64,000 nucleotides of DNA from Mycobacterium sp. (GTDB lineage Bacteria > Actinomycetota > Actinomycetes > Mycobacteriales > Mycobacteriaceae). The notes beneath the pieces are model-generated. The model made no database searches and was not told the DNA's origin. It saw nothing but the letters and a program-made list of their open reading frames with translations. The DNA is taken from the NCBI GenBank assembly GCA_018401645.1, contig JAGYKK010000005.1:1-64000 (forward strand), written 5' to 3'. The position numbers were made by a program, and so were the translations under genes. Below are positions 1 to 64,000 of the stretch, in pieces (the stretch's first letter is position 1; each line of letters begins with the position of its first letter).

Positions 1-1393
1 TCATACCCGCCCACAGTGGTGCGGACAGCGAAGTGCCCCCGCCCACCAGTTCTTGTTGCTCGAACACGATCCGCATGCCGGTGAAGGGGTCGGCGACCGC
101 GGAGATATCCGGTGTCAGGCGCATTCCGGCGCCGCGGCCGGGATCCAGTGCCGCCTGCCAGTCGGGGCGTTCAAACAACGCGGACACTCCGCCGGCGGTG
201 CCCTGCGACAGCGGCGGGTCAAACCAGGCCTGCTCGGCCAGCCAGGCACCGGCCGCGTCGGTGGACACCGTGGTGCCGCCCACGTTGGTCATCTCGGGCA
301 TCGATGCGACCGCGTCCAATCCCACGTCGTCGGGACTCGGCGGTGACGACCACTCCTGTCCGCCTTTGCATTCCAGGCCGGCCAGGTCGCCGCTGGCGTC
401 GAAAGCCGTGGTTCCGTTGACCTGTGCCGCGGCCAGGGCCGCGCGGGCCGGTGCGAGATCAGCGGCGGTGATCAACTTGTCGCAGCCCCATCCGATCGAA
501 AAGCTCCACACTGCGCCGGGGTAATCCCGGTCAGCCTGCTCCATCATTGCGGCGATCTTCTCGTAGGAACCCGCGCCCTCCACCGTTCCCCTGGCGTTGA
601 CCAACACCTTGTCGGCATCGGGTGCGATGGCATGGATTGCCTGCAGGTCCATCGTGGCCTCGCCCCGACGGGCCGGAGGCTGTCCGCCCACGACCTCCGG
701 GGTGAACTTCGGCAGATTGAAGGTCGTCGCGAAAAGGTCGAGATCAGCCTGATCGAATCCGTCGAAAGCGAACACGATCACCGTGACACCCTTGCCGGAG
801 TAGCCGGCGTCGCGCAGCGGCTGGATGTTGTAGGTGCGCAGTACCTCATCCGGCGTCAGGCCAACCTGTGCGAGATCCTGGTCCGGTGCCTCGGTCGGAA
901 ATACCCAACGGTTGGCCTCACGGTGCGGTGTGTAGCCGAGGATGCGGCCTAGTTCGGCCACCTCGGCCCGCAGCACGGCCGGCACCACGGGTTGCTGCGG
1001 GGATGCGTAAAAAATTTGACCGCCCCGACCGCGGTAGTCGTTGACAGCGACGCCGAACGCCTCCGCTACGGCGGGCGCAGGACCGTCGACGATCGCCCAG
1101 TTGTCGTCGGCGCGCCAGCGGACCTCCAATCCGCGGCTGCGCGCCCACCCGATCAGCTCATCAGGCTGATGGGACCCACGCAAGGCGGCGGTCAGTTGCA
1201 CGTACTCGTCGTGCGCCGGGCCGAGGTCCGTCGATGAGTCCAGCAGGGCGGCGTAGGGTCCCCCAATCCGGCCGACCGCGGTCGCCGGTTCCGACCCCCG
1301 CGCCAGCGCGAAGTAGGAGGCGACGGTGACCGCGACGAAAAGCATCACGGTCACCGTCCGCCACAACGACTTACGCTCCACCGCCTGCGGCAC
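1..1393 (-). CDS. S53 family (sedolisin/kumamolisin-like) serine peptidase, partial at left edge
   Basis: The frame is open from a GTG at 1391-1393 to base 1 with no stop, so the C-terminus lies outside the window. An N-terminal membrane anchor or signal (TVTVMLFVAVTVASYFAL) is followed by a pro-domain and then the S53 catalytic domain. The EATMDLQ segment carries the Glu and Asp of the Ser-Glu-Asp triad, ASGDLAG carries the oxyanion Asp, and GGGTSLSAP carries the nucleophilic Ser. It is a close paralogue of the complete protein at 27139-28752. The start lies 25 bases after the stop of the lipoprotein gene, so it is probably the last gene of the pheA-led operon. Expected product: a secreted or membrane-tethered endopeptidase. 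An alternative GTG at 1380-1382 is possible. Substrate unknown. Confidence 0.85.
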   Translation of the reverse strand, partial: MPQAVERKSLWRTVTVMLFVAVTVASYFALARGSEPATAVGRIGGPYAALLDSSTDLGPAHDEYVQLTAALRGSHQPDELIGWARSRGLEVRWRADDNWAIVDGPAPAVAEAFGVAVNDYRGRGGQIFYASPQQPVVPAVLRAEVAELGRILGYTPHREANRWVFPTEAPDQDLAQVGLTPDEVLRTYNIQPLRDAGYSGKGVTVIVFAFDGFDQADLDLFATTFNLPKFTPEVVGGQPPARRGEATMDLQAIHAIAPDADKVLVNARGTVEGAGSYEKIAAMMEQADRDYPGAVWSFSIGWGCDKLITAADLAPARAALAAAQVNGTTAFDASGDLAGLECKGGQEWSSPPSPDDVGLDAVASMPEMTNVGGTTVSTDAAGAWLAEQAWFDPPLSQGTAGGVSALFERPDWQAALDPGRGAGMRLTPDISAVADPFTGMRIVFEQQELVGGGTSLSAPLWAGM

Positions 1394-1417
1394 CGCTACA
1401 CGCCGGGGACCGAGCGG

Positions 1418-1705
1418 TTAGTTCGCCGGTACGACCGGTATGACGCCGCCGGGATTTGGCCGCAGGCTCGGGGCACCCGGTGCCTTGACCGTTGGGGAGA
1501 AGGAGTTGGTTGGGCCGGGACGAACGGCCTTCTCGGTCGGGGCCGGGGCGTTCGTGGGTGTGGCGGGCGCGCTGGAACCCGGCGACTTCGAAGGCTCGGC
1601 CGGCTTCTCCTTCTCGGTGCTGCACGACGCGAGTGCACCCATCCCGACGACAGCGACCGCACCGGTGACCAAGGCAATCCGTCTAGTCAAACGTGTTGAG
1701 AACAT
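1418..1705 (-). CDS. Small Pro-rich lipoprotein
   Basis: A 95-residue protein. Basic residues (RLTRR) precede a hydrophobic stretch and a lipobox LASC, with Cys28 as the predicted lipidation site. The rest is low-complexity and rich in Pro, Ala, Ser and Thr, with no enzyme domain. It should be exported and anchored on the outer face of the plasma membrane. The frame remains open upstream, but ATG 1703-1705 places the signal peptide correctly and has a purine-rich stretch (AAAGTGGGA) upstream. It sits between the zinc-ribbon membrane protein and the S53 peptidase on the same strand. No specific function can be assigned; a partner or anchor for the downstream peptidase is only a guess from position. 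Confidence 0.75.
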   Translation of the reverse strand: MFSTRLTRRIALVTGAVAVVGMGALASCSTEKEKPAEPSKSPGSSAPATPTNAPAPTEKAVRPGPTNSFSPTVKAPGAPSLRPNPGGVIPVVPAN

Positions 1706-1755
1706 GTTGTTTTCCCACTTTCTGTACCCGATTGTTCGGGCTCTATGCAGTACAA

Positions 1756-3033
1756 CTATACGTCCGAGTCCGTTGTTCCATTTTCCCGCACCGGCGGAGA
1801 CTGCCTGCGTATCCGGCGTGAGGCACGCGATGACGCTCGGGCCGCCGCGCCGCAGGCCGGACAGAAGGCCATATCGGGCACCACTCTTTCGCAGTGCACG
1901 CATAGCAGCGGTTGTTCGGAGAACGGATCGGGCTCCTCGTGCAGCAATGCCAACTGAACGCAGACCCGAACCGCTATCAATGCTGCGGCGGTCATCAGCA
2001 GGTGCAGAACGAGTTGCGGCAACTTCGCCAACCGGACGGCATCTATCGCCCAGATCGCGGTGTAGATCACGGCGACGAGGCCGCTGAAAATCAGCAGCGC
2101 AGCGCGAACCTTTCCGGGGTGCTCGCCGGCACGATGCCCTGGCTTGAACCACAGCAGGATGCCGACCAGACCGCCGGTGGCAGCCGCTGTCAGCGGGACG
2201 GCGACGCCGTACAGCACGGACTCGACTAGCAACCGCATCGGACGTGCATTGTCGATCAACCCCGAAACAAACTGCGGCGCAAGGCGAGTTGTGGTCGAGG
2301 CCCAGGTGAACGCAAGGGCACCCAGTGCTCCGATCGTGAAACCATCCAACGATTCCCGCGGCGACCGCTGAGTCCGGACAATCAACAGCCGGATCACGAT
2401 GGCGGGAACAGCCATCAGGATCGCTCCGCCTATGGAGATGACCAGGCCAACTCCCAGCAGATTCTCGAGCACGAATCCCGCGGAAAGCGGAATGCCGTAG
2501 GCGCGAGCAAGCACGCCGCCGGTGGTGAGCACCCAGGCGATCCCGAGTCCACCACCCAGAACCGCAGTGGTCACCAGCGCATGACCGGGCAGATCCCGCA
2601 TCAGACCGGACTGCCACAGATAGAGCACGAAAAGTAGCGGAACACCCAGGGCGGCAATAACGATTAGGGGCCCGAGAATTCGAAGCAGGGCGCAGCCGAC
2701 CAGCCCGGCCAGCAACAACACCATGCCGATCCGGAAGGGAATACGAGAGGTCTGCGGCAGGTGTGGAAACAACGAACTCATGACCATCGGCGTGGCGACG
2801 TGTTCGCCGGGGGCGACCGCGAAGACCCGCGGCCGCAACAGATGCAACCGGTCTGCAGGCCGGTCGAGTTCAGCACCACAGCATCCGCAGAACACCCCGG
2901 CCGGAACCGGCCGGCCGCAACCCGCGCACACCCTCGCGGCCACCTCGCCGGGGGACGACTCTCCGGGGGACGACTCGCCTGGGGACTCGGCGTGGGAGGG
3001 TCCGCCGTCGCGGTGGCCTGCCACTCGTCTCAT
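1756..3033 (-). CDS. Polytopic membrane protein with zinc ribbons at both ends
   Basis: A 425-residue protein. The N-terminal cytosolic part has a zinc ribbon (CAGC at 36-39, then CGCC at 49-52), followed by a long membrane region of about eight helices. The C-terminus carries a second ribbon (CVHC...CPAC). The start ATG (3031-3033) overlaps the stop of the phosphatase gene as ATGA, which argues for this start rather than a longer frame and implies translational coupling. Ahead of the first ribbon lies a Ser-Pro-Gly-Glu repeat encoded by a 15-bp tandem repeat. The family looks like actinobacterial zinc-ribbon-containing integral membrane proteins of unknown role. No transporter or enzyme motif was seen. 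Confidence 0.75.
   Translation of the reverse strand: MRRVAGHRDGGPSHAESPGESSPGESSPGEVAARVCAGCGRPVPAGVFCGCCGAELDRPADRLHLLRPRVFAVAPGEHVATPMVMSSLFPHLPQTSRIPFRIGMVLLLAGLVGCALLRILGPLIVIAALGVPLLFVLYLWQSGLMRDLPGHALVTTAVLGGGLGIAWVLTTGGVLARAYGIPLSAGFVLENLLGVGLVISIGGAILMAVPAIVIRLLIVRTQRSPRESLDGFTIGALGALAFTWASTTTRLAPQFVSGLIDNARPMRLLVESVLYGVAVPLTAAATGGLVGILLWFKPGHRAGEHPGKVRAALLIFSGLVAVIYTAIWAIDAVRLAKLPQLVLHLLMTAAALIAVRVCVQLALLHEEPDPFSEQPLLCVHCERVVPDMAFCPACGAAARASSRASRRIRRQSPPVRENGTTDSDV
2945..2989. repeat. Three 15-bp tandem repeats inside the zinc-ribbon protein gene
   Basis: Three successive 15-base units of the form TCnCCGGGGGACGAC, the last one diverged, encode the SPGES-SPGES-SPGE stretch in the N-terminal tail of the membrane protein on the minus strand. 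The reading frame is kept, so copy-number changes would only lengthen or shorten a disordered linker. Confidence 0.8.
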
Positions 3034-3716
3034 CCCATCGGATCGACGGACCGCAACGCGTCCTCGACCGGATGCACATCGGGTTCGGGATAGAACGGCG
3101 GGGTCCTCGACCCCCACTGCACACAGCTCCAGCGGCCATCGGTCACCGGAAGCAAGACCAACGCTTCGGTATTGGCCAGGTGATGGTCAAGGACAAAGCT
3201 GCTCTGAACACCCGCCAGCGTCGCACCGACAAGCCGGATCGCCGCGCCGTGGCTGACCACGACGATGTCATTCGACCAGCCAGGGTCGTCAAGGTACCGC
3301 AGTCGCAGGTCGCCCAGCACCGGCAGATATCGGTCAAGAACATCGCGGCCACTCTCGCCGCCGGGCATGGCGACACCGAGTTCGCCCTCGCACCAGCGTT
3401 GATAGACGCTGGTGAACTCCGCGATGGCGGCATCATCGGTCCGATCCTCCAGATCACCCGCCTGCACCTCGTGGATTCCGTCAACTTCGCCAGTGCCCAT
3501 GGCGAATTCATCACCGATCTCATTCGCTGTCTGCGCCGCCCGGCGGGCAATCGAGTGCAGGAGGAGACCGGGTGGATGGGGTCGGGACCGGGCAAAGTCA
3601 CGAGCTTGTTCGCGGCCCAGTTCAGTCAACTCGGCACCCGGTGGCCTGGTATCGAGGCGACGTTCCAGGTTGGCGTGCGACTGCCCATGACGGACGAGAA
3701 TCAGTCGCCCGCTCAT
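3030..3716 (-). CDS. Histidine phosphatase superfamily protein (Rv3837c-like)
   Basis: A 228-residue member of the phosphoglycerate-mutase/acid-phosphatase fold. RHG (residues 9-11) supplies the phospho-accepting His and VVSHGAAI near residue 155 supplies the second catalytic His. The acidic residues after HEVQAGDLED fit the acid/base position. Its start overlaps the end of pheA by four bases (ATGA), and its own end overlaps the next gene the same way, so three genes are translationally coupled. In M. tuberculosis the gene next to pheA is annotated as a phosphoglycerate mutase (Rv3837c), but members of this subgroup usually act as phosphatases on small molecules. Substrate unknown. Confidence 0.88.
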   Translation of the reverse strand: MSGRLILVRHGQSHANLERRLDTRPPGAELTELGREQARDFARSRPHPPGLLLHSIARRAAQTANEIGDEFAMGTGEVDGIHEVQAGDLEDRTDDAAIAEFTSVYQRWCEGELGVAMPGGESGRDVLDRYLPVLGDLRLRYLDDPGWSNDIVVVSHGAAIRLVGATLAGVQSSFVLDHHLANTEALVLLPVTDGRWSCVQWGSRTPPFYPEPDVHPVEDALRSVDPMG

Positions 3717-4627
3717 AGCCCGCCGTCACGTAACCGGGTGAGCCACCGGTCCGCGTCATCGAGTTGCGGGGGTACGGCGCCGGCAGCGGCGCCGGTCGGC
3801 CACGAGCCCAGGTAGCGCACATCTGCGCAGCGCCGATACAGGGCCTTGAGAGCCTCGGCCACCGCGCTGTCGTCAATGTGGCCCACACAGTCGAGGAAGA
3901 AGACATAGGTGCCCAAGCCGGTACGCGTGGGTCTGGACTCGATACGGGTGAGATCGATGTCACGGATGCCGAACTCGTTCATCGCTGACACCAGGGCGCC
4001 GGGCGCACTGTCGATGCGAAGCACCACCGATGTGCGATCCGCGCCGGTGCGTCCGGGCGGCGGGCCGGGACGGCCCACGAGCACGAAGCGGGTGCGGGCG
4101 TTGGGTTCATCGACGACATCACCGGCCAGTTCCGACAACCCGTAGCGTTGCGCAGCCAGCGCAGTGCTGACCCCCGCGTCGGCCCGGCCGGCGACGACGT
4201 CAAGGGCAGCGGCCGCGTTGGAATTCGCCGGAACCACCGCGGCACCGGGAAGGTGCGCGGCCAGCCAGCGACGCACCTGGGCGGCGGCGACCGGGAACGC
4301 TGCCACGCTGTGCACCTGTTCGGGGACGACACCCGGCCGAACGACGATGCTGAAGGACACCTCAAGCGTCAATTCGGCGTAGATCTGCAGTGGCGGCCCG
4401 CCGGCCAGGCTGTCCAGCGTGGGCAGCACACTGCCCTCGATCGAGTTCTCGATCGGAACGCACGCGAATTCAGCGGCACCGGATCGGACGGCCTCCAATG
4501 TGGCAGGGGTACCAGCCGGTTCGGGCTGCAACTCGCCCGCGCTCGGCACCACTCCCGCGGCGGTCATCTTCAGCAGCGCCGCTTCGGTGAACGTCCCCTC
4601 GGGTCCGAGGTAAGCGATGCGGGGCAC
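3713..4627 (-). CDS. pheA: Prephenate dehydratase
   Basis: A 304-residue protein that converts prephenate to phenylpyruvate in phenylalanine synthesis. It begins with IAYLGPEGTF, the substrate-domain signature, and has the TRF motif (ARTRFVLVG near residue 180) needed for catalysis. The C-terminal ACT domain contains the ESRP element (LTRIESRPTRTGLGTY), the allosteric phenylalanine site. The length matches monofunctional mycobacterial PheA. It is the first gene of the leftward operon. The intergenic gap to the rightward CPBP gene is only about 75 bases and must hold both promoters. Confidence 0.96.
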   Translation of the reverse strand: MPRIAYLGPEGTFTEAALLKMTAAGVVPSAGELQPEPAGTPATLEAVRSGAAEFACVPIENSIEGSVLPTLDSLAGGPPLQIYAELTLEVSFSIVVRPGVVPEQVHSVAAFPVAAAQVRRWLAAHLPGAAVVPANSNAAAALDVVAGRADAGVSTALAAQRYGLSELAGDVVDEPNARTRFVLVGRPGPPPGRTGADRTSVVLRIDSAPGALVSAMNEFGIRDIDLTRIESRPTRTGLGTYVFFLDCVGHIDDSAVAEALKALYRRCADVRYLGSWPTGAAAGAVPPQLDDADRWLTRLRDGGL

Positions 4628-4701
4628 CCTCCAACAGTATCGTCTGATCCCGGGCCCGCGGGTCGCGAATCGGTGCCGGAGGAGGCGCTACCGTTGCATC
4701 G

Positions 4702-5463
4702 GTGAACGCCACCCACGGCGAGTTCCTGGCAGCCGATCGGCGGACCCTGCGTATCGAGGTCGGGGTCATGCTTGCCGTGACCTTCGGTGTCAGCGCGCTC
4801 GTGGCCGTTTTCCGACTCGCTGACGCGGTGCTCTCGGGACTTCCCGCCTACCGGGTGCGACTCAATACGAACCAGTCCCGGTTCGATCTGATCAACCTGG
4901 GCCTGAACCTGGTATCGGTCGGGCAGTTGATGGCGTGGGGAGCGTTGGCGCTCTACCTGCTGTGGCGAAGCGGCATCAGCCCGGCGGCTATCGGTCTGGG
5001 CCGGTTGCGCTGGCGTCCGGACATCCTGGGTGGGATCGGCCTTGCGGCGCTCATCGGCATTCCGGGACTGCTGTTCTATCTTGGGGCCCGCACGCTGGGC
5101 ATGAACGCCGAAGTGGAACCGGCGGCCCTGAGCAGCTCTTGGTGGCGGATTCCGGTCCTCGTCCTGGCGGCCTTCGCCAACGGCTTCGCCGAGGAGGTCG
5201 TCGTCGTGGGCTATCTGATCACCCGGCTCCGACAGTTGGGCATGACGCCATCGCAGGCGGTACTGACCTCCAGTGTTCTGCGTGGCGTCTATCACCTCTA
5301 CCAGGGCTTTGGCGCCGGACTCGGCAATGTGGTGATGGGACTGGTTTTCGGGTACGCCTGGTGCCGAACCGGTCGGCTGTGGCCGTTGGTGTTCGCACAC
5401 GGGATCATCAACACCGTGGCCTTCGTCGGGTACGTGCCTCGGGCACCTGGCTGGCTGCGATGA
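4702..5463 (+). CDS. CPBP family intramembrane metalloprotease
   Basis: A 253-residue integral membrane protein with six to eight hydrophobic segments and the Abi/CPBP motifs: a Glu pair in FAEEVVVVGYLITRL, HLYQGFG, and HGIINT near the C-terminus. These Glu and His residues bind the metal in Rce1-type proteases. The usual EExxxR is EEVVVV here, so the Arg is absent, although a similar form occurs in other actinobacterial members as far as recalled. The start is GTG 4702. The stop overlaps a candidate ATG (5460) of the LCP gene. In the tuberculosis complex this position near pheA is occupied by other genes. Confidence 0.85.
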   Translation: MNATHGEFLAADRRTLRIEVGVMLAVTFGVSALVAVFRLADAVLSGLPAYRVRLNTNQSRFDLINLGLNLVSVGQLMAWGALALYLLWRSGISPAAIGLGRLRWRPDILGGIGLAALIGIPGLLFYLGARTLGMNAEVEPAALSSSWWRIPVLVLAAFANGFAEEVVVVGYLITRLRQLGMTPSQAVLTSSVLRGVYHLYQGFGAGLGNVVMGLVFGYAWCRTGRLWPLVFAHGIINTVAFVGYVPRAPGWLR

Positions 5464-6852
5464 GCAGGACCAACCCGCGGGGACGGACCCGCCGACCGAT
5501 CGGATTCCGCGGCAGTCCAGACCGGTCACCGAGCCCGCACCGGTGATCCGGACGCGTCCGTCACGGCTCGTGCCATATCCCCGGGTTCCCGGGCCGCCAC
5601 CCACCCCACTGCGGTCTCCGCAGCCACCCACACCGCAACGCCGCGTGGTGCCATCGCCGCCGGAACGGCCAAGACCCCCGACCCCGAACACCACCACGGG
5701 CCACGCCCGACTTCACACTGCCGACCCCCACCACCAGTACGCGGGGCGGCCGGGTTGGCAGCGCGGCGCGGCCAAGCCGACATCGGGTGTCCAACCACCC
5801 CGGCGGCGCGGGCGCAAAGGCGGGAAAGGTCCGCACGGACCACCCCGCGCGCCCCAACAAAATCCAGTCGGACCGCAGCAAAGAAGAAAGCCCGTTGGGG
5901 GAGACGGATTGCGTTGAGCACCTTCATGATCGGGCTTGTCACGATCGCGGCAATCCTGACAACGGCGATCTGGACCGAGTCGGCACTGCGGCGGGTCGCC
6001 GTTTTCAGCGAATACCCCGATCGCCCGGCGGCGGGCAGCGGCACCAACTGGCTACCGGTCGGATCCGACAGCCGACGGATCTGACCCCGCAGCAGCAGAT
6101 CGAAACTGTCCACCGGCGGCGATATCGGCAACGGCCACACCGACACCATTCTTCTGGTGCATATTCCCCGGGTTGGTTCCGGCCAACCGGCGACCATGGT
6201 GTCGATCCCGCGGGACTCCTACGTCGACATTCCGGGCTACGGGACAGACAAGATCAACACCGCCTTCGCCCAGGGTGGCCCACCACTGCTGGCGCAGACG
6301 GTCGAGGAGAACACCGGCATTGCGCTCGACCACTACGTCGAGATCGGGTTCGGGGGGTTCGGCGGCATCGTCGACGCCCTCGGCGGCGTCGGAATGTGCC
6401 TACCCGAGCCCATCACGGACCCGCTCGCGGGCATCGACCTACCGGCCGGCTGCCAAAGTCTGGACGGGCGAAACGCGCTGGGCTACGTGCGAAGCCGGGC
6501 CACCCCGAGAGCAGATCTGGACCGGATGCGCCACCAACGCGGGTTCGTGTCGGCGATGCTGCACCGCGTGGCGAGTCCGGCCGTGTGGCTCAATCCCTGG
6601 CGGTGGTACACCGCCCCGCACGCGGCGGTGGCGGCACTGACGGTAGACCAGGACGCACATGTGTGGAACCTCGCCCGATTGGGATTTGCGTTACAGGACA
6701 TCGGCGCCGCGGTCACCGTTCCCATCGGCGAGTTCACCGACAACGATTCCGGTTCCGTCGTGATCTGGGACTCCGGGGCCGCCACAGCGCTGTTCGACGC
6801 CCTGCGAACCGATTCGCCGATACCCCAGGAGGTGCTCGACGCGCAGCCGTGA
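5460..6852 (+). CDS. LytR-CpsA-Psr (LCP) family protein, frame broken as sequenced
   Basis: LCP enzymes attach arabinogalactan or other glycopolymers to peptidoglycan. A Pro-rich basic cytosolic region and one transmembrane helix (about 5905-5980) precede the LCP domain. Diagnostic parts are SIPRDS, GTDKINTAFAQGGP, and the Arg cluster YVRSRA...DLDRMRHQR that holds the polyprenyl phosphate head group. The frame meets TGA at 6082-6084, just after GTNWLPVGSDS. Reading on with one base restored near 6072 and one removed near 6108 gives an uninterrupted TDLTPQQQIELSTGGDIGNGHTDT, exactly what the family shows there. The N-terminus is uncertain: ATG 5460 overlaps the upstream stop but its frame closes at 5546, so another indel is likely. 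GTG 5543 is an alternative. Confidence 0.8.
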
Positions 6853-6878
6853 GCAATCCAGATGCACCGGCCCGCCCC

Positions 6879-7706
6879 TCAGTCGGGGTCCGCGCCGTCG
6901 AACCCGTTCTGCAGCCAGGACTTGGTCCGGCCGGGGTGGTTCGTAGCGATCCAGCCCACTCCGATGTCTCGGCAGAATTCGACGTCCTCGTAGTGGTCGA
7001 CGGTCCAGCAGTACATCGCTCTGCCCTGCGCGGCCGCCCGGTCGACCAGATCGGGATGCTCGCGCAGGGTGGCGATCGACGGACCGACGGCCGTCGCCCC
7101 GACGGTCGTCGCCGCGCCGCCGCCGAGGTAGCGCGAGGTCTCGCCGAGTAGCACGGTGGGCAGCATCGGGGCCGCGCGGCGAATGCGCCACACCGCCGCA
7201 GCCGAGAACGACATTACGACGGCGCGAGACAGATCCGCCGAAGCCGGCGAGGCGATACCGTAGCGGTTCAACATCGCCAGCACTTTGCTCTCCACCAACG
7301 CGCCATAGCGCACCGGATGCTTGGTCTCGATGAAGACCTTTATCGGCCGGTTCCAATCCAAGACCAGTGCCAACAACTCGTCGAGGGTGAGAAGCCCGGT
7401 ATCGCCGACAGGGGCGCCGGGCCGGCGGCCGCCAGGCCCAACACCCCAATCGAATTGCTTCAGTTCGGCCAATGTCATGTCGCTGACCAGACCAGTCCCC
7501 GTTGAAGTGCGATCAACCCGCCGATCGTGGACGCACACCAGATGTCCATCAAGGGTAAGGCGCACATCGCACTCCACACCGTCGGCGCCCTCCCGAAGAG
7601 CGAGTTCGTACGCGGACAGGGTGTGTTCGGGTCGATCAGCCGAGGCACCGCGGTGGGCCACCACGAAAGGGCGGTGCTCCGCGCGCGCTGCGCCAGCCTG
7701 GGACAT
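6879..7706 (-). CDS. glpQ1: Glycerophosphodiester phosphodiesterase
   Basis: A 275-residue GDPD-family TIM barrel that hydrolyses glycerophosphodiesters to glycerol-3-phosphate and an alcohol. VAHRGAS near residue 18 and ECDVRLTLDGHLVCVHD (residues 44-60) contain the catalytic His pair and the metal-binding Glu and Asp. Further conserved pieces are KVFIETKHP and the C-terminal WIATNHPG. It corresponds by position to M. tuberculosis glpQ1 (Rv3842c) next to Rv3843c. No signal peptide is seen, so it should be cytosolic. The upstream DUF4328 gene ends three bases before it, suggesting co-transcription. bfrB, its neighbour in M. tuberculosis, is absent. Confidence 0.93.
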   Translation of the reverse strand: MSQAGAARAEHRPFVVAHRGASADRPEHTLSAYELALREGADGVECDVRLTLDGHLVCVHDRRVDRTSTGTGLVSDMTLAELKQFDWGVGPGGRRPGAPVGDTGLLTLDELLALVLDWNRPIKVFIETKHPVRYGALVESKVLAMLNRYGIASPASADLSRAVVMSFSAAAVWRIRRAAPMLPTVLLGETSRYLGGGAATTVGATAVGPSIATLREHPDLVDRAAAQGRAMYCWTVDHYEDVEFCRDIGVGWIATNHPGRTKSWLQNGFDGADPD

Positions 7707-7709
7707 GAA

Positions 7710-8804
7710 CTACGCCACCGGTTCCCGCTGCTCGGCTTGGAGGGCCGACTCGGGTTCGACGTCCATCGGGGAGTCATCTGGCGGGTCAGGTGACACTGGG
7801 CCGCCGTCGGGGTCCGACACTGGGCCGCCGGCGCGATCGGTGCTATCCAGATCGGCGGGCACCATCACCCAGCGGTGCATAGGTCGCTCTACCGGCCTGC
7901 GATCGAAACCATCGAAGAGTCGCCACAACAGGATCAGAACCGCCAATCCGGCGAGATAGGCGATGATCACGGTCACGGTGTTGTCGGCGATCCCCTGCGG
8001 GTCGGTGGCAGCACTGGTCCAGATCGCCCACGCCGAGATCGCGGTCGAGAAGGTCCAGGCGATCCACCACATCACGATCGGCCCGCGCAGGCGCGCCTGA
8101 GACTGCTCGGCCCGGGCCAACTCGAACAGGAACACCGGTGCCCAAACGAGATTCACGACCGGTGTCAGGCAGCCGGCCCACAACTCCCACTCCGATCGCG
8201 GATCGTCATGGCCGAGGAACCCGAATACGGCGGCGCGGCGGCCGATCAGCCACGAGGTCAACACCGCCGTTGTGACGATGACCGACACCATCGCCGCCAA
8301 GCTGACCAACACCCCCATCAATAAGATGCCGCCAGCCACCAGGGGCGGCAGGAGGGTCGTCCGATTGACGAGCAGGAGGAGATAGCGCGCTACATGTGCC
8401 AGGGCGGCCAGGGCGAACACTGCCGCCGCGGCCACCAGGGTGACCCGCACCGCGGCGGCCGACGCGTTCTTCCGCGGAGTCGTGTCGCCGCCCGCATCAG
8501 CGACCGGCCGGTCGGTGAGACCCCAGCGTGGAATGCTGCGGTAACTCGGCGTGGGCCCCAGCGGCCGACGGGTCGGCCCCGCGGCGGCGGCGGACCGGGC
8601 TCACGCCAGTTCTCGGCCCGCAGTGGTCCGCGGCTGCCGGGGTCGATCTCGGATGACCGCAGTGCCCGGGAGGCGACCGGCCGCGGGCGGTCCGATCGGC
8701 GCCGACGGCGGGAGCAACGCACTGTGGCAGCGCGGACACCACACCCGTTGGCTGTCGCGCACGTTCCACCGTGTCGCGCACCGGGAGCAGACCTGAATCA
8801 CCAT
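7710..8804 (-). CDS. Zinc-ribbon plus DUF4328-type membrane protein (Rv3843c-like), frame broken as sequenced
   Basis: The N-terminus from ATG 8802-8804 encodes a zinc ribbon (CSRC...CPRC). The C-terminal 246 residues form a membrane domain with about six helices and a WWxAW segment typical of DUF4328, then an acidic Pro-rich tail. The frame hits TGA at 8601-8603. Between about 8690 and 8580 the coding signal moves to another frame (ENWREPGPPPPRGR) and then returns to RRPLGPTPSYRSIPRWGL, which is the order expected for this family. This is a compensating pair of indels. The full span would give about 364 residues, close to the roughly 340 of the M. tuberculosis homologue. Function unknown. 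Confidence 0.75.
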
Positions 8805-9392
8805 CCCAGACTAGCCAGGACACACCCGGGCCCGGGCGATCGCCAATGGTTCAGTTCCGCACCATTCGGATGACCCGCGATCCCTTGGGGCCCGCCACCA
8901 CAACGCCCCGCAACCACAACGCCCCGGAGCACCGAACACCAAGGGGCAATGTGGCACGCGGTGCCGATTGCGGGGTTGGGACGACGCAGCAATATCGGGC
9001 CTATCCACAGCTTCCACAGGTCTATCCACACCCCTGTCGCCACACGAATACCCGCTGACATCCCGATATCCCAATAATGCGTAATCGCGTCTGTGGATAA
9101 CCCACCCCCGGTTCATGCACCGATCAACAGGCCGCGATGCGCCGGGCGAAGTGTGTTGGCGGGCTAACAGTTGTCAACCGCGTTGCGACTCACCGCCCGA
9201 CACGCCGGTTCGCCCGGCCTCGCCCGGCCTCGCCCGCGATTCACCCGTGGGGGCCGCAAAAAGTTTTCCCTTTGAACCCGAACCGTTCACCGGCTATGCT
9301 CGCGAACGCACTGCAGTGTTGTGACCAATTTCACTGCGTTCGACCGTCAATCGACTGCCCAAGCGGTCGACCACCCCGGCCGGGAGGCTCCC
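8805..9392. other. 588-bp intergenic region, no supported gene
   Basis: No frame here shows convincing codon structure. A short minus-strand frame ending GPKGSRVIRMVRN then TGA near 8858 is open for about 45 codons but has no recognisable family or start. The region contains a 13-bp direct repeat (ACCACAACGCCCC at 8897-8909 and 8913-8925), three DnaA-box-like 9-mers (9001-9100), and the promoter area of the small membrane protein at 9393. Confidence 0.5.
9001..9100. promoter_or_regulatory. Cluster of three DnaA-box-like sites
   Basis: CTATCCACA occurs at 9001-9009 and 9022-9030 (one mismatch each to TTATCCACA), and TGTGGATAA, an exact inverted match, at 9092-9100. Three such 9-mers within 100 bases of GC-rich DNA are unlikely by chance. 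No dnaA or dnaN lies nearby, so this is not oriC. A DnaA-titrating or DnaA-regulated site is the most that can be proposed. Confidence 0.4.
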
Positions 9393-9551
9393 ATGGCATT
9401 TCAGCCACTTGAGGTGGCCTCGACCGCCCCGGTTTCCCCGTGGTCGGATCGGTCGTCGGCCTGCAACCGGTCCTACCTGGTGGCCGCGATGCGGGCCGGT
9501 TTGATCGCCCTAGTCCTGCTGGGCGTCCTCGCCCTCGTCGTCCTGTTCTAA
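9393..9551 (+). CDS. Small single-pass membrane protein
   Basis: A 52-residue ORF from ATG 9393, preceded by GGGAGG seven bases upstream. The last 20 residues ([18 protein letters not shown]) form one transmembrane helix that ends at the C-terminus, leaving a short Ser/Pro-containing N-terminal domain. A longer GTG start at 9321 is possible, but lacks an equally good ribosome site. The gene lies 136 bases upstream of sodA on the same strand. No family recognised. Confidence 0.5.
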
Positions 9552-9687
9552 GCCGATCCCGGGTCGAAGGCCGTGGCTGACGGGTCCACCGACCTGCTCG
9601 CCCCAGGCAGTCCTTGCGGTGCGCGCGGGGATAGAGCAAGGTGAAGCCCGGACCGCCGATCGCATACCGCTTACACAAAGGATTCTT

Positions 9688-10311
9688 GTGGCTGATTACA
9701 CCTTGCCTGAATTGGACTGGGACTACGGCGCATTGGAGCCCCACATCTCAGGGGAGATCAACGAGCTGCACCACAGCAAGCATCACGCCGCCTATGTGGC
9801 CGGCGCCAACGCCGCCATCGCCAAACTCGAGGAGGCGCGGGCGAACGACGATCATTCCGCCATCTTCCTCAATGAGAAAAACCTCGGCTTTCACCTCGGT
9901 GGCCACGTCAACCACTCGATATGGTGGAAGAACCTGTCCCCAGACGGGGGCGACAAGCCCACTGGTGACCTCGCGGCGGCAATCGATGACGCCTTCGGCT
10001 CGTTCGACAAGTTCCGGGCGCAGTTCACCGCAGCAGCGAACGGCTTGCAGGGCTCGGGCTGGGCGGTGCTCGGCTACGACAGCCTGGGCGGACGACTGCT
10101 CACCTTCCAGCTCTACGACCAACAGGCCAACGTACCGATCGGCATCGTCCCGCTACTCCAGGTCGACATGTGGGAGCACGCCTTCTACCTCCAGTACAAA
10201 AACGTCAAAGCCGACTATGTGAAGGCGTTCTGGAATGTCGTCAACTGGGCCGACGTCCAGAATCGCCACGCGGCAGCGATCTCCAAGACCAAAGGGCTCA
10301 TCTTCGGCTGA
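9688..10311 (+). CDS. sodA: Superoxide dismutase (predicted Mn-dependent)
   Basis: A 207-residue Fe/Mn superoxide dismutase, the same length as the M. tuberculosis enzyme and nearly colinear with it. Metal ligands are His28, His76, Asp160 and His164 (DMWEHAFY). GTG 9688 was chosen because it gives [18 protein letters not shown] and has AAAGGA upstream. Residue 145 is Gln (YDQQ), where M. tuberculosis FeSOD has His; work on that enzyme links position 145 to Fe versus Mn preference, so manganese is predicted. No classical signal peptide is present, as expected for mycobacterial SodA, which is exported by other means. Confidence 0.97.
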
Positions 10312-10430
10312 CGGGTAACCGCCCGGAATGCATTTTTCGCGTCCTGCCGCCCGTGTCGCGTTGCGCAGCGGCGTTCGCGTGGCTCATGCTGTGAGCCAAC
10401 CTGGTGTGAGCCCGGTCTGGAGGCGGCGAG

Positions 10431-10964
10431 ATGGAAAACCACTCAGGACGCGCGGTGGAAATTGCGCCCTTTCACGCCGGTGGGTGCCTCAAGGGTTTCG
10501 TCGTTTTGGGCCGCTGGCCAAACTCCACCAAGGAATGGGCTCAACTCCTAATGGTCGCGGTCCGCGTTGCCTCTCTGCCCGGACTGCTGTCCACCACAAC
10601 GATTTTCGGCGTGCGAGAGGAACTGCCGGACCGTCCGCAGCCAGGGACCGTAGGACTGGTTCTCGCCGAGGGCACGGTCGTCGGTGAGACGGCGATCGCT
10701 CCCGGATATTTCGCCGGCAAGCAACCCCCCGCGCTGATCATGCTGCATCCGCCCTCGGAGACGACCCCGTCGCTTCCGGAGTGCTCAGGCGCGGCATCCG
10801 GGTGCCTGCTGCTTCCCGGCCTACCTCATCTTGGTCTGGAACATCGGGCCGCGTGGGTCGAGGCGGAGGCAGACGGCACGATCACCGGCATGGTCAGCAG
10901 GGTCGGCGTCGACCCGATCAACCATCCGGACACCGCGATCTTGGCCATGTTGCTCGCCGCGTAG
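10431..10964 (+). CDS. Conserved mycobacterial protein (Rv3847-like)
   Basis: A 177-residue protein of the same length and position (between sodA and espR) as M. tuberculosis Rv3847. It shows no transmembrane segment or known catalytic motif. It begins with a variable tail and continues in a mixed alpha/beta pattern, with a Cys-containing loop PECSGAASGCLLLPGLP in the second half. Start ATG 10431; a possible Shine-Dalgarno GGAGGCGG lies about nine bases upstream. Function unknown; assignment rests on synteny and length. Confidence 0.75.
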   Translation: MENHSGRAVEIAPFHAGGCLKGFVVLGRWPNSTKEWAQLLMVAVRVASLPGLLSTTTIFGVREELPDRPQPGTVGLVLAEGTVVGETAIAPGYFAGKQPPALIMLHPPSETTPSLPECSGAASGCLLLPGLPHLGLEHRAAWVEAEADGTITGMVSRVGVDPINHPDTAILAMLLAA

Positions 10965-11012
10965 CCGGTGGACTCGCCACACCTCCGGTGGCTCACCCGG
11001 CTGATAACAGGC

Positions 11013-11238
11013 TTAACGTTCCCTGAAGGTTTCCAGCAAATGCTGCGCCACGGATCGGGGGCGGTCGGAAAGGTTGCCCAACGGGTCGACCGGTGGTCCC
11101 GCCCCGGCGTCCGGCACCGACCCGAACCACCGCAACAGCCGCCCGGCTGACTGCGTATTTTCTCAGCCTCAGCACAGTTTCCGCAGCTCTGATCACGGGG
11201 ATCCGCTGTGGCCGCCGGCTCGGCCCGACCAACTTCAC
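11013..11238 (-). CDS. Possible small basic protein, divergent from espR, one frameshift
   Basis: A minus-strand frame starting at GTG 11238 (VKLVGPSRRPQRIPVIRAAE...) loses protein-like character after KYAVSRA. The frame one base over continues as LLRWFGSVPDAGAGPPVD..NLSDRPRSVAQHLLETFRER and ends at TAA 11013-11015. Removing one G near 11128 joins the two into about 74 residues. Third codon positions are mostly G or C across the join and the C-terminus is helical and charged. The same kind of single-base slip affects many genes in this window. Homologue unknown; this is a hypothesis that an alignment to related genomes would settle. Confidence 0.35.
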
Positions 11239-11271
11239 GGCAGTTGTTTTCCCGCATCAGGGAGTTTGCGC

Positions 11272-11300
11272 TTGGTGTTTGGTTCCCAACCGGCTACATT
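11272..11300 (+). promoter_or_regulatory. Putative espR promoter
   Basis: TTGGTG (11272-11277) and TACATT (11295-11300) are separated by 17 bases, matching a housekeeping-sigma layout. The resulting transcript would have a leader of about 55 bases containing the ribosome site GGAGG (11347-11351), nine bases before the espR ATG. EspR is known to bind its own upstream region in M. tuberculosis, so operators may lie here, but none is identified. Confidence 0.4.
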
Positions 11301-11360
11301 GAGCAGCAAACACCTAGAGGGCCCAGAAAGCTCTTAGTTCGTCTCTGGAGGTCATTTTCG

Positions 11361-11759
11361 ATGAGCACAACGTTCTCGGCGAGGTTGAATCGCCTTTTCG
11401 ACACGGTCTATCCCCCGGGTCGCGGGCCGCACACCTCCGCTGAAGTAATCGGCGCGCTCAAGGCTGAGGGCGTGACCATGTCGGCCCCGTATCTGTCGCA
11501 GTTGCGGTCTGGTAACCGCACCAACCCTTCCGCAACGACGATGACGGCACTGGCTAACTTCTTCCGCATCAAGCCGGAATACTTCACCGACGACGCGTAC
11601 TACGCGAAGTTGGATGCCGAGCTGACCTTCTTGGCAAGCATGCGCGACGACGGCGTCCGCCGGATCGCCGCGCGTACCGTTGGTCTGTCCCCGGAGGCAC
11701 AGCGCGACGTCGCGGAAAAGGTCGACGAACTGCGTCGTCGGGAACAACTCGACGCCTAG
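11361..11759 (+). CDS. espR: Nucleoid-associated regulator EspR
   Basis: A 132-residue protein, identical in length to M. tuberculosis EspR (Rv3849). The N-terminal half is an XRE-type helix-turn-helix (RLNRLFDTVYPPGRGP...SAPYLSQLRSGNRTNPSATT), and the C-terminal helices form the dimerisation domain. EspR binds many promoters, including the espACD locus for ESX-1 secretion, and shapes the nucleoid. The stop lies only four bases from the stop of a convergent gene cassette encoding an ImmA/IrrE peptidase. XRE proteins of this type are elsewhere often encoded beside such peptidases, so the neighbour may be meaningful. Confidence 0.95.
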   Translation: MSTTFSARLNRLFDTVYPPGRGPHTSAEVIGALKAEGVTMSAPYLSQLRSGNRTNPSATTMTALANFFRIKPEYFTDDAYYAKLDAELTFLASMRDDGVRRIAARTVGLSPEAQRDVAEKVDELRRREQLDA

Positions 11760-11763
11760 GACC

Positions 11764-12894
11764 TCAACCGGTCACCGGGCGCGGGGTGGCACCCGCACCG
11801 TCGTCGGCGTTCGATCCGGAGGATCTTCCGACGTTGCGATATTGACGAGCGATCTCCAGAATCCACTCCCGATCCGAGCAGTTCGCGGGTTGCCGCAGCC
11901 AACCGTGACCCGGGAAGGCGCCGGCTGCATCGGCGGCATGAATCCATTGTGCGACGGCGAGTGCCTGCGCGGACGCGGAGGTACCTGGCGGCACATCCGC
12001 GCTCCCGGCGAAGTCCGGCGTCTGACGGGCCGCCTCGGCCTCCAGATACAGCGCGTCTGAGATCAATGAAAGTTGTTCCGCGACACGGAATACCAGCGGC
12101 CCACGGGGTCGCACGCCGATGCCGATGTCGGGGTGGCGCCGTGACATCTCCCGGCGCAGCGGCCCGATGAGATGAAGTTCACGACGTGCGCCGAACCAGT
12201 CCTCAACGGCCGGCAGCAGCGATCCCGCCGCCACGACGGCCATTGCACACATCAGGAGGGTCGCGGCGGTCCCAACGCCCACCAGGGGCGTGCTGCCCAC
12301 GGCACGCATCAGGAAAAAGGCGCTGGCCGCCACCATCAGGGCGATCCCGATCGTGAAGATGAACAGTGCCCGGCCGCGGCGACTGGGATTGGCAAATCGC
12401 ATTCCGACCCAGGCCACCAACGTCAGGGCAAAAAGCACATACAGCAGTGGAACCAGCCAGTGCAACGCCGTATTCGCCGAGCCGAGATTGCGCGTCAGGT
12501 ACTCCCGCGGCGCCATCTCAGGTTGACGCTCACCGCCGAGGAACAACGTCACGGTGAGCACCGCGATGAGTGCCCCCAGCCCGTACTGCAGCACGGCACG
12601 GCGGCGCGTGACCCCCGGCTGCCGGGTCGAGGCGACGGAGGTGATCATCACGCAACTGCCGGTGGCCGAGGCGACCAGCGCCACCTGACTGAGTCCGATC
12701 GCGATATTGGGCCAGCCCAACGCGGTATCGACCAACAGCGTCAATGGCGCCCAGTTCAGAGTGGCCACCACGGCCAGACTGCCCAGCGCGATGATCATCG
12801 CGCTGCTGACCACCGACCGTTGGTTGACCAGCGCCCAACCGATCCGCAGGCCGGTGGCCATCCCCAACAGGCCGGCGATGACCCAGACGATCAA
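11764..12894 (-). CDS. MAB_1171c-like putative transporter, multi-pass membrane protein
   Basis: About 376 residues: seven or so hydrophobic helices followed by a C-terminal cytosolic domain of about 140 residues (EDWFGARRELHLIGPLRREM...). This matches the actinobacterial family usually named MAB_1171c putative transporter. The open frame extends much further upstream, but the upstream part is a shadow of the peptidase gene. TTG at 12892-12894 overlaps the peptidase stop (TTGA) and directly precedes the first helix, so coupling is likely. The C-terminal tail ends in a Pro/Gly/Arg-rich stretch. The family is repeatedly found next to ImmA/IrrE peptidases and XRE regulators; its transport activity is not established. 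Confidence 0.78.
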   Translation of the reverse strand: MIVWVIAGLLGMATGLRIGWALVNQRSVVSSAMIIALGSLAVVATLNWAPLTLLVDTALGWPNIAIGLSQVALVASATGSCVMITSVASTRQPGVTRRRAVLQYGLGALIAVLTVTLFLGGERQPEMAPREYLTRNLGSANTALHWLVPLLYVLFALTLVAWVGMRFANPSRRGRALFIFTIGIALMVAASAFFLMRAVGSTPLVGVGTAATLLMCAMAVVAAGSLLPAVEDWFGARRELHLIGPLRREMSRRHPDIGIGVRPRGPLVFRVAEQLSLISDALYLEAEAARQTPDFAGSADVPPGTSASAQALAVAQWIHAADAAGAFPGHGWLRQPANCSDREWILEIARQYRNVGRSSGSNADDGAGATPRPVTG

Positions 12895-13379
12895 CCAAAC
12901 GCCTCTCCGAGGCGGACCTGGACGATCGACGCGCGGTCGCTGGGCAGCCGGCCGAGCCGGTAGATCAGGAGTGCGGCGAAGTCCTCGGCCTCCTGCTCGA
13001 CATCCTCGCCACCGGGTCCCATACAGCCCGTGCGCTGGTTGAGCATGTAGCTGATCAGATCGTCGCCGGCCACCTCGGCGACTTCCCGGGCCGCTTCGAT
13101 GACCGGCATGCCATCGTGGCCCAGGACCAGATGGCCCAGTTCGTGGGCGAGGGTGCGATCGGCGGTGGGCAGGCCGTCCTGGATCAGGAATTCGTCGTAA
13201 TCGGCGTACTGCCGCCACTGCCCAGAGACACCCCGCGGCAAGACGGCCGTGCTCACCACAATGCTCCTCCCCCGGTGCTCGCCGACCGCGGTCACCAGGC
13301 CGGCCAGTGACACCTCGCCGTGGCGGGGTGCCAGCGCGAGCACGTCGTTCACCGCCCGGCCCACCCGGTGTTCGGTCAC
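12891..13379 (-). CDS. ImmA/IrrE family metallo-endopeptidase
   Basis: A 162-residue soluble protein with the zinc-protease motif HELGH (residues 79-83) in TLAHELGHLVLGHDG, and a downstream Glu-rich helix (EDVEQEAEDFAALLI) that should supply the third ligand. ImmA-type peptidases cleave XRE repressors and thereby induce the genes they control. The start ATG overlaps the stop of the secreted-protein gene (ATGA), and its own stop overlaps the start of the membrane-protein gene, giving a tightly coupled three-gene unit. No XRE gene lies inside the unit; the nearest is the convergent espR. Confidence 0.88.
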   Translation of the reverse strand: MTEHRVGRAVNDVLALAPRHGEVSLAGLVTAVGEHRGRSIVVSTAVLPRGVSGQWRQYADYDEFLIQDGLPTADRTLAHELGHLVLGHDGMPVIEAAREVAEVAGDDLISYMLNQRTGCMGPGGEDVEQEAEDFAALLIYRLGRLPSDRASIVQVRLGEAFG

Positions 13380-14300
13380 TGCAGGAACCGGGCGATCCCG
13401 CCGGCGGGCAGCGCGTAACCGGCCTTGGCCTGGCGATAGCCGAGGAACCCGCCGAAGGCGGTGATGCCGAGAAGGCCAGCCACTCCCGGCAACGCCAGCG
13501 CAGCGACGTCCGCGATGTCCGCCTCGCGGAGATAGTTCGGGTATCCCACCCGGCCCGCCTCCGGTGGCCGGGTATCGGCGCCGGGCCGCGTAGGGGGCGC
13601 AGCCGGCGGCGCGATAACCCGGGCCAGCGGGGTCGGTTCAATCGGACCGCTGGTAGCGAGAGCCGCTCGCGGGGATTCCGGCGGAGATGTTGCGGGAGCC
13701 GCCACTGGCGACTCCGAGAGCGCCGTGCCGCCGGATGTCGCGGGACTGCTGAGCCCCTCCATTCCGAGCCCGGGCAACGCGCGCCCGGTCGTTGCCGGGA
13801 ACTGGGCGAGCGGAGGGGCCGGCGGAGGGGCAGTTACCACCCAGAAGTTGCCATCCCATCCGCCGTTTCTCCACGCCAAGGGGCAATGGCACCGGCCGGA
13901 CCGGTAAATCCGGCCAGACCGGCCAGTTGATGTGAGGCCAGTTGATGTGACAGTGCCACTCGGGCGACTGCGCGGAGTGGGCGTTTTCCCCCGGAGCTTC
14001 ACCGGCGGACCCGCGCCCGGCGGGCCGCCCGGGGCTTCGGCGCTGCGCAGTCGAGTCAACGGGGCGAATCCCCGGCACTTGGCTGCGGGCCCGGGGTTGT
14101 CCGCCTACGGGATTGCCGCGACGGTCCGCGCCGGACGAGCGGGGCGAGTTGTCCGGCGCCCGGTCCACCGCGGCGGGTTCCGCCTGAGCGGGCGCGGCCA
14201 GACCTATGCTCGCCGCGGCGCTGACACCCCCTGTGCCGCACAGGACTCCCGCGGTGAGCGTCCAACTCATCACCACGGCGCGTCGTCGCGACCGGTTCAC
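13376..14300 (-). CDS. Secreted/anchored Pro-rich protein, first gene of the peptidase cassette, frameshifted
   Basis: From ATG 14298-14300 the protein has a signal peptide (about residues 1-42, ending near APAQAEPA). A disordered Pro/Arg/Ser region and a Trp-rich motif WHCHINWPHINWPVWPDLPV follow. The frame then shifts: removing one base near 13862 joins EKRR to WDGNFWVVTAPPPAPP and continues to a C-terminal hydrophobic helix (ALALPGVAGLLGITAFGGFLGY) and a short tail ending FLQ. The topology is that of a wall-spanning protein anchored by its C-terminus. It ends in an ATGA overlap with the ImmA/IrrE peptidase gene. Family unknown; Trp/Pro-rich exported proteins of this form occur in several mycobacteria. 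Confidence 0.65.
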
Positions 14301-14464
14301 GGATACCCCTTGACATATGCGGGCGTCGCCCGGGTTTGCGGAGTTCCCCCAATTGTGGCATACCCGCAGGTCGTGAATCCAAGGCTTGGACCGGGCGATA
14401 GTGTTAAGCGCACCGATCGACGAACCCCGTCTCGCCGATCGCCGACGATCGGAAGGCAGCGACC

Positions 14465-15121
14465 ATGGGCCTGTTCATCAAGCGCAAGAGTCGGGCGACA
14501 AAGCGCGCGGAGGCCCGGGCACTCAAGACCAAGGCCAGGTTGGAAGCCAAACTCGCCGCAAAGAACGAGGCCAAACGCATCAAGGTCACTGCCGCGGCGC
14601 AGGGTAAGGCGGTCAAGGCACACCTCAAAGCACAAAAGGACAGCGATCGCGCAGCAGTGCGGGTCGCCGAGACCCGACTGCGCACCAAACGCGAGGGCAG
14701 ACTTCTCTCACCCGGCCGGGTGCGCCGAACGTTGACGGTGTCCCGACTTCTGGCGCCGGTCGTCGTGCCGATCGCCTACCGGGCTGCGATGGCCGCCCGG
14801 GGTGCGATAGACGAACGCCGGGCGGATCGACTCGGCGTGCCACTGACAGCGCTGGGTCAGTTCTCCGGCCAGGGTGGACGGCTTTCGGCCCGGATCTCCG
14901 GAGCCGAGAAGACCCTGCGACTGGTGGCCGAGAAGAGACCCGGAGATGACGAGAACCAGCAGTTCGTCGCCGCGATGACCGACCGATTGACCGCATTGTC
15001 GGCAGCCGTGCCGGCCGCGGAGAACATGCCCGGCCCCCGCCGACGGGATGCCCAAAACTCGATCAGCGGACAACTCGACGGCATAGAGGCCGACCTGTTG
15101 GCGCGGCTGGGGGTGTTGTAG
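14465..15121 (+). CDS. Conserved Lys/Ala-rich coiled-coil protein (Rv3850-like)
   Basis: A 218-residue protein with the same length and position as M. tuberculosis Rv3850. Residues 1-85 are a highly charged Lys/Arg/Ala helix likely to form a coiled coil (KRAEARALKTKARLEAKLAAKNEAKR). A short hydrophobic region around RLLAPVVVPIAYRAAMAAR follows, then a helical C-terminal domain. The ATG at 14465 follows GGAAGG (14454-14459) five bases upstream. Its position between espR and hns is conserved. A nucleic-acid or membrane-associated role is possible from the basic character, but nothing is demonstrated by the sequence. Confidence 0.8.
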   Translation: MGLFIKRKSRATKRAEARALKTKARLEAKLAAKNEAKRIKVTAAAQGKAVKAHLKAQKDSDRAAVRVAETRLRTKREGRLLSPGRVRRTLTVSRLLAPVVVPIAYRAAMAARGAIDERRADRLGVPLTALGQFSGQGGRLSARISGAEKTLRLVAEKRPGDDENQQFVAAMTDRLTALSAAVPAAENMPGPRRRDAQNSISGQLDGIEADLLARLGVL

Positions 15122-15262
15122 TCAGAGGTGGCGCGGACCACGGCAAGGGTCATCGTTGCGACCGCTCTGGTCAGAATGATCTGGAGAAACTCCGGGGCTT
15201 CGCCGGGCAATCGACGCCATTGACAATCGGCGCTGTTGAAAACTTTTAGGGAAGGCAATTTC

Positions 15263-15709
15263 ATGGCAGACCCACAGGGCGGGCCCGACAATACGTCCGG
15301 CGCGATCCCCTCCTCTCCGGCGAAGAAGACGCCCGTCAGGAAGGACGCGGCTCGGAAGGCTCCGACGGTGCCCGCCAAGAAAGCACCCATAAAGAGGGTG
15401 CCCGCCAAGAAGGTGCCCGCCAAGAAAGCGGGCAGCAAGAAAGCTCCCGCGAAAGCGGCCACCGAATCCGCGCAGCGGGCCGCGCCCGCGCCCCGACCGC
15501 CCCGGGCGCACACAGCGGCAGTACCCGGGCCGTTGGGCGAGACGCCTGTGGTCGGCATTCCCACCGCAGTGACGAGCGCTGCTGAACCGACGGATGCGAA
15601 GCCCGCGCGGGGAAGCGCGGCCAGGACCCCGATCCGTATCCCCCTGGCGATCGGGCTGACCGCGGCCAGCCTCGGCGCGATGCTGATTCGGCGACTTCGT
15701 CGCCGCTGA
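15263..15709 (+). CDS. hns: Histone-like protein Hns (Rv3852-like), membrane-anchored
   Basis: A 148-residue protein. The first half has repeated PAKK/PVKK motifs (AKKAPIKRVPAKKVPAKKAG), resembling the histone H1-like tail of mycobacterial Hns, and the C-terminus is a single hydrophobic helix followed by RRLRRR. M. tuberculosis Rv3852 has the same layout, basic tail plus membrane anchor, and binds DNA in vitro. ATG 15263 was chosen because AGGGAAGG lies at the right distance upstream. The last codons are part of a 32-bp tandem duplication that continues beyond the stop. Confidence 0.87.
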   Translation: MADPQGGPDNTSGAIPSSPAKKTPVRKDAARKAPTVPAKKAPIKRVPAKKVPAKKAGSKKAPAKAATESAQRAAPAPRPPRAHTAAVPGPLGETPVVGIPTAVTSAAEPTDAKPARGSAARTPIRIPLAIGLTAASLGAMLIRRLRRR

Positions 15710-15748
15710 GACCGGAGATTCGGCGACTTCGTCGCCGTTGGGACCGGA
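15685..15748. repeat. 32-bp tandem duplication with two hairpins at the 3' end of hns
   Basis: Two adjacent 32-base units (15685-15716 and 15717-15748) differ at only two positions. Each holds a perfect inverted repeat GGCGAC-TTC-GTCGCC (15690-15704 and 15722-15736). The first copy encodes the final Arg-rich residues of Hns and spans its stop; the second is non-coding. The pair could act as a transcription terminator without a U-tract, or as an mRNA 3'-end stabiliser. Confidence 0.7.
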
Positions 15749-15820
15749 TCAGCACCGTCATCAGGGGCGATCGGATCCCCGCTCTGGAGCTCCCGGTTCC
15801 CAGCATTTAAGGTAACCGGC

Positions 15821-18425
15821 ATGTCGGACGTCTATCCCCCGGCGAAGCCGACGTTGCGCCGGATGGCCCTGTTCTGCCTGTTAGCAGGCGTGTTGACCGC
15901 CGCGTTGTTGTTTCCGGTCGTTGGCGGCATCGGGATGGCGAGCAACCACGCATCAGAGTCGGTGACTCAAAGCTCCGAAGACATCGTCGGCGGGAAGGTA
16001 CCCGCGGTCTCGACGATGGTGGACGCCGCCGGTACTCCGATCGCGTGGCTCTACCTACAACGCCGCTGGGAGGTGCCCACCAACCGCATCGCCGACACGA
16101 TGAAACTCGCGATCGTGTCCATCGAGGACAAACGCTTCGCCGATCATAACGGCGTCGACCTCCAGGGCACCCTCACCGGCCTGGCCGGGTTCCTCAAAGG
16201 CGGCGGGAACACCCGCGGTGGATCCACCATCGAGCAGCAGTACGTCAAGAACTACAACCTGCTGGTCACTGCCGACAGCGATGCAGAGCGCCGGGCCGCG
16301 GTAGAGACCACCCCGACCCGCAAGCTCCGGGAGATCAGGACGGCTCTGGCGTTGGGTACGCAACTCACCAAGCCCGAGATCCTCACCCGCTATCTGAACC
16401 TGATTCCGTTCGGCAACGGCGCCTACGGCATCCAGGACGCCGCCCGCACCTACTTCGGGATCGATGCGGTAGGACTCAACTGGCAGCAGTCGGCACTGCT
16501 GGCCGGGATGGTTCAGTCCACCAGTGCCCTGAACCCCTACACCAATCCGCAGGGCGCCCTGGATCGGCGCAACCTGGTGCTCGACACCATGATCGGAAAC
16601 CTGCCCGCCTTCACCGACGAGCTTCGCGCCGCACGAGAACAACCGTTGGGCGTTCTGCCGAAACCAAGTACCCTCCCGCAGGGCTGCATCGCCGCGGGCG
16701 ATCGCGCGTTCTTCTGCGACTACGCGCTGGAATACCTGGCCCGGGCGGGCATCAGCAAGGAGGAGGTGGCCCGCAACGGCTACCTGATCAAGACGACGCT
16801 GGATCCTAAGGTTCAAACCAGCGTCAAGCGGGCGATCAACGCCGTCGCCGCTCCCACCTTGGACAGCGTCGCCAGCGTGATGAGTGTCATCCGGCCCGGC
16901 AAGGATTCGCATCGGGTGCTCGCGATGGGTGACAACCGCGGTTACGGGTTGAAATTGGAGGCCGGCCAAACCGTGCAACCGCAGCCCTTCACCCTTCTAG
17001 GTGACGGTGCGGGTTCTATTTTCAAGATCTTCACCAGCGCCGCGGCGCTGGAGATGGGAATGGGCATCAACGCAATGCTCGACGTTCCGCCCGGGTTCCA
17101 GGGAAAGGGACTCGGCGACAGCGACACCAAGGGGTGCCCGCCCAAAACCTGGTGCGTTCGCAATGCAGCGGGCTATCGCAGCCCGCTGAGCATGACCGAT
17201 GCCCTGGCGTTGTCGCCGAACACCACCTTCGCGAAACTCATCGAACAGGTCGGGGTTGGGCGAACGGTCGACATGGCGGTGCGCCTGGGCCTGCGCTCCT
17301 ACGCCGATCCCGGCACCGCTCGGGCCTACGTGCAGAACAGTGACGAGAGCCTCGCCGAGTACGTCAAGCGGGAGAACATCGGCTCCTTCACCCTCGGGCC
17401 CTTCGAAGTCAATGCGTTGGAATTGTCCAACGTCGCCGCCACCTTGGCCTCCGGGGGCGTGTGGTGTCCACCGACCCCCATCGACAAGGTGCTGGATCGC
17501 GGGGGTAAGCCGATCGACGTCCCGACCGCGAAGTGCGAGCAGGTGGTACCCGAAGGTCTCGCCAACACCCTGACCAACGCTCTGGCCAAAGACACCATCA
17601 CCGGGACCGGGACCGAGACGATCGTCGTCGGCTGGGGCCTGCCGATGGCCGGGAAGACGGGAACCACCGAATCCCACCGCTCCTCCGGATTTCTGGGTTA
17701 TACCAATCAACTCGCTGCGGCCAGTTACGTATTCGACGACTCCCCAAAGCCCGCGGCCCTGTGCGCCTTCCCGTTGCGCAAGTGCGGCGGTGAGGGCAAC
17801 CTCTACGGCGGAACATCACCGGCCCAAACCTGGTTCCTGGCGATGAGCCCGATCGCCACCAGTTTCCCGGTCCGGTGACGTTGCCGCCGACCGATCCTCG
17901 CTACTTGAACGGTGCCCCGGGCAAGGCTGTGCCCGTCGTGGTGGGTCTGAATCTCGATGCCGCGCGACAACGCATCCGGGAAGCGGGTTTCCGGGTGTCG
18001 GATCAGTCGATACCGGTGAACAGCACGGCGTCACGGGGAACCGTCGTCGGGACCAGCCCATCCGGGCCGGTCCTACCCGGCTCGGTCATCACGATAACCA
18101 CGAGCAGTGGAAGCGCTCCGGCGCCGCCGCCGGTGTACCGCGCCCCGGTTCCCCAGTACGACCCCGGCAACAACAACAACTACAGCGAGAACTACGACGC
18201 CCTGCGCCGCCACCCCCGGCGCAGGTCCCGCCGCCGCCACTGGGTGCGAACGTTATCGAGATCCCGGGTCTACCGCCGATCACGGTTCCGGTCCCCACCA
18301 GCCGTCCCCGAATTCCTGCCGCCGCCACCACCACCGCCGCCACCACCACCGCCACCACCACCGCCCCCGCCACCACCACCACCACGCCGCCACCACCACC
18401 CGGCGGAATCATTCCGCCGGCCTGA
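15821..18425 (+). CDS. ponA2: Bifunctional penicillin-binding protein PonA2, two frameshifts near the 3' end
   Basis: A class A PBP that polymerises and cross-links peptidoglycan. A short cytosolic tail and one membrane helix precede the glycosyltransferase domain (EDKRFADHNGVD, GGSTIEQQYVKN) and the transpeptidase domain with SIFK (SxxK), SPNT (SxN) and KTGTT. The frame stops at 17878, but restoring one C near 17868 continues as TLPPTDPRYLNGAPGKAVP into a PASTA domain (VVGLNLDAARQRIREAGF). A second shift near 18205 leads to PPLGANVIEIPGLPPITVPV and a Thr/Pro-rich tail ending at TGA 18423-18425. This order is that of mycobacterial PonA2 (Rv3682). Its M. tuberculosis neighbour whiB4 is not here, so the locus differs. 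Confidence 0.9.
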
Positions 18426-18511
18426 TAACAATCGGCTAAGGACTGCCACCTTGCGCCTACCAACGACGACCTGCCACCAACGCGAGGCTCGACGTTTTCT
18501 AAGGTGGGGTA

Positions 18512-19705
18512 ATGACCACCGCTATCGACGCCGACCAAGTCGCCAAGATCGCTGAGGAGGTCGTCGCCGAGCACGACCCCAAGCAAGTACCACTGCCGGA
18601 CTTCCTCGGCGCATGCTTCGATGCGGGACTGTCGTGGGTCCACTTCCCTGAAGGCCTGGGCGGGCTGGGCGCCTCCCGTGGCCTACAGGGCGTGGCCGAC
18701 GAAATCCTGCAGGGTGCGGGCGGCCCGGTACCTCTTGGGTTGAATCCGATGGGCTACGGAATGGCCGCACCGACCGTGCGCGAGCACGCGCAGAGCGAAG
18801 ACATCAAGAAGTTTTTCCTGCGTCCGCTGGCCACGACGGAGGACATCTGGTGTCAGCTCTTCTCTGAGCCGGGGGCGGGCTCTGACCTCGCGGGGTTGGC
18901 CACCTCGGCGGTGCGCGACGGAGACGGTTGGGTGATCAACGGGCAGAAGGTGTGGACCAGCCTGGCCCACAAGGCCCGCTGGGGCCTGCTGCTGGCCCGC
19001 ACCGACACCGACGCACCCAAACACAAGGGGCTGACCTACTTCATTCTGGACATGCACGCCCCCGGCGTCGAGACCCGGCCACTGCGCCAGATGACCGGAC
19101 AGGCCGAGTTCAACGAGGTTTACATCACCGATGCGCGCATCGGTGACACCCATCGCCTCGGCGGTGTCGGCGACGGTTGGCGAGTGGCGATGACCACACT
19201 GATGAACGAGCGCAGCGCCCTGGGAGCCAGCGGTAGTCGCCGCGGCGCCGGAACGATCGCCGAGGCCGTTGCGCTATGGGCCGCACGCCCGGATCTGCAC
19301 ACCCCGGTGATGCGCGACCGCCTCGCAGCGCTATGGCTACGCGCCGAGGCGCAGCGGCTCACCTCCGAACGATCACGCGCATCGGCAACCGCCGGCGATC
19401 CCGGCCCGGAAGGGTCAATCGGCAAAATGGTCGGTGCCGAACTAAATCAAAAGATCTACCAGTTCTGCATGGATCTGCTTGGGCCGGAGGGCATTCTGTA
19501 CCACGGTTACGCCATGCACGGATCGCACCGAGACGGTGATTGGCGCGGTCCAATCCAGCAGCGTTACCTGCGAAGTCGTGCCAACACCATTGAGGGAGGT
19601 ACCTCCGAGGTGATGCGCAACATCCTGGGCGAGCGGGTGCTGGGCCTGCCCGGCGATCTGCGGGCCGACGCCGGGATGCCGTGGAAGGACGTACCCCGTG
19701 GCTGA
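18512..19705 (+). CDS. Acyl-CoA dehydrogenase, catalytic-type subunit
   Basis: A 397-residue FadE-type flavoprotein. FSEPGAGSDLAGL and WVINGQKVWTS are the FAD and substrate signatures. Near the C-terminus, NTIEGGTSEVMRNILGERVLGLP contains a Glu in the usual catalytic-base position of the isovaleryl-type subgroup. It overlaps the next acyl-CoA dehydrogenase gene by eight bases. In mycobacteria such adjacent pairs commonly form alpha2beta2 heterotetramers that oxidise sterol side-chain or branched acyl-CoAs. Specific substrate cannot be told from sequence. ATG 18512 sits after a GGTGGGG stretch. Confidence 0.88.
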   Translation: MTTAIDADQVAKIAEEVVAEHDPKQVPLPDFLGACFDAGLSWVHFPEGLGGLGASRGLQGVADEILQGAGGPVPLGLNPMGYGMAAPTVREHAQSEDIKKFFLRPLATTEDIWCQLFSEPGAGSDLAGLATSAVRDGDGWVINGQKVWTSLAHKARWGLLLARTDTDAPKHKGLTYFILDMHAPGVETRPLRQMTGQAEFNEVYITDARIGDTHRLGGVGDGWRVAMTTLMNERSALGASGSRRGAGTIAEAVALWAARPDLHTPVMRDRLAALWLRAEAQRLTSERSRASATAGDPGPEGSIGKMVGAELNQKIYQFCMDLLGPEGILYHGYAMHGSHRDGDWRGPIQQRYLRSRANTIEGGTSEVMRNILGERVLGLPGDLRADAGMPWKDVPRG

Positions 19706-20858
19706 GTTCACGTTCACCACCGAACAGCAGCAACTGCGAACCGCAGTGCGCAAGTTCAACGCCGAGAACTTCACCGAGCCGACAGTGCGCCAGTTGATGG
19801 AGTCCAAGGTCGCCTATGACCCCGCGGTATGGCGGCGACTGGGCACCGAACTCGGCGTGCTCGGTATGTCGGTGCCCGAAGTCGACGGCGGGGTGGGCGG
19901 TTCACTCGTCGATCAGGCGGTCGCCGTCGAGGAGTTCGGGGCCACCCTGTCCTGTGGACCGCTCTTCGGCACGGTTTATCTCGCCGTCCCGGCCCTGGTT
20001 GCCTGCCCGACCGGAGCCGCCCGCGGCGATCTACTGGCCGCTCTCATCGACGGTGATCGCACCGCCGCGTTCGCGGTACCCGACACCGCCGGAGTCTTCG
20101 CGGAGGATGCCACCGTCACCGTCGCCGCCGGGGGCACCGGCGATGCAGTGGTGCTCACCGGAAAGACCGCACGCGTGGTCGACGCCACGATGGCCGACGT
20201 CTTTCTGGTGGCCGCCCGAGGGTCTGACGGCGTGGGCCTCTACGCCGTCGATGCCGCCGATGTCGCGCTCACTCCGCTGGTCACGATGGATCTGACCCGG
20301 CCGCAGGCCGATATCGAATTCTCCGACTCCCCCGCGCGTCTGCTAGCCGCGCCGGCAGAAGCCGACCGGGTGATCAACCACGCGCTGCAGGTTGGCGCGG
20401 TGCTGCTCGCAGTCGAGCAGGTTGGTGCCGCCCAACACCTGCTCGACCTGTCGGTGCAGTACGCCAAGTCCCGCTTGCAGTTCGGCCGTCAGATCGGCTC
20501 CTTCCAGGCGGTCAAGCACAAGCTCGCCGACATGCTCGTTGATCTCGAACATGCCCGCTCGGCCGCCTACCACGGCGTCTGGTCGCTGTCCGAGGGCACC
20601 GACGACCCGGCGTTGGCCGCGAGTATCGCGCAGGCAATCTGTTCGGCCTCGTTCAGCCGGATCGCCGCCGACACCATTCAGGTGCACGGCGGTATCGGCT
20701 TCACCTGGGAACACCAAGCGCATTTGTATTTTAAGCGTGCCGCCACCGATGCGGCACTACTCGGCAGCGCCGAACAGCACCGCGCGCGGGTGGCCGATCT
20801 AGTGCTCGACGCCGCAACCATCGATGAACTACCGCCGATCGCAGTCGGCGTCGCCTGA
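19698..20858 (+). CDS. Acyl-CoA dehydrogenase, partner subunit
   Basis: A 386-residue acyl-CoA dehydrogenase family protein. RLQFGRQIGSFQAVKHKLADM and DTIQVHGGIGFTWEHQAHLYFKRA are the typical C-terminal-domain signatures. The normal IEGG-type catalytic Glu region is absent and replaced by the HGGIGFTWEH form found in the non-catalytic or alternative partner of heteromeric pairs. The eight-base overlap with the preceding gene supports stoichiometric co-translation. It ends ten bases before the convergent WS/DGAT gene, leaving almost no room for a terminator. Confidence 0.87.
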   Translation: MAEFTFTTEQQQLRTAVRKFNAENFTEPTVRQLMESKVAYDPAVWRRLGTELGVLGMSVPEVDGGVGGSLVDQAVAVEEFGATLSCGPLFGTVYLAVPALVACPTGAARGDLLAALIDGDRTAAFAVPDTAGVFAEDATVTVAAGGTGDAVVLTGKTARVVDATMADVFLVAARGSDGVGLYAVDAADVALTPLVTMDLTRPQADIEFSDSPARLLAAPAEADRVINHALQVGAVLLAVEQVGAAQHLLDLSVQYAKSRLQFGRQIGSFQAVKHKLADMLVDLEHARSAAYHGVWSLSEGTDDPALAASIAQAICSASFSRIAADTIQVHGGIGFTWEHQAHLYFKRAATDAALLGSAEQHRARVADLVLDAATIDELPPIAVGVA

Positions 20859-20868
20859 CATCGCCTCG

Positions 20869-22191
20869 TCACGTCCGCCCGGCGGCGCCGCGTAGTTCTT
20901 CGTAGGCGCGGGTAATCGCGTCGGCGAGTTCGGCGATACCCGAAAGCGCGGAGGGATCGGTGCACAGTCCGATTCCGATATCACCGGAGCACGAGATCGC
21001 CGAAATCCGTAGGGAGTGGTGGGTTCCCGGCTCCGACGATGAGAACAACTGCTGGACTTGGCGGCCGGCGACGGTGACCGGGTTCGACGGACCGGGCACA
21101 TTCGAGATCGCGAGGCTGAATTCGGCTGCGCTGTTGGCGAAGCGCTGAACCGCTCGGTCGATGAGTTCCACCCGACCAAGGGCATGAAACAGGTCGTACA
21201 TTTCTCCGGCATCCTCAAGATGCTTGCGCTTGGTGGTCTCAGCGCTGATCAGGTCCAGTCGGACGAGTGGATCGCTCTCGGCCAGGGGCAGATCAACATT
21301 GATGAACGAGTCATGGTTGCCCGCGGCGGGTATGCCCTCGTCACGGTGATGAAGACTAACCGGCACCTGAGCGCGGAGGTGCCGGGCGCGCGACGCATCG
21401 GCGGGCAACCACTCGCGCAATCCGCCGGAGATGATCGCCAGGAGCACGTCATTGACGGTGGCGCCGCCCGGCCGCGAGGCGCCGATTCGTTTCATCTCCG
21501 CCAGGGGCGCGACGCTGAAGGCCAACTCCCGTGCAGCAGTGATGGGCTGGTCGAAAGGTGAGCGCGAAGCGCGGTGACCGAGTTCGCGAAGGACCGCCGC
21601 GGGCATCCGACGGGCCTTTTCCCGGCGGGAAGTCGCCGGGACTACCGGTCGCGGACCCGACCGGACCTCCCCGGATGCCGGAGTGTCAGGGTGGGTATCG
21701 AAAAGCACGGCGTCGAGGAACCGCACGCCGGCGATTCCATCCGCCATCGCGTGGTGAATTCGCGCCGCGATGGCTTCCCGGCCGTCGGCCAGGGGACCGA
21801 TCACATCGAATGTCCACAGTGGCCGGTCGCGGTCGAGATGCTCGGACATCAGCGTGCTGACGATCCGCCACAGGTCGGCCTGCGTAGCAAAATCTGGCGT
21901 TACTACACACCGGACGTGATCCTCGATATCGAAATCGGTGGCCGCCACCCAGCGGGGCGCGGTTCCGCCGGAATCAACGCGCTGGATTGCCCGCGGTTGG
22001 GCTGAAAGTCGTTGGCCAACATGCTTTTTGAGCGCACCTAGGTCGAGCCGTTGCGATCCCGGCTCGAGGATCACCAGCTTCAGCGTGTGCCCGGTGATCG
22101 CCGCCGACTCCAGCTTGAGGATGTGAGCATCGTCCGTTGAGAGCTGATCGGGATTGTCCTGGGGCTCCACCTGGTGGAGTCTATCGGGCAA
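20869..22191 (-). CDS. Wax ester synthase/diacylglycerol acyltransferase (WS/DGAT) family
   Basis: A 440-residue protein with HHAMADG at residues 146-152, the HHxxxDG catalytic motif that transfers acyl groups from acyl-CoA to alcohols or diacylglycerol. Further family marks are NDVLLAIISGGLREWL and the C-terminal LAISNVPGPSNPVTVAG. Mycobacteria carry many such proteins for triacylglycerol or wax storage. The start ATG lies three bases after the restored end of hrpA, so the two may be co-transcribed. The N-terminus (LSTDDAHILKLES) resembles the usual LSxxDAxFLxxE opening. Confidence 0.9.
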   Translation of the reverse strand: MPDRLHQVEPQDNPDQLSTDDAHILKLESAAITGHTLKLVILEPGSQRLDLGALKKHVGQRLSAQPRAIQRVDSGGTAPRWVAATDFDIEDHVRCVVTPDFATQADLWRIVSTLMSEHLDRDRPLWTFDVIGPLADGREAIAARIHHAMADGIAGVRFLDAVLFDTHPDTPASGEVRSGPRPVVPATSRREKARRMPAAVLRELGHRASRSPFDQPITAARELAFSVAPLAEMKRIGASRPGGATVNDVLLAIISGGLREWLPADASRARHLRAQVPVSLHHRDEGIPAAGNHDSFINVDLPLAESDPLVRLDLISAETTKRKHLEDAGEMYDLFHALGRVELIDRAVQRFANSAAEFSLAISNVPGPSNPVTVAGRQVQQLFSSSEPGTHHSLRISAISCSGDIGIGLCTDPSALSGIAELADAITRAYEELRGAAGRT

Positions 22192-22194
22192 CTC

Positions 22195-25100
22195 TCAGGC
22201 CAAGACCACGTCGATGGCGCGGTAGATGCGCTGCTCGCTGACGGGTCGGGGGGTACCCAACTGCTGGGCCCACAGGCTGACCCGCAATTCCTGGATCAGC
22301 CGTGCGATGTCGCGGACCTCGTCTGTGCCGGCTCGTGCCGGCGACAGCGCCGCAAGGAGTTCGTCGTAGGCCTGCTGGACGGCGTGAACGCGCGCCATCC
22401 GCTCGCGGTCGGCGGCTACGGCGTGCGGAAGCCGTTAAGCCGACGAACGATCGCGGTGAGGTAGCGGGCAAGATCTGCCAGGTGCGTGGCGCCGGTCGCG
22501 GCGACGAATCCGGGTGCCACTAGAGCTCGAAGCTGCGTCTTGACATCGGCGACGGCGGCGGTCTGTACCGCCGGTGGGCTCCCCGGTAGTGCCACCTCCG
22601 CCGCATGCAGTGCCACCAGAACGGTCTCGACGCGGCCCAGGATCGCCGATGTGGTCGCCGCCAGGTCCGCAGCCACCCGTTGGCGCAGCGCATCGAATTC
22701 CGTCCTGGTCCACACCGGTGCTGACACCAGCGCATCGACGGCGGCATCGGCGCAGTCGTCCAGCAGCGCCGGCAACGACCCGTCGGGGTTTGCCGCGAGC
22801 GCCAGCTTCCGACGCGGATCCAGGTCCTTCTCCAGGGACTTCAACGGCGACGGCGTACTGCGCCTCAGCAGGCGGCGCAACCCCATTCCCATCGCCGCGT
22901 CTCTCTCGGCTGCGGTCGTGAACACTCGGATGGCCGCCGACTCGCCGGTGTCGACCAACCCCGGGTATCCGCGCACACCGTGTCCGCCGACAAAGTTCTC
23001 CACGCAGCGCGGCAACTCCGTGAGATCTTCGGGCCAGGCGTGCAGCCCGCTGCGCTGGAGTTCACCGGCCACCGCGTCGGTAACCGCGCGGTCGGATTGC
23101 CTCCCAAGGCGGATCTGCAGTGCACCGAGATCCTTTCCGCGCGCCACTTCGGCTCCGTCGGCACCTTCGACGGCGAAGGTCACCCGCAGATGCGACGGCA
23201 GCTTGTCGAGATCGAAAGCGGTGATCGGTACCAGGACACCGGTCCGCCGGTGAAGTTCGCGCTGCAAGGTCTCCAGGAGCGACTCGTCGCCGGGGCCGAG
23301 ATCGGCCAGCACCGCGCGCGCGGTGTCCGGTGCGGGAACGAAATTGCGCCGCAGGTCTTTGGGGAGGGACCGGATCAGCGCGGTGACCAGTTCCTCGCGC
23401 AGGGCCGGGACCTGCCAGCTGAACTGATCACCGCCCAGGCGGGCCAGCACTCCGACGGGGACATGCACGGTGACGCCGTCATCGGGCGTACCCGGGGAGA
23501 ACCGATAGCTCAGCGGCAGCGCGAGATCTTCGGCCTGCCAATGGTCGGGTTGTTGGTCGTCGGCGTCGTGGAGTCTCAGCAGATCCCCGCGGGTCATCGT
23601 CAGCAGGTCCGGGGTCTGGTGGCGCTGCTTTTTCCACCACCCATCGAAGTGCCGCGCCGAGGTCACCTCGACCGGAATACGGGTGTCGTAGAAGCTGTAG
23701 ATCTCCTCATCGCCGACCAGGAGGTCGCGGCGGCGGGCCCGTTCCTCGAGAGCGGCGAGTTCAGTTCGCAACCGGGCGTTGTCGGCGAAGAAATGATGGC
23801 GGGTCTGCCAATCGCCATCCACCAGTGCGTGCCTGATGAACAGTGCGCGGGCCAGTTCCGGTTCCACCGCCGCGTAGTTGATGCGGCGACGTACGACCAA
23901 CGGCAGTCCGTAAAGGGTGACTCGCTCGTAACCCATTGCGGCGCCGCGCCGGGCATCCCAGTGCGGCTCACTATGACTGCGCACCACCAGATGAGCGGCA
24001 AGGCGCTCGACGGTCTCCGGCTCGATGCTCGCCGCGGTGCGGCCATAAAGCCGGCTCGTCTCAACTAGGTCGGCCACTACGATCCAGCGGGGTGGACGGC
24101 GGGTGAGCACCGACCCGGGGGCCAACACAAACTTGATGTTGCGCGGCCCTGCGAACTCTCGTGTCTCGCCCTCCCTCAATCCGATGTGGGACAGCAGGCC
24201 TGCCAGGAGGGCGGCATGCACGCGGGGCAGGTCAGCGGGGGTGGAATCGTCACGTTCCGCTGCGCTCACGAGCCCGATACCCGCGGCGATGCTTTGCAGC
24301 TGTCCGGCTAAGTCCTGCCACTCCCGAATCCGCAGATGGTGCAGGTATTCCTCACGACACATCCGGCGAAATGCGCTGCCGGACAATACTTTGCGCTGTC
24401 CACCCAGATAACGCCACAGGTTGAGGTAGGAGATGAAATCGCTGGTCTCATCAGCGAAACGCGCGTGCATGGCACGCGCCGCCTCCTCCCGGCCGACGGG
24501 ACGTTCCCGGGGATCGGGAATGGACAGCGCCGCGGCGAGTACCAGCACCTCCCGCAGACAGCCCTCGGTATCGGCCTGCAGGATCATCCGGCCCAACCGC
24601 GGGTCTAGCGGCAACTTGGCTAATCGGCGGCCGACATCGGTGATGTCCCCGGCGGCGTCGAAGGCGCCGAGTTCCTGCAGCAGTGCCACGCCATCGTTGA
24701 CACTGCGTCGTTCGGGCGGATCAAGGAACGGAAAACTCCCGACCTCGCCGAGTTGCAGGGCGGCCATCTGCAAAATGACCGACGCTAGGTTGGTGCGCAG
24801 GATCTCCGGATCAGTGAAGCGCGGCCGGTCGGTGAAGTCCTGTTCGGAGTAAAGCCGGATACAGACCCCGGGCGCGGTGCGCCCAGACCTCCCGGCCCGC
24901 TGCGCGGCCGATGCCTGGGAGATGGGTTCGATCGGCAGCCGTTGCACCTTGGTGCGCCTGCTGTACCGCGAAATTCGGGCGGTGCCCGGGTCTATGACGT
25001 ATCGGATTCCCGGAACGGTCAGTGATGTCTCGGCGACATTGGTCGCCAGCACCACCCGACGGATCAACCGGCTGGCATTGGGCACGAACACCTTCTGCTG

Positions 25101-26144
25101 ATCGGCCGTGGGTAACCGCGCGTAGAGAGGCAGCACCTCGACGTTAGCCATCTCGGCGCGTATCGCCTCGGCGGTGTCGCGAATCTCCCGCTCACCGGAC
25201 AGGAAGATCAGTACATCGCCGGGAGGCTCGCTGGCAAGCTCGGCCAGTGCCTCGAGGATCGCCTCGGTCTGGTCGCGCGGCTCGACCCGGACCACCTCCC
25301 GGTCCGGATCGTCGGGGTCCTGAGAGTCGGAATCACGGTTGCTCGGGAAACCGGCTTCTAAAGGCCGGTAACGGATCTCGACCGGAAAGGTCCGCCCCGA
25401 CACCTCCACGATCGGTGCCCCACCATCAGCGCCACCGAAATGGCGGGCGAAGCGCTGCGGTTCGATGGTCGCCGATGTGACGATCACCTTCAAATCGGGT
25501 CGCCGTGGCAACAGCTGGCGCAGGTACCCGATCAGGAAGTCGATGTTTAGGCTGCGCTCGTGAGCCTCGTCGAGGATCAGAGTGTCGTATCGCAGAAGCC
25601 GGCGGTCCCGCTGGATCTCGGCCAACAGGATCCCGTCGGTCATCAACTTGATCAAGGTGCGTTCCGAGACCTTGTCGGTGAATCGCACCGCGTAGCCGAC
25701 CACATCACCGAGTTGGGTACCCAATTCATCAGCGATACGCTGCGCGACGGTGCGAGCCGCGAGTCGCCGCGGCTGGGTGTGACCGATCGTGCCGCGCACA
25801 CCGCGTCCGAGTTCCAGACAAATCTTGGGCAGCTGGGTCGTCTTGCCCGAGCCGGTCTCACCTGCCACCACCACCACCTGGTGTTCGGTGATGGCCGCGG
25901 CCAACTCCCCCCGGAACGCAGCGACCGGAAGATCCGGATAGGCGATCGTCGGCACGGCGGCTGACCGCTCAGCCACCAGCGCCTCGGCCGTGCCGATCCG
26001 ATCGGTGAGATCCCGCAATCTCGCCGCGCTGACCGGACCTCGAATCGCCTTCAGCCGCCGCCCCAGTCGGACCTCGTCGGCGATGGTCAGGCCCGTCAAT
26101 CGCGCGCGCAAGCCGCGCGCGTCACCGAAGGCCTCGCCAGACAC
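22195..26144 (-). CDS. hrpA: ATP-dependent RNA helicase HrpA, frameshift near the 3' end
   Basis: A DEAH-box helicase of about 1315 residues. GETGSGKTTQLPK (Walker A), LDEAHERS (motif II), TSATIE (motif III) and QRAGRSGRTAPG (motif VI) are followed by the helicase-associated, OB-fold and long C-terminal DUF3418-type regions. The frame stops at 22416 after RRLNGFRTP. Restoring one base near 22437 continues as LPHAVAADRERMARVHAVQ..YDELL to the normal HrpA ending GTPRPVSEQRIYRAIDVVLA at 22195. The lost tail is short, so even the truncated product might work. HrpA acts on mRNA and on stalled ribosomes in other bacteria. Confidence 0.93.
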
Positions 26145-26219
26145 TCACGACACGATAGGCGGCGCAGGACCACCGGCCAGATTCGCGGTGCGTAAACTGG
26201 CGCCCGGAAAGGGCATCTC

Positions 26220-26453
26220 ATGACGACTGCCGTGATCGTCGGCGGTGTGATGCTCGTCGGGATGGGCATGGTGGCCAGTCAGCTGTTTCGACTGAAGGAC
26301 TGGCTGGAACGACAGCCGCCACCACCGCCCCCGCGGTCGAGGGCGAGGGCCCGGACGGCCCCGCCAGCCCCCAGGGTCCCGACTCGTCATAGCTTTCAGC
26401 GGGGTGGATCGCCCCGCCAGCTGAAGCTGTTGACGTACTTGCCCATGTCCTGA
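26220..26453 (+). CDS. Small single-pass membrane protein
   Basis: A 77-residue ORF with one N-terminal transmembrane helix (VIVGGVMLVGMGMVASQLF) followed by a Pro/Arg-rich tail. The annotated end overlaps the convergent gene at 26396 by 58 bases. In the neighbouring frame the tail would end at TAG 26391 as PQGPDSS, without overlap, so a one-base slip in the repetitive CCG/CGG stretch around 26320-26370 is plausible. ATG 26220 follows GGAAAGG eight bases upstream. No family recognised. Confidence 0.5.
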   Translation: MTTAVIVGGVMLVGMGMVASQLFRLKDWLERQPPPPPPRSRARARTAPPAPRVPTRHSFQRGGSPRQLKLLTYLPMS

Positions 26454-27142
26454 GCGATTTCTAGGTTCGCCGGGGACGGCGGCCCCGGCCCGACGTTCGG
26501 CGTGAACTCCCGGAATGGCCCCTGAGCGGCAGCGATCAGAGCTAAATCGTTCTTGACCGCGACGACGATGATCAACCGGATTCGATTGGAACCGCCGGTG
26601 GTGCCGAGCGGCCAGAAGTCGGCGACCTCGCCGTAACCCAGGTGAAAGCCGACAGTCGCATTCGGCAGTTCGTAGGCGGTCTGGACATCGGGGAACCCGC
26701 TCCGCAACGAATCTTTGGCGACCTGTTGCGCGTCGCGGCCGTTGGCAGGCTGACTGAACAGCCGCAGGGTGCCACCGTCGCCGACTGTCCAATCCGCGAT
26801 GACGCCATTGGGTTGCAGTGCCACATCGTAGGCCGCGCCGGGTACCGGGTAGGACACCGAGAACGAACCGTCCGGCGCTGTGAAACGGGGATTGGTCGCC
26901 ACCGGTAGGCCGATTGGTGGCCGACCACAGTCCGGGGGGCACGCGTAGCGGCTGGTTACGTTATCGATCCGACTATCCACCAGGGCGAGGACCATCATGC
27001 CCGCTAACAGGATCAGCACCCACAGCCCGAGGGTGGCGAAATACTTCGGGCCCCGGACCCGGCGGGCGGTGTACCGCCCCGGCGGCACGGCATAACCCTC
27101 GAAGGATCCAATGGGGGTCGCATCCGTTTCTGGGCCCCTCAT
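26396..27142 (-). CDS. Single-pass membrane-anchored protein of unknown function, S53-linked
   Basis: A 248-residue protein: about 35 cytosolic residues, one helix (FATLGLWVLILLAGMMVLALV), then a 190-residue extracytoplasmic domain. A Cys pair (ACPPDCG) lies just after the helix and could form a disulfide. The domain has a beta-rich pattern (FSVSYPVPGAAYDVALQPNG) reminiscent of lipoprotein or PsbP-like folds, but no family is certain. The start ATG overlaps the stop of the S53 peptidase gene by four bases, so the proteins are made together and may act together at the cell surface, as substrate, inhibitor or scaffold. Confidence 0.7.
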   Translation of the reverse strand: MRGPETDATPIGSFEGYAVPPGRYTARRVRGPKYFATLGLWVLILLAGMMVLALVDSRIDNVTSRYACPPDCGRPPIGLPVATNPRFTAPDGSFSVSYPVPGAAYDVALQPNGVIADWTVGDGGTLRLFSQPANGRDAQQVAKDSLRSGFPDVQTAYELPNATVGFHLGYGEVADFWPLGTTGGSNRIRLIIVVAVKNDLALIAAAQGPFREFTPNVGPGPPSPANLEIAQDMGKYVNSFSWRGDPPR

Positions 27143-28752
27143 CGAGCCACCGATCGCACCAGCAAGATGTTCTTCAGCAGGTTTTCGACGTTCGGGCTTC
27201 CCAGCCCGGTCACCATGTCGTACCCGTCACGACCGGGACTGACCGCATTGCCGCCAAGCCTTACGTCACGGAAGCCGGGCACCGCGGCGCCCTGGGCGAC
27301 CTGGTAAAGCAGCGGGTTGAAGTCACCCAGTGGTGCGAGGCCGCGGTCGTCGAGATGCTGGTTGATCAAAGCCGCGAACCCGGCCCAGATCGGCGCGGCC
27401 TGTGACGTTCCGCCGCCGACGACCACCTGCTGGCCGAAAACGAATTTGACACCGGTGAACGGGTCGGCAACCGCGGATACATCGGGGACGAGTCGCCGGT
27501 CGACCGGCCCGGCGGCGGTGTCAACTGTCTGCCAGGACGGCCTGGCGAATAACCGCGAGGCCCCGCCCGCGGTGCCCTGCGTCAGCGGAACGTCATACCA
27601 GGACTGTTCGCCCAGCCAGCGGCCGTTGGCATCGGTGGTTAACGTCGTGCCGCCGACGGCGGTGATCTCCGGCACCGATGCCACCGCATCTACTCCGACG
27701 TCGTCCGGGGTCGGCGGGTCCGACCAGTTCTTGCCACCCCGGCACTCCAGTCCGGCCAAGTCGCCGGTGGCGATAAAGGCCGTTGTCCCGCGGCGATGGG
27801 CGGCCGATAGTGCCGAGCGGACCGGCGCGAGATCCGCCGCAGTCATCAGCCGGTCGCATCCCCAACCGATGGAAAAACTCCAGATCGCTCCGGGAAATTG
27901 ACGGTCGACCGACTCCATCAGTCGGCCCAACTTCTCGTAAGTGCCACCGCCCTCGACGGTCGGGCGGGCGTTGACCAGCACAAGCCTGGCATCGGGCGCG
28001 ACGGCATGGACCATCTGCAGATCCATCGTCGCCTCCCCGCTGCGCTGGCTCGGCATGCCGCCCACGACCAGTGGCGTGAACCGCGGCAGGTTGAACAAGT
28101 CGGCGTAGCTGTCCATGTCCTCCTGGTCGAACCCGTCGAAACTGAAAATCACGACCGTGGTGCCCTCGCCGGTGAGCCCCCCTTCCGTTAGGGGCGTGAC
28201 GTTGTAGGCGCTCAATAGTTGATTCGGCAAAAGGCCACCGTCGGGAACATCGAGCGGCGGAGTGGGCGGAAGGCCCTCGCGAAACGGGGTGTAACTCACG
28301 ATCCGGCCAAGACCGACGACCTCAGCGCGAGCGGCATCCGGGACTTCCGGCTGTTGCGGGGACGCGTAGAAGACCCTGCCGGAGTCCGGGCCGCCGAGGA
28401 AACGGTAGTCGCGCACCGAAACATTGAACGAACCAGCGATCGCCTCGGCTGCGCCCTCGATGATCGCCCAGGTGTCGCCGTCGCGCCACCGCACCGTCAG
28501 TCCGCGAGCCGTGGCCCAGTCCGTTAGTTCCAACGGCCGGCTGGGCCGACTCAGGGCGGCGGTGAGTTGAACCCGCTCAAAACGGGCGGTGCCGAGATCA
28601 ACGGCTTGCGCGAGGAGGCGCCCGTACGGTCCTCCGATGACACCTGCCGGGCCGGGCACGGTGCTGTGATCCGCGACGAGCAACCCCAGACCCAGGGCCA
28701 CAGCGCCGAGCAACCCTGCGGCCGCCACCGGCCGGCGGCGTCGGCTGCCCAT
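27139..28752 (-). CDS. S53 family (sedolisin-like) serine peptidase
   Basis: About 537 residues from ATG 28752, which immediately precedes a signal/anchor (RRRRPVAAAGLLGAVALGLG); a TTG at 28788 gives a longer but less likely N-terminus. The pro-domain runs to about residue 190. Catalytic parts are EATMDLQMVHAVAPDA (Glu and Asp of the triad), IATGDLAGLE (oxyanion Asp) and GGGTSQAAPIWAG (nucleophilic Ser). The C-terminal DVRLGGNAVSPGRDGYD segment forms the calcium site typical of the family. S53 enzymes work at acidic pH after autoprocessing. It is the paralogue of the partial gene at the left edge, 26 kb away. Confidence 0.92.
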   Translation of the reverse strand: MGSRRRRPVAAAGLLGAVALGLGLLVADHSTVPGPAGVIGGPYGRLLAQAVDLGTARFERVQLTAALSRPSRPLELTDWATARGLTVRWRDGDTWAIIEGAAEAIAGSFNVSVRDYRFLGGPDSGRVFYASPQQPEVPDAARAEVVGLGRIVSYTPFREGLPPTPPLDVPDGGLLPNQLLSAYNVTPLTEGGLTGEGTTVVIFSFDGFDQEDMDSYADLFNLPRFTPLVVGGMPSQRSGEATMDLQMVHAVAPDARLVLVNARPTVEGGGTYEKLGRLMESVDRQFPGAIWSFSIGWGCDRLMTAADLAPVRSALSAAHRRGTTAFIATGDLAGLECRGGKNWSDPPTPDDVGVDAVASVPEITAVGGTTLTTDANGRWLGEQSWYDVPLTQGTAGGASRLFARPSWQTVDTAAGPVDRRLVPDVSAVADPFTGVKFVFGQQVVVGGGTSQAAPIWAGFAALINQHLDDRGLAPLGDFNPLLYQVAQGAAVPGFRDVRLGGNAVSPGRDGYDMVTGLGSPNVENLLKNILLVRSVAR

Positions 28753-28794
28753 ACAACCAGCATCGGCTTGCCATCCGCGCCGCCGCAAGGGTAC

Positions 28795-28872
28795 TCAGAC
28801 CCGTACGGTCAGTTGGTCATAGATCAGCGGTGCGATTTTCTCCGCCATCGCGCGAAGACCCGGTCTTTTCAC
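28795..28872 (-). CDS. Possible 25-residue ORF upstream of the S53 peptidase
   Basis: GTG 28870-28872 opens a frame of 25 codons ending at TGA 28795-28797. The peptide begins VKRPGLRAMAEKIAPL and ends YDQLTVRV, amphipathic and basic at its N-terminus. A GGAGG sits nine bases upstream, within a short direct repeat (CACTCACCTCCAGC twice on the plus strand, 28876-28903) that places two ribosome-site-like copies ahead of it. It lies 42 bases ahead of the peptidase start on the same strand. It could be a real small protein, a leader peptide or the remnant of a larger gene. Confidence 0.35.
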   Translation of the reverse strand: MKRPGLRAMAEKIAPLIYDQLTVRV

Positions 28873-28991
28873 AGACACTCACCTCCAGCACTCACCTCCA
28901 GCGGTCCAGGTCAGCCTAGGGTCGGTTCACCCCGCAGGCCGTCAGGCGCGCAGCGTGGGCCGCGACGCCGCAGCCGGGATCCGCGAGCCTG

Positions 28992-30559
28992 CTATAGGAC
29001 GTCGGTGATGTCGTTCTTCAGCGCCTCTGCCTGGGTGCCGAACACCGCCTGCACGTTGTTACCGACTTCGATGACGCCGGCGGCTCCCAGTGCTTTCAGC
29101 CGGGCCTGATCGACCTTCCCGGGGTCGGCCACCTCCATCCGTAGCCGGGTGATGCAGGCGTCGACGTTGACCAGATTGGACCGGCCCCCAAACGCCGCGA
29201 TGAGTTGCTCGGCCTTGCTCTCCACGGCGGTCACCGCCGTCGCGCCCGACCCCCCGGACGCGTCCGGGATGGCCGATACCGGACCCTCACTGAGGTTGGC
29301 TCGCTCCTCGGCCTCGAACTCACCCTCCGGTTCGCGACCGGGGGTGCGCATATTCCACTTCGTGATCGCAAACCGAAACAGCAGGTAGTACACCGCGAAG
29401 AACACCACGCCCATGAGAATCAGTAGTGGGACATTCTTGGCCGCCGGGGCGGTGCCGTAGAGCAACAGGTCGATCAAACCCGCGGAGAATGAAAACCCGA
29501 GATGGATGTCCAGCGCGTAGGCGATCGCCAGCGACGCCCCGGTGAGCAGGGCGTGAATGACGTAGAGCGGGAACGCCACAAACATGAATGCGAATTCCAG
29601 CGGTTCGGTGACGCCGGTCAGAAACGCCGTCAACCCGGCCGCTGAGAGGATGCCGAAGGCAACTTTTCGCTGGCGGACGTTGGCGACATGGATCATCGCC
29701 AAAGCGCCGCGGGCAGCCCGAACATCAGGATGGGGTAGAAACCGGCGGTCAGATGCCCACCGGTCGGGTCGCCGGCGGCGAAGCGCGTCAGTTCACCGGT
29801 GACCACACTGCCATCCGGCGTCTTGTAGTCGCCGTAAATGAACCACACATAGGAGTTCAGGATGTGGTGCAGGCCAATGGGAATCAGCATGCGGTTGGCG
29901 AATCCGTAGACGAATGCACCGAGCGCGCCCGCACCTCCGATGAACCTGCCCAGCCCGGTAAGCCCGGCGTCGAAAACGGGATAGAAGTAGCTCATCCCGA
30001 AGGCGACCACCAGGGTCGCCAGCGACACGGCGATGGGTACGAAGCGTCTACCGCCGAAGAAGCCGAGGTACGGCGGCAATTGGATGGTGTGGTACCGGTC
30101 GAAGAGCCACGCGGTCAGCAGGCCCACGATGATGCCGCCGAACACGCTGTAATTGATCTGAGCCTGACCGCCCGCGGTATCGACCTGACCGGCGAGCACG
30201 AACGGCGACATCGTCTTGAATACCGCCTGCATCACCAGGTACCCGACCACTGCGGCCAGCGCGGTGGAGCCGTCCGCCTTGCGGGCGAAACCAATCGCGA
30301 CGCCGACAGCGAACAGCAGAGGAAGGTTGGTGAAGAGCGCACCACCGGCAGCACTCATGGCCTGGAAGAACGGCCCGATCACCGGGGCCTGAATCCGGCC
30401 GAGCAGATCGTCCTGGCCCAGTCGCAGCAGAATTCCTGCGGCAGGCAGCACGGCAATCGGCAGCATCAGACTCTTGCCGAGTCGCTGCAATTGCGCGAAT
30501 CCCGGGATGTTCAGACCTGACTTCGATTGTGCACCTGCAGCTTTGGTCGCTTTACTCAT
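28992..30559 (-). CDS. nagE: PTS N-acetylglucosamine-type EIIC-EIIB transporter, one frameshift
   Basis: The two halves (ATG 30559 to 29693, and 28992-29702) are one gene. Restoring one G near 29705 joins ILMFGLPAAA to LAMIHVANVRQRK and gives about 520 residues. The first part is the ten-helix EIIC channel (RFVPIAVSLATLVVAFGMS; GLHHILNSYVWF). The second ends with an EIIB domain containing NVDACITRLRMEV, whose Cys receives the phosphate. No EIIA domain is fused; a separate EIIA gene lies divergently at 30700. Specificity for GlcNAc is inferred from the neighbouring nagB and nagA; glucose-type PTS is the alternative. Confidence 0.85.
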
Positions 30560-30699
30560 ATCCGGCGGGGCCTTTCCTGTGTCGCAATTCAGCGAAGCTT
30601 AAACCCAATCCGGTGACGCGAGACCCGGTTTTGGCCTCCCCGGCAACTCCTGGTCTCTATCCTGGTGCCCAAACACCCCGCCCTTGAGGAGATCACCCG
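30560..30699. promoter_or_regulatory. Divergent promoter region of the GlcNAc PTS module
   Basis: This 140-base gap drives the EIICB gene leftward and EIIA-nagB-nagA rightward. TGGTCT at 30651-30656 matches one half of the DasR/NagR-type operator (consensus TGGTCTAGACCA), but the second half is degenerate (CTATCCTGGTG). GAGGAG, nine bases before the EIIA ATG, is the ribosome site. No strong -35/-10 pair could be assigned by eye. Confidence 0.35.
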
Positions 30700-31170
30700 A
30701 TGAGTTCGACACCGGTACTTGCGCCCGTGCAGGGCCACGCACTCCCGCTTTCCGAAGTCCCAGACCCGGTGTTCTCCCAGGGCATGGTCGGATACGGCGC
30801 CGCCATCGACCCACCCCGGCAAGTGGTTGATGCGATCGCGCCGGTGAGCGGCAAGATCATCAAACTACTGCCGCATGCCTACGTCATCATGACTGCCGAG
30901 GGTGTCGGGGTCCTGGTGCATCTGGGCCTTGACACCGTGGGGCTCAACGGCGCGGGATTCACCACGCACGTCGCACAGGGCGACACCGTGTCGGCCGGGC
31001 AACCGGTCATCACCTACGACGTCCCGGTGATCGTGGCGGCAGGTCTTAGCCCGGTGGTGCCGGTGGTGGTGATGGACGAACGGGAGCCGGCCAACATCGC
31101 CGTCGGGGAAGCAGTCAGCACCGGTACCGACATTGCTGCGGGTGCAACGCTTTTCGTCGCGAACAAGTAG
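30700..31170 (+). CDS. PTS glucose/GlcNAc-family EIIA component
   Basis: A 156-residue cytosolic phosphocarrier of the Crr type. IAPVSGKIIKL and VLVHLGLDTVGLNGAGF contain the family core; the His of VHLGLDT is the phosphorylation site that accepts phosphate from HPr and passes it to EIIB. It is a stand-alone protein, fitting the absence of EIIA in the divergent EIICB gene. Its stop is eight bases before nagB. No gene for EI or HPr is in the window. Confidence 0.92.
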   Translation: MSSTPVLAPVQGHALPLSEVPDPVFSQGMVGYGAAIDPPRQVVDAIAPVSGKIIKLLPHAYVIMTAEGVGVLVHLGLDTVGLNGAGFTTHVAQGDTVSAGQPVITYDVPVIVAAGLSPVVPVVVMDEREPANIAVGEAVSTGTDIAAGATLFVANK

Positions 31171-31178
31171 ACGCGGCC

Positions 31179-31964
31179 ATGGAAGTCATCATCCTGGACG
31201 GAGCGGCAGAGATCGGTCGCGTCGCCGCCGATGCGATCGAATCCCTGATTACCCGAAAGCCCGATGCGGTGCTCGGACTGGCCACCGGATCGTCACCGCT
31301 GTCGATCTACGACGAACTCGCGGCCCGCCACGGGGCGGGACGACTGTCGTTCGCCGCGGTTCGGGGCTTCACCCTTGATGAATATGTCGGATTGCCCCCT
31401 GACCACCCCGAGCGTTACCGCAACGTCATCGACACCGTGTTCGTCTCCCGGGTCGACTTCGCACCCGGTGCGGTGGCCGGACCGGATGGACTGGCAACCA
31501 ACATCCCGGGCGCCTGCGCACGCTACGAGGAGGCCATCGCAGCCGCGGGCGGCATCGACATCCAGATCCTGGGCATCGGCACCGACGGCCACATCGGGTT
31601 CAACGAACCGGGTTCCTCGCTGGCCTCGCGCACCCGGATCAAAACGCTCACCCAGCAGACCCGTTTGGACAACGCGCGTTTCTTCGACGGCGAGATCGAC
31701 GCCGTTCCGACCCACTGTCTCACCCAGGGGCTGGGCACCATCATGGCCGCCCGCCACCTGTTGCTGGTGGCGACCGGCAAGAGCAAGGCCGAAGCGGTGC
31801 ACCACATGGCCGAGGGCGCGGTCACCGCGATGTGGCCGGCGAGCATCCTGCAACACCACCCGCACGCCACGGTGCTGGTCGACGACGCCGCGGCCCGGCG
31901 GTTGCAACTTGCCGACTACTACCGGGAGACCTACCGTGCCAAACCTGACTGGCAGGGAATCTGA
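31179..31964 (+). CDS. nagB: Glucosamine-6-phosphate deaminase
   Basis: A 261-residue enzyme converting glucosamine-6-phosphate to fructose-6-phosphate and ammonia. Family signatures are LGLATGSSPLSIYDEL at the phosphate site, TLDEYVGL, and the catalytic loop GIGTDGHIGFNEPGSS, with the Asp and His of the triad. Length is normal. It lies between EIIA and nagA and completes the route from imported GlcNAc-6-P to glycolysis. Confidence 0.95.
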   Translation: MEVIILDGAAEIGRVAADAIESLITRKPDAVLGLATGSSPLSIYDELAARHGAGRLSFAAVRGFTLDEYVGLPPDHPERYRNVIDTVFVSRVDFAPGAVAGPDGLATNIPGACARYEEAIAAAGGIDIQILGIGTDGHIGFNEPGSSLASRTRIKTLTQQTRLDNARFFDGEIDAVPTHCLTQGLGTIMAARHLLLVATGKSKAEAVHHMAEGAVTAMWPASILQHHPHATVLVDDAAARRLQLADYYRETYRAKPDWQGI

Positions 31965-31965
31965 G

Positions 31966-33123
31966 GTGCTCTCCTACCGCTTTACGCCGTGCTGACCGGG
32001 CTCGGAGTTGTTGGGGGCCCGGTTGGATTGAGGTGTCAGGCTCCGCCGTGACCGCGGTCGGCGCCGGGTCACCACCTCGCCCGCCGGATCGCGACTTCTC
32101 GGCAATGACGGTAGTGCCTGGATTCGTCGACACGCACGTGCACGGTGGCGGTGGTGGCAGCTCCCCGGCGGTGCCGGACCAGACAGCGACCGCGGTCGCG
32201 TTCCACCGCCGCCACGGCACCACCACACTGCTGGCGTCGCTGGTTTCCGAGACGCCCGGTGACCTGCTGCGCCAGGTGCGGGAACTGACCGAACAGGTGC
32301 AGACCGGTCTGGTGGGCGGCATCCACCTCGAGGGTCCCTGGCTGGCCACCCATCGATGCGGGGCCCATGACCCTGCTCTGTTACGAGATCCCGCGGCCGA
32401 TGAACTGGATCGTGTCCTTGACGCCGGGGAGGGGGCGATCCGGATGGTGACCCTGGCGCCGGAACGGGCCGGTGGACTCGAGGCCATTCGCCGCATCGTC
32501 GATGCCGGCGCGGTCGCCGCGGTCGGTCACACCGAAGCCACCTACCAGCAGACCTGCGCCGCGATCGAGGCGGGAGCGACGGTGGGCACCCACCTCTTCA
32601 ATGCGATGCGGCCCATCCACCATCGCGAACCCGGTCCGGTGATCGCGCTGCTGGAGGATCCGCGGGGTGACCGTCGAACTGGATCGCCGACGGTGTCCAC
32701 ATCGACGCCGCCCTCTACCGCCATGTGACCCGGACCGCCAGCATCGACCGGGTATCCCTGGTGACCGATGCGATGGCTGCCGCCGGGATGGCCGACGGCG
32801 CTCACCGGATCGGGCCACTGGCCGTTGACGTCACCGACGGAGTGGCGCGCCTTCTTGCCGGCACCGAGACCATCGCCGGCAGCACCGCCACCATGGACTC
32901 GCTGTTTCGATTCAGCGTCAAACACAGTCGATTGGACCGCGACGAAGCGCTGATGCGGGCGGTGCGGCAATCCTCGGTAAACCCGGCCCGCGCTTTGGGG
33001 TTGCCCAACCCGGTACTGCGGTCCGGTGCCGGCGCCGATCTGGTGGTTCTCGACGTCGGACTCAATGTGCATGCCGTGCTGTGCAACGGCCGATGGATCG
33101 GCGAATCGGTCTCAGGCGCCTAA
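31966..33123 (+). pseudogene. nagA: N-acetylglucosamine-6-phosphate deacetylase, broken by several single-base indels
   Basis: NagA removes acetate from GlcNAc-6-P. Recognisable parts are VDTHVHGGGGG (metal-binding HxH), GIHLEGPW, VGHTEAT, GTHLFNAMRPIHHREPG, ADGVHIDAALYRHV and LVTDAMAAAGM. They fall in different frames. A G seems missing near 32022 (before WIEVSGSAVTAVGAG), and extra G's near 32661 and 32678 separate LLEDPR from VTVEL and IADGVHIDAALY; the first few codons are disturbed too. The C-terminal half (32725-33123) is intact. Start taken as GTG 31966, two bases after nagB. If the indels are sequence errors, the gene is normal; as given it is not translatable. Confidence 0.85.
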
Positions 33124-33193
33124 CGATTGGGCGTTGGCTCGGCAACTTCCTGAGCCGGCGCTGGCCCAGCGGTGTAGGAGTGTGCTCTGGTGG

Positions 33194-33793
33194 ATGTTAA
33201 TGAATACCACTACCTTGCGTAAATCCGGTCTGATCGCCGCCGCGGCGGCGGTCTCGGCAATGATCGCCGTCAGCCTGCCGCTTGCCCTCGCGACACCCAC
33301 TGCGGTGCCCCCTGCGGACAGTCAGGGTTACCTCAACTCCACCGCCCGTTGCACCAAACCGGACACCGCCGTGGTCTTCGGCACCACAGAGACTTCCCGA
33401 GTGGCGATCTGCAAGACCACCAATGGGGACTTCGAGTACCGCGGCGTTAGGGTGCGCGATGGCGCGCGGTTGATCGTGACGGCGTCGCGTACCTCCGACG
33501 GTGCGTACGTCGCATCCAACGACGGGGTGACCTACACCGTCTCGGCCACGACACTGAGCGTCAGCGTCGGCGGGGACACCGTGCGGACCGAGTCGTGGAC
33601 TGACTTCAACAACCCGCAGTCACCGGCGAACTCGACGCCACCCGCGGCAACCACCAAGCCGAGCACATCGGTCTCCGCCACCGCATCGAGTCCCGCCACC
33701 GCATCGCCATCCAAGACCACGGCGACGCCGTCGACATCCAAGGTGCCGTTACCGCCACCCCTGCCCGCCGAAGTCGGGGGCAGCGCTTCTTAG
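33194..33793 (+). CDS. Secreted protein with Ser/Thr/Pro-rich C-terminus
   Basis: About 199 residues. A signal peptide (LRKSGLIAAAAAVSAMIAVSLPLALATP) is followed by a compact domain of about 100 residues with two Cys (ARCTKPD and AICKTTNGD) that probably form a disulfide. A long Thr/Ser/Pro tail (STSVSATASSPATASPSKTT) then ends GGSAS. The tail is typical of O-mannosylated mycobacterial exoproteins. ATG 33194 or 33200 could be the start; an AGGAG lies further upstream at 33176. It ends in a four-base convergent overlap with the DUF1254 gene. No enzyme family recognised. Confidence 0.65.
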   Translation: MLMNTTTLRKSGLIAAAAAVSAMIAVSLPLALATPTAVPPADSQGYLNSTARCTKPDTAVVFGTTETSRVAICKTTNGDFEYRGVRVRDGARLIVTASRTSDGAYVASNDGVTYTVSATTLSVSVGGDTVRTESWTDFNNPQSPANSTPPAATTKPSTSVSATASSPATASPSKTTATPSTSKVPLPPPLPAEVGGSAS

Positions 33794-35626
33794 GCCCAAC
33801 GAATGCCCGGCGCCTTCCAGGTGCCGGTCAGTATCTCCTCACTGGGGACATACATCCGCAGGTACGCCTCGAAGAATCCGAGCGGCACCGGCAACCAGTT
33901 CACGTCCGGATCACCGGGATCTTTGTGCGAGAAGACGATGGTTAATGACCCATCGGGTTGATACACCAATTCCTCGGGCCGGCTGTTGCTGACGCTGTAG
34001 CGATTTGCGGGGTTCTTGTAGAGGTTCCCGTTGCCGTCGTAGACCGTCACCGACCAGAATCCGTCGGCGTCGACCGGCGGGGTCTCACCGGGCGCGAAGT
34101 GCAGCACCCGGCTCGGAAAGCCGAACAGCGGCAACAGGTACCGGCCCAGCAACCCCGGATAGTAGGTCGCCTCCTCGGGGGTGTTGGCGACCCAGCCGAC
34201 TTCGGCAACCCCGGCCCGGAACAAGTAGTCGGTGCCGTAGTCGCCAATGGAGGGGTTGGGAATCGCCCAGCCCTGATTCTGCACGGCAGAGGTGAACTGG
34301 ATCAGACTGGCCAACAACGGAAGCGCGGCCGAGGTGGCGCGCACCGCCAGGTCGACGGCAATGGTAGAGAAGAATCCCAGGTTGGCATCGGAGATCTGCA
34401 AACCGGGTCCAACCCCGATCTTGGCCAACTGGGCCAGCTTCGGGCCGTCGATGGCCGGCGCCGGGTTGACCGCCATCGCGTTGCTGATGGTGTTGAGAAT
34501 GTCGACACCGTTCCGCGACGCGGGGACGAAGAATGGTGGGTCATTCGGCTGACCGGTTGGCGTCAGCGTGTACTGCTTCATCAGTTCAATCGCGATCGCC
34601 TGATCGGCGGCGTCGCCGGCCAGGGTTCGTCCGAGCATCAACATGCTGGCGTAGGGGACCTCCACGACCTCGACGTCGTCGGGGAACTCGACCGGGGGTC
34701 CGCCGGACCAGGTGATCGCATACCTGCCCGGCCCGGGACCGGTGGTGCGGGAACCGATGTAGGCGGCGACGCTGATCCACGGCTCGGTCAACTGGAAGCT
34801 GAAATAGCGATCACCCATATCCGGAATGGAGAGCACAACCGGGCCGTCGCTGAGATCCAAATACGCAAGCGAGTAGAACGTGTCGGTGTTGGGCCGCTTG
34901 CCACCGCCGATTGCTTGCCAGACCGGGTCGACGTCGGGGTTGGCGAAGCTGGTGAGCGAGTAGATCGTATTGAGTTCTTCCACTTCGGCGCGGGCACGCT
35001 CGAACTCCAGCAGCGGATAGCCGTAGATGAAGGCCTGTGCAGCAAGGATCGCCGCCCGGATCGGGCCGATCGGGATGTTGAGGCTGGCGTTGGCCGACGG
35101 CGCGGTTGCCCGCGCGGCCGGTGTCGGGACAGCGGTGATCACGGAGGCGACGGACACAGCTGGTGCCGCCTGGACCGGCTGAGCCTCCGCCGAGGGCTGG
35201 GCGGGTGCGGCCACGGATGCTGGAACCGAAACCGGTTGAGGGACAACGGCGTTGCCCCGCCTGATTGACGCCGCGGCCGCGGCCTTCCGGGCCGGCGCCG
35301 CGGCTGCGGCCTTCCGGGCCGGCTCCCGCGACTGCGGCCATCTGACGGTCGGTAAGCGGCGTTGTCGCGGGCCTGTTCGCGGTGCGCTGCGCGCCCCGCG
35401 CCGCGGGTGCGCTCCGGCTTGACCGCGCGGGCGCACTCGCGCCGCTGCGGGCGCGGCGTCGGCCGTTCCGCGCTCGCCGCGCCCCGGTCGGCCCCGGACT
35501 CTTCACCCGGCGATGCGGCCGCGATCCCGGGTGCGACGACCAGTGCGGCGCCGACCCCGCGGCGACCACTCCCGCGCGCGTCCACGAGACGACCCACGGC
35601 CGGTGGTCGGCATTTCGATGCGTCAT
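33790..35626 (-). CDS. Secreted DUF1254/DUF1214 domain protein, N-terminal region frameshifted
   Basis: The intact part (about residues 120-560) has a DUF1254 domain (RAAILAAQAFIYGYPLLEFER, NTDTFYSLAYLDLSDGPVVLSIP) and a DUF1214 domain ending in a jelly-roll-like WSVTVYDGNGNLYKNPANRYSV and SHKDPGDPDVNWLPVP. The start is most likely ATG 35626: WVVSWTRAGVVAAG followed, after restoring one G near 35565, by VGAALVVAPGIAAASPGEE, a good signal peptide. At least one more indel lies in the Arg/Ala/Pro-rich linker (about 35280-35430). Homologues are exported or envelope-associated proteins of unknown function common in mycobacteria. Confidence 0.8.
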
Positions 35627-35688
35627 GAAAACTCCCCGGTGACGGCGGTAAAGCGTGTAACTAGCATACGGCCCGCCGGCACGGATCC

Positions 35689-36645
35689 TTAGGGGAACTC
35701 GATATAGCGACCGGTACCGGCCGCGGTGGCACGGTCGAGGACCAGCGAACTCAGCGCCACATCGTCCATGGCGATACCCATGTTGAGGAACATCCGCCGC
35801 CCGGTCACCGGCACGTCGTATTCGCCGGCGACTACCGCGGCCAGGTGGGTGTCGGGTTTGGGCAGTCCGAAGAAGTACACCGAATCGGCGACCGAGCCGT
35901 ACTGACCGAGGTCGTCAACGCAGTAGACGACGGCATCATCGAATGCCTTCTGGGCCATCGCGTCGTCGTAGTCCACCGGAAGCAACAGGGCGTTCGGATC
36001 GGTGTTACCGCAGTCAAGTTTCGGATCCAGTGGGACGGTGATGGTGGTGATGACCAGGTCCGCACCCGTCACCGCATCGGTCGGCGACGACGCCGCCCGG
36101 GTAATCCGGTCCCCGCCCAGCGCGAGCATCTCCAGTGCGCGGCCTTCGTTGCGGTCGTAGGCCGTCACATGGGTCAAGCCTGGGTGCACATCGAGGGCGA
36201 CCTCGAGGTGGCGATGTCCCTGTAGGCCGCAACCGACGATCGCCAGGTGTCGCGGATCACCGGGCACGTGCCGCATGGTCACCCCGGAGACCCCGGGGGT
36301 GCGCATCTCGGTGATCCAGCCGCCGTCGAGCAGTGCGATCGGCCGGCCGGTCTCGGCGTCGTTCATGATCATGACGCCGTAGATGTAGGGCAGGCCCTTG
36401 GCGTTGTTCTGCTCGTAGCCGGCCACCCACTTCAGTCCGATCCGGTCCGAACCGCCCAGATAGGCCGGCATCGCGTGGATGAAGGAATCCTCGCGGGAGG
36501 TGACCTTCGGTTTGGGCGGGTTCTGCACCAAGCCCCGGGCCTTCTGCTTGAACGCATCGTCGAGCACGTCGACGATCTCGGTCCAGGTCAGACCGAGGCT
36601 TTCCAGGTCGGCACGGTTGAGGACCAGCATCTGGTTTTCACTCAT
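35689..36645 (-). CDS. Ornithine cyclodeaminase/mu-crystallin family protein
   Basis: A 318-residue NAD(P)-dependent protein. The dinucleotide-binding loop is LAIVGCGLQGHRHLEVAL, and WITEMRTPGVSGV holds the Arg/Thr substrate-contact region. Members act on amino acids or imines (ornithine cyclodeaminase, alanine dehydrogenase, ketimine reductase). It follows the amino-acid permease gene by 36 bases on the same strand, so the pair may import and deaminate or cyclise one amino acid. Which amino acid cannot be told. Confidence 0.88.
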   Translation of the reverse strand: MSENQMLVLNRADLESLGLTWTEIVDVLDDAFKQKARGLVQNPPKPKVTSREDSFIHAMPAYLGGSDRIGLKWVAGYEQNNAKGLPYIYGVMIMNDAETGRPIALLDGGWITEMRTPGVSGVTMRHVPGDPRHLAIVGCGLQGHRHLEVALDVHPGLTHVTAYDRNEGRALEMLALGGDRITRAASSPTDAVTGADLVITTITVPLDPKLDCGNTDPNALLLPVDYDDAMAQKAFDDAVVYCVDDLGQYGSVADSVYFFGLPKPDTHLAAVVAGEYDVPVTGRRMFLNMGIAMDDVALSSLVLDRATAAGTGRYIEFP

Positions 36646-36681
36646 CGGTCGACCCTAACGCGCAGGCCTCGCCGAACGCTC

Positions 36682-38154
36682 TCAGCGCTGGGGCTGCAGT
36701 TCGGCCGAGAGTTCGGCGCCGACCCTCCGCGCGGTCGTGGACGCCGCGACAGCGATCACCAGTCCCGCAGCGCACCAGTACAACCCGAGCAGTGGCGGGG
36801 CCAGCCACCCGACTGAGTCCTTGACGCTGAACCACAGCACCACCAGGATCACCAGCGCGCCGACGGCCGGCAGCAGCACACCCGTCAACCGGGCCGCGCG
36901 GGCGTGAATTGCGGCGAACCTCGGCGCCCCGACGAACCACACGGCGGCGATCTCAACCAGCAGATAGCACATCATTAAGCACACCGACCCGGCGACGGCG
37001 AACAGGAAGTAGGTGTCGATGGCCCGGTCGCCGGTGGTGGCTGCCGGCCATCCGGTTGCTGCGCACAGCGCGTTCACCGTCAACGCCACGACCACGACCA
37101 GCCAGGTGGCCCGGCGCGGCGAACCCGTGGCAGGGTCGATGTGGGACAACGCTTTCGGACCGAACCCGTCGCGTCCGAAGGCGAAGAGCATCCGGCCCGA
37201 GGTGGCGGCGGTGGCCATGTGGCAGCCGAACGCTCCGACGGTGGTGGTGAGGATCACCAGCAGGCTGAACCACTGACCGATGTAGGTGTCGCCGAGTTCC
37301 CCGAGGGTGTTCGCCGAGCGCTCGAAGTCCGCCAGGCCCGCCTTGTCCGTGCCGAACCCGATCGTCTGGGCGAACATCACCACGACGAACAGCACCCCGG
37401 TGAGCACCAGGGTGCCGGTGATCGCGCGGGGGATGTTGCGCTGCGGATCGGCGGTCTCCTCCCCCATTGAGGCACACGCCTCAAACCCCGCCCAGCACAG
37501 GAACGCCGCAACCACCCCGCCCAGGATCGCCGACGTCGACACCCCGGAAGCCGAGAAGGTACTCCAGTCGACACCGGTCGGCCGGGCACCGCCGCGCGCG
37601 AAGATCAACGCCGCGAGCACCACCATGGCCGCGATGCCGAATCCCTCGATGCCCAGCAGGATCTTGGCCAGCAGGCGCGCATCGCGTCCGGTCAATGCCA
37701 ACGCTGCCGCGGCTGCGATCGCCACCGGGACCAGCCACGGCAACTGGAACGGGTCGGCGGCGCCGCGCTGCAACTCAGCGAGAAACGAGTTGGCGAATGC
37801 CGCTGAGAGCGCCAGTGTCGCGATCGAAAAACCCACGTACGCACCCAGCATGGCGAAACCGGAGAAGAAGCCGGCCCGCGGGCCGACCGTCGCGCCCACC
37901 AGCGCGTAGGCCGACCCGGCGTTGTTGATGTGCCGGGTCAATCGCACAAAGCTTTATCCCACCAGCGAGACCCCGACAAGTCCGATCACGAAGACCAGCG
38001 GAATGGCCTTACCGACAGTGCCCACCAATCCCTGACCGTTTCCCGCCATCGCCAGGGACGGACCGACGGTGGCCACCGACAGTGCCACCGCCACCCACAG
38101 TGGGAGGGTCCGCCGCGGCAGTGTCTCTTCGCTGTCCGGTGGCGGTGACGGCAT
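36682..38154 (-). CDS. APC superfamily amino acid permease, interrupted by an in-frame stop
   Basis: Twelve hydrophobic segments and the APC opening LWVAVALSVATVGPSLAMAGNGQ identify the family. From ATG 38154 the frame reads to VGVSLVG, meets TAA at 37954-37956 and continues in the same frame as SFVRLTRHINNAGSAYALVGATVGP, exactly the next conserved segment. A single TAC-to-TAA change (Tyr expected) explains this, so the break is a nonsense change rather than an indel. A GTG at 37947 could initiate a shortened protein lacking the first helix. Likely co-transcribed with the ornithine-cyclodeaminase-like gene downstream. Confidence 0.82.
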
Positions 38155-38271
38155 TAACGATCCTCGGTCCGGTCGGCGGGTCGGTGATGGGCGTTCCGCA
38201 CGAACCGTAGCCCCAGTGCAACGCGTCTAATTCGGCACTAAGGTATCGAAGCCCGGCATGATCCGCCGACC

Positions 38272-39156
38272 TCAGAGTCCGGCGTCGCGTTGTGCCAGGG
38301 TCGCGATGGCCGACCAGTCCAGATCCCCACCGCCCGACGCCAGCAGCGCCAGGAATCGGTCGCGCAGCAGGCTGGCGATGGGCAGGGGCACCCGCAGGTC
38401 CTCGGCGGCAGCTAGGACAAGGCGGATGTCTTTGATCCCGAGTCGCGCCGCGAAGCCGGCCGGCTCAAACTCCCCGCGGGCGATCAGATCGCCGTAGGTG
38501 ACGTAGGCGGGCGCGCTGAACAGCGTGGACGTGATGATGTCGACGTAATCCTGCTGATCCACACCGGCTTTGGACACCAGCGCGATCGCTTCGCCGAGGG
38601 ACTCAATGACTGTGGCGAGCAGAAAGTTGGCACTCAACTTCACTACGTTGCCCACTGCCGCGATATCCGAGACCCGAAAAGTGCGCTGCCCCAGTGCATC
38701 CAACACCGGCATCAACGGTTCGACCGCCGCCGGGGGACCCGCGGCAAGAACGAAGAGTTTGCCAGCGGCGACGGCCTCCGGACGGCCCAAAACGGTTGCT
38801 GTGATGAACTGCTGTCCGGCCGCGGCATGCGCCGCCGTGAGGCGCTCGGACAGCCCGGCGCTGATGGTGCTGGCGGACACGTGGGTGGCCCCGGTACACA
38901 ACGCGGCGAGCACACCGCCCTCGCCGTTAACGACCGCTTCCACGGCGTCGTCGTTGGCCAGCATCGTGATGACCACATCGCCGGAGCAAGCCTCGGCCAC
39001 GGAGGTGGCGACGGCGGCACCGCGCGCGGCGAGAACGTCGGTCTTGGCCGCAGAACGGTTGTAGACCGTCACCGGAAATCCCGCATCGAGTAAGCGGGTC
39101 GCCATCGCCGCGCCCATGTTGCCCAAGCCGACGAAACCCACCGATGGAGTACGCAT
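38272..39156 (-). CDS. NAD(P)-dependent beta-hydroxyacid dehydrogenase (HIBADH family)
   Basis: A 294-residue protein. VGFVGLGNMGAAMATRLLDAGFPVTVYNRS is the Rossmann start (quoted in two parts: VGFVGLGNMG and PVTVYNRS). HVSASTISAGLSERL and VGNVVKLSANFLLATVIESLGE follow, the latter holding the catalytic Lys typical of 3-hydroxyisobutyrate and tartronate-semialdehyde reductases. Substrate not assignable. It stands alone between leftward and rightward units. Confidence 0.88.
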   Translation of the reverse strand: MRTPSVGFVGLGNMGAAMATRLLDAGFPVTVYNRSAAKTDVLAARGAAVATSVAEACSGDVVITMLANDDAVEAVVNGEGGVLAALCTGATHVSASTISAGLSERLTAAHAAAGQQFITATVLGRPEAVAAGKLFVLAAGPPAAVEPLMPVLDALGQRTFRVSDIAAVGNVVKLSANFLLATVIESLGEAIALVSKAGVDQQDYVDIITSTLFSAPAYVTYGDLIARGEFEPAGFAARLGIKDIRLVLAAAEDLRVPLPIASLLRDRFLALLASGGGDLDWSAIATLAQRDAGL

Positions 39157-39294
39157 CAGCCTCCGCCCCGTATCCGCACTGCAACATCCGCGGCACCGCG
39201 ACGGGAAATCCGCAACGGATGCGATCGCGTCACCGCCGGTGACTCTATCCGTGCGAAGCCGCGGCGTGGTAAGAATCCCGGCTAACCTAATCCA

Positions 39295-40887
39295 ATGACG
39301 TGGCTAGATTCGGCCACCCTGGTGCGCGGTCCTGCCGTTCCGCAACCATCCGACCTCTCACCTGGTTTTACCGACGCTCGATTCGTCGATGTCCTGATCT
39401 CCCACTGGCCGGTGTTCGCACTGCTCGCCGCAATCCTTGTGACCGCCGCCGGCACCGCGCGTTGGCGCCGGGGATCCGGGCGCGGTGAACCGGTTCCGGT
39501 GCGCGATGTCGCCGGTTGGGCGGCCGTGCTGATACTGCCGCCGCTGGTCTATGTGTTTGCGCTGGCCTCTGGGTTGAGTGTGCAGGCGTCGATCTTCGCG
39601 GCGCTACTGGGCGCCACGGTGCTGCTGTGGGTGTTCAGTCTGGTCGCGGAGTTCGTTCCGGCACTCGTCGCGGTCGTCGCGACACTGGTCATTGGGCTGG
39701 CCCCGCCGGACATCGCGCTGGCGGGGTTCTCCTCGCCGAGCCTGCTTTTGCTGCTCGGGGTTTACGCATTGTCGGCCGTGATCATCTCCTCCGGACTGAG
39801 TTACCGGCTGATCACCCGACTGCTGCTTCGACTGCCGGACAAGCCGGTCTGGCACCAGATCACACTGCTGGGTTCGGGTTACGTCCTCTCACCGCTGATG
39901 CCTTCGGCCAACGCTCGTCTCTCGTTGCTCACGCCGGTGTTCAAAGACATGGCCGCGGGCCTGAACCTGCCGGCGCGCGGTCCGGCTATCACCGGGTTGC
40001 TGGCCGCGATGTTCGGCGGCGCGCTGCTCTTCTCGCCGATGATGGTGACCAGTAAATCGTCGAACATCGCCGCACTGAGCTTGCTGCCACAGCAGGTGCA
40101 ATTTGAGTTCGCCGGTTTCTTCTGGCTCGTCGCGGCGGCGGTGGCGGCAATCGGGGTGACGATGGTGCACCTGCTGGTGCTGCCACGGATCTTCCCACCC
40201 GGAGCCCAACCGCCCCTGCCGCGGGAGCACATGCAGCACCGCCTAGCCGACATGGGGCCCCTAAAGCCGGCGGAATGGATCGCCGCAGGGGGATTCATCT
40301 TTTTCCTCCTCGGATCGGCGACAACCGGCTGGCACCACGTCAAACCGTCCTACCTCGCGGGGTGCGTGTTGCTGGCACTTCTGCTGACCGGAACGTTGCT
40401 GCGCAAAGGCTTTCAGCGCGAACTGGACTGGCCGATGATCGTTTTTCTCCTAGGCATCGACAGCCTGATGCGGATCATGAACCACCTCGGACTGGCGCAG
40501 TCCCTAGCCCGGGTGGTGGGCCATGTCTTCGACTTCGTCGACGGCCGAATCGGAGTCTTCATTCTCATCACACTGGTTGTCACGTTGGCCGTGCGTCTGG
40601 TTCTGCCGGTTACGGCAGGCATGCTCACAGCAGTCATCATTTTGCTGCCGGTCGCGGCCGCGCAGGGTATCCACCCCTGGATTTGCGTGTTCTGCGCTGC
40701 CGTGTTCAGTGACATCTCGTTCTTCCGCCACCAGGGCACCAACGGGATCATGCAAATCCGGGCCGCGGGTCTGTTCGAGGAAACCGACGAACAGTCATTT
40801 CTTCGGTACAACATGGTGATGAACGCGGCCCGGGTAGCGGTCGTCTTCGCGTCGATCCCGTGGTGGGGTTGGCTGGAGTTGCTATGA
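39295..40887 (+). CDS. DASS/SLC13-like permease (ArsB/NhaD-type membrane protein)
   Basis: A 530-residue integral membrane protein with about twelve helices and a duplicated layout: FSSPSLLLLLGVYALSAVI, GYVLSPLMPSANARLSLLTPV in the first half, and a matching SDISFFRHQGTNGIMQI in the second, resembling the paired SNT-type hairpins of divalent-anion symporters. The substrate may be a dicarboxylate, sulfate or another anion. Its last codons overlap by four bases with a gene for a membrane-anchored binding protein, an uncommon partner for this family. Confidence 0.7.
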   Translation: MTWLDSATLVRGPAVPQPSDLSPGFTDARFVDVLISHWPVFALLAAILVTAAGTARWRRGSGRGEPVPVRDVAGWAAVLILPPLVYVFALASGLSVQASIFAALLGATVLLWVFSLVAEFVPALVAVVATLVIGLAPPDIALAGFSSPSLLLLLGVYALSAVIISSGLSYRLITRLLLRLPDKPVWHQITLLGSGYVLSPLMPSANARLSLLTPVFKDMAAGLNLPARGPAITGLLAAMFGGALLFSPMMVTSKSSNIAALSLLPQQVQFEFAGFFWLVAAAVAAIGVTMVHLLVLPRIFPPGAQPPLPREHMQHRLADMGPLKPAEWIAAGGFIFFLLGSATTGWHHVKPSYLAGCVLLALLLTGTLLRKGFQRELDWPMIVFLLGIDSLMRIMNHLGLAQSLARVVGHVFDFVDGRIGVFILITLVVTLAVRLVLPVTAGMLTAVIILLPVAAAQGIHPWICVFCAAVFSDISFFRHQGTNGIMQIRAAGLFEETDEQSFLRYNMVMNAARVAVVFASIPWWGWLELL

Positions 40888-41915
40888 GGAAACCGGTTGC
40901 GACGAAACTCGTGAAGAACCTTCTCATCGGCGGCTTCATCGTGGCCTTCGTTGTGTTGCTCGGAGTCTTCAACGTGACCAAGCCACGGATACTCGTACTG
41001 CATTCGGCAGCGCCAGACTCACCGTGGGTGCAACAGGTTGACCGGGGTATGCGCGAGGCGCTCAAACAGAACCGAAGGCCGGTCAGCGTGGAGTGGAATT
41101 ACCTCGGCTTGGGTTCACCGACCGCCACCCGAAGCACCGAAGAGGCCCGGGCCCAGGCCCGTCGGGCTATCGAGCAAATGAACCCCGACGTACTGATCGC
41201 GGTGGACGATGAAGCGAACTCTCTGGTGGCACGGGACTACATCGGCCGTGAGACGCCGCGCATCCTGTACCTGTCGATCGACCGCACCCCGGCGGAGTTC
41301 GGCTACGCCGATGCGGCGAACGCGACGGGTATCGCGGAGCGAATGCCATGGGCGGCCGTTCGGGATGCGGTGACGGATCTGTTCCCCGGACGGTCAACGA
41401 CCATGGCGGTTGTCGGGATCGACAACGAAACCGATCGGGCCGAATTGGCGCAGTTGCAGGCCTTCGACTGGGGCCCGGTCACGGTCGAGACCACCGCACT
41501 CGTCGCGACGGCCGGGGCCTGGCGCGATTTCGTCGGCCGGTCGGCCGGGGCGGACGTACTTCTGGTGCTCGGTGCGCAGGATCTCCCCGACGAGGATGGC
41601 GCGGTGGTCACCGCGGCCGAACTCAATCGCTGGACTCAGGACAATGCGCGGCCACTGCCGATCGGCGTCCAAGGGGATTTCGTCGCCGACGGCGGCGGGC
41701 TGAGCCTGTCGCCGCCGCCGGATGACTACGGACAGCGTGCCATTCGTCTTGCCCTCGACTGGCTCGATGACCGGGCGACTCCCGGTCCGCCGTCACCGGT
41801 TGAGTCGTCGCACTTCGACGTCGCGGTCCGGCAGGCGCCGTTGGCACAGCGCGGAATCGTCCTGCCCCCCATCTACATCGAGGCGGCAAGAAGCAACGGC
41901 ACGCTCTTTCCCTGA
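40884..41915 (+). CDS. Membrane-anchored periplasmic-binding-like protein
   Basis: A 343-residue protein with one N-terminal membrane helix (LLIGGFIVAFVVLLGVF) and an extracytoplasmic two-lobed domain. ILVLHSAAPDSPWVQQVDRG, PDVLIAVDDEANSL and TMAVVGIDNETDRAEL follow the pattern of ABC-type uncharacterised substrate-binding proteins (PF04392-like). ATG 40884 overlaps the permease stop (ATGA), so the two are co-translated. No ATP-binding gene is near, which argues for a receptor working with the DASS-type permease rather than an ABC transporter. Confidence 0.68.
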   Translation: MRKPVATKLVKNLLIGGFIVAFVVLLGVFNVTKPRILVLHSAAPDSPWVQQVDRGMREALKQNRRPVSVEWNYLGLGSPTATRSTEEARAQARRAIEQMNPDVLIAVDDEANSLVARDYIGRETPRILYLSIDRTPAEFGYADAANATGIAERMPWAAVRDAVTDLFPGRSTTMAVVGIDNETDRAELAQLQAFDWGPVTVETTALVATAGAWRDFVGRSAGADVLLVLGAQDLPDEDGAVVTAAELNRWTQDNARPLPIGVQGDFVADGGGLSLSPPPDDYGQRAIRLALDWLDDRATPGPPSPVESSHFDVAVRQAPLAQRGIVLPPIYIEAARSNGTLFP

Positions 41916-41951
41916 GGCCCGGTCGGGGACCTTTCCCCAAGGTTCCACATA

Positions 41952-41966
41952 TTGACAAACTGTCAA
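41952..41966. promoter_or_regulatory. Perfect palindromic operator upstream of the TetR gene
   Basis: TTGACA-AAC-TGTCAA is a perfect inverted repeat with a three-base spacer, 20 bases upstream of the GTG of the TetR-type gene. Its left arm is also a perfect -35 hexamer. A bound regulator would block RNA polymerase, so autorepression of the whole tetR-oxidase-hydrolase operon is likely. Confidence 0.65.
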
Positions 41967-41986
41967 TTATACCCCAGGCTGGGCCG

Positions 41987-42631
41987 GTGACCGCGCCGAC
42001 GACGAGACGAACGCGCACGCGGTCGGCGTTGCTCGTCGCGCTTCAGGAGTTGTTGCTCGATCCGAACGCCCCGGCCGTCTCCGTCCCCCAGGTGGTTAGC
42101 CGGTGCGGAGTCGCCCAGGGCACCTTCTACAACTATTTTGATTCCCTGCCTGAGGCCATCGACGCCATCGGCGCCTTGCTGCTCACCGAGCACACCCGGG
42201 TGCTGCAGATAGTCACCTCCGGCGCCGCCGATACGGCCGAGATCGTCGCGCGCTCGGCCCGCCAGACGTTGACGCTCGTCGCCCGCCGGCCCGATGTCGG
42301 CCGCCTGATGTTTGATTCCGGACTGCCGGTCGACCGGTTCGCCGGTGGTCTGCGCGGCCATTTCCACGACGACCTGAGGCTGGGGATAGACCGCGGCGAC
42401 TTCGCGGTCGCCGACTTCGATGTCGCGAGCACCGTCTATACCGGCACGATGATCGGCGCGTGCCTGGACCTGCACCGCGGCCGTCTCCTTACTGACTCCG
42501 TTCCCGACGTCGTGGGCTCCCTGCTGCGCGCACTCGGCGTCACCACACGCAAAGTGCATCGGCTCGTCACTGCACCGCAGGAGTTCATCCCGTGGGCACC
42601 GTTACCGCTATCCGCGATCGAAGGGATCTGA
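41987..42631 (+). CDS. TetR family transcriptional regulator
   Basis: A 214-residue protein. The N-terminal helix-turn-helix reads SVPQVVSRCGVAQGTFYNYFDSLPEAIDAI, quoted here as VAQGTFYNYF for the recognition helix region. The C-terminal half is a helical ligand-binding domain with no obvious subfamily. Start GTG 41987. It is the first gene of a four-gene unit with gaps of three bases or overlaps, and a palindrome that could be its operator precedes it. The natural inducer is probably the phenolic substrate of the downstream enzymes (inference). Confidence 0.9.
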   Translation: MTAPTTRRTRTRSALLVALQELLLDPNAPAVSVPQVVSRCGVAQGTFYNYFDSLPEAIDAIGALLLTEHTRVLQIVTSGAADTAEIVARSARQTLTLVARRPDVGRLMFDSGLPVDRFAGGLRGHFHDDLRLGIDRGDFAVADFDVASTVYTGTMIGACLDLHRGRLLTDSVPDVVGSLLRALGVTTRKVHRLVTAPQEFIPWAPLPLSAIEGI

Positions 42632-42634
42632 AAC

Positions 42635-43993
42635 ATGGCAGAACCGACACTGACGGCGGGTCGCGCCTTAAACCGTGACGACGCCGGTTACGAGACCGCC
42701 CGCCGCGACACGGTGTGGCGAACGAATATGCCGGATCGGTTCCCCGAGTGCATCGTGCAGGCCAACTCCGTCGGCGACGTGGTGGCCGCGGTACGGGCGG
42801 CGAAGGCCGAGGGTCGGCAGGTGGGCGTGCGCTCCGGGGGGCACAGTTGGTCGGCAAACCATGTTCGCGACGGCGGTGTGCTCATCGACGTGTCCCGCTT
42901 GAAAGCGTTCACGGTTGACAAGTCAGCGATGACCGCCACCGCCGAACCCGGTCTCGGCGGCAGCGTGCTGCTGGCCGAACTGATGAAGCGCGACCTATTC
43001 TTCCCGGTGGGCCATTGCCGCGGCGTGGCGGTCGGCGGCTACCTATTGCAGGGCGGTTTCGGGTGGAACGGACGCGCGTTCGGCATAGCGTGCTCGAATG
43101 TCATCGCCATCGACTACGTCGACGCCGACGGCGAGTTACGCCATGCCAGCGAAACCGAGAACACCGACATGTTCTGGGCCGCAAGGGGTTCGGGCCCAGA
43201 TTTCTTCGGTGTGGTGGTGCGATTCCACCTTCGCGTCTTTCCTAAACCCGGATTCATCGGGTCATACGTCACCACGTACCCGATAGAGCGGCTCGCTGAC
43301 TTTGTCCGCTGGGTGGACCGGGTAGGCCCGAGTGTCCCTCCCGGGGTGGAGATGCAGTTCGTCATCTCGCGCAGCCCCTCGTTCCCACCGCCGCTACGCT
43401 CACGCTCGGTCACATCGCCCGTGCTCATCGAGTTGGCCGCGACCGTCATGGCCGACTCCCGCTCGGAAGCTAAAGCCGCGACCGCGTACATGGCGGGTGC
43501 GCCGAAGGGCGCGCGGCTGCGCGTGCCACTGCTGTCCATGCCGATGTCGCTGATGTACACGGCAGCGATGCAGCACTACCCGGTAGCCAACTGGGAGACC
43601 GACAACCTCTGGACGCATGCCAGCGCCGACGAACTGCTACCGCACATCCAGCGCATCGCCGACACCGTGCCGGCCCCACCCGCGCATTTCTTGTGGCTGA
43701 ACTGGGCGCCGCAGGGAAACCTCCCCGACATGGCGTACACGGTGGAGGACAAGACATATCTCGCGTTCTACGGCGGCTGGCTCGACGGCGACGACGGCGC
43801 CGCCACCACCCGTTGGTCGCGCGACAACGCCGCAGCCATGGAGTCGCTATCGACCGGGGTGCAGTTCGCCGACGACCCTGGACGGCCCTCGCGCGGTATC
43901 TCCGAGGCTGCGCAACAGCGGCTTGAGTCGATACGCGCCGTGCACGACCCCGAGGGTCGCTTCAACCGATGGATCGGAGCTGTAAGCGCATGA
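42635..43993 (+). CDS. BBE-type FAD-linked oxidase with predicted bicovalent flavin
   Basis: A 452-residue oxidase of the berberine-bridge-enzyme/VAO family. His70 in VRSGGHSW is the usual histidyl-FAD attachment site, and Cys128 in PVGHCRGVAVGGYLLQGG sits at the cysteinyl position, so FAD should be attached twice, as in glucooligosaccharide oxidase and BBE. The C-terminal RFNRWIGA matches the BBE motif. No signal peptide. It oxidises an alcohol, sugar or phenolic, unspecified by sequence. Coupled by ATGA overlap to the PhlG-like gene. Confidence 0.9.
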   Translation: MAEPTLTAGRALNRDDAGYETARRDTVWRTNMPDRFPECIVQANSVGDVVAAVRAAKAEGRQVGVRSGGHSWSANHVRDGGVLIDVSRLKAFTVDKSAMTATAEPGLGGSVLLAELMKRDLFFPVGHCRGVAVGGYLLQGGFGWNGRAFGIACSNVIAIDYVDADGELRHASETENTDMFWAARGSGPDFFGVVVRFHLRVFPKPGFIGSYVTTYPIERLADFVRWVDRVGPSVPPGVEMQFVISRSPSFPPPLRSRSVTSPVLIELAATVMADSRSEAKAATAYMAGAPKGARLRVPLLSMPMSLMYTAAMQHYPVANWETDNLWTHASADELLPHIQRIADTVPAPPAHFLWLNWAPQGNLPDMAYTVEDKTYLAFYGGWLDGDDGAATTRWSRDNAAAMESLSTGVQFADDPGRPSRGISEAAQQRLESIRAVHDPEGRFNRWIGAVSA

Positions 43994-44814
43994 AACTACC
44001 CGCGGTCAAACCCGTGCCGGGACGTCGGTTGGGCTGGTCCGCCCACGAACTCGCGACCCTGCCCTACGCGCGGTTCTTCAACCCCGACATGGCCGACATC
44101 TCCGCCGACGCGCACCGAGCTGTGGCCAACAGCCCGATGGCCGAAGCGTTGTTCCCCCCGATGGCCGACGCCATCGGCAACATTCCCGACGCCGAGGTGC
44201 AGAACGGTTTCACCATCACCTCCGACGGCGCCATGCACGTGAACATCCTCACCGAGATGCCCGGCGTGACACCGGCGATGATCGACTGGTGGTTCGGCTG
44301 GCACAGCGACAGCCCCGACCGCTACAAGCTCTGGCATCCGAAGGCACACGTTCACGCTCAGTGGGCGGCGCTGCCGCCCAAAGGCACATCCGGCCGAGCG
44401 CGCTACGTCGGCTACACCTCCGAAGTCGACGAGTACCTCGGTAACACGATGATCCGGGGAGCCATCCAGTTCCGCCGGCCCGAGGAACTGGGTCTGGTAG
44501 GCGCCGCGGTCGCCGCCGGCGTGGACGCCCCCGCGGTGTGTGCCCGCACCGGCCTGGTGGACCTTCCGGTCGACATCGGCTATCTCGCGCACCATATCGC
44601 GGCCGTGCCCGGCGGCAGCGTGATGCGGTCACGCTTCTGGATGGGTGGACCCTACCTGGCGGCGCGCACGACCTCGTTGCGCGCGGCGGTACCCATCGCC
44701 AAACGCGTTGTCGGACTGAGCGAACTCGATGCCCGCGCACTACTGGTGCACTGCTCACAGGAGATGACTCACCTGGCCACCTTCCTGCCCGCGCTCTACG
44801 AACAGGAGTCTTGA
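43990..44814 (+). CDS. PhlG-like (2,4-diacetylphloroglucinol hydrolase family) C-C hydrolase
   Basis: A 274-residue protein resembling the DAPG/phloretin hydrolase family, zinc enzymes that break the C-C bond between an acyl group and an aromatic ring. WHPKAHVHAQW (His116, His120, His122) and the C-terminal HCSQEMTHL provide candidate metal ligands; MIDWWFGWHS is another family-like segment. ATG 43990 overlaps the oxidase stop. Adjacent flavin oxidase and DUF1330 genes suggest a small pathway for degrading or detoxifying an acylated phenolic. Family assignment is from remembered motif layout, so moderate certainty. Confidence 0.72.
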   Translation: MKLPAVKPVPGRRLGWSAHELATLPYARFFNPDMADISADAHRAVANSPMAEALFPPMADAIGNIPDAEVQNGFTITSDGAMHVNILTEMPGVTPAMIDWWFGWHSDSPDRYKLWHPKAHVHAQWAALPPKGTSGRARYVGYTSEVDEYLGNTMIRGAIQFRRPEELGLVGAAVAAGVDAPAVCARTGLVDLPVDIGYLAHHIAAVPGGSVMRSRFWMGGPYLAARTTSLRAAVPIAKRVVGLSELDARALLVHCSQEMTHLATFLPALYEQES

Positions 44815-44815
44815 C

Positions 44816-45181
44816 ATGGCGATCGACCCCCGCGGCGCCGACCTGAAGCGATTGCTCGTCGAAGACGACGGCGGCCCCTTCGTGATGCTGAATCTGTTGC
44901 GGTTCGCCGAGGGCAAACGCGAGCAGTATGACGAGTACGTTCGGCGGGCTGGTGAGTTCGTCACCCGCTATGGCGGCGAATCCGTCTACTACGGTGAGGG
45001 ATCCACGGCGTTGGTCGCCGAGGCGGGTCAGGAGTGGGACGCGGTCGTGCTGGTGCGCTATCCCAGCCGCGCGGCATTCAGCCGGATGGTGGCCGACCCC
45101 GAGTATCACCTCATCTCCCACCTCCGCACCGGGGCACTCACCGAAGCCGTGCTGCAGGCGACCACCCCTCGGGACCCCTAG
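44816..45181 (+). CDS. DUF1330-like ferredoxin-fold protein
   Basis: A 121-residue protein with an alpha/beta dimeric barrel pattern: PFVMLNLLRFAEG at the start and EWDAVVLVRYPSRAAFSRMVADPEY in the middle. DUF1330 and related ABM-type proteins often serve as small monooxygenases or isomerases in aromatic and polyketide pathways. ATG 44816 is one base beyond the hydrolase stop. It closes the TetR operon, five bases before a convergent antiporter gene. Confidence 0.78.
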   Translation: MAIDPRGADLKRLLVEDDGGPFVMLNLLRFAEGKREQYDEYVRRAGEFVTRYGGESVYYGEGSTALVAEAGQEWDAVVLVRYPSRAAFSRMVADPEYHLISHLRTGALTEAVLQATTPRDP

Positions 45182-45186
45182 GCGAC

Positions 45187-46308
45187 CTACGGGACGGCAG
45201 AGAAGAACAAAAACGTCGCCATCAGCACCAGATGGACCAGGCCTTGTAGCGCCAGTGCGCGGCCCTGGGCCAGGGTCAGCACCGAGACGACCACCGAGAC
45301 TGCCAGGAGCACGATCTGCATCGGCTCCAACCCGAGCGTGAGCGGCCCAGGTAACCAGATCATCGCAACGGCGATCGTCGGAATCGTCAGACCGATCGAC
45401 GCCATGGCCGATCCGTACGCCAGATTGAGGCTGGTTTGCACATGATCGCGGTTGGCGTTCCTGACCGCCGAGATGCTTTCGGGGGCCAGCACCACCAGGG
45501 CGATCACCACACCCACCACGGCGTAGGGCAGTCCCAGTGCCCTGACAGCACCCTCGACGCTCGGCGATAACAGTTTCGCCAACCCAACGACGGACACCAG
45601 TGCCACCACCAGCAGGACGAGACTGAAGGTGGCCTCGCGCGTCGATGGCGGATCGGCATGGCCGTCGCCGTCCAGATCCAGCACACCGGTGACGTGACCG
45701 TGCCGATCAGAGGAGACCGGCACGAAGAAGTCCCGGTGCCGGACAGTCTGGGTGAACACGAACCCGCAGTACAGGACCAGTGACGCCACCGCCGTGAACG
45801 CAAGTTGCGATGTCGAGTACTCCAGACCGACGGCGGTCACCGTGAACCCGGGCAGCACCAGGCACACCCCGGCCAACGTGATCACGGTCGCCAGTGCCGA
45901 CCCGGAACCGGAGGCGTTGAACGAGACCAGACGGTGGCGCAACGCGCCGACCAACAGGCTCAGTCCGACGATGCCGTTGAGGGTGATCATCACGGCGGCA
46001 AAGACGGTATCGCGAGCGTAGGTAGCGGCACCCGGCCCGCCACCGACCATCAGCATCACGATCAGGCCGACCTCGATCACCGTCACCGCAACGGCCAACA
46101 CCAACGACCCGCCCGGTTCCCCGACCCGGTGGGCGACCACCTCCGCGTGGTGCACCGCCGCGAGTACCGCGCCAACGAGCAACACCCCGATAAGGGCCAG
46201 CATCAGCGGGCCCTCGTGTCGGGACCAGGTTGCCACCAGCACCACCAGCGCCGCCACCGGAACGACGACCGTCCACTGCAAAGGCCCGCGCCGCGCCGTC
46301 TGGTCCAT
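45187..46308 (-). CDS. Ca2+:H+ antiporter (CaCA/ChaA family) with EF-hand-like loop
   Basis: A 373-residue membrane protein with eleven or so helices. The two CaCA alpha-repeats are visible as GEPGGSLVLAVAVTVIEVGLI and VLAPESISAVRNANRDHV, carrying the ion-binding Glu residues. The length and layout match ChaA-type ionic transporters. In the central hydrophilic loop DLDGDGHAD (residues 211-219) has the DxDxDGxxD spacing of EF-hand or dockerin calcium loops. That loop, between the two halves, is where regulatory calcium sites sit in eukaryotic exchangers. Confidence 0.87.
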   Translation of the reverse strand: MDQTARRGPLQWTVVVPVAALVVLVATWSRHEGPLMLALIGVLLVGAVLAAVHHAEVVAHRVGEPGGSLVLAVAVTVIEVGLIVMLMVGGGPGAATYARDTVFAAVMITLNGIVGLSLLVGALRHRLVSFNASGSGSALATVITLAGVCLVLPGFTVTAVGLEYSTSQLAFTAVASLVLYCGFVFTQTVRHRDFFVPVSSDRHGHVTGVLDLDGDGHADPPSTREATFSLVLLVVALVSVVGLAKLLSPSVEGAVRALGLPYAVVGVVIALVVLAPESISAVRNANRDHVQTSLNLAYGSAMASIGLTIPTIAVAMIWLPGPLTLGLEPMQIVLLAVSVVVSVLTLAQGRALALQGLVHLVLMATFLFFSAVP

Positions 46309-46345
46309 GGCTCAGATCCGCTTAGCTCAGGTGTCGCACAGGGGG

Positions 46346-46990
46346 CTACGAACCCGGGCGGCCGGGTGATGGCGTCGCCGCCGCAGAATTCCGCTCCGCC
46401 GGTGTCAGGTACTCGTATCCCGGAGGCGGAGGGCCATCCAGAGGGTAGTAGCCCGGAGGGAGGGCCGGGCCGCTCACCGGCGGCCCGGCGTCGGCGGGCG
46501 CATCCGGGGATTCTGAACCCGGCAGGTTGATCGAGACATATCCGGGTGGCAATGGCGCACCGGCGCCGAGATGGGTCGCTGCGCGCCGCCGGGCCGCGCC
46601 GTCTCGTCCGGGGCGGGTGGGGTTCTGGACCTGCTGCCAGAGGTCTTTGAGGGTGCCGAAGATGCCCCCGCCGGAAGCGCCAGCACCGTAGGACTGATCC
46701 TGAATCTCCGGCACGTAGGGCACGAAGGGATCGCGCGGCGGCAGGGCGGCCGCCTCCCCGGGCACCGGATCCACGAGCGCCGGGTCCACGAGCGCCGGGT
46801 TCACGAGCGCCGGGTCCACGAGCGCCGAGTCCACCGGTACCGAACTTGATGGCACCGGAGCCGGATAAGTCGGGACCGGTGCCGAGGGGTCTGCCGGCTC
46901 GGCCGAGACGAGTCCGGCCCCGGCCAATGCCGCGCTTGCGGCGGCCAGTCCGACGAGGGCCGGTAGGACTGCGCGCAGACGGTGGGTCAC
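46346..46990 (-). CDS. Secreted Pro-rich protein with pentapeptide repeats
   Basis: About 214 residues from GTG 46990, which starts a clean signal peptide (HRLRAVLPALVGLAAASAAL...); ATG 47008 is an alternative. After cleavage the protein has ALVDP/ALVNP pentapeptides encoded by a 15-bp repeat. A short conserved-looking segment (PEIQDQSYGAGASGGGIFGTLKDLWQQVQNPTRPGRD) appears as IFGTLKDLWQQVQN, and PPGYxxxxxPP motifs follow. It resembles mycobacterial wall-associated repetitive proteins; no enzyme domain. Confidence 0.65.
   Translation of the reverse strand: MTHRLRAVLPALVGLAAASAALAGAGLVSAEPADPSAPVPTYPAPVPSSSVPVDSALVDPALVNPALVDPALVDPVPGEAAALPPRDPFVPYVPEIQDQSYGAGASGGGIFGTLKDLWQQVQNPTRPGRDGAARRRAATHLGAGAPLPPGYVSINLPGSESPDAPADAGPPVSGPALPPGYYPLDGPPPPGYEYLTPAERNSAAATPSPGRPGS
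46770..46829. repeat. Four 15-bp tandem repeats in a secreted-protein gene
   Basis: Four units of TCCACGAGCGCCGGG (one G-to-T and one G-to-A change) at 46770-46784, 46785-46799, 46800-46814 and 46815-46829. They encode the pentapeptide ALVDP/ALVNP on the minus strand. The unit is a multiple of three, so copy number can vary without changing frame. Confidence 0.9.
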
Positions 46991-47118
46991 CGGCTGATCG
47001 TCGCACACCGTCGCAACCTGCGCCTATTACTCAGTCAGGGCCGTAGCGCACCTGCCAGCGATCCGATAGTGTTTCTCTCAGATAAAATTCAGCAAATTTT
47101 CAGCAGAGCGGGGGCACC

Positions 47119-49085
47119 GTGGGCACCAGCAATCTCGTCGGTCGGGTCGGTGGTTTGGCGGTTGCCCTCGGCGTGGGTGCTGCCGCCTTCAGCGCGTCCG
47201 CGGTCGCCTGGGCCGATACTCCCGCGGCAGGTCCGGACACCACCTCAGCAGGGGCTGATGCGGATTCGGGTACTCCAGCCGCCGCACCGCGGCGAAGTGC
47301 CAACCCGGCCAGAGTCGTCGGCGGCACTACGTCCCGATCGGCCGCCCAACAAAACGGCACTACGCCCCGGTCGGCCGCCCAACAAAAACGGCACTACGCC
47401 GCCGTCATCGACCGCCGCAACCCCGTCAGGCCCGCGGGCGGCATTGACCAGCCTGTCGCGCACCGCGGCCCGGGCGTCGGTTGCCTCGCCGGCGGCGTCC
47501 CCGCCAATCGGACGGATTCAGCACCTGGCTGCGCGGGCCGCACCGGCAACGGAGATGGTGAGCGCATCGGCCGCTATCCCCGGCGATCCGCCCGCAGAAG
47601 GATCGCCGGCGGTTCCGGTCGGTTCACCGTTGGAATGGACCGGGTTGGCGGTGGTCGGCCGCCGCGGTGCCGCAGCGGCGATACCGGCAGCCGCGGTCCG
47701 TCCAGCGGCACCCTGCCACTGGTCCTGGCCCCAGCGGTGTGCCGATTCCGACGCAGCGCTACGTCGACACCGTCATGGACTGGTACGTGCTACCCAACAG
47801 CCCGGGGGGCGTCACCACACCGCAGGTCGTCTTCACTCCGGAGGGGCTCTATCCGATCACGGGTGTGAAGAGCCTCCCGCTGAACACCTCGGTGGATCAG
47901 GGCATGAAGATCCTGTCGGACATCCTGGATCCGCTGCCCGGTGGCACACCGACAACGGTTTTCGGTTATTCCCAAAGCGCGATTATCGGCTCGCTCCTGC
48001 AGATGGGATACATCTCGCCGACCTCGCCGTACACAGACCCCTCACCCGCTATCCCCGAGCAGCTGACCGACTCGATCAGTTTCGTGTTCGTGGGTAACGA
48101 GATGAACCCCAACGGCGGATTCCTCTCGCGGTTCCCGGACCTTTTGCTCCCGAGTCTGGGCATCCCTTTCTATGGGGCAACTCCCGAGGATGCCTACCCC
48201 ACAACGAATTACGCCCGCGAGTATGACGGCTTCGCCGACTTCCCTCGGTATCCGCTGAACATCCTGTCGGTTCTGAATGCGGGGCTGGGGATCGTCTACG
48301 TCCACACCAAGTACGCCCCCGCGTCGAACTGCCAAACCTTCTGCCTGACCCAGCAGGAAGTGATGGACGCAGTGGAGTTGCCGAGTACCTCGGCTTCTCA
48401 AAAGTACTACTTCATACCCACCGAGAATCTGCCTCTGCTCGAGCCGCTGCGGGTGATCCCACTGATCGGCAATCCGATCGCCGATCTGATTCAACCGGTG
48501 CTGAAGGTGCTGGTGAATCTCGGCTACGGCGATCCGGCGCACGGGTTCACCACGGCGCACCAACCCGATGCCAACGTGCAGGTGTCGTTCGGGCTTTTCC
48601 CCGAAGTCAGCCCTCTTGAGGTGCTCACCCAGCTGGTGGCCGGGGTGCAGCAGGGCATCACCGACTTCTTCGCCGCTCTCGGTCCCGACGGCTCGCTCGC
48701 CCGTGAGATCTCCGCGATCTCGTTTCCGGCACTGTCGTTCTCCCCACCGACGGCCGAAGCCCTCATCCCGGCGATCCAGCACGCGGTGTCCGCGATCACT
48801 AACCGGATCTCCTTCTCCGTCGCCGGTCTCTATGCGGCACTGTTGCCGACTGCGGACATCATCAACGCCATCGTGATCTCGCTGCCGGGCTACAGCGTCA
48901 ACCTGGCTCTCGACGGCGTGCAGCAGATCCTGCGCGGCGATCTGATCGGAGGCCTGGTCAACGCGATCGGGCTTCCGATCGCGGCCAACGTGGGACTGGT
49001 CACCACGGCCAGCTTGATCGGGGTATTGGTGTGGCTACAGGCGGCGGTAGCGGTTCTGTTGCCGAACTACGTGATCGGCACCTGA
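47119..49085 (+). CDS. PE-PPE domain serine hydrolase, N-terminal linker frameshifted
   Basis: From GTG 47119 a signal peptide (LAVALGVGAAAFSASAVAWADTP) leads into a Pro/Ala linker. The hydrolase domain is intact from about 47730: GVPIPTQRYVDTVMDWYVLP, then FGYSQSA with the GxSxS nucleophile, and NILSVLNAGLGIVYVHTKY. The C-terminal 150 residues are hydrophobic. The linker changes frame where an A-run is five long in one repeat copy and four in the other (near 47386), somewhere around 47650-47720, and where a G is missing near 47726. PE-PPE domains have alpha/beta hydrolase folds with esterase or lipase activity in mycobacteria. Confidence 0.85.
47323..47400. repeat. 33-bp direct repeat with an A4/A5 length difference
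   Basis: Unit one (47323-47355) and unit two (47356-47389) differ at two positions plus one extra A in the run at 47384-47388, and the first 11 bases recur once more to 47400. The extra A is exactly where the PE-PPE reading frame is lost. Confidence 0.85.
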
Positions 49086-49188
49086 CGGCTTCACCGCCGG
49101 TGGAAGGCTCCGCGCGTCCGGATGACAGGGGTGCGCGACCGTCCGGATTGGCTGGTTTCGGTCCGGGACTAATAGCATCGATACCGCG

Positions 49189-50829
49189 ATGACCTATCAC
49201 GACCTGCAAGTAGGCTCGGCCGCGCCAGGGCCCGCGGCAAAGCGCCTGGCGGCCGAAGCTCTCCGCCGAAGGACATTCGCGGTAATCAGTCACCCCGACG
49301 CCGGTAAGTCGACACTTACCGAGGCGCTGGCACTGCATGCTCGCGTGATCACCGAGGCGGGGGCCATTCACGGCAAGGCCGGCCGGCGCGCGACGGTTTC
49401 GGACTGGATGGAGATGGAACAGGCACGGGGCATCTCGATCACCTCCACGGCGTTGCAATTCCCCTACCTTTCCCCCGACGGGCAGGACTGCGTCATCAAC
49501 CTGCTCGATACCCCGGGGCACGCCGACTTCTCCGAAGACACCTACCGGGTACTGAGTGCCGTCGATTGCGCGGTCATGCTGATCGACGCGGCCAAAGGCC
49601 TCGAACCCCAAACCCTCAAGCTGTTTCAGGTATGCCGCCACCGCGGCATTCCGATCCTGACCGTGATCAACAAATGGGATCGCCCGGGCCGCGATGCCCT
49701 GGAACTCCTCGATGAGATCCAGAAACGCATCGGACTTAGACCCACGCCATTGACCTGGCCGGTCGGGATCGCCGGCGACTTCAAGGGGGTACTGGATCGT
49801 CGCACCGGCAACTTCATCCGGTTCACCCGCACCGCGGGCGGTGCCACCGCGGCGCCCGAGGAGCACATTGCGCCCGAGCGCGCCGAGGATGCCGCCGGTA
49901 CCGATTGGACCAACGCGGTCGAAGAATGCGAGCTGTTGTCCGCCGACGGCAGCGACCACGATCCCGCGGCCTTCCTGCGGGGCGAGACGACACCGGTGCT
50001 GTTCACCTCGGCGGCGCTGAACTTCGGGGTCAACCAGTTGCTGGATACGCTGGTCCGACTCGCTCCCCCGCCGAGTGGACAACTCGACGTCGACGGCAAT
50101 CTGCGAGCGGTCGATGCGGCGTTCAGCGCGTTCGTCTTCAAGGTCCAGGCCGGTATGGACTCAGCCCACCGTGATCGCATCGCCTACGCGCGGGTCTGCT
50201 CAGGCACCTTTGAACGGGGCGAGGTCCTTACCCACGGAGCAACCGGCAAGCCCTTCGTCACCAAGTACGCGCAGTCGGTGTTCGGCCAGCAGCGCACAAC
50301 GCTGGACAGCGCATGGCCCGGAGACGTGATCGGCCTGGCCAATGCCGCGGCGCTTCGACCGGGAGACACACTATTTCGCGATGTTCCGGTCCGATTTCCA
50401 CCCATTCCCAGCTTCTCCCCCGAGCATTTCGCTGTCGCCCGGGGAATCGACCCGAGTAAGCACAAGCAGTTCCGGCGCGGCATCACACAACTCGAGCAGG
50501 AAGGAGTGGTGCAGGTGTTGCGATCAGACCGGCGCGGCGACCAGGCGCCGGTGTTCGCCGCAGTGGGCCCGATGCAGTTCGAGGTCGCGAGCCACCGGAT
50601 GGCGACGGAGTTCAACTCGCCGATCACGCTGGAGTCCCTTCCCTTCACCGTCGCCCGGGCCGTCGATCCCGAGGATGCCCCGTTCGTCGCCACACAGGTC
50701 TCGGTGGAGGTGTTCACCCGAACAGACGGCGTCATGCTCGCACTGTTCAGCACGAAGTGGCGACTGCAGGGATTCCAGACCGACAATCCCGACGTACGGC
50801 TGCACTCACTGGTGGCCGCGGGCGACTGA
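49189..50829 (+). CDS. prfC: Peptide chain release factor 3
   Basis: A 546-residue translational GTPase that recycles RF1/RF2 after termination. SHPDAGKSTLTEAL is the P-loop, RGISITSTALQFPY the switch region, LLDTPGHADFSEDTYR the G3 motif, and VINKWDRPGRDALELLDEI the G4 motif. The C-terminal domains continue to the normal end. ATG 49189 starts directly before the conserved domain. RF3 is not universal among mycobacteria; M. tuberculosis lacks it as far as recalled. It ends 17 bases before the convergent ABC-F gene. Confidence 0.95.
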   Translation: MTYHDLQVGSAAPGPAAKRLAAEALRRRTFAVISHPDAGKSTLTEALALHARVITEAGAIHGKAGRRATVSDWMEMEQARGISITSTALQFPYLSPDGQDCVINLLDTPGHADFSEDTYRVLSAVDCAVMLIDAAKGLEPQTLKLFQVCRHRGIPILTVINKWDRPGRDALELLDEIQKRIGLRPTPLTWPVGIAGDFKGVLDRRTGNFIRFTRTAGGATAAPEEHIAPERAEDAAGTDWTNAVEECELLSADGSDHDPAAFLRGETTPVLFTSAALNFGVNQLLDTLVRLAPPPSGQLDVDGNLRAVDAAFSAFVFKVQAGMDSAHRDRIAYARVCSGTFERGEVLTHGATGKPFVTKYAQSVFGQQRTTLDSAWPGDVIGLANAAALRPGDTLFRDVPVRFPPIPSFSPEHFAVARGIDPSKHKQFRRGITQLEQEGVVQVLRSDRRGDQAPVFAAVGPMQFEVASHRMATEFNSPITLESLPFTVARAVDPEDAPFVATQVSVEVFTRTDGVMLALFSTKWRLQGFQTDNPDVRLHSLVAAGD

Positions 50830-50846
50830 CGCCACCACCGCCGACG

Positions 50847-52509
50847 CTAACGTTCCTTCACCCGGCCGTGGTCGACCACCCAGTACCGATCCAGTCGGAC
50901 GTTCTGCAACATTCGGCGATCGTGAGTAACCAGCAGCAGAGCGCCGTCGTACGTCTCGAGTGCCTGCTCGAGTTGCTCGATGGCGGCGAGATCGAGGTGG
51001 TTCGTCGGCTCATCGAGAACGAGCACATTCGTGCCGCCCGCCTGTAACAGGGCAAGGCCGGCGCGGGTTCGCTCACCGGGCGATAACTCGTCGACCGCGC
51101 GTTCCACATGGTCTGCGCGCAACCCGAACTTCGCCAGAAGGGTACGCACATCGGCGGTCGACCATGACGGCACCCGTTGCTCAAAACGGTCGACGAGTCT
51201 GCCCGGACCGGAGAACTCGGCGCGAACCTGATCGATCTCGCCGATGGCGACGTTGGCACCCAGGCTCGCCCGACCCTCATCGGGCTGTTGACGGCCGAGA
51301 AGCAGTCGCAGCAGTGTCGACTTACCCGCGCCATTAGGACCGGTGATACCGATCCGCTCGCCGGCATCAACCTGAATCGACACCGGTCCGAGGACAAAAT
51401 CCCCTTGCCGCACAACGGCATTAGCCAGAGTCGCGACCACCGAACTTGATCGGGGCGCAGATCCGATGGTGAACTCCAGTGTCCATTCCTTACGGGGTTC
51501 GTCAACTTCTTGGAGGCGGGCGATACGGCTCTCCATCTGGCGAACCTTCTGGGCCTGCTTCTCGCTGGACTCGGTGGCCGCGCGGCGCCGGATCTTGTCG
51601 TTGTCCGGAGACTTGCGCATCGCATTGCGGACACCCTGACTGGACCACTCCCGCTGGGTGCGTGCGCGGGCCACCAGATCGGATTTCTTGTCGGCGAACT
51701 CGTCGTACTGTTCTCGGCGGTGACGGCGGGCGACCTCACGCTCCTCCAAAAAGCTGTCGTATCCGCCGCCGAAGACGGTGGTGGTGTTTTGGGCCAGATC
51801 CAGTTCCAGAACCCGCGTCACACTGCGGGCGAGGAACTCGCGGTCATGACTCACCAGCACGACGCCACCGCGAAGATCGCGGACGAAGTCCTCCAGTCGT
51901 TGCAGTCCGTCGAGGTCGAGATCGTTGGTCGGCTCATCAAGGAGAACGATGTCGAAGCGCGACAGCATCAGTGCCGCCAATCCGACCCGCGCCGCCTGTC
52001 CGCCCGACAATGCGGTCGTTGTCGTCGATGTCGGGCTCACCGCGCCGCTGTGCAGACCCAGATCCGCCAGCACCGCGGGAATTCGGTCGTCGAGGTCAGC
52101 TGCGCCGGTGGCGAGCCAATGCTCCAATGCCACGGCGTAGGCGTCGGCCGGATCCGCGTCTGTTGGACCCTGGGCTGGGTCCGCTAACGCCGAGGCCGCG
52201 GCATCCATGGCACGAGTCGCCGCGGTGCACCCGGTGCGCCGCGCGATGTACGGCGACGGTCTCCCCGGGCACCCGTTGATGCTCCTGCGGCAGCCACCCG
52301 ACGAAGGCGTCGGCGGGTGCCGCGCTGACCGTGCCCTCCAGTGGCTCGACGTCACCGGCCAGGATCCGTAGCAGGGTGCTCTTACCGGCGCCGTTGGCGC
52401 CGACGACCCCGATGACATCACCCGGCGCCACCGTCAGGTCCACACCCTCAAACAGGGTGCGGTGGGCGAATCCGCCGGCCACGCCTTTGGCGACGAGCGT
52501 TGCGGTCAT
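50847..52509 (-). CDS. ABC-F family ATPase (Rv1473-like), one frameshift
   Basis: About 553 residues, soluble, two ABC domains and no membrane part. Domain one has GANGAGKSTLLRILAG, LSGGQAARVGLAAL and LLDEPTNDLDLDGL. A charged linker (RREQYDEFADKKSDLVARARTQ) follows. Domain two has GPNGAGKSTLLRLLLG, LSPGERTRAGLALL and LDEPTNHLDLAAI. The start ATG 52509 (MTATLVAKGV) and the rest are in different frames; joining GETVA to YIARRTGCTAAT near 52252 restores it. ABC-F proteins act on the ribosome, in translation control or protection from antibiotics; which applies here cannot be read from the sequence. Confidence 0.9.
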
Positions 52510-52563
52510 CGATCCATCGTCGCACCCGCGCCGCTGCCGCCGGGCTTCCCTACAGTACAAACC

Positions 52564-52854
52564 ATGGCCTTCACCCATGTAGTGACTTTTAAGTGGCTCG
52601 ATGACGACTTCGCCGACGGTGAGATCGCTGATGCTCTGCGCGGACTTGTCTCCGGTTTCGACGGCGTCCACAACTACCTGTGCGGATCCGATGTCGGATT
52701 CACCCCGTCGGCCTACGACTTCGCGGTGGTGGGTACGTTCGACGATCGCGAGTCCTTCCTCGCCTACCGCGATCACCCCGAACATCAGCGGATCCTCGCC
52801 GAGATGATCGCTCCAAATCTTCAATCCCGCCACGTCGTTCAACTGGAACATTGA
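52564..52854 (+). CDS. Dabb (stress-responsive A/B barrel) domain protein
   Basis: A 96-residue protein. FTHVVTFKWLDD, NYLCGSDVG and YDFAVVGTFDDRESFLAYRDHPEHQ follow the dimeric alpha-beta barrel domain, including the conserved HxxH-like ending. Members are small enzymes or stress proteins that bind hydrophobic ligands. ATG 52564 is divergent from the ABC-F gene with a 54-base gap. The next gene (HadAB-like) is 62 bases downstream. Confidence 0.85.
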   Translation: MAFTHVVTFKWLDDDFADGEIADALRGLVSGFDGVHNYLCGSDVGFTPSAYDFAVVGTFDDRESFLAYRDHPEHQRILAEMIAPNLQSRHVVQLEH

Positions 52855-52916
52855 CGCGGTTAGGGTGGCGGGGTCCGGCTTCAGCGAATGAGCCGACGGA
52901 ACAGTTGGGCGAATGC

Positions 52917-53939
52917 ATGACCGCAGCATCAGAGGCACCGGATCTCGAATCCCGGGTCGGCCACCACTATCAGATGGACGGCACCTATCTGGTCGGCCGC
53001 GAGAAGATCCGTGAGTATGCCCGCGCCGTGCAGGACTACCACCCGGCGCACTGGGATGTCGACGCAGCCAGGAAGCTCGGTTACCCGGAGTTGGTCGCAC
53101 CACTGACCTTCACCTCTACCCCGGGCATGTCCTGCAATCGACGGATGTTCGAGTCGGTGGTCGTCGGTTATGACACCTACGTACAAACTGAAGAAGTCTT
53201 CGAGCAGCACCGGCCCATCGTGGCCGGCGACGAATTGCATATCGACGTCGAGTTGACGGCGGTGCGCCGGATTGCCGGTCGGGATCTGATCACGGTGACC
53301 AACACGTTCACCGACGCTGCCGGGGAACGGGTGCACACCCTGCACACGACCGTGGTCGGCGTCACCTCCGAGGACATTAATCCGGCGGTCAAGGCGGCCG
53401 TGCAGAAAATGATGATGCACGACATGGACATCATGGCCGTTGGCGAGGGCGCCTACACCAAGACGGTCCGCGCCGGCAGCCAGGGCAGGATCGCCGACGA
53501 TGCGTCCCGGAGCCCCGGGACGGCGAACTTCGAGGACGTCACCGTCGGCGATGAGTTGGGGGTCCATCACACCCGGCTGTCCCGGGGCGATCTGGTGAAC
53601 TACGCCGGTGTGGCCGGCGACGCCAACCCGATCCACTGGGATGAGGACATCGCCAAACTGGCCGGCCTGCCCGACGTCATCGCCCACGGGATGCTCACCA
53701 TGGGCCTGGGTGCGGGCTTCGTCTCCGCCTGGACCGGCGATCCCGGTGCGGTCACCCGCTACGCCGTTCGACTGTCCGCTCCCGCGGTCGTGTCGTCCAA
53801 CGACGGCGCGGACATCGAGTTCAGCGGCCGGGTCAAGGCATTGGACCCGGCAACCCGAACCGGTGTCGTCCTCGTCGCGGCGAAATCCGACGGGCGCAAG
53901 ATCTTCGGCCTGGCGACGTTGGACGTTCGCTTCCGCTGA
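52917..53939 (+). CDS. Fused (3R)-hydroxyacyl-ACP dehydratase HadA/HadB-like
   Basis: A 340-residue double hot-dog protein. The N-terminal half resembles the HadA stability subunit (REKIREYARAVQDYHPAHWD). The C-terminal half is MaoC-like with the hydratase motif YAGVAGDANPIHWDED, where the Asp and His catalyse dehydration. Separate HadA and HadB work in the FAS-II cycle of mycolic-acid synthesis; the fused form occurs as a paralogue in several mycobacteria. ATG 52917 is preferred because MTAASEAPDLESRVG aligns with the domain start. Confidence 0.87.
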   Translation: MTAASEAPDLESRVGHHYQMDGTYLVGREKIREYARAVQDYHPAHWDVDAARKLGYPELVAPLTFTSTPGMSCNRRMFESVVVGYDTYVQTEEVFEQHRPIVAGDELHIDVELTAVRRIAGRDLITVTNTFTDAAGERVHTLHTTVVGVTSEDINPAVKAAVQKMMMHDMDIMAVGEGAYTKTVRAGSQGRIADDASRSPGTANFEDVTVGDELGVHHTRLSRGDLVNYAGVAGDANPIHWDEDIAKLAGLPDVIAHGMLTMGLGAGFVSAWTGDPGAVTRYAVRLSAPAVVSSNDGADIEFSGRVKALDPATRTGVVLVAAKSDGRKIFGLATLDVRFR

Positions 53940-55082
53940 CTAACCGGTTCGGGAGCCGCCGCAGACCCGGTGCAGCGCCCACGCCGCCGGGATCGTGATC
54001 AGCATGGTCAACCCGTAAAGGCCCGACAATGAGCCGGTAAAGAGCGGCCAGCGCAGCACCACGCCCATCACCAACGCCATGACCAGCACGTGCAGCAGGA
54101 AAATCTCGTAGGAGATTTCGCCGAGCCACACCATCGGCCGGCTCCCCAAGAGGCGGCTAAGCCGGCCACCGCCTCCCAGTACCACCGACGCAACGACCAG
54201 CGTCGCGATAACGGTGTAGAGCAGGCTCTTGGTGAGTGGTTCCCACCAGCGAACCGGCCCCAGGCTCACCGTGCCCGCGATGGGCGACGAGACGGCGAGA
54301 TAGGCGAGCAGTGCCAGCGCAAGCGCCACGTCCGCCCGGCAACGCACTCCGAGGGTATCGAGGACCGCCAGCGCCATCCCGCCGGCGAACAGCGCCAGGT
54401 GGGCGGGCAACCACATGCCGGCGGAATTGGGCAGCAAGTCGTTGGTCTGGATCACGATCAGCCACAACGGTGTGATTCCGGCCAGCACGGCGAGGCCGAC
54501 CAGCAGCCGTACCGGCTGCCAGCGCCCACGGCAGAACATCGTCAGCAATACGTAGGCCAGTAGCGGCAGAACGGCATAGAAGGCCACCTCGACCGCCAGA
54601 CTCCAGGTCTGCGACAGGGCGGGGTGCAGATAGGTCAGCAGGTAGTTGTTGGTGTAGATCTGTGTGAGGGTGAGGTGGCGCATCAAGCCGACCCAGTTCT
54701 GGGCAGGATTCGGTCCCGCGGAATAGAACGAATACACCCCGTAGGCCAGCATCACGGTGATCACGTAGGCGGGTATCACCCGGCGCACCCGGCGCCGCGC
54801 GTAGTCGCCGATCCGCGGGGGCGCACAGTCGGTGGCGGCCGAGTGAACCCAGGGTCGGAACAGCAGAAAACCGGACAACACGAAAAAGATCGGCACCCCG
54901 ATTTCGAGGCGCGCCAGCATCATCCCCGCGTAGCCGTGCGCCAGCGCACCGGTTGCGAACGCCGCATGGGTACCCACCACGAGGAATACCGCCACCGCCC
55001 GCAGGCCTGTCCAGGACGCGACGCGGGCAGACCCCGGGAGCCGGCGTCGGGGACGCACCGCGCCGGACGCACTGACGGACAC
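53940..55082 (-). CDS. OafA/YrhL-type membrane acyltransferase
   Basis: A 380-residue protein with about ten helices. GLRAVAVFLVVGTHAAF carries the catalytic His typical of acyltransferase 3 proteins, and GVPIFFVLSGFLLFRPW is the second signature. Such enzymes O-acylate cell-wall polysaccharides or lipids. Its stop directly abuts the HadAB stop (convergent, no gap). The divergent DedA-like gene starts 63 bases upstream of its start. Confidence 0.9.
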   Translation of the reverse strand: MSVSASGAVRPRRRLPGSARVASWTGLRAVAVFLVVGTHAAFATGALAHGYAGMMLARLEIGVPIFFVLSGFLLFRPWVHSAATDCAPPRIGDYARRRVRRVIPAYVITVMLAYGVYSFYSAGPNPAQNWVGLMRHLTLTQIYTNNYLLTYLHPALSQTWSLAVEVAFYAVLPLLAYVLLTMFCRGRWQPVRLLVGLAVLAGITPLWLIVIQTNDLLPNSAGMWLPAHLALFAGGMALAVLDTLGVRCRADVALALALLAYLAVSSPIAGTVSLGPVRWWEPLTKSLLYTVIATLVVASVVLGGGGRLSRLLGSRPMVWLGEISYEIFLLHVLVMALVMGVVLRWPLFTGSLSGLYGLTMLITIPAAWALHRVCGGSRTG

Positions 55083-55144
55083 CGCAAAAGTCTACGGACC
55101 AAGCGCCCCGACCGCCGAAGCGCGCGAAGCCGTAGAATCGTCAC

Positions 55145-55831
55145 GTGGTCAGCACCGACGCGGCCAGCAGTCGATGGCCGCACTTCTTGCGGCTGGCACT
55201 GTTCGTCGCCGTCCTGCTCACGATGTTCTATCTGGTCGCTGTTCAACGAGTCATCGACGTCGAGGTGGTTCGCGAGGCCGTGGCCCGGGCCGGCCCCGCC
55301 GCGCCACTGCTCTACATTCCGGTCGCCGCCCTAATGGCGGCGATTTTCGTTCCCGGCCCGCTTCTCGCGGCCGGCAGCGGATTTCTGTTCGGGCCGGCGC
55401 TCGGGACCGTCGTCACCCTGAGTTCGACCGTCTTGACGGCGACGATCGCCGCACTCCTGGGCAGGCGCGCGGGCCGGGACAGTGCGCGGGCGCTGATCGG
55501 GCCGCAGTGGGCCGATCGGATCGACACTCAGATCCAGCGGCGTGGACTGTGGGCCGTGGTCGGCCAACGTTTCATCCCCGGTATCTCCGACGCCCTGGCC
55601 TCCTATGCATTCGGCGCCTTCGGGATGCCGCTGTGGCAGATGGCGGTCGGGGCCCTCATCGGATCGGCACCGCGGGCATTCGTCTACACCGCGTTGGGAG
55701 CGTCGATCTCGAACCTGAACTCCCCGCTCGCCTATGCGGCGATCGCCGTCTGGTGTCTCACCGCGATCATCGGCGCATTCGCCGCGCACCGCGGTTATCG
55801 CAGTTGGCGGGCGCGCGGCCGCAATTCATAA
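55145..55831 (+). CDS. TVP38/TMEM64 (VTT/DedA-like) membrane protein
   Basis: A 228-residue protein with five or six hydrophobic segments. FVPGPLLAAGSGFLFGPALG and RFIPGISDALASYAFGAFGM contain the FxPG repeats characteristic of the VTT domain. DedA/VTT proteins are lipid scramblases or flippases, for example of undecaprenyl phosphate. Start GTG 55145. Confidence 0.88.
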   Translation: MVSTDAASSRWPHFLRLALFVAVLLTMFYLVAVQRVIDVEVVREAVARAGPAAPLLYIPVAALMAAIFVPGPLLAAGSGFLFGPALGTVVTLSSTVLTATIAALLGRRAGRDSARALIGPQWADRIDTQIQRRGLWAVVGQRFIPGISDALASYAFGAFGMPLWQMAVGALIGSAPRAFVYTALGASISNLNSPLAYAAIAVWCLTAIIGAFAAHRGYRSWRARGRNS

Positions 55832-55864
55832 CGCCGGTATCGGCGGCGACGCGGAGACATGCGA

Positions 55865-56701
55865 TCAGCCTTTCGGGGCTTTCGTCGTGGTGGCCGCGGC
55901 CAAGACGGCGTCATTGATCGCGGTGGGCGTCAATCCCACGACGGTTTTTTGAACGCGACTGGCGACGTCGAGGAGGTACCGGCTTTTGGGGCGCCGGGCG
56001 CTGAGTGCGTGATCCACGGCCTTGACGACCTTCGCCGGATCGGCGGCGAGTTTCTGCATCCGGGCCAGTAGTTTCCGGGTACCGGCGAGATGAGATGCAT
56101 AGAGCGCCCGATGGTCGTCGGTGAGCGCTGCCGCCATCCGGTCGTGTTCAACAAGAACCTCACCCCACATGTCGGTGCGGATCGGGCCCGGCTCGATGAG
56201 TGAGACGCGAATGTCCCACGGCCGCAGTTCGATACGAAGTGCGTCGGCCAGGGCTTCGAGCGCGAATTTCGACGCGTTGTAGGCGCCGGTGCCTGGTGTG
56301 GCGATCAGCCCGCTCACGGAGGAGATGAAGACAATCCGGCCCTTGGCTGCCCGGATCTTCGGCAGCACCGCTTGGGTGACACCGATCTGCGCGGTGACAT
56401 TGACATCGAGTTGCCGGGAAAGATCCGCCAGGGCGAGCCCTTCCACCGGGCCGTTCACGATGATGCCGGCGTTGTTGACGACGGCGTCGAGTTGGGCCGG
56501 CAGTTGAGCAGCCAGGGCGGCCAGGGACGCGCGGTCACTGATGTCCAACCGGGTCGGGTGGACGCCGGGCAGGCGGGCGAGGTCGACCAGAGCACTCGCC
56601 GAGCGTGCGGCAGCGTAGACGTCCCATCCCCGGGCGCTCAGGTGCCGGGTTATCGCCAGTCCGATTCCTCTACCCGCGCCGGTCACCAATACTGAGGGCA
56701 T
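55865..56701 (-). CDS. Short-chain dehydrogenase/reductase
   Basis: A 278-residue classical SDR. TGAGRGIG (residues 7-14) binds NAD(P), NNAG is in VVNNAGIIV, the catalytic Ser lies in VFISSVSGL and the Tyr/Lys pair in AYNASKFAL. ATG 56701 (MPSVLVTG) is preferred to the longer frame because the Rossmann strand starts there. A C-terminal basic extension (RRPKSRYLLDVASRVQKTVVG) is seen in SDRs close to membrane lipids. Substrate unknown. Confidence 0.9.
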   Translation of the reverse strand: MPSVLVTGAGRGIGLAITRHLSARGWDVYAAARSASALVDLARLPGVHPTRLDISDRASLAALAAQLPAQLDAVVNNAGIIVNGPVEGLALADLSRQLDVNVTAQIGVTQAVLPKIRAAKGRIVFISSVSGLIATPGTGAYNASKFALEALADALRIELRPWDIRVSLIEPGPIRTDMWGEVLVEHDRMAAALTDDHRALYASHLAGTRKLLARMQKLAADPAKVVKAVDHALSARRPKSRYLLDVASRVQKTVVGLTPTAINDAVLAAATTTKAPKG

Positions 56702-56871
56702 GCGTTCCCTACTTTCGCTCGCAGTTAGTGGAATGTTCGCACGCACCGGGTTACGGCGATCCGCTTGCAGGATCTAGCTAAGCCACCTGCGCAGCCGCGA
56801 GGAGGCATCCCAGTGAAAATCCCGGGTTCTCCGCGACAAAACGATTCCGGCCCTCCGCTACCGTCGAACAG

Positions 56872-58272
56872 GTGAAGGTCTCTCGGTCATGCGCCGCCGG
56901 ATCCGGCCTGCTCATCCTTGCCGTGCTGGTGTCGTGCGCTCCGGCTCCGCGCCCACCGATTGAGGCGAGTACGACGACAACCCCGACGTCGCCGGCTGCG
57001 GCAGCCGCGCCCGCGCCGATCGTGACACCCCGGGGGGACTTCTCGGCCGTCGCAAAATTGGTGAACGACGACATCGCGGCCCGTCGGCTGCCCGGTGCGG
57101 TGGTCCAGGTCGGGCACGACGGCTCGATCGTCTTCCGCCAGGCCTACGGCGAACGCAAACTCGCCGGCGAACCAGGGCTGAACGGGGCACCCTCGCCCGC
57201 TGAGCCGATGACCGAGGAGACCATCTTCGATCTGGCGTCGCTGTCCAAACCCCTCGCGACCACCCCGGCGGTTCTGCAACTCTATGAGCAGGGCAAGGTT
57301 GCGCTCGACGAACCCGTGCAGACGTACCTGCCCGCTTTCAACCCGGCGAACGACCCACGGCGCGCCCGGGTGACGCTGCGGACGTTGCTGACGCACACCT
57401 CGGGTATCGGCGGCGACCTGAGTCGCCAGGGGCCGTGGGGGCTGGTGGCGGCCGATCGATCCGATGGCCTTCAGCGCGCGTTGACCGCGCCGTTGGAGTT
57501 CGATCCGGGTACGGTCTTCCACTACTCCGACATCGGCTTCATCATCCTCGGTGCACTCGTCGAGAAGATCTCCGGTGAACCGTTGGATGTCTATGTGCAG
57601 GACAACGTCTTCGCGCCCCTGGACATGGTCGACACCCGCTACCTTCCGGCGTCCAAAGCGTGCGGGCCGCACCAAATCCTCGGTAACGCCCTCACCTACG
57701 GCGCGGAGGCGGCCGGCGCTGCGGACTGCCCGCAGGGATCATGGAACGTCGATCTGTTGACCCGTGTTGCGCCGACGGCCCGCGACGAGGACACCCCGGG
57801 CATCAACCCCGACTATGGCCGACTGCTGCGCAGCACCGTCCACGACCCGACGGCACGCCGCATGGGTGGAGTAACCGGCAGTGCGGGGGTGTTCTCGACG
57901 GTGTACGACGTCGGCAGGTACGCGCAGGCCCTCCTCGATCGCCTCGCCGGGCGGCCGAGTCCGTTCCCGCTGAGGCAGGCCACCGCGGAATTGATGACAA
58001 CGCCGCAGCAGCCCGACGGGGTGGGAGACCTGCGTGGCTTCGGCTGGGATATCGACACCTACCAGTCCAGTCCGCGCGGGCTGATCTTTCCCGTCGGCAG
58101 CTTCGGCCACACCGGTTTCACCGGGGTGACCCTGTGGATGGACTCGGGCTCCGACAGCTATGTGGTTGTCCTCGGGAATGTCATCCATCAGCGTGGCGGT
58201 CCGCCCGTCGCTCCGCTGAGCGGCGAGATCGCCACCGCCGCCGCACGCGCGCTGAACCTCTACGGCAGCTGA
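56872..58272 (+). CDS. Beta-lactamase-family serine hydrolase lipoprotein
   Basis: A 466-residue lipoprotein: lipobox LVSC with Cys22, a Pro/Thr linker, then a class C beta-lactamase/esterase domain. SLSK (Ser123 to Lys126) is the SxxK nucleophile motif, HYSDIGF provides the YxN-like Tyr, and HTGFTG replaces KTG. Members are esterases, D-amino-peptidases or PBP-like enzymes rather than true beta-lactamases. Start GTG 56872. It overlaps the end of cutC by 13 bases, convergently. Confidence 0.9.
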   Translation: MKVSRSCAAGSGLLILAVLVSCAPAPRPPIEASTTTTPTSPAAAAAPAPIVTPRGDFSAVAKLVNDDIAARRLPGAVVQVGHDGSIVFRQAYGERKLAGEPGLNGAPSPAEPMTEETIFDLASLSKPLATTPAVLQLYEQGKVALDEPVQTYLPAFNPANDPRRARVTLRTLLTHTSGIGGDLSRQGPWGLVAADRSDGLQRALTAPLEFDPGTVFHYSDIGFIILGALVEKISGEPLDVYVQDNVFAPLDMVDTRYLPASKACGPHQILGNALTYGAEAAGAADCPQGSWNVDLLTRVAPTARDEDTPGINPDYGRLLRSTVHDPTARRMGGVTGSAGVFSTVYDVGRYAQALLDRLAGRPSPFPLRQATAELMTTPQQPDGVGDLRGFGWDIDTYQSSPRGLIFPVGSFGHTGFTGVTLWMDSGSDSYVVVLGNVIHQRGGPPVAPLSGEIATAAARALNLYGS

Positions 58273-58997
58273 CTCGTCGAGTACGCATCCAGTATTCGCC
58301 TCAGCTTCGTGACTTCACCATCGTCGATTCCCACGGCCGTGAGTTCCTCGGCCATGTCGGGGTTGGTGTAGCGCATTCGTGACGGTTGTGGTGATCGGGC
58401 CGAGCTGTGAAATGCCCGGGCACCGGTGAACTTCGCCAACTCCAATACGTTGCCGGACCGCACGCCGGAGCCCGGCATGATCGTGATCCTGTCCCCCGCG
58501 GCATCGACAAGGGACCGCAGCATGTCCTTCCCGAGGTCGACATTGGGATGCAGGCCACTGGTGAGAACGCGTGTACACCCCAGGTCGATGATCTGTTCCA
58601 GTGCTGTCAGTGGATCCCGAACACGATCGAATGCACGGTGGAAGGTGACATGCATCCCGGCGGCGTGCTGGACCAGTTCCCCGCATCGATCGATGTCGAC
58701 CTGGCCGTCCTCAGCGAGCATTCCAATCACCACACCATCGCAACCCAAGTGCCGACACTGTTGAATATCGGCGATCATGGAGTTGAATTCCATTGCCGTA
58801 TAGAGAAAGTCGCCACCGCGCGGACGGATGATCGGGAACAGCTGAATCGACGTATGTTCTCGTGCCAGGGCAATCATCCCGTAGGACGGCGTTGTCCCAC
58901 CTTCGTGGGGATTCGCACACAATTCGATGCGATCGGCGCCCTGAGTCTCCGCTGTCACACATGACGCGAGGTCAAAGCCGATGACTTCCAATTCCAT
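58260..58997 (-). CDS. cutC: CutC family protein
   Basis: A 245-residue TIM-barrel protein from ATG 58997. LEVIGFDLASCVTAETQGADRIELCAN, RGGDFLYTAMEF, HVTFHRAFDRV and RVLTSG are the CutC marks. It was once tied to copper homeostasis in E. coli; the biochemical role is unsettled. The gene uses more A/T-ending codons than its neighbours and CutC is scarce in mycobacteria as far as recalled, so horizontal acquisition is plausible. Confidence 0.92.
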   Translation of the reverse strand: MELEVIGFDLASCVTAETQGADRIELCANPHEGGTTPSYGMIALAREHTSIQLFPIIRPRGGDFLYTAMEFNSMIADIQQCRHLGCDGVVIGMLAEDGQVDIDRCGELVQHAAGMHVTFHRAFDRVRDPLTALEQIIDLGCTRVLTSGLHPNVDLGKDMLRSLVDAAGDRITIMPGSGVRSGNVLELAKFTGARAFHSSARSPQPSRMRYTNPDMAEELTAVGIDDGEVTKLRRILDAYSTSQLP

Positions 58998-59044
58998 GCC
59001 GCCATTATGGCTGGTTCCCAAAACCGGCCGACTAGCATCGTTGG

Positions 59045-60592
59045 GTGCAGCAGCCGTCAGTCACCGGGTTCGCGGCCGTCATGACGACGGTGGCGATGGG
59101 CCTGGGCAGTGCGGTCGCGGTGGGCGATCTGCGAATCCTCGCGGCCAACATCTCCATCGTCAGCGATGGCATGGATTTCTCGAAGAATACGAACATCTTC
59201 GTGTCGTCGCTGGCGACCCTGACCCTGGCCGCGTCGGTGCTCGGCGCAGGCGTGCTGGGCGACAGGTACGGCATGAAACGGATGTTCGTCACCGGCGCCT
59301 GGGGCGCCGTCGCCTTCGGACTACTCGGCGCACTCGCCCCCAACACGGTCGTGATGATCATCGCCAGGGCCGGCATCGGGGTGGCGTTCGCATTCCTCAG
59401 CGGTCTGTCGCTGGCCATCATGAATGCGGTTTTTCCTCCCGAACGCCGCGCGCGTGCGATCGCCCAGTATCTTGCCGTGGTCTACTTCTTCGGTGTGTTT
59501 CCGCCTACGTTGGGCAGCCTCCTGGCTGATCAGATCGGTTGGCGCACCGGGCTTCTTGTCACACCCGTCCTTGCGATTGTGGTCGTCGTCATGACCATTC
59601 GCTATGTTCCGGAGACGGCTAGTTCGCACCGCAGGATCGATATCGCCGGGCTGCTGCTGGTGGCCACCGCACTCATCGGCGTCACCTACGGAATCTCCCA
59701 GTTTCAGTCCCGGGTGAGCCCCGCGGCGCTGATTCCGATCCTGATCGGCCTGCTGGCCGGCGCCGCGTTCGTGTGGTGGGAGCTGCGCTGTGATGATCCG
59801 GCACTGGAAACGCGGATCTTCCGCTCGCCCCGATTCAACGCCGTGCTCAGCGCAGGTGCGGCCAACAATCTGGTGCAGGGCGGATCGCTGACCATGGTCA
59901 CCTTCTATCTCATCCTCGTGCGTGACCTTACGACCTGGGAATTTTCGTTACTGCTCATTCCGGCAACGCTGGTGTCCGCGCTGGCCGCCGTGGTGGCGGG
60001 CCGGGCCGCATTGCGTTTCGGGAATTGCGCCGTGGTGGTTGCAGGCCTTACGGTGTTGGCGGCGAGCGTGTTGGCGCGGCTGTCGTTCACGATCGACACC
60101 CCGATTGTGTTGGTGGGGGCTGCGATATCGCTGACGACGATCGGCGGTGCCATCCTGGGGACGCCGCAGACGACGGTGATGATGGCCAGCGCGCCGGCGA
60201 ATCTCGGTGGCGTGGTCTCGGCGGTGAAAGCGTCGGTGGGCGGAACCTTCTACGGGTTCGGTGCGGCACTGTTCTCAATATTCGGCATCATTCTGTTCGT
60301 CCGCGACTCCGGCGCGACACTGGCCGCCGCCGGCATCAGTCTTGAGCAAGCCGGTGACATTCTGCGCACCACGACAACCGCCGGTAAGTCGGTCGCTTAC
60401 GTGGTCGATCCCGAGCGCACTGCGATGGTGATCACCGAGGCCAACTCAAGCATCCTCGAGGCGGCGCACGTACTGAATCTGACCATGGTGCTGATACCCG
60501 TGACGGCGATCGTCATCGTGCTGGTGTTGTTCCGGCGTGAGCGCGATACTCCGTCGAGCAGACGTAAACTCGCACTTTCCGACCCCGATTAA
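59045..60592 (+). CDS. MFS transporter, DHA2 (EmrB/QacA-like) drug exporter family
   Basis: A 515-residue protein with about fourteen helices. LGDRYGMKRMFVTGAWGAVAFG is motif A (GxxxDRxGrkr), and LADQIGWRTGLLVTPVLAIV is part of motif C/D. The C-terminal third has a soluble loop around residue 430 (AGDILRTTTTAGKSVAYVVDPERT) typical of DHA2 members. Start GTG 59045. Divergent from cutC with a gap of about 50 bases. Confidence 0.9.
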   Translation: MQQPSVTGFAAVMTTVAMGLGSAVAVGDLRILAANISIVSDGMDFSKNTNIFVSSLATLTLAASVLGAGVLGDRYGMKRMFVTGAWGAVAFGLLGALAPNTVVMIIARAGIGVAFAFLSGLSLAIMNAVFPPERRARAIAQYLAVVYFFGVFPPTLGSLLADQIGWRTGLLVTPVLAIVVVVMTIRYVPETASSHRRIDIAGLLLVATALIGVTYGISQFQSRVSPAALIPILIGLLAGAAFVWWELRCDDPALETRIFRSPRFNAVLSAGAANNLVQGGSLTMVTFYLILVRDLTTWEFSLLLIPATLVSALAAVVAGRAALRFGNCAVVVAGLTVLAASVLARLSFTIDTPIVLVGAAISLTTIGGAILGTPQTTVMMASAPANLGGVVSAVKASVGGTFYGFGAALFSIFGIILFVRDSGATLAAAGISLEQAGDILRTTTTAGKSVAYVVDPERTAMVITEANSSILEAAHVLNLTMVLIPVTAIVIVLVLFRRERDTPSSRRKLALSDPD

Positions 60593-60671
60593 TGCGACTT
60601 AGCGTCTGCTCGCGGCAGGGGACCGCGCCTAAGCTGCTGTCCATGCCTCAAATCACCACCGCACTACCGGC

Positions 60672-62832
60672 ATGAATGCCCGGCCTTCGGACACCGCCTT
60701 CGCGGCCGCGGTGGAAGCCGTTCGACACGGCGACCAAACCCTCGACGCCGCCGTGGCGGACCTGATCGACCGGCTGACCGAGCGCGAGTTGCTGTGGCTG
60801 CTCGACGGTGATCTGACGATCCTGCGGGGGGTGCGGGAGATGTCGCAGCGGTACAACAAAGTGCCGTTCGAGGGCGGCCGCATCGACCGACTCTGATCCC
60901 GGCATTCGGTTCACCGACGGCCCTCGCGGGGTGGCACTGGGCGCCTCGACTGCATTCCCGGTGGCCATCGCCCGGGCCGCGACCTGGGATATCAACCTTG
61001 AGCGAGAAGTCGCCAGTGTCATCGGTGCCGAAGCCCGTGCGCAGGGCGCCAACCTGTGGGCCGGCACCTGCGTGAACCTGGCCTATGCCCCCGGCTGGGG
61101 TCGGACGCAGGAGTCCTACGGCGAGGACCCGGTTCTGCTCGGCGCGATGGGGCCGCGTCGGTCGAGGGTGTCAACCCGTGGGTGATGTCGTGCGTGAAGC
61201 ACTTCGCGCTCAACTCAATGGAAGAGGCCCGCTTCCGCGTCGACGTCGATGTCGCCGAGGACGTGCTGCACGAGGTTTACCTTCCGCACTTTCGCACGGT
61301 CGTCGAGGCGGGCGTGGATTGCGTGATGAGCGCCTACAACTCGGTGAACGGAACCTGGGCGGGGCAGAACCGATACCTGCTCACCGACGTCCTGCGTGTG
61401 CAGTGGCAATTCACCGGATTCGTGCTGACCGACTTCATCTGGGGGCTTCGCGACCCGGTCGGGTCGGTGGCCGCCGGCCAGGACTTGGAGATGCCCTTCC
61501 GGCAGCAGCGCGCGGGGGCCCTGCCCTCGGCACTGGCGGCCGGAACCCTCAAGCGCACCGACGTCGAACGTGCCGCACACCGGCAACTGTCGGCCCAGAT
61601 CCGATTCGCCGTGCGCGCGCCCGCCCTGGGACAGCCACGAGGACCTCGAGCAGAACCACCGCCGCCTGGCCCGGGAAGTGGCCTGCCGCGGCGCGGTGCT
61701 GCTGTGCAATCAGGTCATCGGGCAGACACCAGCCCTGCCGTTGGTGCAGGATTCACTGTCGCGGGTCGCGCTGCTCGGCGCGTTGGCCGACCGACCCAAC
61801 CAAGGCGATGTCGGCTCGTCAATGGTGAGCCCGCCATCCTCGGTCACGATCCTTGGGGGACTGCGGGAACGGTTGGGCAACAAATTGTTTTATGTCGAGG
61901 GCACCGATCCGACGACGGCGGTTGCCGCAGCGCGCGGCGCTGACGCCGCAGTGGTCGTCGTGGGACTTTCTTCACAGGACGAGGGCGAGTCGATGATCGG
62001 GGTGGATACCGCCTCGACGCAATTGCTCGGCGGGATCGCCCGCTTTCGGCCGGTTGCCGCCGTCGTGGTGCGGATCGCAACCCGGGTGGCCAGGTTCAAG
62101 AAATTCGGTGGCGACCGCCGCGATCTGCGACTGCGCCCCGAGGACGTCGCACTCATCGAGGCGGTGGCGAAGGTCAATGACCGCACCGTGGTGGTGGTCA
62201 TCGGCGGTGGGACGATCGTGCTCGACCCGTGGGACAGCCGCGTCGCCGCGGTGTTGTTGGCGTGGTACCCGGGCATGGAGGGCGGGCACGCAGTTGCCGA
62301 CGTGCTGCTCGGGGATGCCGAGCCGGCTGGGCGGCTCCCGATGGCAATCCCACACCGGCAGGCTGATCTGCCGCAGGTTGATTGGGACACCGATACCGTC
62401 ACCTACGACCGGTGGTGGGGCCAACGCAAACTCGACCGCGACGGCGTCGCCGCTGCCTATCCACTCGGATTCGGCCTGGGCTACACCACATTCGATGTCG
62501 CAGACCTAGAAGTCGGACGACTCGACGGCGAACGGTTCAGTGCCACGGTCACCGTCACCAACACCGGGGTCCGTCGGGGCCGCCATGTCGTCCAGATCTA
62601 CGCGGTGCAATCCGCCGACACCGGACGTCCCGTGCATCATCTGGTCGGCTTCGGGTCGGTATACCTGGAGGCGGGAGCCGGCAATCGGATCGTCATCTAT
62701 TGCTCGCTTCGTCCCATTCAACGCTGGGCCGGAGCCAGTTTCACGTTGGTGGCCAACGACCTCACTATTCGAGCCGCCTCCTATGCCGGTGATCCGGCGG
62801 CGGTAGACGCGACGCTGGCCTTACCGGAGTAG
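60672..62832 (+). pseudogene. Glycoside hydrolase family 3 (beta-glucosidase-like), three or more frameshifts
   Basis: Four consecutive frames together spell one GH3 protein of about 715 residues: RLTERELLWLLDGD; then GIRFTDGPRGVALG, AFPVAIARAATWD and APGWGRTQESYGEDPVLLG; then CVKHFALNSMEEARF and FVLTDFIWG, whose Asp is the likely nucleophile; then ALLGALADRPNQGDVGSS, the C-terminal GH3 domain and a fibronectin-like end. Breaks lie near 60893, 61153 (one G short in a G-run) and 61620. As given it cannot be translated. No signal peptide is seen, so the intact enzyme would be cytosolic. Confidence 0.85.
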
Positions 62833-62859
62833 CGGGGTTTGCCGCTACTGTCACAACCC

Positions 62860-63579
62860 GTGAGCGCTCGTTTCGAGGAGTTGGGTTGGCAGCAGACATC
62901 GATGGGGGTGATGAGTCTGCGCCGGCGCTTCGACCTGACGGTGCAGGCCGACGTCTTCGAGGTCAAACTCGATGACGAACATTTAATGTCAAGCCTGTTC
63001 ACCGCCGCCGAAAAGGAGTTGGCCCGCCTTGGTCTGGCCCGCGCCCCGGGAACGGCGCTGGACGTCATCGTCGGCGGCCTCGGCTTGGGCTATACGGCCC
63101 ATGAAGCGTTGCGCTGCAGTCGGATTCGAACCCTGACCGTCATCGAGTACTGCGATGCGGTGATCGGCTGGCATGAGCGAGAACTATTTCCGGACACAGC
63201 CGGTCTGGCCGCCGATGACCGGGTCGCGCTGGTGTGTGGTGATTTCTTCGTCGCCGCCATGGACGGGGTTGGATTCGATCCGAACCGCCCGGGACGGACC
63301 TACGACGCGATCCTGCTCGACATCGACCACTCGCCCCGACACCTGCTTCATGACCCGCACGCGCCGTTTTACACCGCCGCGGGCCTGCATTGCGCATCCT
63401 CGCGTCTGGTGCCGGGCGGGGTGTTCGCCATGTGGTCCGACGATCCCCCGGACGACGTCTTCAGCGCGCTGCTTGATTCCGTGTTCACAGATGTCGAGGC
63501 CCGCACGGTCTGGTTCGACAATCCGCTGACCCGCGACCGATCAGCGGCAACCATCTACCTCGCGACGCGGCGCCAGTAA
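62860..63579 (+). CDS. Spermidine-synthase-like SAM-dependent transferase
   Basis: A 239-residue protein from GTG 62860. MSLRRRFDLTVQADVFEVKLDDEHLMSSLF is the small N-terminal beta domain, abbreviated MSLRRRFDLT. DVIVGGLGLGYTAHEAL is SAM motif I and AILLDIDHSP motif II, with an acidic residue at the spermidine-synthase position. Many actinobacterial members of this fold have unknown substrates and lack polyamine specificity. It follows the GH3 gene by about 27 bases. Confidence 0.78.
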   Translation: MSARFEELGWQQTSMGVMSLRRRFDLTVQADVFEVKLDDEHLMSSLFTAAEKELARLGLARAPGTALDVIVGGLGLGYTAHEALRCSRIRTLTVIEYCDAVIGWHERELFPDTAGLAADDRVALVCGDFFVAAMDGVGFDPNRPGRTYDAILLDIDHSPRHLLHDPHAPFYTAAGLHCASSRLVPGGVFAMWSDDPPDDVFSALLDSVFTDVEARTVWFDNPLTRDRSAATIYLATRRQ

Positions 63580-63635
63580 CACCGCACACTCCGCGGCGTA
63601 ACGCCCGCCAGCGCGGCAGGTCAGGTTTATGGCGC

Positions 63636-64000
63636 TTAAGCGACAGTGATGTGGATGTGGTCAAAGTGGGCCGGCACCCGCCACATCGTGTAGATCACAC
63701 CGAAGCGGACCGCCTGACTGTGAATGTCGGCGAGGATCGCATCCCCAAGGCCCATGTCATCGAGCATGATATCGATCGCGCGCCCGCTCGGATGATCCGG
63801 AAGCGGATCAGCACGCACGCCGCCGATGGACCGCACGCCGGGGTAGGTGGCCATGACGTAGCCGGCAAGGCTGCGAGCATTGGGCACCAGACCACCCATG
63901 CCCACCGTGGGGATCGGCCTGATCGGGCCCAACGCCGCGACCACCGCCGCCGGCATCACGGTCAACACGGCCTGTTGCGAGGGGGGAAGCAGGGCGAACT
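63636..64000 (-). CDS. M15-like/ARB_07466-type peptidase domain protein, partial at right edge
   Basis: The frame is open from 64000 to TAA-type stop at 63636, so the start lies beyond the window. VPNARSLAGYVMATYPGV, DHPSGRAIDIMLDD and AHFDHIHITVA match the C-terminal domain found in mycobacterial exported proteins with a D-Ala-D-Ala carboxypeptidase-like (M15) fold; His and Asp of HPSGRAID and the HIH pair would bind zinc. Other members have a signal peptide upstream. Expected role: cell-wall peptide hydrolysis, by inference. Confidence 0.7.
   Translation of the reverse strand, partial: FALLPPSQQAVLTVMPAAVVAALGPIRPIPTVGMGGLVPNARSLAGYVMATYPGVRSIGGVRADPLPDHPSGRAIDIMLDDMGLGDAILADIHSQAVRFGVIYTMWRVPAHFDHIHITVA

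Follow-up and report, generated by a model that had tools for sequence, protein, structure and literature searches.

The window analysed here, a stretch of 64,000 nucleotides from a Mycobacterium sp. assembly, carries two adjoining genes, one encoding a permease and one a predicted extracytoplasmic binding protein (SBP). Their features are collected in Table 1. The preliminary description of this DNA had the two genes overlapping by four bases, and the ATGA at their junction agrees with that. Both genes are under purifying selection, with dN/dS values of 0.09-0.17.

Table 1. Features of the permease-SBP gene pair, in positions of the window.
Feature	Position	Strand	Basis and remarks
DASS/SLC13-fold permease gene	39295..40887	+	530 aa; Pfam, model, structure match
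First binding-site motif, P203-S204-A-N206-A-R208	39901..39918	+	Clade signature PSxN[AGS]R
Second clade signature, T252-S-K254-S255-S-N257	40048..40065	+	Alignment of pair permeases versus controls
GGAG, likely ribosome-binding sequence for the binding protein gene	40875..40878	+	Read from the sequence; within the permease gene, five bases upstream of the ATG at 40884
ATGA four-base overlap	40884..40887	+	Binding protein start codon and permease stop codon
Binding protein gene	40884..41915	+	343 aa; predicted extracytoplasmic type I, PF04392 superfamily fold
Binding protein N-terminal signal anchor (predicted)	40920..40976	+	Hydrophobic residues 13-31, net charge +4 before them, no lipobox

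The permease had been called DASS-type, and this was borne out. In Pfam it matches PF00939 at 84.2 bits (cut-off 27; E 1.3e-23) and, also above cut-off, CitMHS (E 3.1e-19), while its 71.8 bits against NCBIfam TIGR00785 (dass) lie below the subfamily cut-off of 198.6. A single-sequence search of the PDB gave no match, and a profile search succeeded. The AlphaFold model (mean pLDDT 80) has DASS structures as its best matches (AtDiT2.1, LaINDY, NaCT and VcINDY; TMq up to 0.75), and it also matches SiaQM, more weakly than these. The permease thus belongs to the DASS superfamily and stands outside the canonical subfamily. The mycobacterial form lacks a cNMP domain and has instead an N-terminal extension of about 70 residues that brings one additional predicted long helix.

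The permeases found in such pairs form a single clade with a binding-site signature of its own. PSxN[AGS]R (S204, N206, R208) is present in 30/30 pair permeases and K254-S255 in 29 of the 30; six control DASS carriers from the same sample (the weak permease matches L138-L143, with no SBP match alongside) have neither the asparagine of the first motif nor KS, and the lysine occurs in 0/6 of them. S204, N206, R208, K254, S255 and N257 are nearly invariant across the clade, which argues that the carrier site is maintained. In a HMMER alignment the first motif falls opposite PSNSAR of LaINDY, and hence at the site where the characterised carriers VcINDY and LaINDY bind substrate and sodium. The SNT-type substrate/Na+ motifs are absent in their canonical form, being replaced by PSxN[AGS]R and P[VLI]TAG variants and by Lys254, and therefore neither substrate nor ion can be transferred from the characterised DASS carriers. 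The lysine at K254 could stand in for a cation.

By itself the window binding protein has no family match in Pfam or NCBIfam, and a single-sequence PDB search was also empty. Its earlier assignment as PF04392-like was nevertheless upheld by two approaches: a profile of 17 relatives matches the PF04392-type structures 3lkv, 3lft and 6hni, and the model of the window protein (mean pLDDT 90, pTM 0.83), a two-lobed binding-protein fold, has 3lkv, 3lft (two chains), 6hni and 6hnj as its first five structure matches, at TMt 0.68-0.74. PF04392 itself is matched by 6/17 family members at E <= 0.01, with the L079 protein reaching 30.6 bits (cut-off 25.9). The membrane anchoring that had been proposed is in keeping with the hydrophobic N-terminal helix, a predicted signal anchor that is kept in 17/17 SBPs examined, none of which has a lipobox; in most of them the residues ahead of the helix carry positive charge. 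The anchor overlaps a conserved FN..KPR, which comes after the hydrophobic helix. N146, W213, W250 and GG270-271 are invariant in the 17 members, and the loops after the first strands differ from clade to clade. The binding proteins at L079:6999-8399 and L081:5296-6708 have a mid-protein insert of >100 residues, apparently a partial internal repeat, as the profile matches twice.

The preliminary description had allowed that the pairing might be seen only here; instead, we found 32 pairs in 31 genomes. These belong to freshwater mycobacteria and to several lineages of Pseudomonadota, with identities falling as low as about 25-30%. The conserved pairing across actinobacteria that it had proposed to look for did not appear: the pair is present in 4/149 genomes of the genus sample (the window and three more) and absent from the 199 other genomes sampled in the order, and the actinobacterial phylum sample returned the window alone, plus two weak matches. 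This rarity in the order and phylum samples speaks against an actinobacterial trait, and the pairing is mainly proteobacterial. A search with the window proteins also recovered the pair in further mycobacterial-type MAG contigs, and a Comamonadaceae contig carries it at 47/41% identity to them. Within that contig's family, the 251 genomes searched by profile included six with strong matches, 6/6 paired, counting L031, whose contig covers only the C-terminal part of the permease. In its class (321 genomes), independent searches with the SBP and with the permease converged on one set of five genomes with six loci. In its phylum (219 genomes), strong permease matches occurred in fourteen genomes, 14/14 with the SBP, a number that includes the starting genome and G1254, whose permease lies in two pieces on separate contigs.

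Strong matches were clearly set apart from weak ones, for the SBP as full-length matches >180 bits versus <120 and for the permease as >300 bits versus about 100 or less. Every strong SBP match adjoins a permease and every strong permease match adjoins an SBP, so that pairing tracks the strong class exactly. The weak SBP matches (below about 120 bits; L035-L043 and L082-L096) were rejected as extra pairs, having no clade permease nearby, and the four of them run against Pfam are ordinary PF04392 proteins. The sampled DASS permeases outside the clade and the sampled ordinary PF04392 proteins showed no pairing, and no permease-SBP fusion was seen among the pairs found. The four-base overlap is present in 27/32 pairs, and in the remaining five the SBP starts no more than 30 bases from the stop. 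One record titled as a Bifidobacterium breve MAG (L006, CAMDFY010000027.1) matches the mycobacterial window at its locus with 95-96% identity and conserved synteny, and is probably mislabelled or contaminated. Many of the mycobacterial-type carriers, among them the window genome (G000), G025, G128, G330 and G1389, have small assemblies, of 2.2-3.1 Mb, compared with most genomes of the genus sample, possibly reflecting a streamlined freshwater lineage or incompleteness.

Distances in the permease and SBP trees are correlated at r = 0.93 (0.94 without the mycobacteria), whereas 2000 shuffles reached 0.28 at most; these are raw values, with no correction for species phylogeny. In both trees alike, the mycobacteria lie beside one proteobacterial locus, L077, a position that suggests a joint move of the two genes into mycobacteria. 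Host phylogeny alone would not put the mycobacteria by L077 in both trees. The two genes are co-inherited, and the pair probably reached the mycobacteria by transfer, in a direction that we infer.

Clues to the substrate come mainly from two gammaproteobacterial loci, L079 and L081, in which genes for acetyl-CoA synthetase, malate dehydrogenase and two fumarase subunits lie downstream of the pair in the same orientation. This arrangement, found in these two loci only and the sole metabolic hint, fits a C4-dicarboxylate. The substrate is probably a small carboxylate, though the ligand named in the nearest solved PF04392-type structure to name one, 3lft, is tryptophan rather than a carboxylate lacking an amino group. 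The mycobacterial neighbours (a HIBADH-like reductase, a TetR regulator, an FAD oxidoreductase and a PhlG-like hydrolase) were discarded as a substrate clue, being common to the closest relative only. In the window, genes for TetR (TetR_C_40), an FAD-binding oxidoreductase, a PhlG-like protein (DAPG hydrolase) and DUF1330 follow one another at 41987-45181 and may form a cluster for the catabolism of aromatic compounds; all but the TetR gene adjoin the pair in L006 as well.

We lean towards the view that the two proteins form one transport system, in which a secondary carrier is served by a tethered binding protein. The permease would be an elevator-type carrier of the DASS fold, and the binding protein a Venus flytrap anchored to the outside of the membrane through its uncleaved N-terminal helix. 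In contact with the carrier, it would catch the solute, probably a small carboxylate, and pass it to the outward-facing form, import being driven by an ion gradient or by exchange and needing no ATPase. The gene overlap would fix the ratio of the two subunits. In proteobacteria, the cNMP-like domain at the permease N-terminus probably adds intracellular control, which would be gone in the mycobacterial form. We favour transport because the carrier-site residues, the two-lobed fold and purifying selection are all maintained.

The main rival, which we regard as unlikely, is that the tethered PF04392-type domain is a sensor that regulates the carrier or signals through it, as a transceptor complex, and delivers nothing. 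Several relatives adjoin signalling domains or are fused to one. The proteobacterial permeases run against Pfam have an N-terminal cNMP-binding domain above cut-off, and one (L078:7503-10040, 845 aa) is fused to an N-terminal 4HB_MCP sensory module as well. In L134:5300-14741 and L135:5227-14024, genes for dCache-SpoIIE-HATPase, STAS and class III cyclase proteins come after the pair, and in L030 a chemoreceptor gene does; these contexts, like that of L078, hint at regulation. Hybrid histidine kinase genes adjoin the pair in L131-L133, and some more distant PF04392-like domains sit in ORFs of 600-1100 aa, as in receptors. However, most pairs have no adjacent signalling gene, and the mycobacterial permeases, which by comparison have lost the cNMP-like domain, are paired all the same. 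Where present, that domain retains GEE but in most cases not the phosphate-binding Arg, making cyclic-nucleotide binding doubtful, and the carrier-site residues are conserved, as transport would need. Two small coiled-coil-like proteins precede the pair in L134 and L135, and upstream genes there resemble RND-type efflux genes in appearance.

PF04392 proteins typically serve ABC importers, as the family name says. The SBP might therefore work with an ABC permease and ATPase encoded elsewhere in the genome, where ABC ATPases do occur, and share only a messenger with the carrier. We think this highly improbable given the strict two-way linkage, the mirrored trees over two phyla and an SBP that is signal-anchored, with no lipobox, in Gram-negative hosts too. 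The absence of a nearby ATPase gene had been pointed out before and holds: within the 64 kb, ABC ATPase genes were found at 50847-53103 and nowhere else. They lie on the opposite strand at a distance of about 9 kb, beside an RF3 gene, and belong to a soluble two-domain protein. The consistently linked ABC ATPase that had been considered for relatives did not appear either, as a motif scan found no linked ABC importer at any pair locus and one ATPase-motif ORF across all of them, in an exporter-like region of L034. Less probable still is a structural or folding role for the tethered protein, as a subunit of the carrier with a ligand-free pocket. The overlap does suggest a fixed ratio and the loops after the first SBP strands do vary between clades, but the two-lobed hinge fold is kept and the residues listed above are invariant in all 17 members.

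Compared with the DASS carriers (LaINDY, VcINDY, plant DiT; TC 2.A.47, PF00939), the pair permeases have the same fold, length and overall helix plan, but they come obligately with an SBP, have PSxN[AGS]R and Lys254 in place of the usual forms, add a cNMP-like domain in proteobacteria and, in the window, score below the NCBIfam dass cut-off. TRAP systems (DctPQM, SiaPQM) likewise combine a binding protein with an ion-driven elevator carrier of related fold. Unlike them, the pair has no small Q subunit, and its SBP is of the PF04392 type, not DctP/TAXI, and tethered by a predicted signal anchor; the window permease matches PF00939 and CitMHS only, no DctQ gene lies beside the window pair, and DctM was matched only below cut-off, in two relatives. 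The PF04392 ABC_sub_bind proteins (3lkv, 3lft with Trp, 6hni CD0873) share the fold and a distant sequence similarity with the SBP, which differs in having no linked ABC permease or ATPase and a signal anchor with no lipobox.

The closest precedent is TAXI-GltS (BP0403-GltS of Bordetella pertussis), which was likewise first deduced from a pair of overlapping genes (PMC12344293). Both have overlapping SBP and secondary carrier genes, no TRAP membrane genes and a carrier predicted to be of the elevator type, but in TAXI-GltS the carrier is of the ESS family, the SBP is of the TAXI type with a lipoprotein signal, the overlap is 3 bases, and fusions are known, whereas none was seen among the present pairs (PMC12344293). 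Before TAXI-GltS (2025), the SBP-using secondary carriers known were TRAP and TTT only (PMC12344293). A binding-protein-assisted secondary transporter outside these two classes had been proposed for the window; the pairing and the lack of linked ABC importer genes support it, TAXI-GltS is a precedent for it, and delivery by the SBP is the part that we infer. The preliminary description had overlooked this precedent, as well as the cNMP domain and the mainly proteobacterial spread. The pair differs from TAXI-GltS in both partners and is not a TRAP, ABC or canonical DASS member, and our literature search, with subscription journals and preprints outside its scope, found no description of a DASS-SBP system. 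The best reading of the sequences is that the pair would constitute a fourth class of SBP-dependent secondary carrier, after TRAP, TTT and TAXI-GltS.

Further classes of SBP-carrier systems would test whether it is the elevator mechanism that permits SBP use (PMC12344293). Because the DASS elevator family shares its fold with TRAP, a DASS-SBP system is a natural test case, and the two partners are small enough to reconstitute. The tethered SBP would also show how such systems could work without a Gram-negative periplasm, here in mycobacteria. The pairing points to an undescribed two-part nutrient importer that needs no ATP, from a carrier family thought to act alone.
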